This document shows positions 1-64,000 of a stretch of DNA of 64,000 nt, in pieces. Under the pieces are notes generated by a model. It was not told the DNA's origin, did not search any database, and saw only the letters and a program-made list of their open reading frames with translations. A program made the translations under genes and the position numbers. Position 1 is the first letter of the stretch, and each line of letters starts with the position of its first letter. This DNA comes from Tricholoma matsutake (lineage: Eukaryota; Basidiomycota; Agaricomycetes; Agaricales; Tricholomataceae), in the NCBI GenBank assembly GCA_026075535.2, contig AP026543.1, forward strand, positions 2,170,001 through 2,234,000. Direction: 5' to 3'.

Positions 1-17
1 GGGCTTGGGCCTGGATC

Positions 18-1502
18 ATGATGAAATTTACTGCTGGGGTTAGGACAAATGGCCATGCAGAGGCAGAGAACAAGACAAGCAAAACACTTGGCAATGCCAA
101 AAAGATTCTCCTGCAGGTCTTTGATGCTCTCAACCAGTGCATGTTAGACCAGACAGATTATGAATTGATACAAACCCAAGAGGTAAATTGTGTTTTTAAC
201 TTGTGTTGCACTAGCATGCACTAACAAATCCACAACTTGAAGTCGTCCAGAAGGCAGCATAATACACAATTAGAATCATTGTTTCTTTTACCCCTTGCAA
301 CACGTTGGGCCATTTGCACTTCACACCTGCCATCAACAAATGCAGCATAGCCTATTCTATCATACAGAAGTAGTTCAATTACCACCAGGAGTTCAAAAAT
401 GGGCAAGCTATCAGATTCCATTCTCAGCAGTTTCACAAAGTGCTGACAATATTCTTCAAACGACAGGAGGGACATAATTTGGTGACTGATAATATGGATA
501 AGGAGTTCAGTTGGAAGTGTAAGGAAGAGGATGTAAGTAATAATTAACCTTTATATGACTTGAATTAATTGTCTTTGGTAGTGCATAATGAACAGTTTTG
601 AAAATGACAATGCTTATGTCTCAACTCGCTGGCTCTTACAGCTCATCATGGGATGTGGGCTAGTCATCGAGCATCTGCTATGAATTGTGCATACTGCGAC
701 TGAAAAATCACACCATCTTGCTCTCCTACAAGATAAATGATACATCTGTGACTGCTGCATGGGACTTAACCTTGGTCTTCCATGCCATCATTACTTCAGG
801 GCTTGGACAGATGTAAAGGGTCTGCCATTTCATATTGGACTGATTCGACCACAGTGAGTCAATGTTGTCATTATTAATTTCTCGCCAAAGCTGGTACCAA
901 AATCCATCACTAAATATCATGGACATCCCCCCTGTGACTTGAGAGCATGCATTAAGACCAGAGGAGCTGCCGTTTTCAATGGACAGCAGCAATTCCCACC
1001 TTCTGTTGAACCCACTAGATCTGACACATAGCTTCGCATCACCAGCTGCTCAACCTATGAGAACCCTCGGTGTGCATACCATTTATCATGAAGCACAAGC
1101 TGCACTTCACCCCCTTCTCACCAATGTCCAAACTCAAGAACAGCTTGACACACTTGTCGAGCATATTGGTGATATTTGGTCAGTAATAAACCCTGGTATA
1201 ACTTTACAACAGCTCACAAAAAATCTACCACAAGGTGTGCAGAAAATGCCCAACATCACCATGAACATATTCATGATCCTCCAGTAATAAGGAATAAGGA
1301 AAGACCTTGGTCAGCATGCATTACTGGTCCACTTGAAGGTCAGCCATGTGGTGGAGGAGCAAAGGTGACAACAAGTTCGGCACGAGAAGACCATGATGCT
1401 AATGGTGCCATACATTCAGGCCAGGAAAATCACAGGCGTCGATGTGGACTGTGTCATCAAGAAGGGCACAATTGTTCAAATTGTCCATTAACCCAATCTT
1501 AA
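18..1502 (+). pseudogene. MULE-like transposase relic (C-terminal part)
   Basis: This looks like the C-terminal half of a Mutator-like (MULE/FAR1-type) transposase, a DNA cut-and-paste enzyme. The first segment (18-224) has a GVRTNG..E.EN motif like those in MULE transposases. At about 741-854 the plus strand encodes a SWIM zinc finger of the form CxC-x10-CxH, followed by WTDVKGLPFHIGLIRP. At 1440-1490 there is a CCHC zinc knuckle (C-x2-C-x4-H-x4-C). The pieces lie in three different frames and are broken by stops, so the gene is dead; some breaks could be introns, for example a GTAAGT near 531. The DDE catalytic core would lie left of the window edge. No terminal inverted repeat was seen on the right side. 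The family call rests on motif order only. Confidence 0.6.
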
Positions 1503-1950
1503 GTGTTTCTAGAAGGACTCTTTTGGTGATGATTGATGAGATACTTTTTGATGTAAACACGTACTTATCACAAAAACCTAATCCCCAGCCCACCCAAAAT
1601 CTTGATGTTTAGCTATCTGCACCAACCCCCAGTTCCTTCCTCAGCACTCAATATGCCAGTGGTTTGCTGCACTCATCCTGTACTTAACACATTGTTATTC
1701 AATGGAGATCCTGGGTACACAACATGTTCTTGTAAAGTGGCCATGGCATATCTGCTTTCTGGAAGGCTACAGCATAGAGGTAAGGATTCAGGAAGAAGTA
1801 GCCTTTGGCAGTTGAGGACTGAGTGGCCACTGTGAGTGAGAGAAATTCAATGCACAGCCACACCAGTGAAGCTGGCCAACTGCACATCCTGGGGTTCTAA
1901 ATAGACACATAGGGTTTCAGTCAGCACCCTGGGTTTCTCATTAGAATAAG
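1503..1950. other. No recognisable gene
   Basis: Short ORFs here have no recognisable domain. The stretch separates the MULE relic from the truncated 5' end of Ty3 copy A. Confidence 0.5.
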
Positions 1951-2576
1951 CCCTTGAGTCATCCTCTTACCACCAGGCACGTCAATCTGTGGATGATTAT
2001 ATCAATGAGTTTAAGGATTTGGTGGACATGGCAGGATATGGGAGTGGGCTACCAGTGGTGGTGAAGTTCTGACGGGGCCTCAATTGAGAAATTCAGGACC
2101 AGATTGCACAGATGTTGGAAGGGCACCCAGTGGATGATGATATCTATGCTTGGTATGAAGCTGCTTCACTCTGTGATGAGAACCAACTCACAAATGTGGT
2201 GTTTAATGCTGCATTCTGGGCTCCAACTACCACTCCTATGCCCCACACCTTCAATTGAACCCTCCCCCAATGTAATCCCATTCCTGTCTGTCAAACTCCC
2301 ACACCAGCTGTCAATGTTCCAGTACTGATGGATGTCAATGCAGCCCATAGCCACGCATGCAGGTTGAACCTCTGCTACCGCTGTGGGGAGACTGGACATA
2401 TGGCTGGAGCATGCCCCCATCATCAGGATATCCGCATGCTCACACCTGAGGGGCGAGACAAACTCCTTCAGGACCTGTTGGCGCTTGTAGATGTTGAGGA
2501 AGCGAAGGGTCAGGTTACAGAGGAGATCAAATCAGAGGTTGTAGAGGAGCAGGATTTTTCTATTTGCAGCAAGTGA
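1951..2576 (+). pseudogene. gag: Ty3 copy A gag remnant
   Basis: This is the C-terminal part of the Gag structural protein that forms the retrotransposon particle and binds RNA. A CCHC zinc knuckle (CYRCGETGHMAGAC) lies at about 2373-2414. The frame is closed by TGA codons near 2072, 2085 and 2256. At the last of these copy C reads CGA, and at the first two copy C reads CAA, the pattern expected from an ancestral CGA. The reading frame ends at 2576, and pol follows in the -1 frame exactly as in copy C, so that frame relation is a feature of the family and not decay. Confidence 0.8.
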
Positions 2577-5500
2577 ATTGTACACCCTCATTGCCTGTCC
2601 ATAACCACTTTGAAGTTTTGTCAGTTGAATCCCTGGAGAATGAATCTACTGTTCCCCTCTCTGACCCTTCGAAGTTGGCTGAAGATGTACCTGTTTTTCC
2701 TATCTCTCCCTCTGCCTTGTGTCCCAAAATTAAATCATGGGAGTGCAAATTACCACACAAATATATCATTGCATCCACTCCCTCTGCACATTCCTTGAAC
2801 CTGGCAATCAAACTACAGACTACTGACACTGGACAGATACTTGGTGTCTCTGTGCTCCTGGACTCTGGTGCGACTGGCCTCTTCATCGACACCCATCTCG
2901 TGCAACAACATCACCTGAACACTCACTCACTCTCACGTCCAATACCTGTTTATAATGTGGATGGATCCCCAAACAAAGCTGATGCCATCTGAGAGGTTGT
3001 AGACCTGGTCCTCTGCTACAAAGATCACAGTGAGTGTGCCCTTTTTGCTGTCACTCAGTTAGGGAAGCAGAAGGTGATTTTGGGCTATCCATGGCTTTGA
3101 GACCATAACCCAGAGGTCAACTGGCATACTGGGGAGGTCACCATGAGCTGATGCCTATCCAGCTGTTGCACTTGTTTCACGAAAGCCAGACTAGAACACC
3201 ATGGACAAAGGGCCTCAATACGATGCACCAAGAAGTGTCGTGCTGGACCCCTACCGGTGCCAGATGTGAAGTTGGAGGAGGTTCCTGATCTGGTGACAGA
3301 CTCAGATGACGATGTGGAGGAGCCAGAAGAAGTTGAGGAAGGTGATTGGAATTTCTACACTGTGATTTGTCTGTCGCATGAGGTGTGTGCTACATCAAAC
3401 ATATCCCAATGCCTCGCTGAGGCCTTCCACAAAAACAATACTGCTAAATCCTCTACTGATTCCTTACTTCCTCATCTCCATGAGTTTGAGGATGTGTTCT
3501 CCAAGGAATCTTTTGACTCTCTCCCTGTGCACAAGCCATGGGATCACACAATTGAACTCACCCCCGGCACAACCCCTTCCTCCTGCAAGGTCTATCCTCT
3601 CCCCCCCAAGGAGCAGCAACAGCTTGACCAGTTCATCAACAAACACCTAGCCTCTGGACATATTCAACCATTGAAGTCACCCATGGCCTCTCCCTTTTTC
3701 TTTGTCAAGAAGAAGGATGGCTCACTTTGACCAGTTCAAGACTATAGAAGGCTCAATGACATTATGGTCAAAAATTGCTACCCATTACCTCTCATCTCCA
3801 AACTTGTGAATCAACTCCATGGAGCCCAATACTTCACCAAGCTTGATGTCCATTGAGGTTACAATGATGTGAGGATAAAGGAGGGAGATGAGTGGAAGGC
3901 AGCCTTTCATACCAACCATGGTATTTTTGAACCGCTCATCATGTTCTTTGGCCTTACTAATAGTTCTGCCACCTTCCAGACCATGATGAACAACATCTTC
4001 CATGACCTCATCCTCAAAGGCATCGTTTGTATCCATCTCGATGACATCCTCATCTTCACTTGCACGGTTGAAGAGCATCATTGCATTATGCACCTCATCC
4101 TGGAATTACTTCAACAGTACAAACTCTACCTTTGTCAGGATAAGTGCGAGTTTGAGAAGACCAAGATTGAGTACCTTGGCCTGATTATCTTGGAGGGTCA
4201 GGTGGAGATGGATCCTGTCAAGGTGAATGGGGTCACAGCTTGGCCAACACCCATGAACAAGAAAGAGGTGCAGTCTTTCCTGGGCTTCATCAATTCTATT
4301 GGCGTTTTATCAAGGATTTCTCACATCATGCACGACCACTGTTCGACTTGACAGGCAAGGAGGCATGGAGGTGGGGCAATGCACAACAGGAGGCATTTGA
4401 AAAGCTTAAGGAGATGGTCACTTCCACTCCCATTCTTACCTTTGCTGACGACTTGCACCCTTTTTGTGTAGAGGCTGACAGTTCTGACTTTGTGACAGGC
4501 ACCATGTTGTCTCAGCAGTCTCCGGAGGACCAGAAGTGGCATCCTGTTGTGTTCTATTCCAAAAGCCTTAGTGCTGTGGAGCAAAACTATGAGATCCATG
4601 ACAAGGAGATGTGGGCAATAATGTGTGTGCTCAAGGAGTGGCAACACTTCCTCGAGGGTGCCCAACACAAGGTGGAAATTTGGATGGATCACAAGAATCT
4701 TGAGTACTTTATGATGGCCAAGAAATTGAACTGTTGTCAAGCTTGTTGGTCCCTGTATCTATCCAGGTTTGACTTCTCCTTGCACCACCAGCTGGGTTGC
4801 AGCATGGGGAAGACTGATGCCCTCTCCCAATGCATGGACCATGGGGATGGCGGTGACGACAATCAAGACATTGTGTTATTGCAGCCAGACCTGTTTACTA
4901 TCTGGGGATTGGAAGGCATCGCACCCCAGGGCGAGGAGTGGGACATCCTACACAATATTTGTTGTGCAAACCATAGCAGTTTACATGAGGATGTCATGGC
5001 CTGAGCTGTTAAAAAGCTGAGGAAGGGATCCATCCTCTCCTTGCATGCGGCAGAGTGGGCTGAAAAGGAGGACTTGTTGTATTTCAGGGATCACATCTAC
5101 GTCCCCAACAACCCAGACCTTCATCAATGCATTATATCCCAACATCATGACTCACAGATTGCCGGTCATCCTGGATGCTGGAAAACCTTGGAGCTCACCT
5201 CATGGAATTATTGGTGGCCACAGATGTCACAGCTCATTGTTCAGTATTGCCATACTTGTGACCTTTGCTTACGCACCAAGATTCCTCGTTGCAAAGCCAT
5301 TGGTGAGCTACACTCTCTCCCTGTTCCAGAAAGTCATTGGGATGTTGTCAGTGTCGACTTTGTGGTGGAGTTGCCAGAGTCAAATGGGTTTGATGTGGTG
5401 ATGTGCACAGTTGATTCCACAGGAAAATGTGCTCACTTCATTCCCACTCACACCTAGGGAACTGCACAGGTTTTACCCGTGGGTTTCCCACGCTCTTATT

Positions 5501-6690
5501 TCCTAATTTATTCAATGAGTTTTGCATGAAAAACATGAAAAAAATATTTTCTGGAAGCTTTTTGTTGGCTCTTTGTGATCTAACACATAAAATAATATTT
5601 GGGTGACATCTGTCATGTGACAAGGTTGAAAATAAATTATTTTGTCCCTTGTATCACAAGCATCCATTGAATAGCTATCAGAAAATCATTTTTTCATGAG
5701 TTTTCATGCAAAACTCATTGAATAAATTAGGAAATAAAACCGTGGGAAACCCGCAGGTAAAACCCGTGCAGTTCCCTACTCACACCACTGTCAGTGCCCT
5801 GGGTGCTGCCCAACTCTATCTCCACCATGTGTGGAAATTACATGGACTCCCTGGTGCTTTCCTTTCTGACCATGGCCCTCAGTTTGTGGCAGAGTTTACT
5901 CGTGAGCTGTACCGACTTCTGGGGATCAAACTCCTCGCTTCGACTGCTTATCACCTGCAAACTGATGGCTAGACTGAATGAGTCAACCAGAAACTGGAGC
6001 AGTACATCCATGGCGTCATCAATGAGCGCCAGGACAATTGGGACAATCTCCTCCCCTTGGCCGAGTTTGGATACAACAACCACGTCCATGCTTCCACTCA
6101 ACAAACCCCTTTCTTCTTAGACACTGGACAGCATCCACACATGGGATTCGAACCTCACCAAGCCCCCTCGCACATTGAGACAGTGAATGAGTTCACGGAA
6201 TGCATGAGGGACAATTTGGAGGAGGTGAAGGTGAAGGATGACATGGCATGCTTTTACAATCAACACCATTCTCCAACACTGCAGTACAAGGTTGGTGATT
6301 GAGTTTATCTTGACTCCAGTGACATCTCCACCACACTTCCTTCCAAGAAACTCGCCCATCACTTCCTGGGACCTTTTCCCATTGTCAAGTGTGTTGGAAT
6401 GCATGCCTTTCATTTGCACCTCCCAGCCTCCATGTCGTGAAACTCCTTCCAGCTCCCCCAGATCCTTTCCCAGGACACCATTCACATCCACCACTGCCAC
6501 CTACAGTGATTGAGAGAGAACCCCAGTACAAAGTCGAGTCAATCTTGGACAGCCAGTTGCATCAAGGGAAGCTCCAGTATTTGGTACACTGGAAGGGTTA
6601 TGGGTACGAGGAGAACTCATGGGTCAAGGAGTCCGATGTGAATGCCCCTTGGTTAGTCAAGGAATTCCACCAATGGCACACTGCTGCATC
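2564..6690 (+). pseudogene. pol: Ty3 copy A pol remnant (PR-RT-RH-IN-chromodomain)
   Basis: The polyprotein is broken by stops and frameshifts. The protease keeps LLDSGATGLFID (about 2858-2893). The RT keeps both active-site motifs, KLDVH (Asp codon 3845-3847) and HLDDILIF near 4036-4060. RNase H runs from about 4460 to 4850. The integrase has its HHCC finger near 5138-5278 (CDLCLRTK) and a core that resumes after the MITE at 5779. A chromodomain (VESILDS...[15 protein letters not shown]) lies at about 6517-6690. Such chromodomains are known to steer integration to chromatin marks. A 1-bp deletion near 4294 shifts frame between RT and RNase H. Stops at 2990, 3149, 3728 and 5979 are CGA in copy C. 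Confidence 0.88.
5455..5778. mobile_element. hAT-type MITE, 324 bp, in Ty3 integrase
   Basis: The insertion is bounded by TAGGGAACTGCAC and its reverse complement. The imperfect terminal inverted repeats extend about 85 bp inward. It is flanked by a perfect 8-bp target duplication CTCACACC at 5447-5454 and 5779-5786, and removing it restores the integrase sequence seen uninterrupted in copy C around 30610. The 8-bp duplication and TIRs starting TAGGG fit the hAT superfamily. The centre is AT-rich and codes for nothing, so it must have been mobilised in trans. Confidence 0.9.
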
Positions 6691-6708
6691 ACATCACATT
6701 TGGGGTGA

Positions 6709-7064
6709 TGTAAGAGGACTAGAGGGTGCCCCATGTGTTTCTCCTATTTTTTATGTTCATCCTATATTTTTCCTCACCTCGTTTCCTTCTATTCTTCATT
6801 TTCTATGATTTTTATATATTTTATTACTAATTTCCCTTTCTATCACATTTGTGCATGTTGACAGTTTTATATTTAGAGACAGAGTACCATTTTGACATCT
6901 ACCCCTTGGTACAATGTCATTCAGTGGTCTTGATCAGCCTATCTCCACCTTTTCTATTTTTAGATTATTTTTTGCAGTCTTCACATATACTGGGCACTGG
7001 CAAAGGGGTCCTTAGAGTTTTCTCTTTGGATTTCCCTTTGCTAGAGGCTGAGGTTGCCCTTATA
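6709..7064 (+). repeat. 3' LTR of Ty3 copy A
   Basis: This 356-bp LTR begins TGTAAGAGG and ends CCCTTATA, and aligns along its length with the two 366-bp LTRs at 26083 and 31642 but is clearly more diverged. Like them it ends in TA and not the usual CA. Confidence 0.9.
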
Positions 7065-7451
7065 ACATGAGGTTGGAGATGGAGATAGTGAAAGCTCATT
7101 TGTACTCAGACTAATGAACAAAGGCGCTGGGATATTTATTAGCTATGGTTTTCTGTAGTCATCCTCTCAGCTCACCCCCCATTCAACAATGATGGAATCC
7201 AAGGAGATGATCTCAGTTGTAAAACCTGTGTTTCCAATTACCCAGATTCCATCTAGTCGCTCCCACTCCCAGAACCATTAGTATGTTTACTCTTAGATCA
7301 GGATCTGTATCATTCTAGCATACCGCAAGGAATCAGATGTTCAATCAGTAGCAAAACAAATGTACCACAATCAGGCTGTGCTCTGCAAACTGCAGCATAA
7401 GATATTTAAATACACATACTGGTGACATAAAAGATCATAGAAGTTGAAATG
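7065..7451. other. No recognisable gene
   Basis: I see no coding signal between the Ty3 copy A LTR and the orphan gene on the minus strand. Confidence 0.5.
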
Positions 7452-9487
7452 CTATACCGCAAAACTGACCTTTTTCCCCTTTCCCTTTCCTGTTCCTGTT
7501 CCCATTCCTGCTTCTGTTCCTGCTTCTGTTCCTGCTCCTGCTCCTGTTCCTGCTCCTGCTTCTGTTCCCGCTCCTGCTTCTGTTCCCGCTCCTGCTTCTG
7601 TTCCCGCTCCTGCTTCTGTTCCCACTCCTGCTTCTGTTCCCGCTCCTGCTTCTGTTCCCACTCCTGCTCCTGCTCCTACTCCCGCTCCCACTCCCCTTCC
7701 CCTTCCCTTTCCCTTTCCCCTTCCCACTCCTGTTCCCACTCCTGTTCCCTTTCCCCTTCCTGCTCCTGTTCCCACTCCCCTTCCCTTTCCCCTTCCCCTT
7801 CCCCTTCCCCTTCCCCTTCCCTTTCCTGCTCCTGCTCCTGCTCCTGCTCTCTTCTTGCTCGCCACCTTGCTTCCTTCATGATGTAGCCCTGCTTCTGCTG
7901 GGGCAAGTTCTGGCTCCACCGCTGTTCCTGGAGGCAGTAAGGTAGGGTTGGGTTCTACAACTGTTGCGATCATGGGTGCTAAGGTAGGTTCAAAACCAAA
8001 TAGGTAGCTAAAACCCTTCACTTACTGTTCTCTTCATCATCAAGTGCCAATGCCTCCATCCCCCAATTGATTTCACTTTCACCACTGTCTGAAGCATTGT
8101 CCTCCATCTGATTACCCTTCCCTTTATCAGTCTGTCCACTAAAGACTATCTTCTGACACATATCCATGATCCGCTGAAATTCAGCTGTCTTGTGTACTGC
8201 ATGGAATTGGACACGAAGAAAATCGTAATACTCTTCATAGTTTCTTCCAGTCTGGGAGCCCTCAGAGCAGAAGTCAGGATCCCCAGATATGATAAACATG
8301 GCCTTGACAATTACAACCATTCAGTAACAACCAGATCGAGAACATATAAAACTAGACATACCAATACTGAAAACAAAGGAACAGCATAAAATGGAAGCTT
8401 CTCCAATGATGTGATGCCCCATTGCTTCCCATATGTGGCAGGCCCCCCATGCTTCCCTGTCAAATCCAATGAGGCTAGGCCAAATAATACAGCTCTCATA
8501 AACTAAAAAAATTATTGATGAGAAACAGGATACTATTTGGCTCCCTTTACTTACTAAAAACACTTCTGGTGATTGAAATATTTTAGTTTCATATCCTTTG
8601 ATGCCTCTTCATCGAACAGATGGAGGGTAGATAAGAGGTGGGAGCTTCGAATTGCGAAGCTTTATTGAAGAGTGCTTTGAATTTCTAGCAAAGTTGAGGA
8701 GCATCGTTAATTGAGGAACAGTATCGCGTTGAAATGACGGTTTAAAAATATTTGGAGAGAGTTTGAAAATCTGGGGTGCCGCCTTCCACATCCTATCGAT
8801 GAGTGCACTTCGAAATGATTTTGATGCTAACCGGAACTGTGCAATTTTAGACAATGAGAGAGAAGAAGACAGAAATAATACATGCCTCAGCATCAAATTC
8901 AGAGGACTGACGGACTAGTGGATGAAGTTCCACAGGCAGAAAGTCATAGAGCTCAGCGAGCCACCCTTCTCTCTGTGCCATAAGGTCATTGGTGCAGAAT
9001 CGTTTTTCTGGGAGCAGCCACTCAGAAGAAGGCTTTGGACCAAAAAATAGGTTTGGGTCATTGTACATGTGTGAAAATGGTTTGTAAAAGCAGGTCCATA
9101 TCTTGGTGGATGTTTTGATTCTTTCCATCGCTGTATCGTGCATTGTACATGTTGTTGTGGTGGTGGTAGAAAGAGTGTTTAGCTGTTCCTTGAGTTCAAT
9201 GATCTCCTGTTTGAGCACCTTGTTTTCAATATTCAGTGCTTTGCAAATTGCTCATGACTGTTGCAGCTCATGTTGAGTTGCTAGCAGGGCCTATACATAT
9301 TTAGATATAAGTTGTCTCGAATATACCTAAAGCTGACCTTTTCATATGCCTTGCCTCTGGAAGTGTGTTGGAGTCTTGAATCAAACTCATCTGATGTGTG
9401 GCCTTCAGATTCAGAGTCAAAGACAATAGCATGATGGTTGGTAGGGCGCATTGCAAGACTATAGCTTGTGTGGGTCAAGGACGTCAA
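7452..9487 (-). pseudogene. Orphan-family gene with repetitive C-terminal tail, two stops
   Basis: A consistent six-exon model can be read: 9338-9487, 8886-9290, 8555-8836, 8362-8502, 8026-8302 and 7452-7960. The introns are 47, 49, 52, 59 and 65 bp. Donors are GTCAGC, GC-type GCATGT, GTAAGT, GTATGT and GTAAGT, and reading phase is kept across all junctions. The N terminus has a coiled coil (ENKVLKQEIIELKEQL). The middle (RAVLFGLASLDLTGK, YGKQWGITS) resembles a multicopy Agaricomycete family of unknown function that I cannot tie to a named Pfam entry. The last exon encodes a Gly/Ala/Arg/Glu tail made from a minisatellite. In-frame TGA codons at 9252-9254 and 8609-8611 suggest a pseudogene; both could be decayed CGA codons. 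No function is assigned. Confidence 0.55.
7471..7855. repeat. C/T-rich minisatellite, 6- and 18-bp units
   Basis: The plus strand is pure C/T/G repeats of CCTGCT-type hexamers, with about six copies of an 18-bp unit (CCCGCTCCTGCTTCTGTT and variants) near 7565-7660, followed by CCCCTT repeats. On the minus strand the 18-bp unit keeps the orphan gene's frame open and encodes GTEAGA-type repeats, then GKGRG-type repeats. Period divisible by three is consistent with selection for frame, or with chance. Confidence 0.9.
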
Positions 9488-10281
9488 ACAAATTTACTGA
9501 TCAATGACTTACTTAGTCGGTTATATGTGTGTTGCTTGTCGCTTGTCGTAGCCTGAGAATGGTTAACAGTGTGAAGAACATGTTTTACTGGAATCTACTA
9601 TCAGCTGTCAGTGACAAGTGAAGGAGCTTATCATGATCATCTGATTGTGAAAGATGGCAGACTACTATCAATAGTTAATAAATTAAACATGAAAAATGGA
9701 TAGAAAACACACTGGTTCAAAGAGGCTCAGGGCCTCGTGCACAGAGTTCATGAATAGATGTGCACAAAACTGCACTTATCACGATTATCCAATCTAAAGA
9801 TATCAAGATGATCCATGTACCTTTCAAGTTGCAAGGGCTTATGCAATCTTGAAGATGAAAACCTTGTTGCAGGATAGGCATTTGCAGAACAGACAGACTT
9901 TAATTTGCGAGGTATTATGCGGTCTTAATGAAACAGCCTGTCACATCGGACAAGTGTTTGGGAAACATTCAACGTTGTGCCCCGAGATATGAATGCAGGG
10001 TCATGTTGTCGTGAAACTACAGCCTTTTAATGTCATACCACTTTGATACTTTAATGTATTGACTGGTCTGCTTAGGATAATATTGTCAGTATGGGCTCTG
10101 GAGAAAAATAATAGAATTACTTGCCTTGACCACATGCACATGCACATATTATCAAGATTCAGAGCCAACTCCACATTATATTACATAGTTGACACTCAAG
10201 CTTTGACTGACATGGTATCATTGTATGAGCAGAGATATTTACAAGTCCGAAATAGTACCTCACAAAGTACGAACTAGACAG
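9488..10281. other. No recognisable gene
   Basis: About 800 bp with only short, unsupported ORFs between two minus-strand orphan genes. Confidence 0.5.
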
Positions 10282-12545
10282 CTAAGGCAGATGTGTAGGT
10301 ATGACAGGGGCACGACCAAAAAAACAGAAGAAAGAGTCAGTGTAGAATCTAGTAATAGCATCCTCCAACTGCAGCACATCCACTTCGGAATAATCTGTCA
10401 AAGAAGTACAGTCCTGTAAAAGAAGTGGTGTCGCTTTCATTCCATCCCAATCCTTCATCAGCTTCTGAAGTGCCAGCAAGCATGGCAATCTCTCACGCCA
10501 ATTCACAGACCCCAACCCCAGTTTTCCTGTTCATAATCAACAACAAGAAGTGAACAGCTACCAAAGCAATCTTGAACAAGGTCTTGGCGAGTGTCCTCAT
10601 CATGATTTGACTGACATGCACATTTGTCCAGTGCCAATAGCTTGAAGCGAAAATTCAGTTCAGCTAGCTTCCAAAGAACTTTTTGAGCTTCGGAGTCTGG
10701 TAACAAAGGTGTAGTATTGATGGGTGGTGCCTGGTTGATCTGAATGTCCAATTCCTCAAGAGCAGAGCCAAGAAGACGTCATGCATTTTCCCAGGCCTGA
10801 GCTGATTTTGTGTTGGGAGATTTTGACTTTATATCTCCAATGAGGACATCTTGCCACTCTTGATTTGACAAGGGGGTGACAGATGAGGACATGTATAGCC
10901 GGTAGATACATACTGGCTCAATGGCATTCCAAGTTGTAAAGTATGTAGCACGACGTACTTCATTAGCGGTAGCAAAGATGGCAGGTTCGGGGAACAGGTA
11001 TTTGCGGTCATTGGGTGATCGATACCTGGGGTCAACTTGGGAGGGATCATGATCCATGGCAGCTAAAGCCTCAACCCAGGAACTAATTGGAATTGGAAAG
11101 ATGGGGCTATTTTTGACAGGGAGAAACTTGTCGCGGGTGGAAGGAGATGGCTGTGGACGACCTGCAAAATGTGAGAAATGGTCTGAACAAAGTAAAATGC
11201 ACCATACCAAATTGATGTTGATTCTTTGAACGACCATGTTGATGGCTTTTTGACGTTGACCTAGAGTGGGCTGAGAAGTGCTGGGTGCTGGAGCTAGCAA
11301 CTGAGGGTGCCTCCATCCTCTGGCAAGCTGGACTGTTCATGGATGGGGCGATGCACTCCAGATCGCTTGAAGTGTTGAAAGGATCGGGCGCACGTAGAAA
11401 ATTTCAGGCATATTGATGAATTAAGTGGTACTTTTCAAGTGATGATGCTGGACCAGTGAAGAGGACAGGATATGAAAATAAATGGGCCCTGAAACAGAGA
11501 GTACGCTTTGGATCTTTGGGTACAACTACTTTGTGAATGATCTGGTTGGTGAAGTCCGAGGCTGGACGGATGAGCCAGCATGGGAGACCTGCTGTAAAGA
11601 AGTCTTGGGCGACTCGTAGATCATGCATGAAAACACCAATGGTGTTAGCAACTTCAGAGGCACTGTGAGCATGCCCATCCATCCGAGGCTTGTAGATTTC
11701 CATGTAGTCAAGAAGGGCAGTGAGCTCCAGCCAAGTCTGTTGCACATCTCATATGCTGAACTCCATCTGGCGAAAGTTGGTGTACACAGACTCCAACCGA
11801 GCAAGGCTGTGCATGAGCATTTTGACAAAAGGATGGAGTATTCGGGGTTGTCGCTCAGAGGAAGTCTTGGCCTGATAATTCTTCAAGCGCTCTAAGAGAG
11901 GATCGACAGATGCTTTCAGTTCAGCAAATTTTATATCAGAAAGTTTTCCTAGACCAGAGACCAGGGACGCTGGGTGCGCATGATGGATGAAATGATCATG
12001 GGAGGGCATCCACCAGATTATTTGGTGCTCATAAAGCGAGTAGGGCTGAGGAATCACTCCATAGTGCGAAAAATAGGGGATAAATGGTTGCGGCCATAAG
12101 ATAGGGTCATCATTGGCATAATGTGAGTCAGAGCAAAGCTGTACTTGACGATGGCTTCTGAGAGGAGGGTAGGGAACATAATCTTGGCTTGATGATGTGA
12201 TAAACGCATGACCATCGGAGATCATCGCGCCAACCTTGCCATTGAGGGGACCTATCCAGACTGTACAAAGTGCTAAAATCAGTAATGACATTTAGCATCA
12301 GAAAACTCTAGCAGCTGACCATAATGACTGTTGTGCAGCAGAGTTTGTTCATCCAAGATAAGGGCCATTTTGATGATCTGAAGGACGCACATATTTTCAG
12401 TCAGCAAAAGAGGGGCAGAAGTGACATACCAAAGCAGGAAACTAATGGTAAGACAAGAGTGAAGCCCGTAATATGAAGTTGTCCAAGTCAAGAAAGTAGG
12501 CCGCCAAAAGATCAAGTGAGAGGACTCCAAGGAACATGCACCCAA
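10282..12545 (-). pseudogene. Agaricomycete orphan-family gene, copy 1, decayed
   Basis: Successive minus-strand exon-like blocks read in order: 12291-11749 (about 180 aa, with SHYGVIPQPYSLYEHQIIWW), 11745-11404 (LLDYMEIYKPRMDGH, FFTAGLPCWLIRP, SLEKYHLIHQYA), 11340-10779 (FLPVKNSPIFPIP, YLFPEPAIFATANE) and 10751-10282 (VLWKLAELNFRFKLLALD). A good intron lies between about 11220 and 11160 (GTATGG donor, TTGCAG acceptor). The motif set matches a large Agaricomycete family of unknown function. A TGA near 10779 follows ...WENA and could be a former CGA, and the frame changes near 10510. A second, shorter copy of the same family lies at 52477-53265. The true start codon is unclear. Confidence 0.55.
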
Positions 12546-12678
12546 AGATCAGGCGAGATTCGGATTCCAAGAAACGTGCACTGACACCAAGTCAAGCAGA
12601 AAGAGCGGACAGACACCAAGTCTGTTCCACAAGGGAGACACCAAGTCTACCCTGGAATGCTGAGGAAAGGATGCAACC

Positions 12679-13070
12679 TGTTAGGGTGACACCCACTATC
12701 TGCTAGCTAAGACCATGTGGGTTCTCTCTACAAGAAGGGGGTGGGATCCGCATGCGTGATGGGGAAATTGATGGTTTTGATGTGAGGGGTTATTAATAGG
12801 TAAGTTTGTTGAGATAGGCCTTTCACACCAAAAATGTAGGTGGAATACCTAAGAGAACACAACTGGGGTCCCCTAGGCATATATTTAGGGTTTATATACT
12901 ATGTTACATATATTGTACATTGTTGTTACTGATGCACTCGTACATGCACGTACATTTTGATGCGTGCGAAATAAAATTCTCACGCTATCAAAATGTAGCG
13001 TCATTTGGTGTAATTCGACATAATAAAATAAAAATGAAAGTTTATTAGGTAATGGGGTGGTTTCCTAACA
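12679..13070 (-). repeat. 3' LTR of Ty3 copy B
   Basis: 392 bp, with 7-bp terminal inverted repeats TGTTAGG/CCTAACA. It differs from the 5' LTR at 17 positions, every one of which can be explained by decay of an ancestral CpG. On the minus strand the purine tract AAAAGGGGGGTAA (13071-13084) abuts it and overlaps the pol stop codon. Confidence 0.95.
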
Positions 13071-13081
13071 TTACCCCCCTT

Positions 13082-16000
13082 TTATGCCTCGACTTCCAGG
13101 CGAGAAAATATTATGTTTGTCCCCTCTGTGAAATTTTGGTAAGGCCGGAATTTCATCCCCTCATACACCATTCTTGCAATGCGACACAGAGCATTCGGAT
13201 TATGTTTAAAGAATTGGGCAATCGCGTTATGTGCTCGCTTACAATTCTCTTTGGGTTCCCACAAATTATTTTCGTCGGTATAGTTTTTCCACTTTATTAA
13301 GAACTCCAATTTGTTCCGTCAAAGACATGAGTCTAGAATTTCTTCAACTATGTATTCTGGAGCACCTTCTACTATTATCGGAGGTTGTGGAGTAGTTTGT
13401 TGGCCAGGAATAGTGGGTGGACGGTAAGGGCATAGGCGGGATACGTTAATCTCGGGATCAATCTTAAATGATCGGGGTAATTTTAACACTACCGCATTAG
13501 GCGAGATCACTTTAGAGATCACATATGGGCCAACTTGTTTCTCCATAAGTTTCTTTGAAGGTCGTGGAATATTCAGGTCCTTGGTACTTAGCCATACCAA
13601 GTCACCAACTTTGTACTCTGGAGCATGTGCTCGAGTACAATCTGCATGTCGCATCATGTCATCACGTGCTTTCTTCAATGCCACCTCTGCTTCCTCTTGT
13701 ACCCTTTGCATCTTAGATACAAAATCTTCTACTGACTGTACTTTGACTTCCCTTCTGGGTTCTACTCCCATGCGAGGATGATATCCATAATTTGCAAAAA
13801 AGGGTGACATACAAGTAGCCAAATGGAATTTGTTATTGTGGGAAAATTCGGCAATTGCCAACCATTCGGGCCAGTCAGTTTGTCGGTAGTTGACAAACAT
13901 ATGTAGGTACTGCTCCAACTCCTGATTCATTCTCTCTGTCTGCCCATCAGTCTGCAGGTGATATGCCTGCCATAGATAATTTAGTTTGAATTCCCAATAT
14001 GTTGTTTAGTTCTCACATAAATGTGGAAGCAAATTGTGGTCCGCGATCGGAGATAACAGTATTGGGTAACCCATGTAACCGCCATACCTGATTTAGATAG
14101 AGGCACGCCAAGCCCAATGATGAGGTTTCTGTAGTAGTAGGAATAATATGGACCTCCTTTGTAAAGTGGTCGCATACTACGAATATTGCATCGTACCCTT
14201 GAGCCTCGGGTAATCCGGTAATAAAATCCACAGATATATCTCGCCACGGCGCTTTAGGTATAGGGTTTGGCATTAATTTTCCTGCAGGTTTCTCTGGAAA
14301 TTTCTTCCCCCTCATGCACATATCACATCCATCCACATACCCCAACACATACTTTGAAATTCCGGGCCACCAATAATTTCTCATTACTAATTCCAACGTC
14401 TTCCATCTTCCTGGGTGTCTGGCAATCAGCGTATTGTGATGTAACCAGACAATCTCCCTTTGCAAATCCTGATCCTTCGGTACATACACTTTTCCTTGAA
14501 ACAACACCAACCCTTGTTCCTCAGCCCATTCGTCTCCTTTGATATTACCTTTCTTCTCTCCCTTCAGAGCTTTCACAGCTTCCACTACTTCATTGTCCAT
14601 TTCCAAACATTGTCTAATTTTAGACAACATTTCTGTTTCCGATCTATCTATTAATAGATGCCCTTGATGCATAGCGCAAATGCAAAAGTATTCGGGTTTG
14701 AGTAAGGTAACATTTTTATTGTCCTCCTCCACCCCCCTTTTATGATCAATACGTCTGGATAAGGCATCTGCTTTCCTCATTAAGCTTCCCACTTTATGGA
14801 CCAAGTGAAAGTTGAAACGTGATAGGAATAGTGCCCAACGCGCTTGCCAGCGATTAAGCTTTTTAGCAGACATGAAGTATTGCAGATTTTGATGATCCGT
14901 CCAGATCTCAATTTGATGCATACATCCCTCCAAATAATGCCTCCATGCCTCCAATGCTCGTATTATCCCCAACATCTCTTTGTCATGCACATCATAATTC
15001 CTCTCCACATCATTCAACCCTTTTGACAAGTATGCACAAGAATGCCATTTGTCATCTTTGCACAGCATTGATAATACCGCTCCAGTAGCAAAATCGGATG
15101 CATCGGATTCCACTCGCAAAGGGCATGTGAAATCTACTGGGGCTAATATTGGTCCCTCCACAAACTTCCTCTTCAACTCCTCAAACACTGTCTGCTGCTG
15201 CTCTCCCCACCTCCACACTACTCCCTTTCGCGTAAGGTTATGTCCAGGTGCGGCAATTTTAGAAAAATTGTGCACAAAGCGATGATAATAATTTGCAAGT
15301 CCCAAGAAGGCTTGAACCTCCTTGACACGGGTGGGCGCAGGCCAATCTGTGATCGCCTGTACCTTGATCGGATCCATTTTGATCCCGTCAGGGCCGATCA
15401 ATAATCCTAGGAACTCGATCTCCCTTGCCCCAAACACACACTTCTCTGGTTTCAAAAATAGATTGTTCTCCGCCAACCTCCATAACACCTCTTGCACTAT
15501 CGCTTCATGATTCTCTTCATCCTCCGTGAATATCAGAATGTTGTCAATAAATATTATTACCACGCCTTTGTCTATTACGTCCTTGAAAATGTCGTTCATC
15601 ATATTTTGAAAGGTCGGGGGACCATTAGTCATCCCAAAAAACATGACAAGCGGCTCGAAGGATCCTCGATGTGTGGCAAATGCAGCCTTCCACTCATCTC
15701 CTTTCTTTATTTGTACATTGTTGTATCCCCATCGTAAATCCAATTTTGTAAAGACCTTGGCTTTTCCCACCTTATCAATTATTTCTGAGATCAACGGCAG
15801 GGGGTATGCATTCTTCACTGTCCACTCATTCAGATACCTATAATCGGTACACATCCTCTTCCTTTGGTCTTTTTTGGGCACAAAGAATATTGGTGATGTC
15901 TGCAGTGATTTCGAAGGTCGTATGTATCCTTTGCGCAATTGCTCCTTCAGGAATGCATCCACTTCTTCTTGTTCCATCAGAGATAACAGATATACCTTCG

Positions 16001-17000
16001 ACTTCTTCGGCACAAACCCTGGCTTCATCTCAATCGCATGATCCCATGGCTTCCGCACTGGCATTCGCTCAGACTCCTTCTTTTGGAACACTGACAAATG
16101 TTCATGATACACTTTTGGCACCCATTCCTCCACTGGCTTCTCCACCTTCACAATATTCTTGTCCCACGACTGTCCTCCACGAACTGCTCTAAAGGTTTGC
16201 TTCTGCTCTTCTTTCTTGATCATGATCAGAACTTCCCCATTTGGCATTTCCTCATCCTCCACTTCCTCCATCGTAACAGAATACTTCCTCGGACGTTCTT
16301 TCTCTTTCTTTTTACCTTTTTCTTTCTTCATCTTCCTCCCATACACATTACATTCCTTAGGACAATGAGTCATTTGTACTTTCCCAGTTTTCCAATCAAT
16401 TTCGGAATTATGCTTCCGTAACCACGGACATCCTATTATTAGATTGGTTTTCCCAAGATCGCACACTTCGAATACGGCTTGCTCCTGATGCTCCTGATAC
16501 TTTAGTACCATAGTCACCTCCTTCTTGATAGTTCCTCCACAATTGACTGTTCTGTCAATATTGTACACCATTATAGGTTGCACCAGCTTGCGTGTGTTAA
16601 TACCGTTTCCGGTAATTAAGGATCGATTAATAAATAATCCTGTAGCACCACTGTCAAGCAACGCTTCCACATCAATAGCTGCATGCGTGTCCACTGTCTT
16701 CAGTCCCACAGTCAAGGTGATTTCGGGTTCTATTCGTGCAGAGCGAATAAAGAATTTAGGGGTTTTCGGAAATGACATGTGACAATTTTCTTTGTTGCGT
16801 GATTCGCAACAGTTGTACTCCTCCTCGATTTCCTTTTCTGATTTACTCTGGGTTTCCTCGGATACTAATACATTGTAACGATTCTGGGTCACCAATGGGG
16901 AAACCTTCACTGGGACTCTTCCACAAAATTCTCCTGCTTGCCTTCCTCCTGCTTCACTTCCTCGATTGTAGCTCCCCTGATCTTTCTCTTCTGCTTGCAA
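13082..17000 (-). pseudogene. pol: Ty3 copy B pol (PR-RT-RH-IN-chromodomain)
   Basis: A 995-codon open frame (17000-14013) holds protease (DSGAT at aa 116-120), RT, RNase H (DASDFATGAVLS, TDHQNLQYF) and integrase with HHCC finger (CDMCMRGK) and catalytic core up to ISDRGPQF. The RT F-x-D-D box reads FIDN: the second catalytic Asp is Asn (codon 15542-15540, GAC AAC from a probable GAC GAC). A TGA at the end of this frame and then a 4-bp GGCA duplication near 13970 break the integrase. The frame resumes at 13930-13319 (integrase C terminus). A further TGA near 13317 interrupts the chromodomain, which continues to 13082 (EFLIKWKNYTDENNLWEP). Pol lies in the -1 frame relative to gag, overlapping it by up to 94 nt. 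Confidence 0.92.
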
Positions 17001-18003
17001 TACTTAGAAATGTGTCCTAACTGCCCACAGTTAAAACATTTAAGTGGGGCTCGTCTCCCCACTTGATCAACCTCCATTGCCTCTGCTGGTGCTGCTGACT
17101 CCGTAACTATAGGTGTCACTGCCATGGCTGGTGGCTGTGCCCTCAGAGCTTGCACCTGAGGCGCCTTTCCTTTCTCGGACTTTCCTCCTGATGACTTTCC
17201 AAATTTACTACTTCCATACATCAACTTTGACTCCGCCTGTTCCTGCCGATATTGCCGGTCAAGGCGCATTGCCCAATTATACCACTCATCCAACTTCTCT
17301 GGCATAGAAGGTAGTCGGTAGATAGACTTGAATAAAGAGGGATTTAATCCTGCTTTCAAAAACTCTACCAATGCAGCTTCTCCCATGTCCATTTGCGAAG
17401 CTTCTGCTTTGAACTGCAAAATAAATTCATCCGCCGTTAAGGAACCTTGGCGCATGGTCTTTAATTTAGCATTGGCTGTCGCCTTTGGATTAGGGTCTCC
17501 AAACTGTGCCTCCAATCTCTTCAGAAATTCCTTGAAGGTTGCAAATGGTTTATTTCCCGTGGCAATTTGATTAATAGCCTTGTTTCTCCAGAACTGTGCT
17601 TTCCCCCCTGAATGTATGAGAGAGCAAACATAATCCTAGACTCAGCTGTATGAAACTCGGGCTTCCTCCCATGGATGTACAATACTATAGAGCTGATGAA
17701 GGATTTTGTATTCTCCATGGTACTGTCAAAGATTTGCGGGGGCGCGTACTTAGGTAAGCGCACTTTTCCATTTCCGGATTTCTCCACCGTCTCATCCTCC
17801 TGCGATATCCACTCCACCATCTCCTCCATCTCATCATCTCTTTCTCCTGTCGTCTCTGGCTGTACTTCCACTTGTCTGGGCTGTGATGCTGCCAATACTG
17901 ACACTAATTGCGACATTTGTGCTGTGAGCGCATCAATTTTTGCCTCTAGTGCTGGTATGGGAACAGGATTAGGACCGGGATTAGAAGTTGAAGGTTCGGA
18001 CAT
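16907..18003 (-). pseudogene. gag: Ty3 copy B gag, one frameshift
   Basis: Gag forms the particle and packages RNA. The N-terminal half (18003-17521) contains a coiled-coil-like stretch (ALEAKIDALTAQMSQLVSVL) and the start of the capsid region. The C-terminal half (17515-16907) has LTADEFILQFKAEA and a CCHC knuckle CFNCGQLGHISKYC. The two halves are in different frames because a G run near 17612-17617 is one base short for in-frame reading. This could be a true mutation or a homopolymer sequencing error. Otherwise the gene is open, which fits a recent insertion. Confidence 0.85.
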
Positions 18004-18476
18004 AATTGTAGAATCTGTGATGAATCACTTCTTCGACAAATTCAAAATTTTACTTCGAGACCTCTCCAAACGTCTACAGGTCACGTGATAAGGTTCGTCG
18101 AGGTTCATCAATGGTTCATCATTCGTCGGGCGCCTATTTTGACACTTCAGATCAACAACCCTTCCAACAGTGCCTGATCTCAGAGATATCACTGAATTCG
18201 GCTTGTAACTAAAATAGTCGTCCGAATAGAGTGATGTAAATTGTAACTAAACCAGATCCGATCGGTTGTCTGGTTGCAGCTGTCCTAATGACGAGCACTG
18301 CCTCTCGATCACTGGCAGTCGCAATGTAAGGCGAGGCCTGGTGTCGGCTTACAAAAGAAAAGGTAGATTATGTATATACAAGTACTTCCGGCTCGTGCCG
18401 AAAGGATGAGTAATCGGATGTGGCACAGTGAAACAATGATGTATGCGCAAGTAAGAGAAGGTGCACTGATATGGGA

Positions 18477-18487
18477 AGTTGTGTTCT
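18477..18487 (-). promoter_or_regulatory. Self-priming primer-binding site, Ty3 copy B
   Basis: On the minus strand AGAACACAACT lies 2 nt inside the 5' LTR. It matches no initiator-tRNA end but is perfectly complementary (11 nt) to AGTTGTGTTCT in the LTR at 18675-18665. That is the geometry of Tf1 self-priming, in which the 5' end of the RNA folds back onto the primer site. Confidence 0.75.
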
Positions 18488-18489
18488 TC

Positions 18490-18881
18490 TGTTAGGGCGA
18501 CACCCACTATCTGCTAGCTAAGACCGTGCAGGTTCTCTCTACAAGAAGGGGGCGGGATCTGCGCGCATGATGGGGAAATTGATGGTTTTGATGTGAGGGG
18601 TTATTAATAGGTAAGTTTGTTGAGATAGGCCTTTCACACCAAAAACATAGGTGGAATACCTAAGAGAACACAACTGGGGTCCCCTAGGCATATATTTAGG
18701 GTTTATATACTATGTTACATATATTGTACATTGTTGTTACTGATGCACTCATACATGCACGTACATTTTGATGCATGCGAAATAAAATTCTCATGCTATC
18801 AAAATGTAGCATCATTTGGCATAATTCGACATAATAAAATAAAAATGAAAGTTTATTAGGTAATGGGGTGGTTTCCTAACA
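18490..18881 (-). repeat. 5' LTR of Ty3 copy B
   Basis: 392 bp, same ends as the 3' LTR. It holds the putative promoter and transcription start and is followed, on the minus strand, by the self-priming primer site. Confidence 0.95.
18665..18710 (-). promoter_or_regulatory. TATA box and predicted RNA start of Ty3 copy B
   Basis: Minus-strand GTATATAAAC (18710-18701) lies about 30 bp upstream of AGTTGTGTTCT (18675-18665), the segment complementary to the primer site. The spacing is that expected between a TATA box and the first transcribed base, which independently supports the fold-back priming model. The start site itself is inferred. Confidence 0.6.
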
Positions 18882-19815
18882 CAACCCAAATGGACGAGGC
18901 AAAAGTGAGGTCAGACAAGGCAACTGGAGATTCAGAAAGGGAGATGGACGAGGCAACCAGAGAGGAAGAACGAGGTGAATGAAATGCCAAATAGAGTTAT
19001 GACCAAGATTACAACCAGCAAGTGCTGATTATGTCAGATCATGATCTAATTATAACTCGGGTCATAACCCTCGGCTCTGATTAAGTGGGTCGCTTCGGTT
19101 ATTGCCGGTTATATACCGGGTCGGCAAATTCTGACATAATCCTGAAGTGTGAAATTATCCTCTCATTCTGACTGAAAAAAAAATATACCTGCCAGTGGAA
19201 GGAACAGTCAATTCAATCTCTAATGAAAGAAATTTGCCTACTAAAAGCATCTCATAATGGCATAAAATTTCCATCATATCTCAGGCTGAAAAACACAACC
19301 CTGTTATCCACACCTTTGAGGCAGTAAATATTACCCCATAAATTGTTGAAAAACTTGATGGAAATTCATATGTTAGATGGTTGAAAATCCATACCCTCAT
19401 CTTGGATTAAAATCATCCCTTGTGTTTCATCCCCTTGTAAAATGAAATTTCATCCCATTAGGTTAAGTAAATTTTGTAAGGTAACACATATGAACTCCAT
19501 CCCTTAGATGGCTGGAATATATGGGATGAAAATTCATCCCAAATTCATCCACCATGAATTCAGCCATTTAATTTAGGAAATTCACTTTTTGGCACTTAGA
19601 TGGCTGAAATGGCTACCATGCTAGGTTCACAGTGAGATGGAGAATCCTGGATCAGGGACTCCTGCAACCCCCATTCAACAAAGAAGTCAACATTGAGAGC
19701 AATCACACAAACATGACCCTCTCATCTCTTCAGGACCTTAAAATGACTGTAAAGTAGATTAGAAGCAAGCCGAAGATCACAGAAAACACTGCAGAACTCA
19801 CCGAGTTCAGGGCCC
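18882..19815. other. Intergenic, with a small hairpin repeat
   Basis: No gene seen. A 12-bp inverted repeat GATTATGTCAGA/TCTGACATAATC bounds about 115 bp at 19027-19141 and may be a small MITE, but the flanks show no clear target duplication. The motif TTAGATGG(C/T)TG recurs three times between 19370 and 19620 in an AT-rich stretch. Confidence 0.4.
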
Positions 19816-20043
19816 TATTGGATTATATAATCTGCCACTGCTTAATCAGTGCTTAACAGACCATAGTTTGCACACACACACAAGTGATGTGATAGTTGTA
19901 GCAATCTGTGTCTGGTTATATGGTATCCTTGTTCTGTTGAACCCTATAAGACCTGATAGCTCAGTTGGTCAGAGCATCTGGTATATGTCCAGGAGGGCCT
20001 GGATTCAATCCCCAGTCTGGTCATCTGTTCTGCATTCCTAACA
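19816..20043 (+). repeat. TRIM 5' LTR
   Basis: 228 bp. It differs from the 3' LTR by two substitutions (TA for TG at the first dinucleotide, and G in the T4 tract) and one extra A near the end. The low divergence points to a fairly recent insertion. Confidence 0.8.
19950..20022 (+). other. tRNA-like cassette in TRIM 5' LTR
   Basis: 73 nt fold as a full cloverleaf: acceptor stem GACCTGA/TCTGGTC (6 of 7 pairs), D arm GCTC/GAGC, anticodon stem TCTGG/CCAGG, T arm CTGGA/CCCAG. The A box TAGCTCAGTTGG is consensus and the B box GATTCAATCCC matches 10 of 11 consensus positions. The anticodon loop TATATGT lacks U33, so it is unlikely to work as a tRNA. It is better seen as an internal RNA polymerase III promoter. 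Confidence 0.7.
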
Positions 20044-20058
20044 GGTTATGGGCCCTGG
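20044..20058 (+). promoter_or_regulatory. TRIM primer-binding site (initiator tRNA-Met half)
   Basis: GGTTATGGGCCCTGG directly follows the LTR. Its first 12 bases complement the anticodon-loop half of a fungal initiator tRNA-Met (GGGCCCATAACC), the half-tRNA priming known from copia and Ty5. Confidence 0.7.
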
Positions 20059-20065
20059 CACTTCT

Positions 20066-20398
20066 TGTTGGATTAACAAGCCGTCTTGCGACCTGCATTA
20101 GCATCATCACTCCTTTGTGTTTTGTTCATATATATTTTCGCTTATTAGTGGTACCTTGACATGCAGACCTCATAGTATAAATCTTGTATGATTTCCTGCC
20201 ACCACCTCAGTCATTTGGCTCTCACTCGTGCGCGCAAACACTGAGGTAAATATCCCCTACTTACTTACTACTGTTGTTACTTACTTATGATCTCACCTAG
20301 TTAACTTACTTTTTGTATAGGTGAATAAACAGTTGTTTGGCTCTCACTCGTGCACGCAAACACTGAGTTAACTTTCTTTTCATATAGTAATTCCTACA
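20066..20398 (+). repeat. Copia 5' LTR with 65-bp deletion
   Basis: 333 bp against 398 bp for the 3' LTR. The missing 65 bp lie between two GCATCA repeats in the longer copy, the signature of a microhomology deletion. A block of about 30 bp with TTTGGCTCTC...CAAACACTGAG occurs twice within the LTR. Confidence 0.85.
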
Positions 20399-20426
20399 GG
20401 TTATTGGGCCCTGATTCCCTGCCAAA

Positions 20427-21742
20427 ATGTCTAGCACCACTCTGACCACTACCGACCTCCTCCCTTCATCTGTTCCCAAGCTCAAAGCATCTGGTCTGAA
20501 CTGGACCATCTTCAAGATCCATTTCCAAGATGCTCTCAATGCAAAAGGTTTCTGGGGCCACTTTGATGGCACATCAGTCTGCCCTGTTACCAGTTCCCCT
20601 GCTATGCAACTCCAAGCTGAGGCTGTTGCCACCTGGAACAAGAATGAGTGTACTGTGAAGTCGCTTCTTATGCAGAAGATCCCCGACTCAGCATTGATCT
20701 TGATACACAGCCATAAGCTCGTGAAGGATCAATGGGCCACCATCATCGCAGAATACTCAGAGAAAGGGACATTTGCTCAGACTGAGCTTTGCTCCCAGTT
20801 TTTATGGTTAAAGTGTCCAGAAAAGGGTAACATCCACAAGTTTCTTGATCAGCTTCATGTTGAGTGTGAGAAGCTTGCCACAGTTGGGGTTGACATTGTG
20901 GAGAAAGACTACAGACCCACCATAATCAGCTGTCTACCCCCTGCCCTTGCCAACTTTGCCTCTAGCCTCATAGCCACTGCTCATGTCAATCCATTATCTC
21001 CAAAGAATATGAGCACCACACCACACATCACTCGAATCATGGCAAGGGATCAAAGACTGATGGGCAAGATGAAGCACTAGCTGTAATGTTTGGGAGGGAC
21101 AAGCAGAAGCCTCGTGGGGAGTGTTGGAACTGTGGTGAAAAGGGTCACTACAAAGACAAGTGCACAAAACCACCCAAAGCCAGTGACAAGAAGAGTGACT
21201 CAAAGAAAGGCTCGGCTAATGCTGCAGTAGAGTCCGACTTGGATTCAGAAGCTGGAGGGGCATTTTACATTGAGGCAGATTACAATTCTGACTCAGATGA
21301 TGACTCAATGCCTGATCAGGTGGCTCTATCTGATTTGTCGGATGAATCGGATGCTGGGAATGATGTTCATGGTGACAATGACTGGTTTTCAGAGGTAGAC
21401 AAGGGTGACACAGATGAGATCGGCAGTTGGGAATCTGAGGAGCTATCTGGGGCTGATGAGAGTGAGAGAAGCTCATTTGTCAGTGTTGACCTGGACTCGG
21501 AAGATACTGAGGATATTGTGGCACATGTTGGTGCTGACGATGACGACGCAAACTCACCTCGTGCTGAAATATATGACTCTGGGACCACAAGACACCTCTC
21601 TCCTTTCCGTCATGACCTCGAGAACTTCACTGAAATCTCCCCAAAAACCTTCCGAGCTGCAAACAAACAAAGATTTTCAGCAGCTGGAATGGGCGAGCTT
21701 GTCGTTGACATACCCAATGGTGCTGACAGCTCAAAGTTATGA
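20427..21742 (+). pseudogene. gag: Copia gag and protease region
   Basis: The first part (20427-21080, 217 aa) is a UBN2-type copia Gag (LKASGLNWTIFKIHFQDAL at the start, then FLDQLHVECEKLATVG). It is separated by a stop from the second part (21086-21742). That part has a CCHC knuckle CWNCGEKGHYKDKC, an acidic Ser/Asp-rich linker of about 120 residues and the copia protease motif IYDSGTTRHLSP. The second part ends at a TGA (21740-21742) before the conserved LTEVLYSPEV stretch, so protease and integrase are no longer continuous. Confidence 0.85.
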
Positions 21743-24700
21743 CTCACAGAGGTGTTGTACTCCCCTGAGGTGGGATACACTCTAGTCTTTATCAGCCATT
21801 TGGCTGAGAAAGGGTTCTCAGCAACCTTCTCAGGTGGGAAGTGTACCATCACTGGGCCAGGTTAGAGAAGTCCTGAAAAATCCTCGAGGACTGTATCGTG
21901 TTGATCATGAGCCAGAATCTGCCAGCACAGCAGAGGAGGTACTCGCGTTGGATCAATTGCATTGTCGTCTTGGTCATATTTCAGTTGATGTAGCTAAGAA
22001 GCTTGTGACAAATGGGTTTGTCACAGGTCTCCATCTTGAAAGCACTGCATCAGGGGATAATTTCTTCTGTGAATCTTGCATGTATGCGAAGGCTACCAGG
22101 AAGCCAGTTGCAAAGGCTCAGAGAGGGGAAAGGGCAGCAGAGTTTGGTGACAAAATCCACTCAGACTTATGGGGACCAGTGACAGTTGCTACAAAAGGTG
22201 GAAAGTGTTGCTATGTCACATTTGTCAATGATAACTCACCTTCGCCTCCTTGCTGCCAAATCTGATGCACCTAATGCCTACAAGGAGTTCGAAGCCTGGT
22301 GTAACACTCAGATGAAGAAACCTATAAACATTCTGCACTCAGACCATGGTGGTGAATACATGGGGAGGCAGTTTGTTCTGTACCTGAAGTTGAAAGGTAC
22401 TGATCAGAAGCTCATGGTGCATGACACACCACAGGAGAATGGAGTCATGGAACAGTGGAACAGTGGAACTGCACCATTGTTGAGTGCATCCGAGCATTGT
22501 TACACTCTAGTGGCCTTCCAAAGACATTGTGGGGAGAGGCAGCCCAACACATTGTCTGGTTGATGAACCATACATTGACAAAGGCTGTTGCTGGTATGAT
22601 GCCGTATGAGGCCACATTTGGGAAGAAACCAGACCTTAGCAATGTCCGCGAGTGGGGCGAGAAAGTTTGGGTGAGAATTGAGGGTGGAACAAGTTGGGTG
22701 GGCATGTCAGGGAGGGTCATTGGCTTGGTATTGATGAGAGGGGTAATGGCTGTAGAGTCTACTGGCCAGATAAGTGAACTGTGACAACTGAACACAACAT
22801 ACACTTTGACAAAACTCACATGTCAGCAGAATGGCTCAAGGGGGAGGATTGGCATTTCATCGACCCATCTTCTGACCCACTCACCTCAGATTCTACCTCA
22901 GTACCTCCACCTACACCAGCACCTTCTACTTCTGCACCTCCTGCATCACCTCCTGCACCACCTCCTGCACCACTCCAGTCCAAAGATCCTGTCAAAGATG
23001 AAGCAACATCATTGAGACATATTTGGAAACCTAGTCAACGCATCCAAGACATTCTCACTGGCCGTGGAGTCACCTCTGCATGCCCATCTGACCCTCAAGT
23101 TGCCTCAGGCATACAGTTTCCAACTGTCAATGAGACTACTGAGTTTGAGGGGGAGGGAACAGCAGACTGGATGATGGTGGCAGATTTTGTCAAGGAGTAT
23201 GCAATGGCAGCCGAGATCAGTGAGGCAGAAGCACTGGAGCCGAGGACTTTGGCTGAAGTGAAAGGTCATCCTGATTGGCCACTGTGGGAGAAAGCAATTC
23301 AGGAAGAGTTGGCACTCTTGAAGGAGACTGGGACATATAAGCTTGCAAATCCACCTGCAGACACAAACATTGTTGGCTCGAAATAGGTTTTCCATGCAAA
23401 GAAGGATGCTGCAGGAAACATCATCCATTATAAGGCTCGTCTCATCGCTCAAGACTTCTCCCAAGTACTTGGCATCAACTACTTTGACACCTTTGCTCCT
23501 GTTGCCAAACTCGCATCGATTCATACAGTCCTTGCTATGGCTGCCCACTTGGATCTCGAGCTCCATCATATCTACATCAAGGGAGCCTATTTAAATGGTG
23601 AACTCACCTCTCATGAACACATCTACATGAAGCAACCCCCAGGCTCCCATGCTCCCAACTTTTCGGGCCAAGTTTAGCATCTCATCAAAACCCTCTATGG
23701 CCTAAAACAGTTGGTGGGCTGTTGGTATCACAAACTCATTGAGATTATGCTTGGGCATCTTAGATTCTCTTGGTGTGATGTCGACCAAGCTGTCTTCTTT
23801 TGTCATGATGGGAAGAGTCTCACCATCGTGCTTGTTCACGTTGACAACTGCACCATCGCCACCTCCTCAATCACCCTAATCTCTGATGTCAAACAAAAAA
23901 TCTCTGAACATGTCAAAATCACTGACCTTGGGGAACTCCACTGGCTTCTCAGTATCAAAATATGTTGTGACCGTGAACATCGATCCATCCACATTTCCTA
24001 ACACTCCTATATTGACTCTATAATTCATCATTACAATCTTCAGGATTTGAAACCTGTCTCCACCCCAATGGAAACTCACCTCCGTCTCTCGACATCTCAG
24101 TCACCTTCTACTACTGCTGAATTTGCTCAAATGCACAACATTCCCTACCATGAAGCTGTTGGTTCTTTGATGTATGCATCACTCAGCACCTGGATATCTC
24201 CTTTGCTGTGCAAACTATCTTGTGCTTCTTGACAAAAGCTGGCTGGGCACACTGGGAAGCAGTAAAATAGATCTTCTGCTACTTGAAAAGAATGAATGAG
24301 TTGTGGTTGTCGTACAGTGGAACCAAAGGGAAGCTAACTGGTTTTGCTGATGCTGATGGGAATATGGCTGAAGATTGCCATGCTATCTCCGGGTATGTGT
24401 TTCTTCTTCACGGTGGCACCATTTCATGCAGTGCTAAGCATCAAGAGATCATTTCCCTCTCTACCACTGAGAGTGAGTACATTGCTGCCACCCACACTGC
24501 CAAGGAAGCTCTGTGGCTGTGTTCCCTCATCACTCGACGTTTCTCACTCGAGCTCAGCCCCACAACACTCTTTTCTGACAACCAATCTGCAATCGCTCTC
24601 ACGCAAGATCACCAGTACCATGCTTGCACCAAGCATATCGACATCTGCTTCCACTTTATCCGCTGGATTGTCAAACAAGGTTCACTCCATCTCATCTATT

Positions 24701-24798
24701 GTCCTACAGACAATATGATTGCAGACACTCTTACCAAAGCACTTCCCTCAGCAAAAGTCAAACATTTTGGCTCTCAACTTGGTCTCTCGATAGCTTGA
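21743..24798 (+). pseudogene. pol: Copia integrase-RT-RNase H remnant
   Basis: Blocks in order: GAG-pre-integrase (21834-22130, LDQLHCRLGHIS and CESCMYAKATRKP), integrase core (HSDLWGPV, then HSDHGGEYMG and HDTPQENGVMEQ) with a frameshift near 22240 and a second near 22455, a Pro/Ser-rich linker, RT (23230-24230), and RNase H (24340-24798). The RNase H keeps SLSTTESEYIA and TKHIDI and ends at the stop that overlaps the purine tract. The RT box reads HVDN where YVDD is expected; the Asn codon at 23846-23848 follows GAC and could be GAC GAC altered at its CpG. Stops at about 23384 and 23675 (TAG) sit where Trp is usual. Confidence 0.88.
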
Positions 24799-24805
24799 GG
24801 GGGAG

Positions 24806-25203
24806 TGTTGGATTAACAAGCTGTCTTGTGACCTGCATTAGCATCAATTCCCTGGACTGTGTAACCACAATCATGATACCTCATTTGCCTCTCTTGTCTA
24901 TTATATTGGCATCACTCCTTTGGGTTTTGTTCATATATCTTTTCACTTATTAGTGGTACCTTGACATGCAGACCTCATAGTATAAATCTTGTATGATTTC
25001 CTGCCACCACCTTAGTCGTTTGGCTCTTGCTTGCATGCACAAACACTGAGGTAAATATCCTCTACTTACTTACCACTGTCATTACTTACTTATGATCTCA
25101 CCTAGTTAACTTACTTTTTGTATAGGTGAATAAACAGTTGTTTGGCTCTCGCTCACGTGCGCAAACACTGAGTTAACTTACTTTTCATATAGTAATTCCT
25201 ACA
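24806..25203 (+). repeat. Copia 3' LTR
   Basis: 398 bp, the longer and presumably complete version. Differences from the 5' LTR include several CG versus TG/CA positions (for example CACTCGTGCGCGC against the TG/CA-rich counterpart). Confidence 0.85.
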
Positions 25204-25253
25204 CTTCTGTCAGATTACCTGAGCAGATTAAGATGTGCCAGATTAAGGGGGTG

Positions 25254-25480
25254 TGTTGGATTATATAATCTGCCACTGCTTAATCAGTGCTTAACAGACC
25301 ATAGTTTGCACACACACACAAGTGATGTGATAGTTGTAGCAATCTGTGTCTGGTTATATGGTATCCTTGTTCTGTTGAACCCTATAAGACCTGATAGCTC
25401 AGTTGGTCAGAGCATCTGGTATATGTCCAGGAGGGCCTGGATTCAATCCCCAGTCTGGTCATCTTTTCTGCATTCCTACA
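25254..25480 (+). repeat. TRIM 3' LTR with tRNA-like cassette
   Basis: 227 bp. The tRNA-like part is 25388-25460 and identical to the 5' LTR copy. It is followed 3 bp later by TTTT (25464-25467), a minimal polymerase III terminator, which the 5' LTR has lost through one T to G change. It ends CATTCCTACA before the target duplication GGCCC. Confidence 0.8.
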
Positions 25481-25485
25481 GGCCC

Positions 25486-25932
25486 CCCTGCCTCACCCAA
25501 AAATGAGACTGTTGAAACCTATAAACCTGTGGATAAGGGTACTGTGTTGCATGGGTAGGGCAATCCCAAACCCACACCCATACCCATGCATACCTGTGAC
25601 CACATTGTCACAGTGTTACCCATACCCATGCTATACCTTAACCTCAGCAAGTTTCAAGCTGAGAGTCAGAACACTGATGTTGGGTGAGGCACTGCCATAT
25701 TGGGGAGTGGGAGCCTAAGAAAACATGTCCAAACACCATGTGGCCACCCATCATATCTCAATTGAGCAGTTGTCAGTGAATTCACCTTCATGTACATAAC
25801 TTCCTGTACTTACTTCCTCCAATTTTAAATATACATTGTAGTAAATTATTTGCTGTATAGTCTCCAAATATTGAAATGGCCAAGTACCAGGGTGGCCCAG
25901 TAGGTGAGGCAGTATTCTGACATCATCAATCA
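25486..25932. other. No recognisable gene
   Basis: Short ORFs only. The right part may continue the same ancestral locus as 32420-32599 on the other side of the MITE and Ty3 insertions, but no continuous coding frame crosses the rejoined junction. Confidence 0.4.
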
Positions 25933-26082
25933 CTGGTGACTAGTGATGCCACAGCTTGGCTCAGCTCACCTGCAGCTCAGGCACTTGAGCCAATCAAAAT
26001 GGTGCTGAGTCACCCTGAGCAGCTCTGAGCCAGCTAAGCTGATTGAGATTGCCCAAAGTTGTGGGCTTGCCATCCTAGTTGT

Positions 26083-26448
26083 TGTAAGGGGACTAGGGGG
26101 GTGCCCTGTGTGTTTTTCCTATTTTTTATGTTCATCCTATATTTTTCCCCACCTCATTTCCTTCTATTCTTCATTTTCTATGATTTTTCTGGATTTTATT
26201 ACTAATTTTCCCTTGCTATCATGTTTGTACATGTTGACACTTTTATATTTAGAGGCGGAGTACCCCTTCCGACACATACCCCTTGGTATGATGTCATTCA
26301 GCGGCCTTGATCCGCCTATCTCCGCCTTTTTCTATTTTTAGGTTATATTTGATTTTTGTCATCTTCACATATACTGGGCATCAGCAAGGGGATCCTTAGA
26401 GTTTTCTCTTCGGATTTCCCTTTGCTAGAGGCTTAGGTTGCCCTTATA
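26083..26448 (+). repeat. 5' LTR of Ty3 copy C
   Basis: 366 bp. It differs from the 3' LTR at seven positions (six CpG sites), all CpG to TpG or CpA. At one site the 5' LTR has CA and the 3' LTR TG, which fixes the ancestor as CG. Confidence 0.95.
26369..26407 (+). promoter_or_regulatory. TATA-like box and predicted RNA start of Ty3 copy C
   Basis: CATATAC (26369-26375) lies about 28 bp before AGAGTTTTCT (26398-26407), the LTR segment complementary to the primer site. The start site is inferred from this spacing and from the complementarity. Confidence 0.55.
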
Positions 26449-26450
26449 GT

Positions 26451-26460
26451 AGAAAACTCT
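26451..26460 (+). promoter_or_regulatory. Self-priming primer-binding site, Ty3 copy C
   Basis: AGAAAACTCT begins 2 nt after the 5' LTR and is perfectly complementary (10 nt) to AGAGTTTTCT at 26398-26407. No tRNA 3' end match is apparent. Confidence 0.7.
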
Positions 26461-26479
26461 CCCCTAAGGCCCGAAAATC

Positions 26480-27733
26480 ATGAATGCGCTGCCCAAGATA
26501 GGCAGGTATGGACTGGACAACGCTTCCCAAAGCTCCACAGAGTCCCTACACACCGTTCCAGATAATCTCGCCTTTATTACACCGCCATTTTCGCCAAACG
26601 CGCTCCCTAGCGACATGGATGCATCAGAATGCTTCGACACGCTTGAAAGCGATGTTTCCAGAATGCGCGCGCAAATCGACTTGCTTAAATCTATGATTGA
26701 AAACTTCGTTAGGACCCTCCAGGCTAACCCTACGACCAATAGTTCCCCCTTTACGACTCCAAGCACACCCAACAACGATGTTTTGCCAAACGCGTCCACT
26801 AAGGAACGTGCCCAGATCAAACCGTCCCCCCCCGCTGAATTTAATGGTGCACGTGCCCAGGGACGTGCATTCCTTAATTCCTGTGAGTTATACATTAGTC
26901 TCCAGTCACATCAATTCGTCGATGAGGCTGCAAAAATTTATTGGGCCTTCACATACATGAAATCTGAACGCGCCTATCTCTATGTGGACTGTATCCTACG
27001 TCAAACTAAAGAACTCGGTTCTCTACCTTTCTCCACTTGGGGTGACTTTCGAGCTGAGTTCGTACGCCACTTCTGCCCCCTCAATGAACACCACCGAGCA
27101 GTGACACAACTTGAGTCATCTGCTTACCACCAGGGACATCGATCCATGGACGACTATATCGATGAGTTCAAGGATTTGGTGGACATGGCAGGATATGGGA
27201 GTGGGTTACCAGTGGTGGTGAAGTTCCAATGGGGGCTCAACCAAGAAATTCAGGACCAGATTGCACAGATGTTGGAAGGACGCCCAGCGGACGATGATAT
27301 CCTTGCTTGGTATGAAGCTGCTTCACTCTGTGATGAGAACCAACTCACAAATGCGGCGTTTAATGCTGCATTCCATGCTCCAACTACCACTCATATGCCC
27401 TACACCTTCAATCGAAGCCTCCCCCGCCCTAACCCCATTCCTGTTTGTCAAACTCCCACACCAGCCATCAATGTCCCAGTACCAATGGATGTTGATGCAG
27501 CCTGCAGCCGTGCACATAAGTTGGATCTCTGCTACCGTTGTGGGGAACCTGGACACAGGGCTGGAGTGTGTCCCCATCGTCAGGATATCCGCATGCTCAC
27601 CCCTGAGGGACGAGACAAACTCCTGCAAGATTTGTTGGTGCTTGTAGATGTTGAGGAAGTGAAGGATCAAGTTGCAGAGGAGATGAAGTTGGAAGTTGTA
27701 GAGGAGCAGGATTTTCCTATTCGCAGCGAGTGA
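26480..27733 (+). CDS. gag: Ty3 copy C Gag, intact
   Basis: A 417-residue Gag with no internal stop. The N terminus is Ser/Pro/Asn-rich with a short coiled coil (SDVSRMRAQIDLLKSMIENF, about aa 58-77). The capsid (retrotransposon gag) region spans roughly aa 115-270 (FVDEAAKIYWAFTYMK, WGDFRAEFVRHF, MDDYIDEFKDLVDMAGY). A single CCHC knuckle CYRCGEPGHRAGVC lies near aa 350, and the C terminus is acidic. It could still form particles and package RNA, although pol is dead. Pol follows in the -1 frame with overlapping frames, as in copies A and B. No classic X-XXY-YYZ heptamer was found in the overlap. Confidence 0.9.
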   Translation: MNALPKIGRYGLDNASQSSTESLHTVPDNLAFITPPFSPNALPSDMDASECFDTLESDVSRMRAQIDLLKSMIENFVRTLQANPTTNSSPFTTPSTPNNDVLPNASTKERAQIKPSPPAEFNGARAQGRAFLNSCELYISLQSHQFVDEAAKIYWAFTYMKSERAYLYVDCILRQTKELGSLPFSTWGDFRAEFVRHFCPLNEHHRAVTQLESSAYHQGHRSMDDYIDEFKDLVDMAGYGSGLPVVVKFQWGLNQEIQDQIAQMLEGRPADDDILAWYEAASLCDENQLTNAAFNAAFHAPTTTHMPYTFNRSLPRPNPIPVCQTPTPAINVPVPMDVDAACSRAHKLDLCYRCGEPGHRAGVCPHRQDIRMLTPEGRDKLLQDLLVLVDVEEVKDQVAEEMKLEVVEEQDFPIRSE

Positions 27734-30700
27734 ATCGTACGCCCTCACTGCCTGTCCATAACTGCTTTGAAGTCTTGTCAGTTGAATCCCTGGAGAATGA
27801 ATCCATTTCTGTGACTGCTCCCCTCTCTGACCCTTCGAAGTTGGCTAAAGACGTACCTGCTCTCCCCATCTCTCCTTCTACTCCACATCCCAAAATTAAA
27901 TCATGGGAGCGTAAACTACCACACAAGTATATTGTGGCATCCACTCCCTCTGCACATTCCTTAAACCTAGCCATCGAACTGCAGACGACCGACACTGGAC
28001 AGATACTCAGTGTCTCTGCACTCCTGGACTCTGGTGCAACTGGTCTCTTCATCAATTCCCATCTGGTACAACAACATTGCCTAAATACTCGCTCACTCTC
28101 ATGTCTGATACCTGTATATAATGTGGATGGATCCCCAAATGAAGCTGGTGCCATCCGAGAGGTTGCAGACCTGGTTCTCCATTACAAAGATCATAGTGAG
28201 CATGCCCTTTTTGCTGTCACTCAATTAGGAAAGCAAAAGGTGATTTTGGGATATCCATGGCTTTGAGACCATAACCCAGAGGTCGACTGGCGTACCGGGG
28301 AGGTTACCATGAGCCGATGTCCATCCCACTGTTGGACATGTTTCACAGAAGCCAGGCAAGAATGTCATGGACAGAAGGCGGCAATACGATGTACTCAGAA
28401 GTGTCGTGCTGGACCCCTGCCTATACCTGAAGTGGAATTGGAAGGGGTTCCTGATCTAATGCCGGACTCAGATGATGATGATGAGGACCCAGAGGAAGTG
28501 GAGGGTGATCGGATCTTCTACACTGCGATTTGCTCATCGCATGAGGTGTGTGCCACATCGAACATATCCCAACACCTCGCCGAGGCCTTCCACAAAAACA
28601 ATGCTGCTAAATCCTCTACTAGCTCCTTACTCCCTCATCTCCATGAGTTTGAAGACATGTTCTCCAAGGAGTCATTCGACTCTCTTCCTGCGTGCAAGCC
28701 ATGGGATCACGTGATCAAACTCACCCCCGGCGCAACCCCTTCATCCTGCAAGGTCTATCCTCTCTCTCCAGAAGAACAATGGCAGCTTGACCAGTTCATT
28801 GACGAGCACCTGGCCTCTGGATGTATTTGACCATCGAAGTCACCCATGGCCTCTCCCCTTTTCTTTGTCAAGAAGAAGGATGGCTCACTTCGACCAGTTC
28901 AAGACTACAGAAGGCTCAACAACATCACGGTCAAAAATTGCTACCCACTACCCCTCATCTCTGAACTTGTAAACCAGTTCCATGGAGCCCGATACTTCAC
29001 CAAGCTCAATGTCCATTGGGGCTATAATAATGTGAGGATAAAGGAGGGAGATGAGTGGAAGGCAGCCTTTCGTACCAACTGTGGTCTTTTTGAACCACTT
29101 GTCATGTTCTTTGGCCTTACTAATAGCCCTGCCACCTTTCAGACCATGATGAACGACATCTTCCACGACCTCATCCTTGAAGGCGTTGTCTGCATCTATC
29201 TCGATGACATTCCTCATCTTCACTCGCATGGTTGAAGAGCACTGTCGCATCACGCGCCTTGTCCTAGAGCGACTTTGACGGTATAAACTCTACCTTTGTC
29301 AGGACAAATCCAAGTTCGAAAGGACCAAGATCGAGTACCTCAGCCTGATTATCTTGGAGGGTCAAGTGGAGATGGATCCTATCAAGGTAAATGGGGTCAC
29401 AGCTTGGCCAACACCCACGAACAAGAAGGAGGTGCAGTCTCTCCTGGGCTTCATCAATTTCTATCGGCGTTTTATCAAGGATTTCTCACATCATGCACGA
29501 CCACTGTTCGACTTGACAGGAAAGGAGGCATGGAGGTGGGATAATGCACAACAGGAGGCATTCAAAAAGCTTAAGGAGATGGTCACTTCCGCTCCAATCC
29601 TTACCTTTGCTGACGATTCGCATCCTTTTCGTGTAGAAGCTGACAGTTCTGACTTTGCGACGGGCACCATGTTGTCTCAGCAGTCTCCAGAGGACCAGAA
29701 GTGGCATCCTGTTGCGTTCTACTCCAAAAGCCTTAGTGCTGTAGAGTGACACTATGAGATCCATGACAAGGAGATGTTGGCGATAATGCATGCGCTTGAG
29801 GAGTGGCGACACTTCCTCGAGGGTGCCCAACACAAGGTGGAAATTTGGACGGATCACAAGAATCTCGAGTACTTCATGACGGCCAAGAAATTGAACCGTC
29901 GTCAAGCTCGTTGGTCCCTGTATCTATCTAGATTCAACTTCTCCTTGCACCACCGTCTGGGTCGCAGCATGGGGAAGACCGATGCCCTATCCCAATGTGC
30001 AGACCATGGGGATGGCAGCAGTGACAACCAAAACATTGTGCTGTTGCAGCCAGACCTGTTCACCATTTGGGCACTGGAAGGCATCGCACCCCAGGGCGAG
30101 GAGCGGGACATCCTACGTGACATTCATCGCGCAAACTGTAGCAGTTTACATGAGGATGTTGTCGCCTGAGCTGTTAAAGAACTGAGGAAGGGATCGACCC
30201 TTTCCTTACGTGTGGCAGAGTGGGCTGAAAAGGAGGACTTGTTGTATTTCAGGGATCACATCTATGTTCCCAATGACCCAGACCTTCGCCGGCACATCAT
30301 ATCCCAACACCATGACTCACAGATTGCTGGCCACCCCAGACGCTGGAAGACCTTGGAGCTAACCTCACGGAACTATTGGTGGCCACAAATGTCGCGGCTC
30401 ATTGGTCAGTATTGTCGCACTTGTGACCTTTGCTTATGCACCAAGGTTCCTCGTCACAAGCCTATTGGTGAGCTACACCCTCTTCCTGTTCCAGACAGTT
30501 GTTGGGATGTCGTCAGCGTCGACTTTGTGGTGGAATTGCCAGAGTCAAATGGGTTTGATGCGGTGATGTGCACAGTTGACTCAGTGGGAAAACGTGCTCA
30601 CTTCATTCCCACTCACACCACTGTCAGTGCCCTAGGTGCCACTTGACTCTACCTCCACCACATGTGGAAATTACATGGACTTCCTGGTGCCTTCCTCTCA

Positions 30701-31623
30701 GATCGTGGCCCTCAGTTCATGGCAGAGTTCACTCGTGAGCTGTACCAACTCCTGGGGATCAAACTCCTCGCTTCAACCACTTATCACCCACAAACTGATG
30801 GCCAGACGGAGCGAGTCAACCAGGAACTGGAGCAGTACATCTGCCTCTTTGTCAATGAATGCCAGGACGATTGGGATGATCTCCTTCCTTTGGCCAAGTT
30901 TGGATACAACAACCATGTCCATGCTTCCACTCAACAGACCCCTTTCCTCTTAGACACTGGACGACATCCACACATGGGATTTGAACCTCGCCAAACTCCC
31001 TCACACATCGAGACGGTGAATGAGTTCACAGAACACATGAGGGATAGCTTGGAGGAGGCAAGGGCAGCCTTAGTAAAGGCGAAGGACGACATGGCGTGAT
31101 TTTACAACCAACGCCACTCCCCAACCCCTCAGTACAAGGTTGGTGATTGAGTTTATCTTGACTCCAGTGACGTCTCCACTACACGTCCATCCAAGAAACT
31201 CGCTCATCGCTTCTTGGGACCTTTCCCCATTGTCAAGTGCATTGGAACGCATGCCTATCGTCTACGCCTCCTAGCCTCCATGTCCAGACTCCATCCCGTC
31301 TTCCATGTCGTCAAATTGCTTCCAGCTCCCCCAGATCCATTCCCGGGACGCCATTCACACCCACCACCACCACCTACAGTGATTGAGGGAGAACCCCAAT
31401 ACGAAGTCGAGTCAATCTTGGACAGCCGTTTGCATTGAGAAAAACTCCAGTATTTGGTACATTGGAAGGGTTATGGGTATGAGGAGAACTCATGGGTCGA
31501 AGAGTCTGACGTAAATGCCCCTCGGTTAATCAAGGAATTCCACCGACGGCACACTGCTGCACCGCATCGCATTCAAGTCACGGACTTTGGTCGTATGCGA
31601 TTTCGAATGCATCGGGGCGATGC
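27730..31623 (+). pseudogene. pol: Ty3 copy C pol (PR-RT-RH-IN-chromodomain)
   Basis: Protease LLDSGATGLFIN is at 28021-28056. RT spans about 28800-29420; motif A reads KLNVHWG, with the catalytic Asp changed to Asn (codon 29008-29010; CTC-AAT where copy A has CTT-GAT). A 1-bp insertion at 29210 follows the YLDDI box. RNase H (about 29440-30000) keeps ADSSDFATGTML and [10 protein letters not shown]. Integrase (about 30210-31130) has the HHCC finger and SDRGPQF. The chromodomain lies at about 31396-31560. TGA stops occur at 28264, 28828, 29276, 29747, 30167, 30644, 31097, 31148 and 31436. Copy A has CAA at five of these (28828, 29276, 29747, 30644, 31436), as expected from an ancestral CGA. 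Confidence 0.92.
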
Positions 31624-31641
31624 ATCTTAGAGAGGGGGTGA

Positions 31642-32007
31642 TGTAAGGGGACTAGGGGGGTGCCCTGTGTGTTTTTCCTATTTTTTATGTTCGTCCTATA
31701 TTTTTCCCCACCTCATTTCCTTCTATTCTTCATTTTCTATGATTTTTCTGGATTTTATTACTAATTTTCCCTTGCTATCATGTTTGTACATGTTGACACT
31801 TTTATATTTAGAGGCGGAGTACCCCTTCCGACACATACCCCTTGGTATGATGTCATTTGGCAGCCTTGATCCGCCTATCTCTGCCTTTTTCTATTTTTAG
31901 GTTATATTTGATTTTTGTCGTCTTCACATATACTGGGCATCAGCAAGGGGATCCTTAGAGTTTTCTCTTCAGATTTCCCTTTGCTAGAGGCTTAGGTTGC
32001 CCTTATA
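31642..32007 (+). repeat. 3' LTR of Ty3 copy C
   Basis: 366 bp, preceded by the purine tract at 31631-31641 and followed by the target duplication GTTGT. Confidence 0.95.
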
Positions 32008-32411
32008 GTTGTATTTATGCTTTGGTTATGCATTTTAAGTGTCAAATAGGTTGTGTAGACCATTATTATGAAAGAAACAAGTCATACTATTGAGTTTTGC
32101 ACAGATCAGTATCTTTGATGAAATTATTTGGCTATGTTTATGTCCTCATACCTATCACAAAACATGCTCATGAGATGGCTCTGGAAAGTAGGTATAACAA
32201 TATACATTCAAAATAAAAGTAGGGACTCCTGCTTTATAGTGTTAAAAATGTTTAAAGCCTCCCAGCTGCTCTGAATTTGAGGCAACTTATGGCATGGCTT
32301 GAGCAGCTCTGGGCAGCTCTGAGCTGCAAGCCAATTTATCGGCGCAGCTTGCCCAAGATAGCAGCTCGGCTCAATGGCTTGTGGCTCTGAGCTGCACCGT
32401 TGGCAACACTA

Positions 32412-32844
32412 CTGGTGACATTCTGCTGCATTGTGGGTGGTTGCCTGAACTTGAGATCCCATTCCTGCCTTAAATGGGTCTCCTCCTCCTTCAATTGCTC
32501 CATTCTAGACTTGTCCTCTGGCAATTCTGGAATATTATTCTCAAATTCCCGATCCCATGCTTCCCGCCGACTCATTTCTTCCCAGAATAACATATCCACT
32601 TGTGAGGGTCCTTTGACTGTTGAAACCCAACATTTCAGTCTCCCTCTACATCATGTTAAATTATCATTGTGCTTACCATTAACCCTACATTCCTTGTGGA
32701 ATATTCCACACCATTCAACCCTCGATATTTTCAATGGGGAGAGTAAAGTTGGATTGAGTGAAGCACAAAATGAACGGGTCTCTTCAGGAGTCACTGAGCA
32801 TAGGAGATAAGGTCAGAGATTAACACAACTGTACCACTCAGTTG
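32412..32844 (-). other. Short coding-like relic next to the MITE
   Basis: Minus-strand 32599-32414 reads as a charged, helical segment (EDKSRMEQLKEEETHLRQEW) that runs straight into the hAT target site, so the MITE may have split an exon. No domain is recognisable and the continuation on the far side (left of 25940) has stops. The rest, to 32844, shows nothing. Confidence 0.3.
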
Positions 32845-34784
32845 CTACCCACTGAAGTATTGTCGGTCAGGTTCCAAGGAATCAGAGCAAAATAGAAAGT
32901 GGTGATCAACAGTGGAAGACTCAGGAAAATAAAACACTGCATCTACAACAAAGACCATGAGGCCATTCCATGTACTCTTCGCATTAAAATCTGTCCAGGT
33001 ACCAGAGATGTAGCCATGACAAGTGATTGTGGATCCATCAGCAGTGGTCAACTTGGGAGTCATCTCTTCTGTAGTTGTATGTAAAGTGAATTGTTTGTAA
33101 TCGACCCAGTTGGATGAAACAAAATTGAAGCTGGTGTGTGTATCATTGTCGTAGTTGCTGATGATTGCTGTGTCACCTGGTATACCATTGAAGAAGCCTG
33201 TGATGCAGGTGCTGGAACTTTCGGAATTCACCTAGAAATGGTCACCAGTCATGAGATGATGATGGGGAACAGATGTAGTGAACCAGAGTTGTAGTTCTCA
33301 CCATCACATATTTTGAAGAAGTATTTTTTCTTTCTGTGAGTTTGTCTGAAACACATGTTTCTCCAAAGTCTAGCCAGCCAAGTCCTATCCAAGGAAGGAC
33401 ATAAGATTTGTAGAGGAAACCAGAGGTAAAGTCATTGGATTGGAGGAAATGCGAGTAAGGGATATAAGGAACAACCAGATCAATGTGTGTATCCTCCACA
33501 ATTTCACACATGTGATGTAAACCGGATGGTTCATGGTTGGATTCCATGTGACCAATGTGGTGCCAGTAGTTGAATTTCTCTAGATCTGATGGTAAAGCAG
33601 TAGTGAAATGAACTTGTTGGATAGGCAAACACAACAAAGCCTTGTTCTGCCAGCAGTAGTCATCCGGAGCCCCGAAACTGGACAGCTCCCAGATCTCATT
33701 CATATAGTCACGTTTTCCTCTAGGGAATTTCCAGTATTTCATCGAGCCCAAGCCGTTCAATTCAAAGAAAAAATCCTCCAGAACCCGAAGACCATATTCT
33801 GGGCCTATCCATATTAGTTTCCCAGCTTGGGCATTCTTACCCTGTAGTCTGTATGTTCGTGCAAGAGCAGCGAGTGACCGAAGTGTTCGGTCGTCATCCA
33901 TTCCGAGTTCCTCTCGCTGTGATGTATATAGACACAGAAACAAGGCTTCCGCCAGTGTATAGTTTGGTTCCGCCTGCGTCAGATACAGTGTCCCAAGGTC
34001 GTGGGTGCAATCTATTGTTTCGGGATCATGGCTACCAAGATGCTTGGAAAATCCTGCTAATGCTCGCTGATACAACTCCTTTGCTCGAGCTGAATCATGA
34101 ATCCGACTGACAGAACCCCGAGCAATCATGCGGCCCCAATGATATATTAGTCGGAGAGTTGTTATATGATCTGGTCCGATTGTCTTCTCCATGATAGGAT
34201 CATGCCAATATGTGCAATTATACAGGCTGCCGGTTTCATAGGGCTCAGAATGTGAGAAGGCTACCAACCAATCTGCAACTGCAAGCAGGGCGATCAGTGT
34301 ATCAAGATCGTCCATCTCTTGGACTGACAATTTCGTAAATGATACGAGACTCTTCGCGGCTTGATCAGACTGGAAAAGGTCAGGGAATTGCTCGAAGAGC
34401 AGGGATATGATATGTCCAATTGTCCGCGTCAACCCAGGCCGCCCTTCTACGGGTAATGCATCCAAGTTACATTGGAGGATTTGGAGGCTCAAGGCTTTAC
34501 CATAATGCTGCGGGGTAGTCTCGGTTCTTCTGCAGATGTTGGGCATGCGAGAGGAGAGATTTGACCTCGTCTGAATCACAGTAAGGATATAATGGGGTGG
34601 CAAAATAATCTGCGTCCTTCCAATGGTCAATGAAGGCCTGCACTTTGGAGACTAGAGAGTCTCCGGCTCCGTGAGTGACATCTTGGCTCACAATTTTAGT
34701 CGTCGTGTTGGCACCAAAATCGATTGCCAGTGGTAACGACGCACTGCCAGTGCCAGTGGGGTCATCATCCTGAGAGTTACACAT
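32845..34784 (-). CDS. TPR (kinesin-light-chain-like) protein of unknown function
   Basis: From ATG at 34784 the first block (to about 34508) runs into a second at 34505-33302 through a 1-bp frameshift: one T too many near 34504 for ...DYPAA to join YGKALSLQ. That may be a mutation or a sequence error. A clean 70-bp intron (GTGAGA donor at 33301, TTTCTAG acceptor at 33232) leads in phase to the last exon 33231-32845. Centrally there are TPR units of the kinesin-light-chain type (ARAKELYQRALAGFSKHLG, LAALARTYRLQGKNAQAGKL). The C-terminal half (WIGLGWLDFGETCVS and a beta-rich end) is not recognised. It lies in the TE-poor island, tail-on to the MITE/Ty3 nest. Function unknown; TPRs usually bind other proteins. 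Confidence 0.6.
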
Positions 34785-34900
34785 GATCTACTCACATTTT
34801 CGCATCGAGTTCACGAGGACCAGGTGCCAGTGGTGTCATAATCGATATCGTCGTGAGAACTACTCGCATTTTCGTAAGTTCATGAGAATCGGGTCCCTCA
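34757..34900. repeat. Diverged tandem duplication at TPR gene start
   Basis: Two units of about 70 bp share GTGCCAGTGG.GTCAT.ATC and ACTC.CATTTTCG...GTTCA.GAG. The first covers the first codons of the TPR gene, the second lies just upstream in its promoter. Confidence 0.55.
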
Positions 34901-35243
34901 AGGTCACAGTACGGAAGAACGAGACTTACCTATCCTACACTGGCAAGCAAAGGCACAAGCTAGCGTACCAGTCCTTAAGGCGGGGCCCTTTAATATAAAG
35001 TAAAGTGTCTATCATTACTTAAGGCTGTATACGATGTCAAAGTTTTGATTTTCCGTTGATTTCCACTGGCAGTGGAGCTTCCATTGCAAAGTGGCGCCAC
35101 GCTGGCAGTCACAATTTTGACAGTATCATATGTACAGCAGAGCGCCTATCGATTATTTAAGGCTGTGGATGTCTCGAGTCTGGTTGCAATTAATTTCTGC
35201 TGGCAGCAGTGGAGCATCTGGCGCCAAGTGACAGAACCGCCTC

Positions 35244-35606
35244 TTACCCCTCCCCGTTGAATATCTCTTCTGCGGTCATGGGCATCACATTGTCCTCGAG
35301 ACACTGTTTTGAGGCATTGGAGACAGTATGTTCAACGGTTAGACTCGGATGGGCGATTGAGGGCGATTGCTGGCCATTAATTAATTGTCGATTATCAATT
35401 AGGGGCGAGAGAACGTTAACGCCGATCTTCCCACAAACCCAGCCTTGTAACTCCTTATAATAGTCACGTAGGGTCGGTGCCTCACCCACTGGGCTGTATT
35501 GGGTGACTTCCAGTGAGATTTTCAGATGAAATCTAACCAGATCTGAGCTACAGCCATTTGCAGAATGATACTTAGCGAGCAAAGGCTGGTCAATGTTTAT
35601 CGGCAC
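35244..35606 (-). CDS. Hypothetical 120-residue ORF
   Basis: A minus-strand single-exon ORF of 120 codons, starting MPINIDQPLLAKYH and ending ...TAEEIFNGEG. It has no recognised domain, signal peptide or membrane segment. It sits between the TPR gene promoter and the divergent DUF6594 gene, about 255 bp from the latter's start. The region has host-like composition and no repeats, so it may be real or one exon of a longer gene. Confidence 0.35.
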   Translation of the reverse strand: MPINIDQPLLAKYHSANGCSSDLVRFHLKISLEVTQYSPVGEAPTLRDYYKELQGWVCGKIGVNVLSPLIDNRQLINGQQSPSIAHPSLTVEHTVSNASKQCLEDNVMPMTAEEIFNGEG

Positions 35607-35860
35607 ATCGGCATTTGGCTAGCATCATTGATGGGACCAAATACGGCGTATAAACAAGCGTTTTGCCAAAGGGCCTATCGTTCTGCAAATAGCTGTAACT
35701 TATGCAGTTCACGCCGTCTGTGGTGCTCTATGAGAAGCTAATCCTGTGCTATGACTGAATCTGATAGGGTTTGCTGATGCACCCACACCTTTCTTGTCTG
35801 TTGACGCCCAACCCATGGCTATGGTCCATATGCCCTTCGTTGTCAAGTACCAATACTCTG

Positions 35861-36915
35861 ATGACATCGACTCCTCATAGACTACCACCTATTGGAATCC
35901 AGAATTTCTCCTCCCACATTGCGCTAGATCCTACCTTAAGCATCTACCGCCGATTTGCGACTCTCAACGCCCGGAATCTACTTTATCTACAATCTGAGCT
36001 AGCATCACTTGAGGCACGGTTAGTCCTGCTGGACCAAAGAGCTGATGACATTACAAAAGGTAACGATATCTGGGCCATGCCACGAAGTTGGCGAGCTATG
36101 CGCAAAGCAGGGTTGAAGGCAGAACTTGACGGTGAAGGCGATCATCGCAGCCCTGATGCAAATGAAGAGATGTGGAATGTGGCCATGGAGATACGCAAAG
36201 TCATGCAAGAATATAGTAAGGGTATTCATTGATGGCTTCGATAACATGAAACACTAATCTCCCCTGACTTCCCTAGCCAAAGCCCTTCAAGCCCAAGCTT
36301 GGCTTCATACCCTCACACAACCAACAGCGCGATCCAGAAGGACACTTCTCCATATCTTGGAAGAGAAACCAACCATGATCTCCAAGATGGACGCGGAGTA
36401 TCTTGCCGAGGAGAGCTGTGAAGACTTGATATCTCTTGGGCCTGACCGCAACAACGAAGCTCTCTCTCAGTTTTTGGAAGATCATTTATACAGATATTTT
36501 CAAACAGAGGTAAGTAGTCATGTCTCAATGTGCTAATCCTCAGTTTATCCTCTCCTCAAGGCAGATAAACTACGTTCTTTACCTGAATCCTCTCTTGGAT
36601 TTTTCTCGGAAACTCGAATTCGTCTCACAATTCGAGTTCTTGCTGTCGTTTTCTCTTCTCTCTTGCCCATTCTATCTATTGTGGTCCTCTACTTCATCAA
36701 ATCTAATAATATTCGCCTTGGCATCATCGTTTTATTCACTGTGCTTTGCTCGACATCTCTCGCGTTCATTAGTCACGCAAGTAACTCGGAGATTATCGTT
36801 GCGACAGCTACGTAAGCCGTGCCATAGTTCTAGATGTGGCCATGTATTAATGTTAGGATTTAGATACGCCGCTGTACAGGTGGTGTTTGTAAGTGGAAAT
36901 ATTAGCTCGGGTTGA
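35861..36915 (+). CDS. DUF6594 membrane protein, intact, four exons
   Basis: Exons 35861-36215, 36277-36509, 36561-36811 and 36864-36915 join in phase. Introns are 61, 51 and 52 bp with GTAAGG, GTAAGT and GTAAGC donors and AG acceptors; GCTAATC is a good branch site in the second. The N-terminal part has the DUF6594 signature (SIYRRFATLNARNLLYLQSE, then a helical ELASLEARL region). Exon 3 carries RIRLTIRVLAVVFSSL, a membrane helix pair and KSNNIRLGIIVLF. The end reads ATYAAVQVVFVSGN, the family's usual terminus. The family is widespread in fungi, with C-terminal membrane helices and no known biochemical role. ATG 35861 was chosen as closest to the domain; ATG 35777 in the same frame is possible. 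This is the best-supported host gene here. Confidence 0.85.
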
Positions 36916-38137
36916 GCTCGGGCAGCCATTGATTTGTCTTCCGCTACACAAACATTGAATAGACAAATACAGATTCAGGTTACGAAGATGAAAACTATCA
37001 CCTCCTGTAATAGGGGGAAAAGCCGTGATTGCACTCAACAAGTGCAAGGTTTCAAGACATTTTTTCACTTCTTCACTATTTCCTATTCTATGCGTCATGG
37101 TATGAAATAGCATATATATAGTCACCAGGAACAAGATGAGGTGCGCTCAAGTTGTGTTGAAGAGCAAACGTCGGGGCTGGAATTGAAACATCTCATTAAG
37201 TAAACCTTTGGTTTCGACAGTGGAAGGGCTGTACTTGTTATCAGGGACTCATATCAAGGACGAACACTGAGCTAGGCGTAGATGCTTTGAGCAGAGATCT
37301 GAGACGCGGGACAGGATAGGAAGCAGACTGAGTCAGAATTCGACAAGCAAATCTACTCGTAGCCAGTGACGCGCTGACAATTTGAGTCTTCAAGGTGAAT
37401 ATGGGAAACGGGCAGGAATGGAATGCTGGGAGTTGTCTTGGATCAGTGAGAACGATTAGGATGACAACCGGGATGGCAAGATGACTCGGACACGCGATTG
37501 TAGTACTGGATAGAATGGACTCACCAGGAGATATTATATGTGGCAGTCGTCGTTAGCCATCCATTCCTAAGACGAGAACGCAGCCCGTGATGAGGAGCAG
37601 ACAACGGGAGATCATTGCCAACGTAGTAAGTCCAATCGTCTAGTCTATAGGTTCGAGAGCAAAAGTATGAAGAAAAGCTACAAAGAAAGCTATTAATCTA
37701 ACAGTCTCCCTGCAGCCAAACTCCGTGTCCCCTACGCTATTACCTTTCGTCCTCATATTGTTGGGCTCCCTGTACGAGATTATCAAGACGGATTGAATCT
37801 ACATGACAGTGAGAGTGAGAAGGACTGGGAGAACAAAAACAAACGGAAAGCACCTGCTCAATAAGTATCCCAGTCCATTCCAACTTCATCTGCGACCCAC
37901 GAACCCTCACGGAGAGAATATCGCGTTAGCCTGTAGTAGAACACGAAAGGTTGGTCAATTATAAAGAGTGAACTAGAATAACAAAATAACACACCCTACA
38001 ACCAGTCGATGTGATGGCAGTCCTGCGAGCCGGCCAATGTCCACCATCTCACTTTCTGTCGCAACCTCGTCGTCGACCACTAACCCCACGAAGTTGAATA
38101 ACGACTATTCATGAGTCTTCGCTGGAGCGGATGGAGT
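36916..38137. other. Mostly non-coding, one candidate exon at 37716-37864
   Basis: No gene is clear. At 37716-37864 a CTCCCTGCAG acceptor with an upstream ATTAATC branch-like site precedes an open stretch of about 49 codons (LRVPYAITFRPHIVGLPVRD, then a charged end) closing with TAA. It could be the last exon of an unrecognised gene. Confidence 0.25.
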
Positions 38138-38495
38138 TTAGGGAGTCAGTTGGTATATGCGAGGTAGGGATCCCAAACACCGACAGAACCTGTACTATAT
38201 GCATGAATACAAAGAAAAACCGAAGACGTACCATCGAAATATCATACCCACCAGAAGTTGACGAAACCTTCAAAATATTGATTGTATCCATCGACGTAAG
38301 GCGCTATCATTGCCGTATGAAACGACATTATGTTGCGTAGACTATCGTTCCAGGGGTTGTCCGTGAATCTAATAGGCATGGAGAGTGCAGAAGAAACTAG
38401 ACGGCGTACCTGTGCCAGTCCCACTTCCGCCCGCCCACCGCCACCACACGCAACCTCCACAGCAATGACTCCATGTTCGTCGTCCCTTCAGCCAT
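38138..38495 (-). CDS. Candidate small three-exon gene
   Basis: From ATG 38495 a model with exons 38410-38495, 38248-38368 and 38138-38194 gives about 87 codons. Introns are 41 bp (GTACGC...TTAG) and 53 bp (GTATGA...ATATAG), both keeping phase. The middle exon is aromatic-rich (NPWNDSLRNIMSFHTAMIAP, then a YFEG/FWW end). No family is recognised. The sequence lies in the TE-poor island. The short first intron and absence of homology make this tentative. Confidence 0.3.
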
Positions 38496-39700
38496 GATAC
38501 TTGCGTACGTTGTGATCGATATAAGAATAAGGGCTTCGCCAAGTAAAGGAACCGAAGAATCGGCAACACACAACCTCGCCTAGTGTTTTACATAAGTGGT
38601 GACTCAACGATAGGCTAGGCGAGCTTGCGAGCTTGGCCGAAAAAGTTGTGTCCAGGCTTTGTAAGCACGACGTGATTTTGACATTTCCCCAACGTGTTTT
38701 GACGTCTAGCGTCATTGGGGGTCTGTGCACGACGAAGGTCAAGAAGGGCAAGAAGAAGAAACACGTCCTTCCTTCCTCTTCCTCATCCCCTCACTTTGAC
38801 AGACGCCGTCTGTCCATTTTTTCACCCACCCTCCTCCCATTCTCTCTCTTAGCGTGCCTTGGTGTAGTCTCGTTTTTTCCCCTCCAGACTTTTTGTCCGT
38901 TTGTGGGACTAACGGGGCACGCTCCGAAGATTCTGATCGCGATCTCTGCTTTCCGCTTTAAAGCATCGCGCTTATTGCGTTTCATAGACGCGCCTGTCAC
39001 GTGACTAGCATCATGTGCTGCAACCAGACAGGTTTTCCAGAATCTTCCCCCAGACCTTGGAAAATCTTATTTGGAATGTGTCAACAAATAATATTTTACA
39101 TTGCACTCAGACTCAGATATAATGAGTGCATCTATACAAAGCAGCTAACTATTTGTTGTTTAGCAAGTAGAGTAATGCCCACCTTTTATCGGGAAAATCT
39201 GAATTGTTCTCTATGCAGACTTCAATTGTATTCACTACCAACATTACGCAGCTCACAGGATCTGTGAGAGAAAACAGCTGAGTGAGATTAAGTAATGTAG
39301 GAAAGTGTGAATTACGAGTCTGAGGTATGAGGACTCATCTTTTTAACTCGACCAACCACCCAGCAAAAGTGATACATTAAGTCTGACGGCTGCTCGGCAG
39401 GCTTTGGAGTTTCAAGTCTTTCTGAATGCAGGCTTATATTTTGAAGTCAGTCAAACTCAGCCCCTTACATATTTTCACATTCAGTGGGTTTTACCGACAC
39501 ATGGATTTTGAACAAAAAAGGAAACTGTCATGTTGAGTCACACTTCCTCAACAATGCTCAGCAACACAATGTATGGCCGCAAACGAGTTGTTTGTTGGGC
39601 CTAAGTGTCAAGTTCTTCTCTTCTCTTTTCTTTTCAACTAACAAATGTTTTGTTTGATATTTAGGTTCTATTACCATGAGACAGTGCCAAGACAGCAGAC
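38496..39700. other. No convincing gene
   Basis: A 123-codon plus-strand ORF (38633-39004) is basic and Ser/Leu-rich without domains and is not supported. A perfect palindrome GTCACGTGAC (38996-39005) contains a CACGTG bHLH-type site. From about 39010 the sequence becomes AT-rich. Confidence 0.4.
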
Positions 39701-39739
39701 CTACATCTGCGCCACTGCTGCGAGTATCTGCTCGCAGGG

Positions 39740-40290
39740 TGGATAATGGATCAGGATGATGATGGGGACAACTTGGCCCAGTGATGAGGATGAACAGCAA
39801 GGTGCAGATGATGACGACCGCCACCAGCACCCACCTACCAGACCCCTGCCACTGCAAGCAGGTTGGACATCGAAGATGGTGAGAGGGCACCACAATGACA
39901 GGGCCAGGGAGGAAACAACAATGAGAACAACACTGACAATGAGAGGACAGAGAATGACAGCAGGGACCAGGAAATGAGGAAGAGGATGGCTGGGATGGGG
40001 ATGGGGATGACAAGGATGAAGGACAACAGAGGGACAATGACCACAATGAAGACAGCCTCTGCAAGCACAGTGATGAGCCAACAGGGATGAGCCGATGGCA
40101 GGGAGAACAGTGTGAATAGGGGAAGACCAATGACAGGAGAACGATAGCAGAGGATGACTGTGGCAATCACGAGGAGACAGCCACAAAGCGACAGCCACAA
40201 ATGATGATGGCGATGGCGACCACAGCTACCACCATAGCAGGCGACAGCAACTATCATGCCCACCCACCTCCCATGGATCACTTCTAGTAA
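39740..40290. repeat. Low-complexity purine-rich tract
   Basis: GATGA/GACAA/GGGATG-type imperfect repeats give long but compositionally biased ORFs on the minus strand (Ser/Cys/His-rich). I do not regard these as genes. Confidence 0.6.
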
Positions 40291-42919
40291 ATGCATAGCT
40301 TATATCCAACATCCTCTTGTACTCCATACTAACCATTCTTCGTATTATATTTTTATTTCATTGAATTTATTTGTAGTGATTTTATAGATCTCATTTTATT
40401 AGACTGCCTCGAGAAAGGGCCCATTGACTAAGTAATCTTGTAATTGTGCAGATTCCATCATCAGCACCCAGCTACAAGATGTCCCCGAACTTCCATTTGG
40501 CAATTGCCATTCTGCATGGGCTGTATTGGCCTCTGTTTGTTTTGGCCTTCTTTTTGCCAACCATCACCGCCATTTCACAGTGGTTCCATGGTAGTTTTAT
40601 TGTCTCAGGAAGCATAATCCTGGTCAAATGGGCTGTCCTTGTAGAGCTTGGCTGTTCAGGGCACTTTAAAAAAACTTAATTTTTGAGTTAAGGAATAGGT
40701 TAAAATTCAACATCTGAAGTCAAGGCAATACTACAAAGATTTTGCGAGAACACCGATTAATACCAATCAACCAGGAGGTCCAAAAAGCATAGATGTCATC
40801 TCCAGTAACTAAATGAGTTTATTTGCCACTTATGTCGTCATCGATCTTGGTAACCAAAAATAGTGCATACGATCAGGATAGGTGAGTTTTTCTAAAGACT
40901 AATCTAAGAAGACAGGAAGGCATTTTCATGGCTCATTTTGTCTTTCATCCAATTCCATCCTACTTAACTTTGTTTGAGCCTCGCCTTCCTGTTCATCTTG
41001 GTATCCTATGCATCTTTTCAGTGGTGCAATGGGAGTCAGTTGAAAATAATTGCAGACTAAAGAAAAAAAAGTCCATGAAGTGAGGACTCATTCATGCCAG
41101 GCATAGCCATGGCCCAACTGAACAAGTATGTGTTTTGGATGGCGAAGTCAGGACTTGTGAGATGCAACTTCAGGCCCTCTGCTATCGCTGTATGTGGGTG
41201 TCCTTCACAAATGATTACAAAAACTTTCTTAAATTGTCGGGTTGATGAGAGTTTGTCCCTGCATATGTTGAAACACAAACAAAACTCAGACCCACCTCAC
41301 CCACCTCGAAATAAGTAATAAGCTGCTGAGATAGCTTTCCAATCCATGAACCACTCATGGTTTGAAATCTTGAGTGATGGGGTTCTTTCTCCAGTAAGAA
41401 CGTGCATCACAGAATATGTTGCTGGCCGCCATCATTGTGCTGGTCATGTGTCTATGCTCCTCCCTGCCTGCTGTTTCTCGACATGTCTTTGGCCTGTGTC
41501 TGCTCTGTGTTTGGATGGGTCACCTTCACTTCATTCTGTGCCCCAAGTGCCGAAAGGACATCCTGGAGCATCTGGTCTGTGGAGGATACAGAAATTTGAT
41601 GAATGCAGAGTTGCTATATCAGCATAGTCCATCCACTCTTATTCTCTTCCTTAAGAAGCTATCTACAATGCTCTTGTGGATGGTTTGAATGGCTCTCACC
41701 ATGCAGTTCAGCATACACCAGCACACACTCCCCACTGCCTGAGGATGAATTCTCTGTCAATACAGTGGAACCCTATATCTTCCCTATGACCCTGCATGGT
41801 TCAAAGGAATCATGCCACTCACCTCTGCCAGCCATGCCCACCCTCACTCCAGCTGTATCCTCTATTCTGATGCATCACTGTACACCATGAAGATAGCCTC
41901 CATTAGAACCATCACACACAGTGGCTCCGCCTTTACAAGGATTGCCTACACTGCTCCCATTAGTGCCATCACCCAGTGCGGCACCTCCTTTGCCTCCTCC
42001 TGTCAATGGACAGTGTTCCTGTGCCAACACCAATAGCTGGCATGGTCCACTGCATGTATGAAGACCATGTGCAAGCTTTGTTGCATGGCTGATAAAACAC
42101 AGGTGTGCTCATATTGTAAACACCACAACACCATAGTGATCATGACAGGATATGGGGACCCTTCAGAGCTTGCTCGACTGCCACCTCTAGTCCCAGGAAT
42201 CTCACCCACAGCTGCTGACCCTTCTTTGACTAATGCTGTCACAAAAATGTTCACTAAGCCAATGTCAGATGCATGGGTCGCTGATTGCAACCAAACAACC
42301 AAGGCACACAATTAAAGGAGGGTCGCAGAAGACTTGAAATGGTCAGAGCAAGCTCGCCTCAAGCATCAAGTTCAAGTCTGCTCTGGAATAAGGATGGCGA
42401 GGCTCCAAAAATTGTTTGTGAGCAAGGCCTAAAGGCATACCCAAACTTCAACCTGGCCCATGCCCTGGGGATCTTATGCAAGCTAGGTCTAGCTGTTGAG
42501 GATGAGGTCCATATCTATGACTGGCAGGCATGTTTATGGACCTGCAAAGACGTCAACACTGCACTCATGTTGTCTCCAAATGAGGTCCTTCTGGTGCACC
42601 AGTGAGGAGCCTTGAGCTCGTAGTGCACCCACCCATGAAATGCTAAAATAGTTCACAGCCAAAGAAGCATGATCAATGAGACAGTGTACATGTTAACGTT
42701 AATAGTTTGGAGGGTTTATTATTCCAGTTAAGGATGGGGCCTGCTCGGCTAGGTAAATGCAGGATCCATCATGATTCTGGGATACATCAGTACTTGAAAT
42801 TGAATGCTTGTTCACCTTCAAGTTCCCATGTCTGTTAGTAGATTAGAGGAGGAATGAATGTGAATTGAACATCTTGCATTTGTTTTATGGTCTGCTAGAA
42901 AAACTACATCTGTGTCACA
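40291..42919. other. Unassigned, weak coding relics
   Basis: Plus-strand segments at 41346-41690 and 42058-42600 look coding-like but are short and in shifting frames. One (42058-42310) has a Cys/His cluster (CKLCC...CSYCKHH) followed by PPLVPGISPTAADPS. They may be remains of one decayed gene. No family can be named. Confidence 0.3.
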
Positions 42920-45172
42920 TAGTGCTTTAAGGTCCAGTTTGGTCTGGTTTTTGGACCTTGATCAGGTGCAACCGCAACCGCAACCAGTTTGGACTGCACC
43001 CTCAAGTCCAGTCAACTGGACTGAACTGTACATGACCAGTTCACATTGGTCCAGTTGTTGTACTGCAACTGATTTAAACTGGTCTTACAGAAGACCAGTC
43101 AAGACTGGTCAAGACCAGTTGGGTACCAGGTCTCAACCAGTCTGTCAGTAGTTTACAGGTAATTTACAGGTAATTTAATTAAGTATATTAAATAAAATCA
43201 ATGCATTTACACCCTGTGAGCAGGTGCTCACAGCGGCATAGGTAGGAGATGAAAGAGAAAACAAAAGAAAAAGATAACAAAAAAAATGCCCCACCGTCTC
43301 ACATTTGTAGTGAGGGTGAGGCATGCTGTTGACAGCTGTCCTGTCCCTGCTGTTCATCATCCCAGTCATTCCCTGCTATTCATCATCCCCACCGTTCGTC
43401 ATCCCCATGGTTTGTTGTTCCCCGAGGTTTGTTGTTCCCTGCCATTCATCGCTGTTTCTGTCATTCATTGTCACCCATTGTTCATTGTCCCTGTTGTGCA
43501 TTGTGCCTTTGTTGTCGTTCATGTTGTTGTTTCCCAGCCCCATCATCAGCACCTCCATCTCCCCCTATGAGCAGTGGCTTGCAGGTGGGGTGGTGGATGT
43601 GGCACCCATCTCGGTCCAGGAATAAGACCCATTGCCACCCTGCAAGCAGAGGCTCACAGCAGCGGTCTAGGGCAGGTGGTGGCTCACAGCAGTGATGGAG
43701 GGGAGGTGATGTTGTCATTGTTATCAAACCTAAAACAGAAATGAAGTTGGTTAGTAAAAAAAAAAGAAATCAATGATAAGGAACATACCCAGGGCCCAAA
43801 CAACGCTAGTCATCGATTGGGCACTCTACATTCATTCATTTGTGGTCGCAAAGTTCTGAGCTAGGCAGCATCACCCCCATTGGTGTTGGTGGTGTCGCTC
43901 CTGTTGGTGTTGTCCCCATTGATAGTGCTGTGACATGGCATTGGCTGTGGCTAGAAACACAACCCATTGTCACCCTGCAAGTGGAGGCTTGCATGTGCAG
44001 TGTAGGGCATAGTGTTGTTGGTGATGAGCAGTATCCATAGCAAAGACAAGAACCTAAAAAGAATAAGAAACAGTTAGTAAGTAGAAGTAGTAAAGAAAAA
44101 AAACACACCCTATGGCCCAAATGACAGACTAGCATCATTTGGGCCATTTGCTCTGTGTTTGTTTGTTTGTTCATTTGTGGGTAGCGTTGTTGGTGATGAG
44201 CAGTATCCATAGCAAAGACAAGAACCTAAAAAGAATAAGAAACAGTTAGTAAGTAGAAGTAGTAAAGAAAAAAAAACACACCCTATGGCCCAAATGACAG
44301 ACTAGCATCATTTGGGCCATTTGCTCTGTGTTTGTTTGTTTGTTCATTTGTGGGTAGCGTTGTTGGTGATGAGCAGTATCCATAGCAAAGACAAGAACCT
44401 AAAAAGAATAAGAAACAGTTAGTAAGTAGAAGTAGTAAAGAAAAAAAAACACACCCTATGGCCCAAATGACAGACTAGCGTCGTTTGGGCCACTTGCTCT
44501 GTGTTTGTTTGTTTGTTCATTTGTGGGTAGCATTGTTGGTGATGAGCAGTATCCATAGCAAAGACAAGAACCTAAAAAGAATAAGAAACAGTTAGTAAGT
44601 AGAAGTAGTAAAGAAAAAAAAACACACCCTATGGCCCAAACGACAGACTAGCATGGTTTGGGCCACTTGCTCTGTGTTTGTTTGTTTGTTCATTTGTGGG
44701 CTTGTGGTCTCGGGATGGGTGTGGAAAGAATGGAAGTGATTGTGGTGTTGTGGGAATGGTCTAAACAGTGGTGCCACTTTTTTTTTGGCAGTGCAAGCAC
44801 GACCAAATGGTCCATGCACAGCCATGGGTATATAAGTGCTCATGAAACAAGTATTTATTCCCCTGGGCTTGTTCAATTGCCCATTGCGAAGTAGGTTAAA
44901 CATAGTTACATAGTGACAATAGTACTTATATTAGTTCTTTTACTTTTAATGTATGTACTGTTAGTTATGAAGTATTATATGGGTAGAAGACTGGTTGCAA
45001 CCAATTGCAACCGGTTTTCTAATGGTTTTTCAATATTTTTAAAATGAGGCAACTGGCAACTCAACCAGGTTCAAAACAGAGCAACTGCAACTGATGGTCC
45101 AGTTGCAATCAGTTGGGTTGGGTTCAGTTTCGGTCATTTTTTTGGTCCAGTCAACTGGACCTTTAAACACTA
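42920..45172. mobile_element. hAT-like non-autonomous element, 2.25 kb
   Basis: Left end TAGTGCTTTAAGGTCCAGT, right end the inverse of TAGTGTTTAAAGGTCCAGT. Both ends are packed with GGTCCAGT, ACTGGTC and GACCAGT motifs within about 200 bp. The same ends and motifs bound the 822-bp element at 58755-59576, so they form one family. The flanks share TCTGTGT (left 42909-42915, right 45173-45179), but on the left 4 extra bases separate it from the TIR, so the target duplication is not clean. The interior holds a GTTCATC-type degenerate repeat (about 43340-43520) and a 173-bp tandem array, and no transposase. Confidence 0.65.
43996..44700. repeat. 173-bp tandem array, four units
   Basis: GTATCCATAG recurs at 44031, 44203, 44376 and 44549, giving periods of 172, 173 and 173 bp. 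Units are nearly identical and include TTTGTTTGTTTGTTCATTTG and an A-rich stretch. This is a minisatellite within the hAT-like element. Confidence 0.9.
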
Positions 45173-45438
45173 TCTGTGTGGTAGTGTATGGAGCATCTGG
45201 CAGGTGTAGAGCCATCCCACTGATGACCACAATCTCAAAGTTTTGCCACACTCACCACACCACCCACAAAACATTTTCCCCCCACAATTTGAACTATTCA
45301 AAGGAATACAAATTTAACCTAAGTCATTCCCCATGCACTGTGGATCCCTGGATGCCAGAAATTCACACCCCAATTCCCCCCTCTTATATATGTAAATTCA
45401 TACAATTATTAGTGTCTACAAGTACTGAATATAATACC

Positions 45439-45580
45439 TAGTGTTGCCATGGCTCAGCTGCATTTTTTGCTACTTTGGGAAATAAAATAGCTAAAATTCC
45501 AAAAATATTTGAGGACCTAGATCACATGATAAGCCAAGGGGTCCTCTGCCAACTCTAAGTGATCTGATCACTGGTTCCCA
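45439..45580. mobile_element. Isolated hAT-type end fragment
   Basis: TAGTGTTGCCATGGCTCAGC at 45439 matches the inverted ends of the MITE at 25941-32411, including the GCTCAG motif. No partner end was found to its right, where the truncated LINE begins. It is probably a remnant. Confidence 0.45.
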
Positions 45581-47300
45581 TGTTATTTAAGCAGCTTGGA
45601 TGGTGATGTCTTCTGTCTGGCAGCTGTTTAGAAGTCATGCCATGCTGTCTGATAAGATGATGGGTCACCAGGCTGAGGGGGTTGTATAGTCTGGTTTGCC
45701 TGGCTTTTTCAGGACTAGGGTTTCTGTTAGTGCCCATTCCTTTGGGTAATACTTGAGTGTGTTTGTAGCTCATAAAAGGGGTCCCAAATGTGGGAAAAGT
45801 GTTTCTCGAGCATTGATAAAGACACTGTTTGGTACTGTGTCTTTCCTTGTGGCTTTGTATGGTTTCATCTTTTGATTGCTCAGTATATTTGCTCATCTGT
45901 AATGTTGATGAAGTTCCATTTTGGTGGTGGGTATGCAGCATTTTTGGGGACTGGTGGTGTTGTTGGGCTCGGCGGTGGGAAGAATGTTTCGTAGAATAGC
46001 TGCCCTTTGCTTGCATTATTTTTTGCTTCTTGTGTGACCTGTTTTGTTACTGGATCCTTGACTTGTAGTGTTGGTACTCGTGATCTCCCTGCATCTGTTG
46101 CTGGTCCTGTTACTATCCTGCTGGCTTGCCATACACTTGACTCATCTAGACCTTCCAGCCATTCTACCCAGTGTTCAATTTTGGCCTTTCAGATCATCTC
46201 AGCATAGTCATTTCACTGGCTATGGTATTCTTCATGGATGGGATGTTTGTTGTTGAGTTGGTGGTACTTTGACCTTGCCCCAAGTTGCCTCATCTTCTTT
46301 TTCATCTTTGCCAATTTCTTTGTCCACCACCATTTTGCATATGGGCTTGGTTTGACCTCTTTGACATGTTTTTGATTGCGTCCTGTATGGCTTCATTGAG
46401 ATTCTTGAGAGTTCTGTTGAAAGTCGCTATGTCCTGGATTTCTGTTGGGGCTGGTAGGTTAGCTATGTTCTCATCAAGTGTTTTTACTAGCTCTGTCCAA
46501 TCTGTCAATCAGAAGTTTTGGCATGGCTCCCAGGCTGTTCTTTGTGCTTGAATGTTGATTTCTGTGATGATAGGGAAATGATCAGTTTTTACTGGGTGTG
46601 TGGCATCGTCTGTGTTACATTTGATGATTCCATCAAGAATTTCCTCTGTGCAGAAGACATTGTCTACCCTTGTGTAGTTACCCATGCTGTGTGATTTAAG
46701 GGTTGGAATGAAAGTGGGTAGTGCCATCTTCATTTTGTGTCACCCGAGCATGTTGAGGAGCAGCTGCATGAGGTCTAGTTTTTCCTGTGTGAAAAGTGTG
46801 TTGCATGCCTCATCCCAGATTGGGTGATGGCGATTGAAGTAACCTAACCATATAGTGTGTATTGGGCCATTTTCACAGTGCTGATATGTTGTGTCTCGCA
46901 TGTACACCAATAGATGTGTTAGTGTATTATTGTGTTTGCAGTCATTATAGATGTTTATGATTCACAATGTACTGAATTGGCCCTGCATTTCTATGGCTGT
47001 GATGTCTGGGCAATCAATTGGGATTTGTTTCCAGGAGTTCACTGACAATTCTGTGTTGACTAGGATTAATGAGCACGTGTCATCTGGGTGTTTTTTGTGC
47101 ATCATGGGGTAGAGTGTAGTCCAGCATGGGTTGGCTTGGGATTTCCCCCTGAAGTCAATGTATGGTTCCTGTATAAGGCAGATATCATAAGTATTTTTTT
47201 GGAGGCTGTGTAGGTCAAGTTGGCTAATGAGTGACTTGTTGGTGTTTTGTTGTTGCATTTGGAGTGGATGCAGTTCAATTTCCATTGGAGGGGTCGACAT
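45580..47300 (-). pseudogene. LINE ORF2: endonuclease and start of RT
   Basis: The N terminus reads NKSLISQLDLHSLQ...YDICLIQEPYIDFRG, typical of the APE-type endonuclease that nicks the target. It continues at 46733-46509 with RVDNVFCTEE and TDHFPIITEI (the catalytic S/TDH motif). The linker (46508-46300) and the start of the RT region (FINITDEQIYSAIKRWNHTK, around 45890) follow in broken frames. The YxDD box is absent. Confidence 0.75.
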
Positions 47301-47451
47301 ATGATAGCTGTGGTGATCCTGATTCTGTTACTGGTGGTACTGGCCCTAGGCCTTGCTCATTTGGATCTTGGTCTCCCCATGGTGTATGTCACCCAGTATC
47401 TCTCTGCTGTGTTCCATTTTGTCTTCCTCTCCATTCTCACTCTCACTGTGA

Positions 47452-49240
47452 TTAAGAAAAGAAGCCCTGAAGGGTAGTTTGTACTGGTTTCATTGGCCAT
47501 CCATTATTTGTTGGTCTTGTGTCCATTCCTGCCGCTGTGTTGGGTTGCTGATTTGCATTTGGGTTTTGTTGTCCTCTCTGCCAGATGTGTTGCCAGTTGT
47601 CCATGAATTGTTCATTCCCCTCACTGACCTCTCCTGTCCCCTCTCTGGAAAGCCTCTGTAGGCATTCTCTTGCCTGTGTGCCCAGTTTGCTCCTTGTTGC
47701 CATGCATTTACCTGATCATCTACATGTGAGTCATGCTGGCTGGTAAGTCTCCATGTATGTGGTTTGTTGGTGGGGAAGAAACTGTATTTTGTTTCTGGAA
47801 TGCATGAGTGTAGTTTGTCTGTTTCTTTGAAAAATGCAGGGCATCGTCTATCTGTGGAACCATGTCCTTTCCCCTCACCTTCAGGGCAGTTTGCACATGT
47901 GAATGTGGTTGTATCTGTGAGTGTACAAATTGATGTGCAATGTGGTCCCTTGCATCTGGCACAGATGTCTGTTGATGCTTTGCAGTCAGTTGCAAAGTGT
48001 CCAAATCCTTGACATTTCAGGCATTGTTTCAGTTCTGGCAGGAGTTTCTATGCTGTTACTCATTTGCCTTTGATAAAGAGGCCATGTTTGATGGTGTGGT
48101 TCGCTGCCTGTCAGTTGTTGAATCCAATTATAATGTGACCTGTCTGCTGTGTTTCACTTCGAAGGTGTGCTGGTTTTATGTATTTTGAATAGGTAATCAC
48201 ATTGCTACTGTCATCCTCCATGCATGCATGTGCATAATCTGCTCCTGCCTCAAACGTTGTTGGGACAAATTCAACCAACATGTAGAATAACCGGTTTTAA
48301 ATATTGGACATGCCCCCATAGTGTGTTGTGAACAATTTCTGCACATCAGGCCTTTTGAGCCAGCTTGCCGCCTCCCTCATGTTAAGTCGGTATAAGATAT
48401 TGCTGTTTCTCATCCTCTTTGCTCCCACAAACTTGGTGTCATCTGGTCAGTCTTCAGCCTCCATTCCCATTAGGTCTATTGTAGTGTTTGCCTTTACCAC
48501 CAATTCCTTTTCTGTTAGTCGGTCCAGTGATTCATCAGTGATTGTGGGGTCCTTCTGTAATAACATTTGCTTGTCATTGCTTCTCCTTGTGTGATGACTG
48601 TTAGATGAGCAGTTGGGATTTGTTGTTGTGTGATTGATGCATATGTGTTCAGTGGGTTTGCTGGTCTTTGGGGATTTCCTGTGTTCTCTGTTTCTGGGGT
48701 TCTGTCCATTAGTTCTTGGGTTGCCTGGTTGAGTTTGTCTGAGGTTTCTTGGAATTCATCCTTGAACTCTCCTATACTTCCCATTACCTTGTCTGCTGCT
48801 TTTGTTACATGTTCTACTGCATCCTGCATAGTTTCTACCTGCACATTGTATTGCTCTATCTGTTCCTTTAGTAGTTCTTTGACCACTGATGTGATCTTAT
48901 CTGCTATCTGTTGTATTCTGGTGTCTGCCATCAGGAATGCCACCACTCTAAGTCCATCCATTAAGGTTTTTGGCATTTTGGCAGCCACATGTGTGAACTG
49001 TAATAGGACATGTGATAGATTTAGGAGATTGTGGGCTCACCTGGTACTAGATATTCTTTTGCCTGTAGGAATGTCAGGGCCTGTTCTTTGTTTTGTACAT
49101 CTGTGAGTATCCCTTTAGCATCTTCCAGTTCTCTTCTGGTTTTCTTTGCTGGGCTGTTGTTGCACTTTTTTGTCTTGTCTGAGGAGGGGTAGGTACTGGT
49201 GGTTGCATCATTGTGGTTCTATGCTATTCTATATTCCTGT
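47452..49240 (-). pseudogene. LINE ORF1 with zinc knuckles
   Basis: ORF1 is an RNA-binding chaperone protein. A helical, coiled-coil-like part is at 48988-48515 (IADKITSVVKELLKEQIEQY). Further on, EAASWLKRPDVQKLF, QAANHTIKHGLFIKGK and a cluster of knuckles (CLKCQGFGHFATDCK, CARCKGPHCTSIC, CANC; about 48033-47836) are read in changing frames. The C-terminal part (47703-47452) is Gln/Asn/Arg-rich. The domain order matches fungal Tad-like LINEs. Confidence 0.7.
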
Positions 49241-49307
49241 TTGTCATTCTCCTAGTTCCTATGACCTACATGGCCATGGGAAACTTTGAGGTGGTGGCAG
49301 TACAAGA

Positions 49308-50136
49308 TCAAGAAGTGTCCTCCTCATGATATTCCAGGCCATCACCTGCAGAGAGATCCTCATCCTCAAAGTCACCTGCTCCATTGTAGCCACCAGCACC
49401 ATTATAGCCACTGGCTCCATTGTAGTCACCAGCCCCATTGTAGCTGCTGGCTCTGTTGTAGTCACCAGCCCTGTCATTGTTGCCACCCTGGTCATTGTCA
49501 TTGCCCAACTCATCACTGGCCCCATTGTTGCTGCCATTGTTGCTACCAGCTCCATCACTGCCATTGTTGCTGGCCCCCTCATCACCATCATTCCCATCAT
49601 TGCTTCCTTCACTTCCTTCACTTCCTTTGCCACCCTTGTCCCCTTCCCTATTGCAATTTGTCTGATTTCCCAGATATCCTCATTTGCATGCATACATGCA
49701 TTTGTTCTTGAGATTCGATTTGAGGAATTCTTCGATAGACCAACCATGTGGGTACTTCTTGAAATAACTGTGACTCTGTCATCCCTAGAGTATAATATTT
49801 TTAAGAAGGAAGATATGATGTGTAAAAAGTTAAAAGTAAAAGGGAAGGACACATACAGCTCCAATAATCTTGCTTATAAGTTCTTTGAGTTGGCAGTGCC
49901 ACAATACTGCTGGTTGAGCCCTGCTTTAGCTGATAGGTCCTGGACAGCATGCTACAATCATGAGTGAGAGATAAGTGCACATGCTGTGTAGGACTCACTC
50001 GAAGGAGGCTGCATGTCTCCCCATCATCCGCAAGCCCCATAGCCTCTTGAAGGATGAATCCATTACCAGCAACTCCTTTTTCTGGGCATGGTATCATTGT
50101 TGTAACACATTCCTTCACACCCAGAGTCATTTGCAA
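49308..50136 (-). pseudogene. Unrecognised relic with Asn/Gly-rich repeat tail
   Basis: Minus strand 50136-49960 reads VKECVTTMIPCPEKGVAGNG and GLADDGETCSLLR in an exon-like block. Further on, 49511-49308 encodes an acidic Asn/Gly/Asp-rich tail built from about seven 18-21 bp units (GDYNGAS, GGYNGAG), ending LSAGDGLEYHEEDTS. The blocks are separated by frame changes that may be introns. No family was recognised. The plus strand of the repeat gives Val/Ala/Thr-rich ORFs, which are shadows. Confidence 0.35.
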
Positions 50137-50219
50137 GGCATTGTTCTCAGCTACAAACAGGAAAGAAACAAATGGTATGTGGATATTGACATGCCTTCCA
50201 GTTTTTCAATCATGCATCA

Positions 50220-50570
50220 TATGTGCTGGAGGATACAGCTATGTTTTGAATGAAATAAGTGATCATCATGAGAGACAACAAAGTACTGACCTCATTTAGA
50301 GTTCTTCAGCGACTCCTACTTAATCTTGTAGTTTTCCTTTGTGCTGGGGGGTATAGCTATGATTTTGTGGATGCAATAAGTAATTGTAGAGCAGGAGGAC
50401 CAAGTACTGACCTGGTTTACAACCCTTCAATAATTCTTGTTTGACTTTCTTGTGGTTTTCCTTTGTGCTATGAGATACAGCTATGTTTTTTAGATGCAAT
50501 AAGTGATCATCACACAGGAAGACAAAGTACAAGACCTGGTTTATGACCCTTCAACAATTCCTGCTTGGTT
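50220..50570. repeat. Degenerate tandem repeat, about 120 bp x 3
   Basis: GTGCT..(G/A)G(A/G)TA(C/T)AGCTATG starts units near 50222, 50340 and 50464, each followed by ATGCAATAAGT-like and AGTACTGACCT-like blocks. Non-coding. Confidence 0.65.
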
Positions 50571-50814
50571 TTCACAGTGGATGTGCTTGATGTTGATTTT
50601 GCCTTTGAGCCAGATGCAGGTTTAGTGGAGTGAGACTTTGGGGCCATTAATCTCATCATGGGGAACATCAAGGTGAAGCCAGTTTATAAGTGTAAGCAGA
50701 GATATGTTCTGTCAATAAGCCATACATTGATGGGGAAATTGTCCATGCAGTTAGTTACCAGCAATGCTTCTAGCACAAGGGTCATTTTGACCTGAGAGCA
50801 GCCACAACCTGCAT

Positions 50815-51090
50815 TTATGTACCCAATGAATTGAGCAGGAATAATTATCATGCAACCACTTGGCATGGATCTTGCATAACATACAGAACCTGCCCATATC
50901 CATGGTGAAAAGGTCCTAGTGTGAGAATGGCAGTGATTTGAGTGTCGACAAGACATAATTTATGTACCAAACATATTCAGCAGAAATGGTTGACATCCAA
51001 CCATTTAGGGTCAGATCTTCCATGATGTATGGAACCTGCATACCTATGCACCCTGATGAAAAGGATTGAACACAGTTCTAGTGCCAGGGG
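50815..51090. repeat. Diverged tandem duplication, about 140 bp x 2
   Basis: Both halves contain ATGTACC(C/A)AA, AGCAG(G/A)AAT, CATGG/CATGATGTATGGAACCTGC-like blocks and GGTGAAAAGG/GATGAAAAGG in the same order. Non-coding. Confidence 0.5.
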
Positions 51091-51413
51091 AGTGTTAGTG
51101 GATGTGATCGGGTAGTCAGATCATGCATGACATGCTATAAACAGGCCTGACCATGCCCATGCTTGCAGTGAGAAGGGGTACAGCTTTGAGGGGATGATGC
51201 TGGCTTTGAGGGCAATAGCTGCAATAGAAGTGGGCTTGGAAGCATCCAGTGGTTTTGTTACAAAAGGAGAGCTGTAGCAGGAGACATGATACTTTACTAA
51301 TGTGGCACCCTTGATTGTCCCTGGATGAAATTATGATGTTAGCACTATTAATTCATTTGGGGATACAACAACTTTTAAGATGCAACTGGATCTTGAAGAT
51401 AAGTTGCAAGGGC

Positions 51414-52085
51414 ATGGATGGCAAGGATAAAAGTCATCAGCTCAGTCAAGAAGTAGATCCCAACACTCAGCAATGCACAATGCCCTCCAGACATTTTCAG
51501 CCAGCAATCTTTTCTACACCTCTTCCTCCAGTGAGGCACTTAGTCATCATCGACAGTGAGACCAAACATGAAAGCAAGGGCCCATATCCAAACAATGACA
51601 AAGAGTCTGTGCCAGTTATCAAAAATCAAGCTGGATTGCCTGAATTCCAACATGGCATTGTCAAGTCAAGCCCTCCACCACCAGCCAGCGACGATGTCAA
51701 CCACAACACATCAAACAACAACAGTGAGTTTTTCTCAGGGAAAGATGTGCAAGAACTGAATTCTCGGTTAGCTGAAGCAGCCTGCAGAGCTCAAGTCAGT
51801 GTGGATGAAGGGAACACTTCTGGGGTGATGAATACTGATGTTGTATTGTCACTGTGCAACAAGGTGAGAAGAAATTCATTATAATTATCATGATGCTAAC
51901 CTATAAAATCATTTCAGGAAATGACAAAGATCAAAGTCCATGTTGAAGGCTCATACCATTCTAATCTGACCATCAACATCAACATTGAACAAGTGCAAAT
52001 CAGAGGGAGAAAGCATGAGCAGGAAATTGAGGGCTATGAAGGGAGAACAGAAATTCATGTCCAAGTAAAGAAGACTAAGAAGTAG
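51414..52085 (+). CDS. Intact two-exon gene of unknown function
   Basis: Exons 51414-51863 and 51918-52085 join in phase across a 54-bp intron (GTGAGA...TTTCAG, with GCTAAC branch site), giving about 205 residues. The N-terminal half is Pro/Ser/Asn-rich and low in structure (SSPPPPASDD). A helix follows (SGKDVQELNSRLAEAACRAQ). The second exon has an alternating pattern suggesting a beta sheet (KIKVHVEGSYHSNLTININ) and a Lys-rich end (VQVKKTKK). No family is recognised. The frame is open further upstream to 51315 without an obvious promoter, so the start is a choice. It is the only open spliced gene in the TE-rich 39-64 kb part, apart from the copia pol. Confidence 0.5.
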
Positions 52086-52476
52086 TCCATGGCAATGAAT
52101 ATACACAATCACAAGTTGAACATGTTGATTTTTTTTGTTGGTTGCGTAAACAAACCATGAAGTTCAAATTGATGATTGCTACACTTTGACACTTATCAGA
52201 AGGTTGCAAATGCCTTATATCTCAAAATGATGCATTGCTTGCATGTCGGGCCACTAGTGACATCTGAACAGGAACAATGGTTTATTTTAAAATACAAACA
52301 AAACAAAAAATCTACAATGATATCAGCAAGGTCATTCATCATGGGTGAATAAGAGATATGTACAGTCATTAAATCCTAATATTGGTCAGGTCATAAGCAG
52401 TATTTGGGCAGACATTGACAATGGTAAGGCCTCGAGGATAAGAAACACGGTGTAAAGAGGCAGCATGGGAGAGACA

Positions 52477-53265
52477 TCAGGGAGTAATGGGAGCTTGTCT
52501 GAAATGGTCATAGAAGGTCTTTACATAAAAATGAGTAATCTCACCCTCAAGGTCTTCAATCTCCCATTCTGTCCATTGCATTTTCTTTGCAAGAATGATT
52601 GGGGGAACTTCTTTTTTCCATGTCATCATCACCTTCTTCAATGCATGTAGATATACAGACCTGGGCTCCCAATGCACATTCCCAAGACCATGATTGGCTG
52701 CACCCAAGTCTGCCACCAGCAATGATGCAGATGCTCCACCTGGAAAACAGGCTCTGATGAGTTCTTGACAATCATCGCTGGTGCTGGTTGTGACCTGCAC
52801 ATTGAGAGCAAGAAGCTCAAACCTAAAGCTAAGCTCAGCCAGTTCCCAAAGAATTTCTTCATGCTCATGGTCACCCAATGAATTGATGATGCTACCATTC
52901 CACATCAGTTGACTGCCATTTGATTCTGTAAAGTCAACTCCATCTGCCATCAAAGAATCATCCATAAATTGCTGTGCAGTCTCCTACAGTTTGCTGTTTT
53001 TTGTACTCAAAGAGCCCACTGTCTTTTCACCAATGAGCTCAAAGGCAAAAAGGTTGTGCCAAAGACTATTATGGCTTGGCAATATAGTGGAATTGTAAGT
53101 GCTGAGCTGGTAGATCATAACTGTATGAAATTTGAGCCGGCTTTGGAAATAGGCATCTTGATGTTCTTTGTTTTGAACCGCAATGAACGAAGCTCGCTCA
53201 GGAAAGATATAACCCTCTGGCATTGCAGGTGGAGGATTTTGGGGAGTAAAATCTGAAAGAGCCAT
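52477..53265 (-). pseudogene. Agaricomycete orphan-family gene, copy 2, partial
   Basis: Minus-strand blocks 53265-52984 (YIFPERASFIAVQNKEHQDA) and 52965-52477 (ILWELAELSFRFELLALN, then RSVYLHALKKVMMTWKKE) match, in the same order, the end of the gene at 10282-12545 (YLFPEPAIFATANE, VLWKLAELNFRFKLLALD). A TAG between the two blocks interrupts what should be one frame. The N-terminal two thirds of the family are absent. It is either a truncated duplicate or a fragment carried by a transposon. Confidence 0.55.
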
Positions 53266-53345
53266 TTGCCAGTTTGGAATCGGTGATGATGCTCAACCTG
53301 GAAACCCAAACAAAACCTACTAAATGGCTTCAGATGGTATAACAC

Positions 53346-55388
53346 AAGTTAGAGGAAGGATGTGAGGCCCTCTAGATGTCACCTGTCAGACCGACTGTCA
53401 AATAGTCATAAAAGGACTGCTTGTCGAAGCAATTTGAAGCTAAAAGAATGTATTTTGTGGAATTTTGGAGAATTTTGTGGATAGATCGATGAATTTGGAG
53501 TGCACAAATATGTTTGGATGCAAGATCAGGGGACTAGACAAGTAGTAGAAGTGAAGCAAAAGCAAATTGAGGGAAACAAGAGCAAAAATAGCATAATGCA
53601 AGGATTTTTGAGGATTTTTGAAGATTTTTGAAGAAGTTTAGTGTAAAACACAAGACTTTGGACTGAATAAGACTAAATGTTAAGAACTGATCCTGGAAGG
53701 TTCATCGGAATCTGATCAGACCCTGTGGGTATTGATAGCGGAAGGTTGTCAGGTCATTGCAGATTCTGCAGGAGGGGAAATGGAAAGGACTTGGCTTCAG
53801 CTTGTAAAAAGCTGCGCCCTTCACCTCATCTGGTGTCCTAATTTCAAGACGAAGGTTTGGAGGTAGGAGTGGGGAAGTGTGGGTAAATGCGGGGAGGAGT
53901 ACGGAGGGACTTGGGTTAAGTTCAGATGAGATTAGAACTTCAGAGGAAGACTAGAGGTCAAGTCAAAGGGAGTTCAGACTCTTAGTGGACTGAGGTAAGA
54001 GTAGAAGGAGATTTAGATTGGCAAGTTTAAAGTCGAGTCTATGTCAATATATGAACTGAGGAATACAAGGCAAAACTAACTAAGCTTAAATACTGTAGTC
54101 CAGAATAAATGCAGAACAGGAATGAAGACTGCAGCAGTGTCTCGACTGCATAGATAAATTATCTAGTGGGAGCTGCACAGGAATCCATAGTCGAATTTGC
54201 AATAGAGACGGCAGCCATGGGTGCTGTACAAGGTGGCCTGGTGCACAGCAGTGTGGGCAGTGCAAGGCAGCCGGGAATGAAATCAGAAGGAGTAGACAAA
54301 TGTCGGGTTCAACATGCGGAAAAGGGTCGGATGGATGCGGGTTCTGATTGGGTGAGGAACAGTTCTTGACACTAAACTGTACTCTCAAATCACTGCAATC
54401 TGGGAGGAAGATGATGACCCTGTTTCTCTTTGTATCTAGTACATCTTTTTATATAAAATAAAGAAACTACCTAAAAAGGCTAGAGAACATGAGGCAAACA
54501 TGTGGAAAACTTGAGGCAAAAGACAATAGAAGTATATCAGAAAAATAAAGCAAGACTAGAAAGGGTGAATATAACACATGATGAAGAAAGAACAGCTAAA
54601 AGCGGACTGTCCTTGTTATAAATTGCATAAAACATCAGAAACTGCTTTGAGCAGATTGTATGCATGTGTGTTCAATATACTCGAGATAGTGTCCCATGTG
54701 TCCAGCATGCATACGAAGATCATTCAAATAGGAAATACTGTGTCCAAAGATGTTTTTTGAGGTTCGAGGTTTTTTGAAGATTTTTGAAGTTTCTTCAGAC
54801 TTTGTTCGTGGCCTGAAATCAGTGCAATATTGCTCGAAACTGGTTCAGAACTCATCAACAATGTTCCAAGTGTATATTCTGAGCTGTATGAAGGTCGGGG
54901 AATTGTATTACAGTGGCTGAAGGCATGCGAAGAATTTTGAAGCATTATTTGAGGCATTGCAAAGATTTTCAAAGCATTTTCGTGACCTTGTAGAGGTTCG
55001 TAGAACTTCGGGAGGTTTGTATGGGTTCATAGAGCTTTGTAGAGGTCTGTAGAGACTCATAGAGCTTTGACAATGATTGTAGATGTGTTTTCTGAGCTTG
55101 AAAGACAAGGTGGACCTATCATCGGTGGTGGTAAGAATGGGCTTTCAAGATCTTCAAATTTATTCTGCCCACTTGGTGGCATCTTGGGAACAGTAGAATT
55201 CTTTTTGGCATCTGTAGCCATGTAAGCCAAAATACTTATTCATTACAGTAGAAATCTACATGAGCTATAAAGCTGCCTGCATACTTTATGGTTAGAGATC
55301 TCCTCGCATGGCAGTGGAGTGATACTAGTTTTGGTGTGGATAGACCGAAGTGGATTTGGATACTGCAGATAATGTTGGATGTGTCTTG
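53346..55388. other. Non-coding, AT-rich, short repeats
   Basis: No gene is supported. GATTTTTGA(A/G) repeats occur at 53607-53640 and 54768-54790, and GAGGTT/TAGAGGT-type repeats at 54990-55060. TGTGAGGCCC at 53361 looks like the start of an LTR but no matching end was found. Confidence 0.4.
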
Positions 55389-56003
55389 CTATCGCTCAAT
55401 ATTTGTCAATGTGAAGGATGAGTGGGTGGGCCGAGAGGGATGAAACCTCCTTGTGTTTGTACAGGTGCAAGTGCCCTCATGTGAATTGAGGACAGCACTG
55501 AGCATGGCCTCACAAGCCAAACTGGGATGCCAGCCCAGAAACAGAGATTGCACACAGTAAAATCCATTGTAAAAGCCCCCATGACCTTTGCTACATATCA
55601 TGAACAAGAGCCCACAGGCCAATGCAAAATCAGCAATTGGCGTTGGAATCAGGACCATCATTTGCTGGCTGGCTATGGGTGGCAAGTCAGTGATTGCAGG
55701 GGCAGGGATATATTGCCAATAACTATCAAGGCACTCATCAAGGGTGTCGATTCCAAAAATACCTGCTGGTGCCAGTTCCCTATTGTGTCTCCACCAATCA
55801 CATGCATATGAACACACTAGGCACCTTGGACTCTCCGTGGCAACACCATCATCCAACATGGCCAAGAGAGATGGATGGAATCCAAGGGGTAGGTGCTCCA
55901 AATTGACATTGGCCCAACTGTTGGCCAAGGACTGAAGTAGGATCAGCAGGTCGATCACAAGGCCAATGGAGGTGGCAATGCCAACCCAAGACATGACATA
56001 CAT
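55389..56003 (-). CDS. Unrecognised 204-codon ORF
   Basis: A continuous minus-strand frame from ATG 56003, with a hydrophobic start (WVGIATSIGLVIDLLILLQS) that could be a membrane segment or signal anchor, another near the middle (IADFALACGLLFMI) and scattered Cys/Trp residues. No domain recognised. The surroundings are repeats, and no introns are needed, so it may be a chance ORF. Confidence 0.25.
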   Translation of the reverse strand: MYVMSWVGIATSIGLVIDLLILLQSLANSWANVNLEHLPLGFHPSLLAMLDDGVATESPRCLVCSYACDWWRHNRELAPAGIFGIDTLDECLDSYWQYIPAPAITDLPPIASQQMMVLIPTPIADFALACGLLFMICSKGHGGFYNGFYCVQSLFLGWHPSLACEAMLSAVLNSHEGTCTCTNTRRFHPSRPTHSSFTLTNIER

Positions 56004-56099
56004 CTGATATTTTTCAGTGACTTATTACTTGATTTCTTTTAGAAAAGATCTCAACTTACAAGCTCAGAGTAGAGAATTTTTTGCATCCATTGTTGTTTT

Positions 56100-56840
56100 A
56101 TAAAATCTCCTGTGTGTACAGTTGGAGGAGGTCTTCGTCCTCCCCCACGTATTCCTGGAGGAATCCTGGAGGATTATTGGGAACCAATGTTCCAGCCATT
56201 TGTGACTCAAGTATATATTCCTGGCTCTTCCCATTCCAGGGGGATTCCTGGTTGATTCCTGGTAAATTACACTCTTCCAGGAGGAATTCCTGGAATTCCC
56301 CAGGACTCTGGTACCAGGAATCCACCAGGACTCCACTGGGATTTTTAGTTTTATATATAAATATTGGTAGGACTCCCCCTCGCACAAGGTGCAAGGGAGG
56401 TCTTTTTTTAATTGTGTATCCCTCGCATGAGACGCAAGCAATGTAGTTAATAAATTTTGTTTGATCTTAATTGTGAGCTTCGAGAGAGAAATACCTGGGT
56501 TTGGGTTTGAGTGCATAAATACACTTTATATTAGTAGCTAATAATTCTCCTGTGGCTCAACTGGTTGAGCACACTTGTTTGGTTTGTCATGTGATCCAGG
56601 TCTAGAGTTCAATCTGCTCTGAACATATCTGTTTTGTAGGCACTTTGTGAAATTCATGAAGTCTGAAGCACTTGAAACCTGTAAGATATCAAATTGACTT
56701 TCCATTATGGTTTGACTTTAAGGTACTACAATGTACCAGGAATCCTGGTGAGTCCCACTAGAATCCTGATGAGTTCCACTGGATTTCTGGTGAGTCCCAC
56801 TGGATTCCTGGTGAGTCCTGGAGGAGTGCAAAGTTCTGAG
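56100..56840. repeat. CCAGGAATCC repeat region with tRNA-like core
   Basis: Blocks at 56140-56340 and 56728-56825 are built from TCCTGG, CCAGGAATCC and GGTGAGTCC(C)ACT motifs. Between them lies a tRNA-like segment: A box TGGCTCAACTGG (56553-56564), D stem GCTC/GAGC, and a weaker B box GAGTTCAATCTG (56605-56616). A hairpin GACTCCCCCTCGCAC/GTGCAAGGGAGGTC ending in T7 lies at about 56371-56408. It may be a tRNA-derived SINE. Confidence 0.4.
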
Positions 56841-57242
56841 TTGGAGTGGCCCTTTTGACCCTGATTGCAAAGAAAAAGGGTTGAAGATTGAGAGAGTTTT
56901 GTTTGACATAGTGATTGTGGTTAGGGATCAAGATAATCATGTTTACATAATACAGGATGTTTTTAGTCATAGAGGGGAGGTATAATTAGCATTTGTTGAT
57001 CTAAATGCATGGTCAGCCCTCAATGCTAATCTGTGCCATAAAGCCTGCTGGCAATTAGCATAGGCTAGCAGGCCAGGAAGGGTATTCTCAGAGTGCAAGG
57101 CTGACTGCCACCATTGGTTGTGATAGATGAAATACTGCATGGTCCACTGCATTTCATATGTGACCAGTAGAAATTCCTCCCTCCATCTATTTCTCTGAGC
57201 CCATGATCAAAGCCAATGTACTCACCTGACTATGAGAAATGT

Positions 57243-57466
57243 TGTTGGATTATATAATCTGTCACTGCTTAATCAGTGCTTAACAGACCATAGTTTGCAC
57301 ACACACACAAGTGATGTGATAGTTGTAGCAATCTGTGTCTGGTTATATGGTATCCTTGTTCTGTTGAACCCTATAAGACCTGGTAGCTCAGTTGGTCAGA
57401 GCATCTGGTATATGTCCAGGAGGGCCTGGATTCAATCCCCAGTCTGGTCATCTTTTCTGTTTAACA
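57243..57466 (+). repeat. TRIM solo LTR with tRNA-like cassette
   Basis: 224 bp matching the TRIM LTRs at 19816 and 25254, flanked by its own 5-bp target duplication AATGT (57238-57242 and 57467-57471). The tRNA-like part is 57377-57449, with one change (G for A at acceptor position 7), followed by TTTT. The final bases before ACA differ from the other copies. It shows that the family inserted independently. Confidence 0.8.
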
Positions 57467-57479
57467 AATGTTAGTGAAA

Positions 57480-60400
57480 TTAGAATGAAGGGCCAAGAAA
57501 TACATTTACATTCCCAGAATTGGCATTGGCACTGGCCATGGCATTGCCCTCATTGTTGGCAATGACACTGGTCCAAATGTGGACATTATGCCAAATCCAG
57601 GACAGACAAATATTAGTGGAGCCTGGTGCATTCAGGTTCAGAATAGCTGTACTAGCATTCAGGTCATCCTTGGTTAACTGCTGAAACATACTTGACATGT
57701 CAGCATCACAATCCAGTGCCACCAGTTGGCTTCAGCAATGGTTATACATTTGGGCATGCAAGGCAATTTTGTTAACCAAATCCTAGACAATGGCTCGTGC
57801 TCGGGTGTGAACTCCCTTTCTTGGTGCCACTCAGATGATGTGTGAATATTGAATGATTTGTTGGCAATGAGCTCCTGCAGCTGATGCAGCAGTTGGCTTG
57901 CCTGGTCCTTCCAGAGGTTAATCTCCACATCAGCAAGATCTCCATTACATGTGAGGTATACTTGTTGCTCCTCAACTGGAATAGTGTTTGTGTTGGCTGG
58001 AAGATGAGAAGGGCCCAATGCCACAGGAGTCTCTTTGTCAGAAGGGTCTAGGTCATTGGAGTTGTCAAATTCAGCTTCATTGTCATGGGTGATTTGTGAG
58101 GGAGCAATGTCATGATCAGCAATGTTGGCAGCATTTTGTAAAGGTTACCATGTGAGATGTGAGAGCTTCTCTTTCCCATTCAACAGCTTGCATGTCAGAA
58201 ATGTGAGGTGATTTACCAAGCCAATGGACTTTGTCTCATAATTCAACCCTGGTGCAGATCAATGATAGCTTGTAATATGTTCAGTCTGGTATGCAGTACA
58301 ACTCACTGCATTTGTTCAAAAATGATGGCAAAATGAATCCACTCCTCAACTGCAGATTGAACCAGTGTCAATGCTGAGGAAGATGCCAATCCCAGTTCTA
58401 ATGCCGGTGCCAGTGCCAATCCCTGAGTGGCATACATATCCATTACCTTGACATCTGTTAGCCTTAGCAATTCTGCTGTGGTCACTTCATCCTCCCATCA
58501 TTTGATTGCCTGTTGGCCAAATGCTGCCATCAGTTCCACATGGTGCTTGCTGAGTTGTGTGGAGATCTCAAGGGCTTCTTGAGATTTTGAGCCAGTTTAA
58601 CTGCCATGCCAAGCATTTTCTTGTGATTTGTATCTGTAGCATGATCATCAAGCATCTCCACCTGATGCGACAATGTTGCTGTTCTGACTGTTGGGGAAAT
58701 GGAGTTCAGTGATGACCACAAAGACTCGAGTATTTCCCCTGCTACAATCCCAGATAGTGTTTGCAGGTCCAGTCCATAGGACTAAAAAAAAGACTGAAAC
58801 TGGACTGAATTGGACCGGAAAAGACTGGACCAGAGGTCTATTTATGGACTGGTCTTTTGCAGTCCAGTTGCTGGTCTTTCATTTTGAAAAATATAGTAGG
58901 ACCAATGAAAAACTGGTTCAAACTGGTTTCAGCTGGTCTTTTGTCCTAATTTGACCTTACTCCCACATATATTTACTTCATTTTTGGTCCCTGGATCATT
59001 GAAAATGGTTAAGAATTGGTTGAGATATGACTAAAAACATTTTTGTATGAGTATTTTGTACAACTTTGATTGCATTGCTTATTACCTGAGCTATATTTTT
59101 TTGAAACAGCTATATAACATTATAAACATAGCAACAACACACCTAACCATCTGTACCATGTGATTTTATTGATTTAACAGCCCAAATGAGTTGTGACTAC
59201 AAACTACAAATTACAAACTACAAACCACAACTTGAATGCATGTCCTTTCAGTTTTAGCCATATCTCAGTCAAATCTTGGCAGAAGTCCTTAAGAGTTAAA
59301 CCAATCTACAGGAAATTACAATATCTATCTGTCAGTATAGTATATTTAAGGTATTGGTTACAACTGTTGAGATACATATGGGTTATTTCCCATGAAAAAT
59401 CTTATGACAAAAGACTGGTCCAAACCAGTCTTTTTTTGGTCCATAGACCAAATAGGACCAGTCCTAAATGGTCTGGTTGCAGTCCCCCAAAGTCTGGGTC
59501 AGTCCTAGACCAGTTGCGGTTAATGGTTGCCCATTTGGAAGTCAAAAACTGGACTGGACTGGACCTTTAAACACTAATCCCAGACTGTGGAATGAAAGAT
59601 GGAGCATAGCAAGAAAAGCATTCATCCTTGTGGTCATGAACATGCAACAGCTCAATGGCCTGGTCAATGGTCAAGCCAGTGGGAAGATGTGCACCAATAC
59701 ACTCCAGAATGTAGATAATGTACTGGCAGACAATGTTGTAAATGAGCATTACTCCCTGCTGAGGGTCAACCCTGGTGGTCTTCAGCACTTGAATGAAAGC
59801 AAAGTCTACATTCTTTTGCTGTTCTCCCCAAAACAAGTCCACCAGTGCATTGGGTGCATAATGGCCATGCTGTGCACATACAATGGCCACTACTCCAGTC
59901 CTATCACATGTCTTTGATGCCAAAAAAGCATTCACTATGGCTTGGAATTTATTTTTCCAAGGAGCCTTCTGGAAACCTGGGTACAGATCAGGACTGGCAT
60001 CAGGAGCAGCATCAGCATCAGCCATGGCCAAGTGAAGTGTACCTACCATTAATTGTTCTATGGCAGCTTGAAGGAACTGCTCATATTCAGCCTGATTTGG
60101 GGCCATCCCAGCTCCATCCCACAGCCATATATCAGCATTGGAGTTTTTCTGCCAAACATGGTCAGCTTTTAAATTACCATCGGCCACAAATATGTGTTTA
60201 AAAACAAATCTGAGTGCCATAGTATCATTTTAGATACAGCTTGTACAATCAAGTTATTTAGTCACCCACCGGTTCACATTATCCTTCCAATTTTCCAGTA
60301 TATTTATGCCTACTTGAGGACAGGCCGGACAGTAATTGGCAAGTGATCCTGGTTTGGGATTCAATGGATCTTTTTGATTGTGTCCATACCTGCCCACTTC

Positions 60401-60807
60401 AATCTTTTCATCCAATGCCATAAGTGGGACATGCACTGAAGCTCATGGTAGAGGTTGACCACTTTGGCAGGCCTCATTGGCAAAGTTATGCACCAAATCA
60501 GCTGGTAAAACTGATAGGCCAATGCCTTCAATTCCAGATTACAGAGCCAAAAGTGGTTCAGAACCTGCACAGTGAAAAGGATGCATATTTTGGTGAAGCT
60601 TGTGGGTAGCAAGTGACTGGTCACTAGGTCCAAGGGAATTCAGTGTTCCCCCTGGCAGTGGCAGGTAACAATCACTTAGTGATGTATTCCATTTGTATTC
60701 ACCACACAGATATAACTGTTGTTCAAGGCATTGACAGTTGGCAGTGTGCTGATCAGCTCAGCATTGGCAGTTGCCAGCATGGTAGTTGCCTTGGCATTGG
60801 TACTCAT
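57480..60807 (-). pseudogene. KDZ-type transposase relic
   Basis: KDZ (Kyakuja-Dileera-Zisupton) transposases are DNA transposases abundant in Agaricomycetes. Motifs in order on the minus strand are KVVNLYHELQCMSHLWHW (near 60470), PGSLANYCPACPQVGIN (near 60320), FVADGNLKADHVWQKN (near 60170), RTGVVAIVCAQHGHYAPNAL (near 59880), YNIVCQYII (near 59730) and SGIVAGEILESLWSSLN, which is split by the hAT-like insertion. EMLDDHATDTNHKKML follows, then a C-terminal helical part to 57480 that ends LSWIWH. Most frames are broken after 58500. The N-terminal end at 60807 is cut by the copia LTR. Confidence 0.85.
58755..59576. mobile_element. hAT-like non-autonomous element in KDZ gene, 822 bp
   Basis: TAGTGTTTGCAGGTCCAGTC on the left and the inverse of TAGTGTTTAAAGGTCCAGTC on the right are flanked by a perfect 8-bp target duplication ATCCCAGA (58747-58754 and 59577-59584). 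Excision would restore the KDZ reading SGIVAGEI. Subterminal GGTCCAGT / ACTGGTC motifs crowd both ends; the centre is AT-rich and non-coding. It is the small relative of 42920-45172. Confidence 0.9.
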
Positions 60808-61112
60808 TGTTGGAGCAGACTATATACGCTGCACAGGGGAAGAGACAACACGTTCCTTACAACCTACCTGGGGTTTAGTTAGACTTACAGCTAGGGTTAG
60901 CAGAGGTAAGAACACTGTATTCCTACTACGGTACAGGTTCTCCTTATATACATAATATTAAGGATGTCACATGACTCGGGAATGTGTTTACCGCATGTAT
61001 GCGCAGTAAGCGCAGTAACATGCATATGCTGCATGTATCACCTCATGTATACATGTGTATGCTGCATGTATTGCCTCATGTATACAGCATGCATCAGGGA
61101 TTAATTTCAACA
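60808..61112 (-). repeat. 3' LTR of copia element at window edge
   Basis: On the minus strand it starts TGTTGAAATT at 61112, right after a purine tract TTTGAGGGGGGGTG. It is taken to end CTCCAACA at 60808, giving 305 bp with TGTTG/CAACA ends. The other LTR is outside the window, so the left boundary and target site (CTCAT by this choice) are inferred. It inserted into the KDZ relic. Confidence 0.6.
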
Positions 61113-61144
61113 CCCCCCCTCAAACTGTACAGCGCTCTAAGCAG

Positions 61145-64000
61145 CTAAGTTTGAATCTCAAAAGTAATTCCGAGAGAGTCTCTAAATTTCCTGAATAGGA
61201 CGGCACCAAGGTTCTTTGTGAACATGTCAGCCGGATTATCACTTCCAGGAATGAAAATGACTGTGACTTTGTCATTTTCTATGCATTCGCGGGTGTAGTG
61301 GTAGCGAATGTCTATATGTTTGGTCCTTCTTTCCTGAACTGGATTTGATCCAATAAAGATGGATCCTTGATTATCAGCGCAGATTGGTACGCGCTTCAGT
61401 GTATATCCAAGTTCCTGGAATAAGGACTCTATCCACACTATCTGCCGACAAGTGTCGGAGAGAGCCATGTATTCAGCTTCTGTGGATGACAGTGCTACAG
61501 TGTTTTGTAAATGGGACTGCCAGCACACAATGCCACTCGCCAGAGTAGCAAAGTAACCCGTTGTAGATCGGCGCTTGACTGTGTCAGCTGCCCAATCAGA
61601 ATCTGTGAAGGCCTGTAGCCCCTCGGATTTCTCTCCATCATAGACTATACTGTACTTCTGGGTTCCCACCAGATAGCGCATTATGTACATTGCTTTGTCT
61701 AGATGTTCTTGGCTAGGATTAGCCGAGAATTGCGACATCTTGATTACCGCGTAAGCGATATCAGGTCGCGTTCCGAGCATCAGATACAATAAAGATCCGA
61801 TCACAGACTGATATTTTGATCTAAGCGCCGCGTTTGGCGTCGCTGTGTTCTCCGACGGTTTGTAGCCAGTCGGGAGCGGAGTGGGGGCAATCTTGGCATT
61901 TGTCATCTCGAACCTCTCAAGCACTTTGGCGAGATATTCTGTTTGATCGAGTTTGACTTTTGCAGCGGTCTGGGTGACGCGCATGCCTAAGAATTCCGTG
62001 ACTTTTTCAGTACTACGGCACTCCCAATGCTTCAGGCAAGCATTCTTCTTTTCATCCACAAGTTTCTTGTTCTTGCCCATGAACAAGCCATCATCAACAT
62101 AGACTAGCGCAATAACGATGCTGCCTGTCTTAGGATCCTTGTGTATGAAGATGCCGGCATCGGAGCTGGCGCGCACAAACCCAATGGTGCGCATAAATGC
62201 CTCTAGCTCTCTCCACCATGCTAGTGAAGCCTGTTTAAGGCCATACAATGCTCGGCGTAAGCGCATTACTTTGCGCTCTTTACCCTCGGGTTGATCCATA
62301 TAGATCTCCTCATCAAGTTTGCCGTATAAAAATGCGGTTTTTACATCTAGACCGGTCATATACATGCCTTCTAGAGACGCAAGGGCAAACATGAGGCGTA
62401 TGGTCTCGTAGCGGACTACTGGTGAGAAAATCTCATCAAAGTCAACGCCTTCAACTTGTGAAAAGCCTTTGGCCACGAGTCTGGCTCGTTTTCTTCCATC
62501 CGATTTCACAGAGAAAACCCATCTATTTTTGATCGTTTTTCGATCATGTGGAAGATCGACGATGTCATAGACTTGTTGCTTGCGAAGAGCCTCTAACTCT
62601 TCACGACAAGCCTGTTTCCACTCAAGTTGCTGCTGCCGGGGTAGGCGTGCAATATCGCGAAATTGGTTTGGAACTAGGCTTTTTCCACTTGATGGTGTGA
62701 CTGCTTTTGACAACAGCCAGCGGATAAGCTCATCTCCACCTTCCTTGGTTATCTTTTTAATATAACCTGCTTCGTCCGGTTCCCCCATTGGGTGATCATG
62801 TTCTTGATTATTGGAATCGGGCACACTCTCGTGGGGTGCCGAACTCGGTCCAGCAACCGGTTCTTGCTGTTGAGGTCGTGGTCGTGTTCGGTTATGATCC
62901 GAATCCTGACCCACAGACTTCTTCCAATATCGATCACGCGCAATGTCTCTCTCTATGTCAGAGGGGAGTCGCTGTTCTCCATAGGTATTGCCGGGACGGT
63001 TTGGGATTTTCCTCTGCCTGCCTGATCGACGGGGCAATTGCTGCCATTCCTGTTGATCTTCACGTCTTGGACGAAAGTCCTCAGTGCTAACTGGAGGCGG
63101 CGGAGGAGGAGCGTTAGTCGCATCGTCATGCGCCTTTTGCTCGCTTGGTAAATCATCATCATCTTCTGATGATGGAGGAAGGGGCGGATTTTGTGGCGGT
63201 ATAGGGTCATCGCCATCCGTTCCAGATGAGTGGTCGTCATCTTCTGGTTCTGGTGGAAAATCACCAAGGTCTGTCTTGGCAGGAGTTTTAGCTCCGGGAC
63301 AGCATGGGAACATTGTTTCATCAAATAGTGCCGTAGCACCAATGAATATTGCGCCGTTTCGTCGCATGAAACGATATGCTTTAATGCCATCTTCTACTCC
63401 AAGGTACGTCATTAGCTCCGATCGAGGAGACAATGTTGTTGGACGTTTTTCCTTTGGTAGATAGACATAAGCACCGCAACCGAAGACCTTCAGATTGTTT
63501 AGATCTGGGCGGACCTTTGTCAGGTCCTCAAAAGGTGTCAGCCATTTCAGGCGCCTTATTGGGGTTCGGTTGTATAAATGTGTTGCATGTTCTATGCAAA
63601 ATTCCCACCATGATTGTGGTAGACAAGCGGTGAATCGCAGGGTTTGCGACTTTTCCATTATTGTCCTTATAGCGCGCTCTGCACACCCATTCTGTTGATG
63701 AACGTGGGGTGCAGACATCTCTATTTTGATGCCTAAATCCTTGAGCTGTTTTTGTAGCTCACGATCCTTGAACTCCCCCCCTGGATCGACACGCCAGCGC
63801 TTGATTGTAGCGCCATATTGGGTCTTAGCCATTGCTAGAAATTGTCTAATCGCTGCAGCAGCATCAGATTTCTTTCTGAGACATTGGACCCAAATATGTG
63901 ACGTTTTGTCATCCAGAAATACAATGAAGTATTTATGTTTGTGGTACGATAGTACTGGGAGTTCCTTTAGGTCGGAATGTATTAATTCAAAGGATTTGTC
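61145..64000 (-). CDS. pol: Ty1/copia Pol, intact, runs off the window
   Basis: A single open frame of 951 codons with no stop or shift, continuing past the right edge. From the edge inwards: integrase core (IHSDLKELP, VDPGGEF, QQNGCAERAI), a Pro/Asp-rich linker of about 200 residues, RT (KARLVAKGFSQ, DVKTAFLYGKLDEEIYM, and the intact catalytic YVDDGLFMG), and RNase H (DSDWAADTVKRRSTTGY, ALSSTEAEYMAL, TKHIDIRYH). All catalytic motifs that can be seen are kept, unlike every other element in the window, so this may be a live or very young copy. It differs from the copia at 20066 in sequence and LTR. The domain order INT-RT-RH places it in Ty1/copia. Confidence 0.92.
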   Translation of the reverse strand, partial: DKSFELIHSDLKELPVLSYHKHKYFIVFLDDKTSHIWVQCLRKKSDAAAAIRQFLAMAKTQYGATIKRWRVDPGGEFKDRELQKQLKDLGIKIEMSAPHVHQQNGCAERAIRTIMEKSQTLRFTACLPQSWWEFCIEHATHLYNRTPIRRLKWLTPFEDLTKVRPDLNNLKVFGCGAYVYLPKEKRPTTLSPRSELMTYLGVEDGIKAYRFMRRNGAIFIGATALFDETMFPCCPGAKTPAKTDLGDFPPEPEDDDHSSGTDGDDPIPPQNPPLPPSSEDDDDLPSEQKAHDDATNAPPPPPPVSTEDFRPRREDQQEWQQLPRRSGRQRKIPNRPGNTYGEQRLPSDIERDIARDRYWKKSVGQDSDHNRTRPRPQQQEPVAGPSSAPHESVPDSNNQEHDHPMGEPDEAGYIKKITKEGGDELIRWLLSKAVTPSSGKSLVPNQFRDIARLPRQQQLEWKQACREELEALRKQQVYDIVDLPHDRKTIKNRWVFSVKSDGRKRARLVAKGFSQVEGVDFDEIFSPVVRYETIRLMFALASLEGMYMTGLDVKTAFLYGKLDEEIYMDQPEGKERKVMRLRRALYGLKQASLAWWRELEAFMRTIGFVRASSDAGIFIHKDPKTGSIVIALVYVDDGLFMGKNKKLVDEKKNACLKHWECRSTEKVTEFLGMRVTQTAAKVKLDQTEYLAKVLERFEMTNAKIAPTPLPTGYKPSENTATPNAALRSKYQSVIGSLLYLMLGTRPDIAYAVIKMSQFSANPSQEHLDKAMYIMRYLVGTQKYSIVYDGEKSEGLQAFTDSDWAADTVKRRSTTGYFATLASGIVCWQSHLQNTVALSSTEAEYMALSDTCRQIVWIESLFQELGYTLKRVPICADNQGSIFIGSNPVQERRTKHIDIRYHYTRECIENDKVTVIFIPGSDNPADMFTKNLGAVLFRKFRDSLGITFEIQT

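What the first reader, a model, noticed from the sequence alone, without database searches (positions are those of the whole stretch)
19816..25480. A TRIM whose LTRs carry a complete tRNA-like polymerase III cassette
Seen: two 227-228 bp LTRs with 5-bp target duplication GGCCC, a 67-bp interior with initiator-tRNA primer site and purine tract, and in each LTR a 73-nt cloverleaf with consensus A box, near-consensus B box and, in two of three family copies, a T4 terminator. A third copy at 57243-57466 is a solo LTR with its own duplication AATGT. Known: plant Cassandra TRIMs carry a 5S rRNA promoter in the LTR. Inference: this fungal family uses a captured tRNA gene in the same way, so its RNA would be made by polymerase III, starting inside the LTR. 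I know of no described fungal equivalent.
Basis: partly seen in the sequence, partly recalled or inferred. Interest (0 to 1): 0.88.

Follow-up and report, generated by a model that had tools for sequence, protein, structure and literature searches.

The report
Matsutake mini-retrotransposon with tRNA promoter
A very short mobile element in the matsutake mushroom carries a tRNA-like gene inside each of its end repeats, probably as its own promoter; it belongs to a kind of element already described in 2024, and it may explain why a close relative of matsutake seems to have hundreds of odd isoleucine tRNA genes.

Summary
In detail: a TRIM with 228/227-bp LTRs, TSD GGCCC and a 67-bp interior split by a 5.1-kb Copia, plus a solo LTR with TSD AATGT. 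Each LTR holds a tRNA-like cassette (50.4 bits in the one tested) with A box and near-consensus B box; two of three keep a T4. The genome matches the T2T Tricholoma matsutake assembly. It holds 208 places of the cassette word, 38 interiors and two further LTR families with the cassette. Between families A and B the cassette is 92% identical while the rest of U3 aligns poorly; within family A the conservation test is not significant and the B box is not conserved.

The claim of no fungal equivalent is wrong: this is 'Helenus' (Kojima 2024, PMC10886601), which names no Tricholoma. New here: new families and host; an LTR terminator of exactly T4 in 56 of 59 copies; a Helenus/Copia mosaic; and a likely cause of the published tRNA-Ile(TAT) excess in T. 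bakamatsutake, since 65 of 66 cassettes tested are called tRNA-Ile(TAT). Polymerase III use remains inferred. Verdict: new member of a known kind.

The parts
19811..19815 (.). target site duplication GGCCC (5' side)
19816..20043 (+). TRIM 5' LTR, 228 bp (TATTGG...CCTAACA)
19950..20023 (+). tRNA-like cassette in 5' LTR, called tRNA-Ile(TAT)
19957..19968 (+). A box TAGCTCAGTTGG
20001..20011 (+). B box GGATTCAATCC (43 of 66 cassettes read GGGTTCAATCCC)
20026..20029 (+). terminator position, here TGTT instead of TTTT
20044..20057 (+). primer binding site GGTTATGGGCCCTG; of the initiator-tRNA anticodon-loop type described for fungal Helenus (primer gene not found in this genome)
   Evidence: negative
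20061..20065 (.). target site duplication CTTCT of nested Copia (5' side)
20066..25203 (+). nested, broken Copia element inside the TRIM interior (LTRs 20066-20398 and 24806-25203; Copia gag, beta-barrel and pre-integrase domains above cut-off, zinc knuckle just below)
25204..25208 (.). target site duplication CTTCT of nested Copia (3' side)
25245..25253 (+). polypurine tract AAGGGGGTG
   Evidence: sequence
25254..25480 (+). TRIM 3' LTR, 227 bp (TGTTGG...CCTACA)
25388..25461 (+). tRNA-like cassette in 3' LTR, Rfam tRNA 50.4 bits
25395..25406 (+). A box
25439..25449 (+). B box GGATTCAATCC
25464..25467 (+). T4, putative polymerase III terminator
25481..25485 (.). target site duplication GGCCC (3' side)
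57243..57466 (+). solo LTR of the same family (other LTR 3' end, ..CTGTTTAACA), TSD AATGT at 57238-57242 and 57467-57471
57377..57450 (+). tRNA-like cassette in the solo LTR; T4 at 57453-57456

Best explanation
A Helenus-type TRIM of Tricholoma matsutake, non-coding and moved in trans by Copia machinery. The tRNA-like cassette (LTR 135-208) is its promoter. Inferred cycle: polymerase III binds A and B box, starts about 20 nt upstream of the A box (general knowledge of tRNA genes, recalled; near LTR 122), reads through the weak T4 of the 5' LTR in part of the rounds, crosses the 67-bp interior and stops at the T4 of the 3' LTR (LTR 211-214), giving a RNA of about 390 nt. Then R = LTR 122-214 (the cassette itself), U3 = 1-121, U5 = 13 nt. 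Reverse transcription is primed at GGTTATGGGCCC, probably by the initiator tRNA's anticodon arm, and Copia integrase inserts the DNA with 5-bp duplications. Shown: anatomy, LTR-type integration, copy number, shared cassette in three families, T4 constancy. Inferred: polymerase III use, start and stop, read-through, Copia partner, primer tRNA.
For: LTR/PBS/PPT/TSD anatomy (TSD in 28 of 37 solo LTRs). 208 places of the cassette word, 38 interiors (38 candidates, all scored). Cassettes listed score 41-60 bits against 61 for the best ordinary tRNA. Between families A and B cassette 68/74 identical, other U3 76/111 with many gaps; family C (one copy) aligns over LTR tip, cassette and T4 but poorly between. 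T4 is the longest T run in 56 of 59 family-A LTRs; in 10 ordinary tRNA genes of this genome the first T run is 4,4,4,5,5,5,5,6,6,7, so T4 is at the weak but usable end. Loop position 33 is A, not U, in all 66 cassettes examined, so the constraint is not for decoding. Copia link: same 5-bp TSD, near-identical PBS in the nested Copia (GGTTATTGGGCCCTG) and LTR ends TGTTGGATTA..ATTCCTACA, and a Helenus/Copia mosaic joined at the PBS.
Against: No RNA data. Within family A the excess of shared variants outside the cassette is not significant (p = 0.70 for 33 copies, 0.46 for 59), and the B box varies more than U3 (0.0275 against 0.0161 substitutions per copy and site in the 33; 0.0231 against 0.0184 in the 59). 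A T4 in the 5' LTR should stop polymerase III at least partly before the interior. No Copia sharing part of the TRIM interior was found: 37 of 38 interior matches cover it whole, the other is the window's own split copy. No initiator tRNA gene was found by three patterns. 26 of the 59 family-A copies (59 less the 33 of the whole-LTR search and the window) came from searches keyed on the cassette or on tRNA score and lean towards conserved cassettes.
Confidence: 0.62

Rival explanations
1. Polymerase III uses the cassette but stops at the T4 of the 5' LTR, so that it makes only a short tRNA-Ile-like RNA of about 90 nt; the RNA that transposes comes from a polymerase II start in U3, and the cassette serves another end (insulation, expression, packaging signal).
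For: In family A the T4 sits 2 nt behind the cassette, and 2 of 10 ordinary tRNA genes here have nothing longer than T4 in 45 nt. A TATATGG motif lies upstream of the cassette in families A and B.
Against: TATATGG lies 33 bases before the cassette in A and 56 in the B copy counted by hand. The T run is held at exactly 4 rather than longer, which fits leakiness better than a strict stop.
Confidence: 0.22
2. The cassette is a passenger: an old capture that hitch-hikes in the LTR while a polymerase II promoter in U3 drives the element.
For: No significant sign of selection on the cassette within family A, and a B box that varies more than U3; the window's own copies have a B-box change.
Against: Cassette far better conserved than the rest of U3 between families A and B and spared in C; A box and T4 kept while the decoding base U33 is lost.
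Confidence: 0.13
3. The tRNA-like part is a later SINE insertion into an ordinary LTR.
For: Kojima proposes SINE insertion as the ancient origin of such LTRs.
Against: No LTR read here lacks the cassette where the LTR is complete. Of 16 family-B LTR starts, 14 have the cassette word 156-166 bases on, 1 has it 903 bases on (gap not read) and 1 has a slightly changed cassette. Of 72 U3-chosen places, 63 carry a perfect cassette word and 2 more a changed one; 7 were not read. By eye no target duplication flanks the cassette; not tested by a tool.
Confidence: 0.03

Closest known systems
Helenus (Kojima 2024, PMC10886601): TRIMs with a tRNA-like sequence in the LTR, from fungi, animals and one lycophyte
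   Same: TRIM under about 1 kb, tRNA-like sequence in the LTR with A and B boxes, PBS of the initiator-tRNA anticodon-loop type, PPT, 5-bp TSD, Copia link in fungi, solo LTRs, predicted tRNA genes inflated
   Different: New host genus (no Tricholoma in that paper); cassette called tRNA-Ile(TAT), where that text names His, Thr, Ser, Ala, Pro, Val and suppressor types and mentions tRNA-Ile only as primer; T4 behind the cassette analysed here, terminators being mentioned there once, for Cassandra. Published consensus sequences were not compared.
Cassandra (plant TRIM with 5S rRNA promoter in the LTR)
   Same: Same logic: small-RNA gene in the LTR as promoter and terminator of a TRIM (from Kojima's introduction)
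   Different: 5S rRNA instead of tRNA; plants; described by Kojima as the only validated case
tRNA-derived SINEs (general knowledge)
   Same: tRNA-like polymerase III promoter, short, non-coding
   Different: No LTRs, PBS or PPT in SINEs; move by non-LTR machinery
Copia elements of the same genome (nested copy, and the mosaic at L029)
   Same: LTR ends, PBS type, 5-bp TSD of the nested copy
   Different: Coding, longer LTRs; no tRNA was called in the nested copy's LTRs

Membership tests
Helenus (TRIMp3) | non-coding TRIM under 1 kb with two LTRs | tested here: met
   228 + 67 + 227 bp
Helenus (TRIMp3) | tRNA-like sequence inside the LTR with A and B boxes | tested here: met
   Of 66 cassettes, 59 have A box TAGCTCAGTTGG, 4 (family B) TAGCTCAGTGGT, 3 other; B box GGGTTCAATCCC in 43, GGATTC in the 3 window copies, 4 other forms, 16 not matched by my expression
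Helenus (TRIMp3) | 5-bp target site duplication in fungi | tested here: met
   28 of 37 solo LTRs perfect; window TRIM and solo LTR perfect
Helenus (TRIMp3) | PBS for the anticodon loop of a tRNA, initiator Met in most fungal families | tested here: inconclusive
   PBS GGTTATGGGCCCTG in families A and B is of that type; primer gene not found
Helenus (TRIMp3) | polypurine tract before the 3' LTR | tested here: met
   AAGGGGGTG in A, GGGGGAG in B
Helenus (TRIMp3) | mobilised by Copia | tested here: inconclusive
   PBS, LTR tips and TSD length agree and a mosaic exists; no partner sharing the interior
Helenus (TRIMp3) | sequence similarity to published Helenus consensus sequences | not tested
Helenus (TRIMp3) | transcription by polymerase III | not testable with these tools
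   no RNA or occupancy data; also unproven in the source paper
Cassandra | 5S rRNA sequence in the LTR | tested here: not met
   the only Rfam match in the stretch 25340-25490 of LTR2 is tRNA; no 5S match in the window
tRNA-derived SINE | no LTRs, PBS or PPT | tested here: not met
   LTRs, PBS, PPT and LTR-type TSD present

The most novel reading that the evidence does not exclude
The cassette is a combined start/stop device: a polymerase III promoter with a terminator tuned to exactly four Ts, weak enough to be read through in the 5' LTR and strong enough to end RNA in the 3' LTR, so that the R region of the retrotransposon is the tRNA-like gene itself. It would be the polymerase III counterpart of the one-sided poly(A) control of ordinary LTR elements. 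As a by-product, many of the 'tRNA genes' predicted in matsutake-type genomes would be retrotransposon promoters that make tRNA-Ile-like RNA which cannot decode.
Probability: 0.33. Interest if true: 0.62.

Novelty: new member of a known kind. Interest (0 to 1): 0.4.

Why it matters
It extends Helenus to Tricholoma. It also offers a concrete explanation for a published oddity: the T. bakamatsutake paper reports 365 tRNA genes, 277 of them Ile and 275 of those with a TAT anticodon, without explaining it (PMC10627285, section 13 read). Here 65 of 66 cassettes are called tRNA-Ile(TAT), and 43 of the 53 tRNA-family matches listed for this genome are such cassettes (63 of 11,061 candidates scored; classified). 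The T. bakamatsutake genome itself was not searched. tRNA gene counts of these fungi should be checked for such cassettes. Near-identical copies, two LTR 3' ends and a constant T4 make the start/stop question directly testable by RNA mapping.

Tried and rejected
Initiator tRNA gene as primer: three pattern searches (patterns from recalled tRNA features) found none; the third only met another repeat at 3 mismatches. Autonomous partner through the shared interior: none. Conservation within family A by shared against singleton variants: not significant, and the B box is more variable than U3. An RNA-derived copy: the 5' LTR at C13:8517520 begins exactly at LTR 122, where polymerase III would start, and its upstream flank does not resemble U3 (score 109 against shuffled mean 97, maximum 132), but its 3' LTR is complete and I saw no duplication, so it stays a curiosity. 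A screen for other copies starting at that base gave 6 places: this one, 4 with whole or nearly whole LTRs and the family-C copy, which only carry a base change there. Recombination between U3 haplotype and LTR 3' end: sites 92/93 show mixed combinations, but they are a CpG and may mutate repeatedly; four linked sites (36, 68, 82, 83) also occur with both ends (3 and 2 copies); not used as evidence. Local gene conversion in the window: the three window copies share one base (LTR 188 A, 0 of 56 others), too little.
Full report
WHAT IS THERE. The window lies in G000:C6:2170001-2234000. G000 has 161,040,721 bases in 13 contigs; that total and the lengths of C12 and C13 are those printed for the telomere-to-telomere Tricholoma matsutake assembly (PMC10211490, passages seen). 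The coordinates of the finding are right. The 67-bp interior is interrupted by a Copia element of 5,138 bp with its own duplication CTTCT. Six open frames of it were scanned: Copia gag, beta-barrel and pre-integrase domains pass Pfam's cut-off, zinc knuckle and SH3 fall below it, two frames match nothing; the reading frame is in pieces.

THE FAMILY. A 25-base word across the A box has 208 places (up to 3 mismatches), 0 in the reversed control; a few belong to other families, such as the family-B copy of L098, whose word differs by one base. The interior has 38 places, all candidates scored, so most cassettes are not in two-LTR elements; among the first 100 listed, 11 pairs lie 270-310 bases apart. 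From loci fetched I kept 71 distinct matches (repeats and matches near locus ends dropped), of which 59 are family-A LTRs complete or nearly so. Of these 37 are solo, 11 are 5' and 11 are 3' LTRs; 28 of 37 solo LTRs have a perfect 5-bp duplication, against 2.5% when flanks are shuffled. LTRs end either ..CTGCATTCCTACA (38 copies) or ..CTGTTTAACA (21) behind the T4 (a cruder rule gave 40 and 19). In 8 fetched 5' LTRs followed by an ordinary TRIM interior, each end type goes with its own interior type, 4 and 4.

TWO MORE FAMILIES. tRNA-family hits led to solo LTRs of 250-262 bp (family B; five read, duplications AAAAT, GAAAC, AAAAT, GGCTT, AGATG), and to one two-LTR element, of which I read the middle: its PBS is the same GGTTATGGGCCCTG. 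Family C is one solo LTR with duplication GGTTA. They begin TGTTGGATTA..TAATCTG (small variants occur) and keep cassette and T4. A against B: cassette 68/74, other U3 76/111 with many gaps, p = 1.3e-4 for one B copy (the five B copies give 66-68 and 72-77). Homology of the U3 middle is weak (3 of 300 shuffles as good). So the cassette was most likely in the LTR before the families split and has been held since. Inside family A alone it fails to reach significance: substitutions per copy and site are 0.0161 in U3 and 0.0074 in the cassette (33 copies), but shared and singleton variants do not differ (p = 0.70; 0.46 for 59 copies), the A box is quiet (0.0025) and the B box is not (0.0275).

IS THE CASSETTE EVER ABSENT? 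Of 72 perfect U3-word places on C1-C6, 63 have a perfect cassette word 60-100 bases on, and 2 of the other 9 appear as tRNA hits; 7 were not read. Of 16 family-B starts (leaving out one family-A variant), 14 have the cassette word 156-166 bases on, one 903 bases on, and one has a slightly changed cassette, read.

PROMOTER, NOT tRNA. Cassettes listed in the genome search score 41-60 bits but have A at position 33 in all 66 examined (loop TATATGT in 63, three variants) and a T-T mismatch in the acceptor stem of those aligned, so I expect no decoding function (general tRNA knowledge). ARAGORN of 66 Ile(TAT), one Val. In the genome-wide tRNA search 53 matches were listed (63 of 11,061 candidates scored, so a capped sample); I count 43 of these as Helenus cassettes and 10 as ordinary genes.

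A PUBLISHED ODDITY. The T. bakamatsutake paper found 277 tRNA-Ile genes, 275 with anticodon TAT, and only calls it interesting (PMC10627285, section 13 read; a word search of that text shows no further mention). Table 2 of PMC11595502 gives 275-304 tRNA genes for six T. matsutake strains. I infer that Helenus cassettes cause much of this; the other genomes were not searched.

TERMINATOR. 56 of 59 family-A LTRs have T4 as longest T run behind the cassette; the others have 2, 3 and 6. Ten ordinary tRNA genes have first runs 4,4,4,5,5,5,5,6,6,7; two (the same Ile gene type) have nothing longer than 4 within 45 nt. T4 is thus a usable but weak stop here, which would let RNA start in one LTR and end in the other. 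The read-through is inference.

COPIA LINK. The nested Copia has PBS GGTTATTGGGCCCTG and LTR tips like the TRIM's. At C6:5414807 (L029) a Helenus interior and LTR are followed by a Copia-type PBS and a Copia gag frame (Pfam Retrotran_gag_2) and preceded by what looks like a Copia LTR end (it shares only a short motif with the nested copy's LTR), joined at the PBS on both sides. The downstream junction word has one place in the genome at up to 3 mismatches. It fits a one-LTR Helenus circle crossing over at the shared PBS, or a template switch.

PRIOR WORK. Kojima 2024 (PMC10886601; abstract, introduction, methods, results 3.1-3.6 and part of 3.7, discussion, legends and tables read, the rest by word search; [quoted passage not shown] Tricholoma is not mentioned. 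A search for 'Helenus' with tRNA and LTR retrotransposon returned only that paper; 'TRIMp3' returned four, three of them on unrelated subjects. Two searches around Tricholoma, TRIM and mushrooms showed no such element in the titles listed (10 of 604 and 10 of 5,167 papers listed). The supplement could not be read, so related sequences may be in Repbase.

VERDICT. Value lies in the new host, the T4 regularity, and the likely answer to the Ile(TAT) puzzle.

Noticed in passing
L029 (G000:C6:5413307-5416531, minus strand): Mosaic: Copia-like LTR end, PBS, TRIM interior, Helenus LTR, Copia-type PBS, Copia gag. The downstream junction word has one place in the genome.
   Followed up: partly
window 19816-25480: Age paradox: the Copia nested in the TRIM has LTRs differing at 16 of 329 aligned sites and in length (333 and 398 bp), while the enclosing, hence older, TRIM has LTRs differing at 2 of 227. 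LTR conversion or unequal Copia LTRs at insertion could explain it.
   Followed up: partly
window 20001-20011, 25439-25449, 57428-57438: All three window copies share a B-box change (LTR 188 A) seen in 0 of 56 other copies, although the solo LTR lies about 32 kb from the TRIM and has the other LTR 3' end.
   Followed up: partly
L002 / L096 (G000:C13:8517520-8517920): 5' LTR begins exactly at LTR position 122, the expected polymerase III start, while interior and 3' LTR are complete; no target duplication seen by eye.
   Followed up: partly
L084 (G000:C2:1874482) and L059 (G000:C2:10298144): Single Helenus LTRs followed by 14 and 10 nt of PBS and then flank, as if an early reverse-transcription product had been integrated.
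   Followed up: no
L019 (G000:C8:8582910-8583428): One element with 5' LTR of the TTTAACA type and 3' LTR of the CATTCCTACA type and no target duplication by eye: probably a recombinant between two copies.
   Followed up: no
G000, 102 places such as C1:690594: A repeat reading GGGGAGTGGGATCGCCTTGGGCTCATA (letters shown for the first 12 places), met at 3 mismatches when looking for the initiator tRNA; nature unknown.
   Followed up: no
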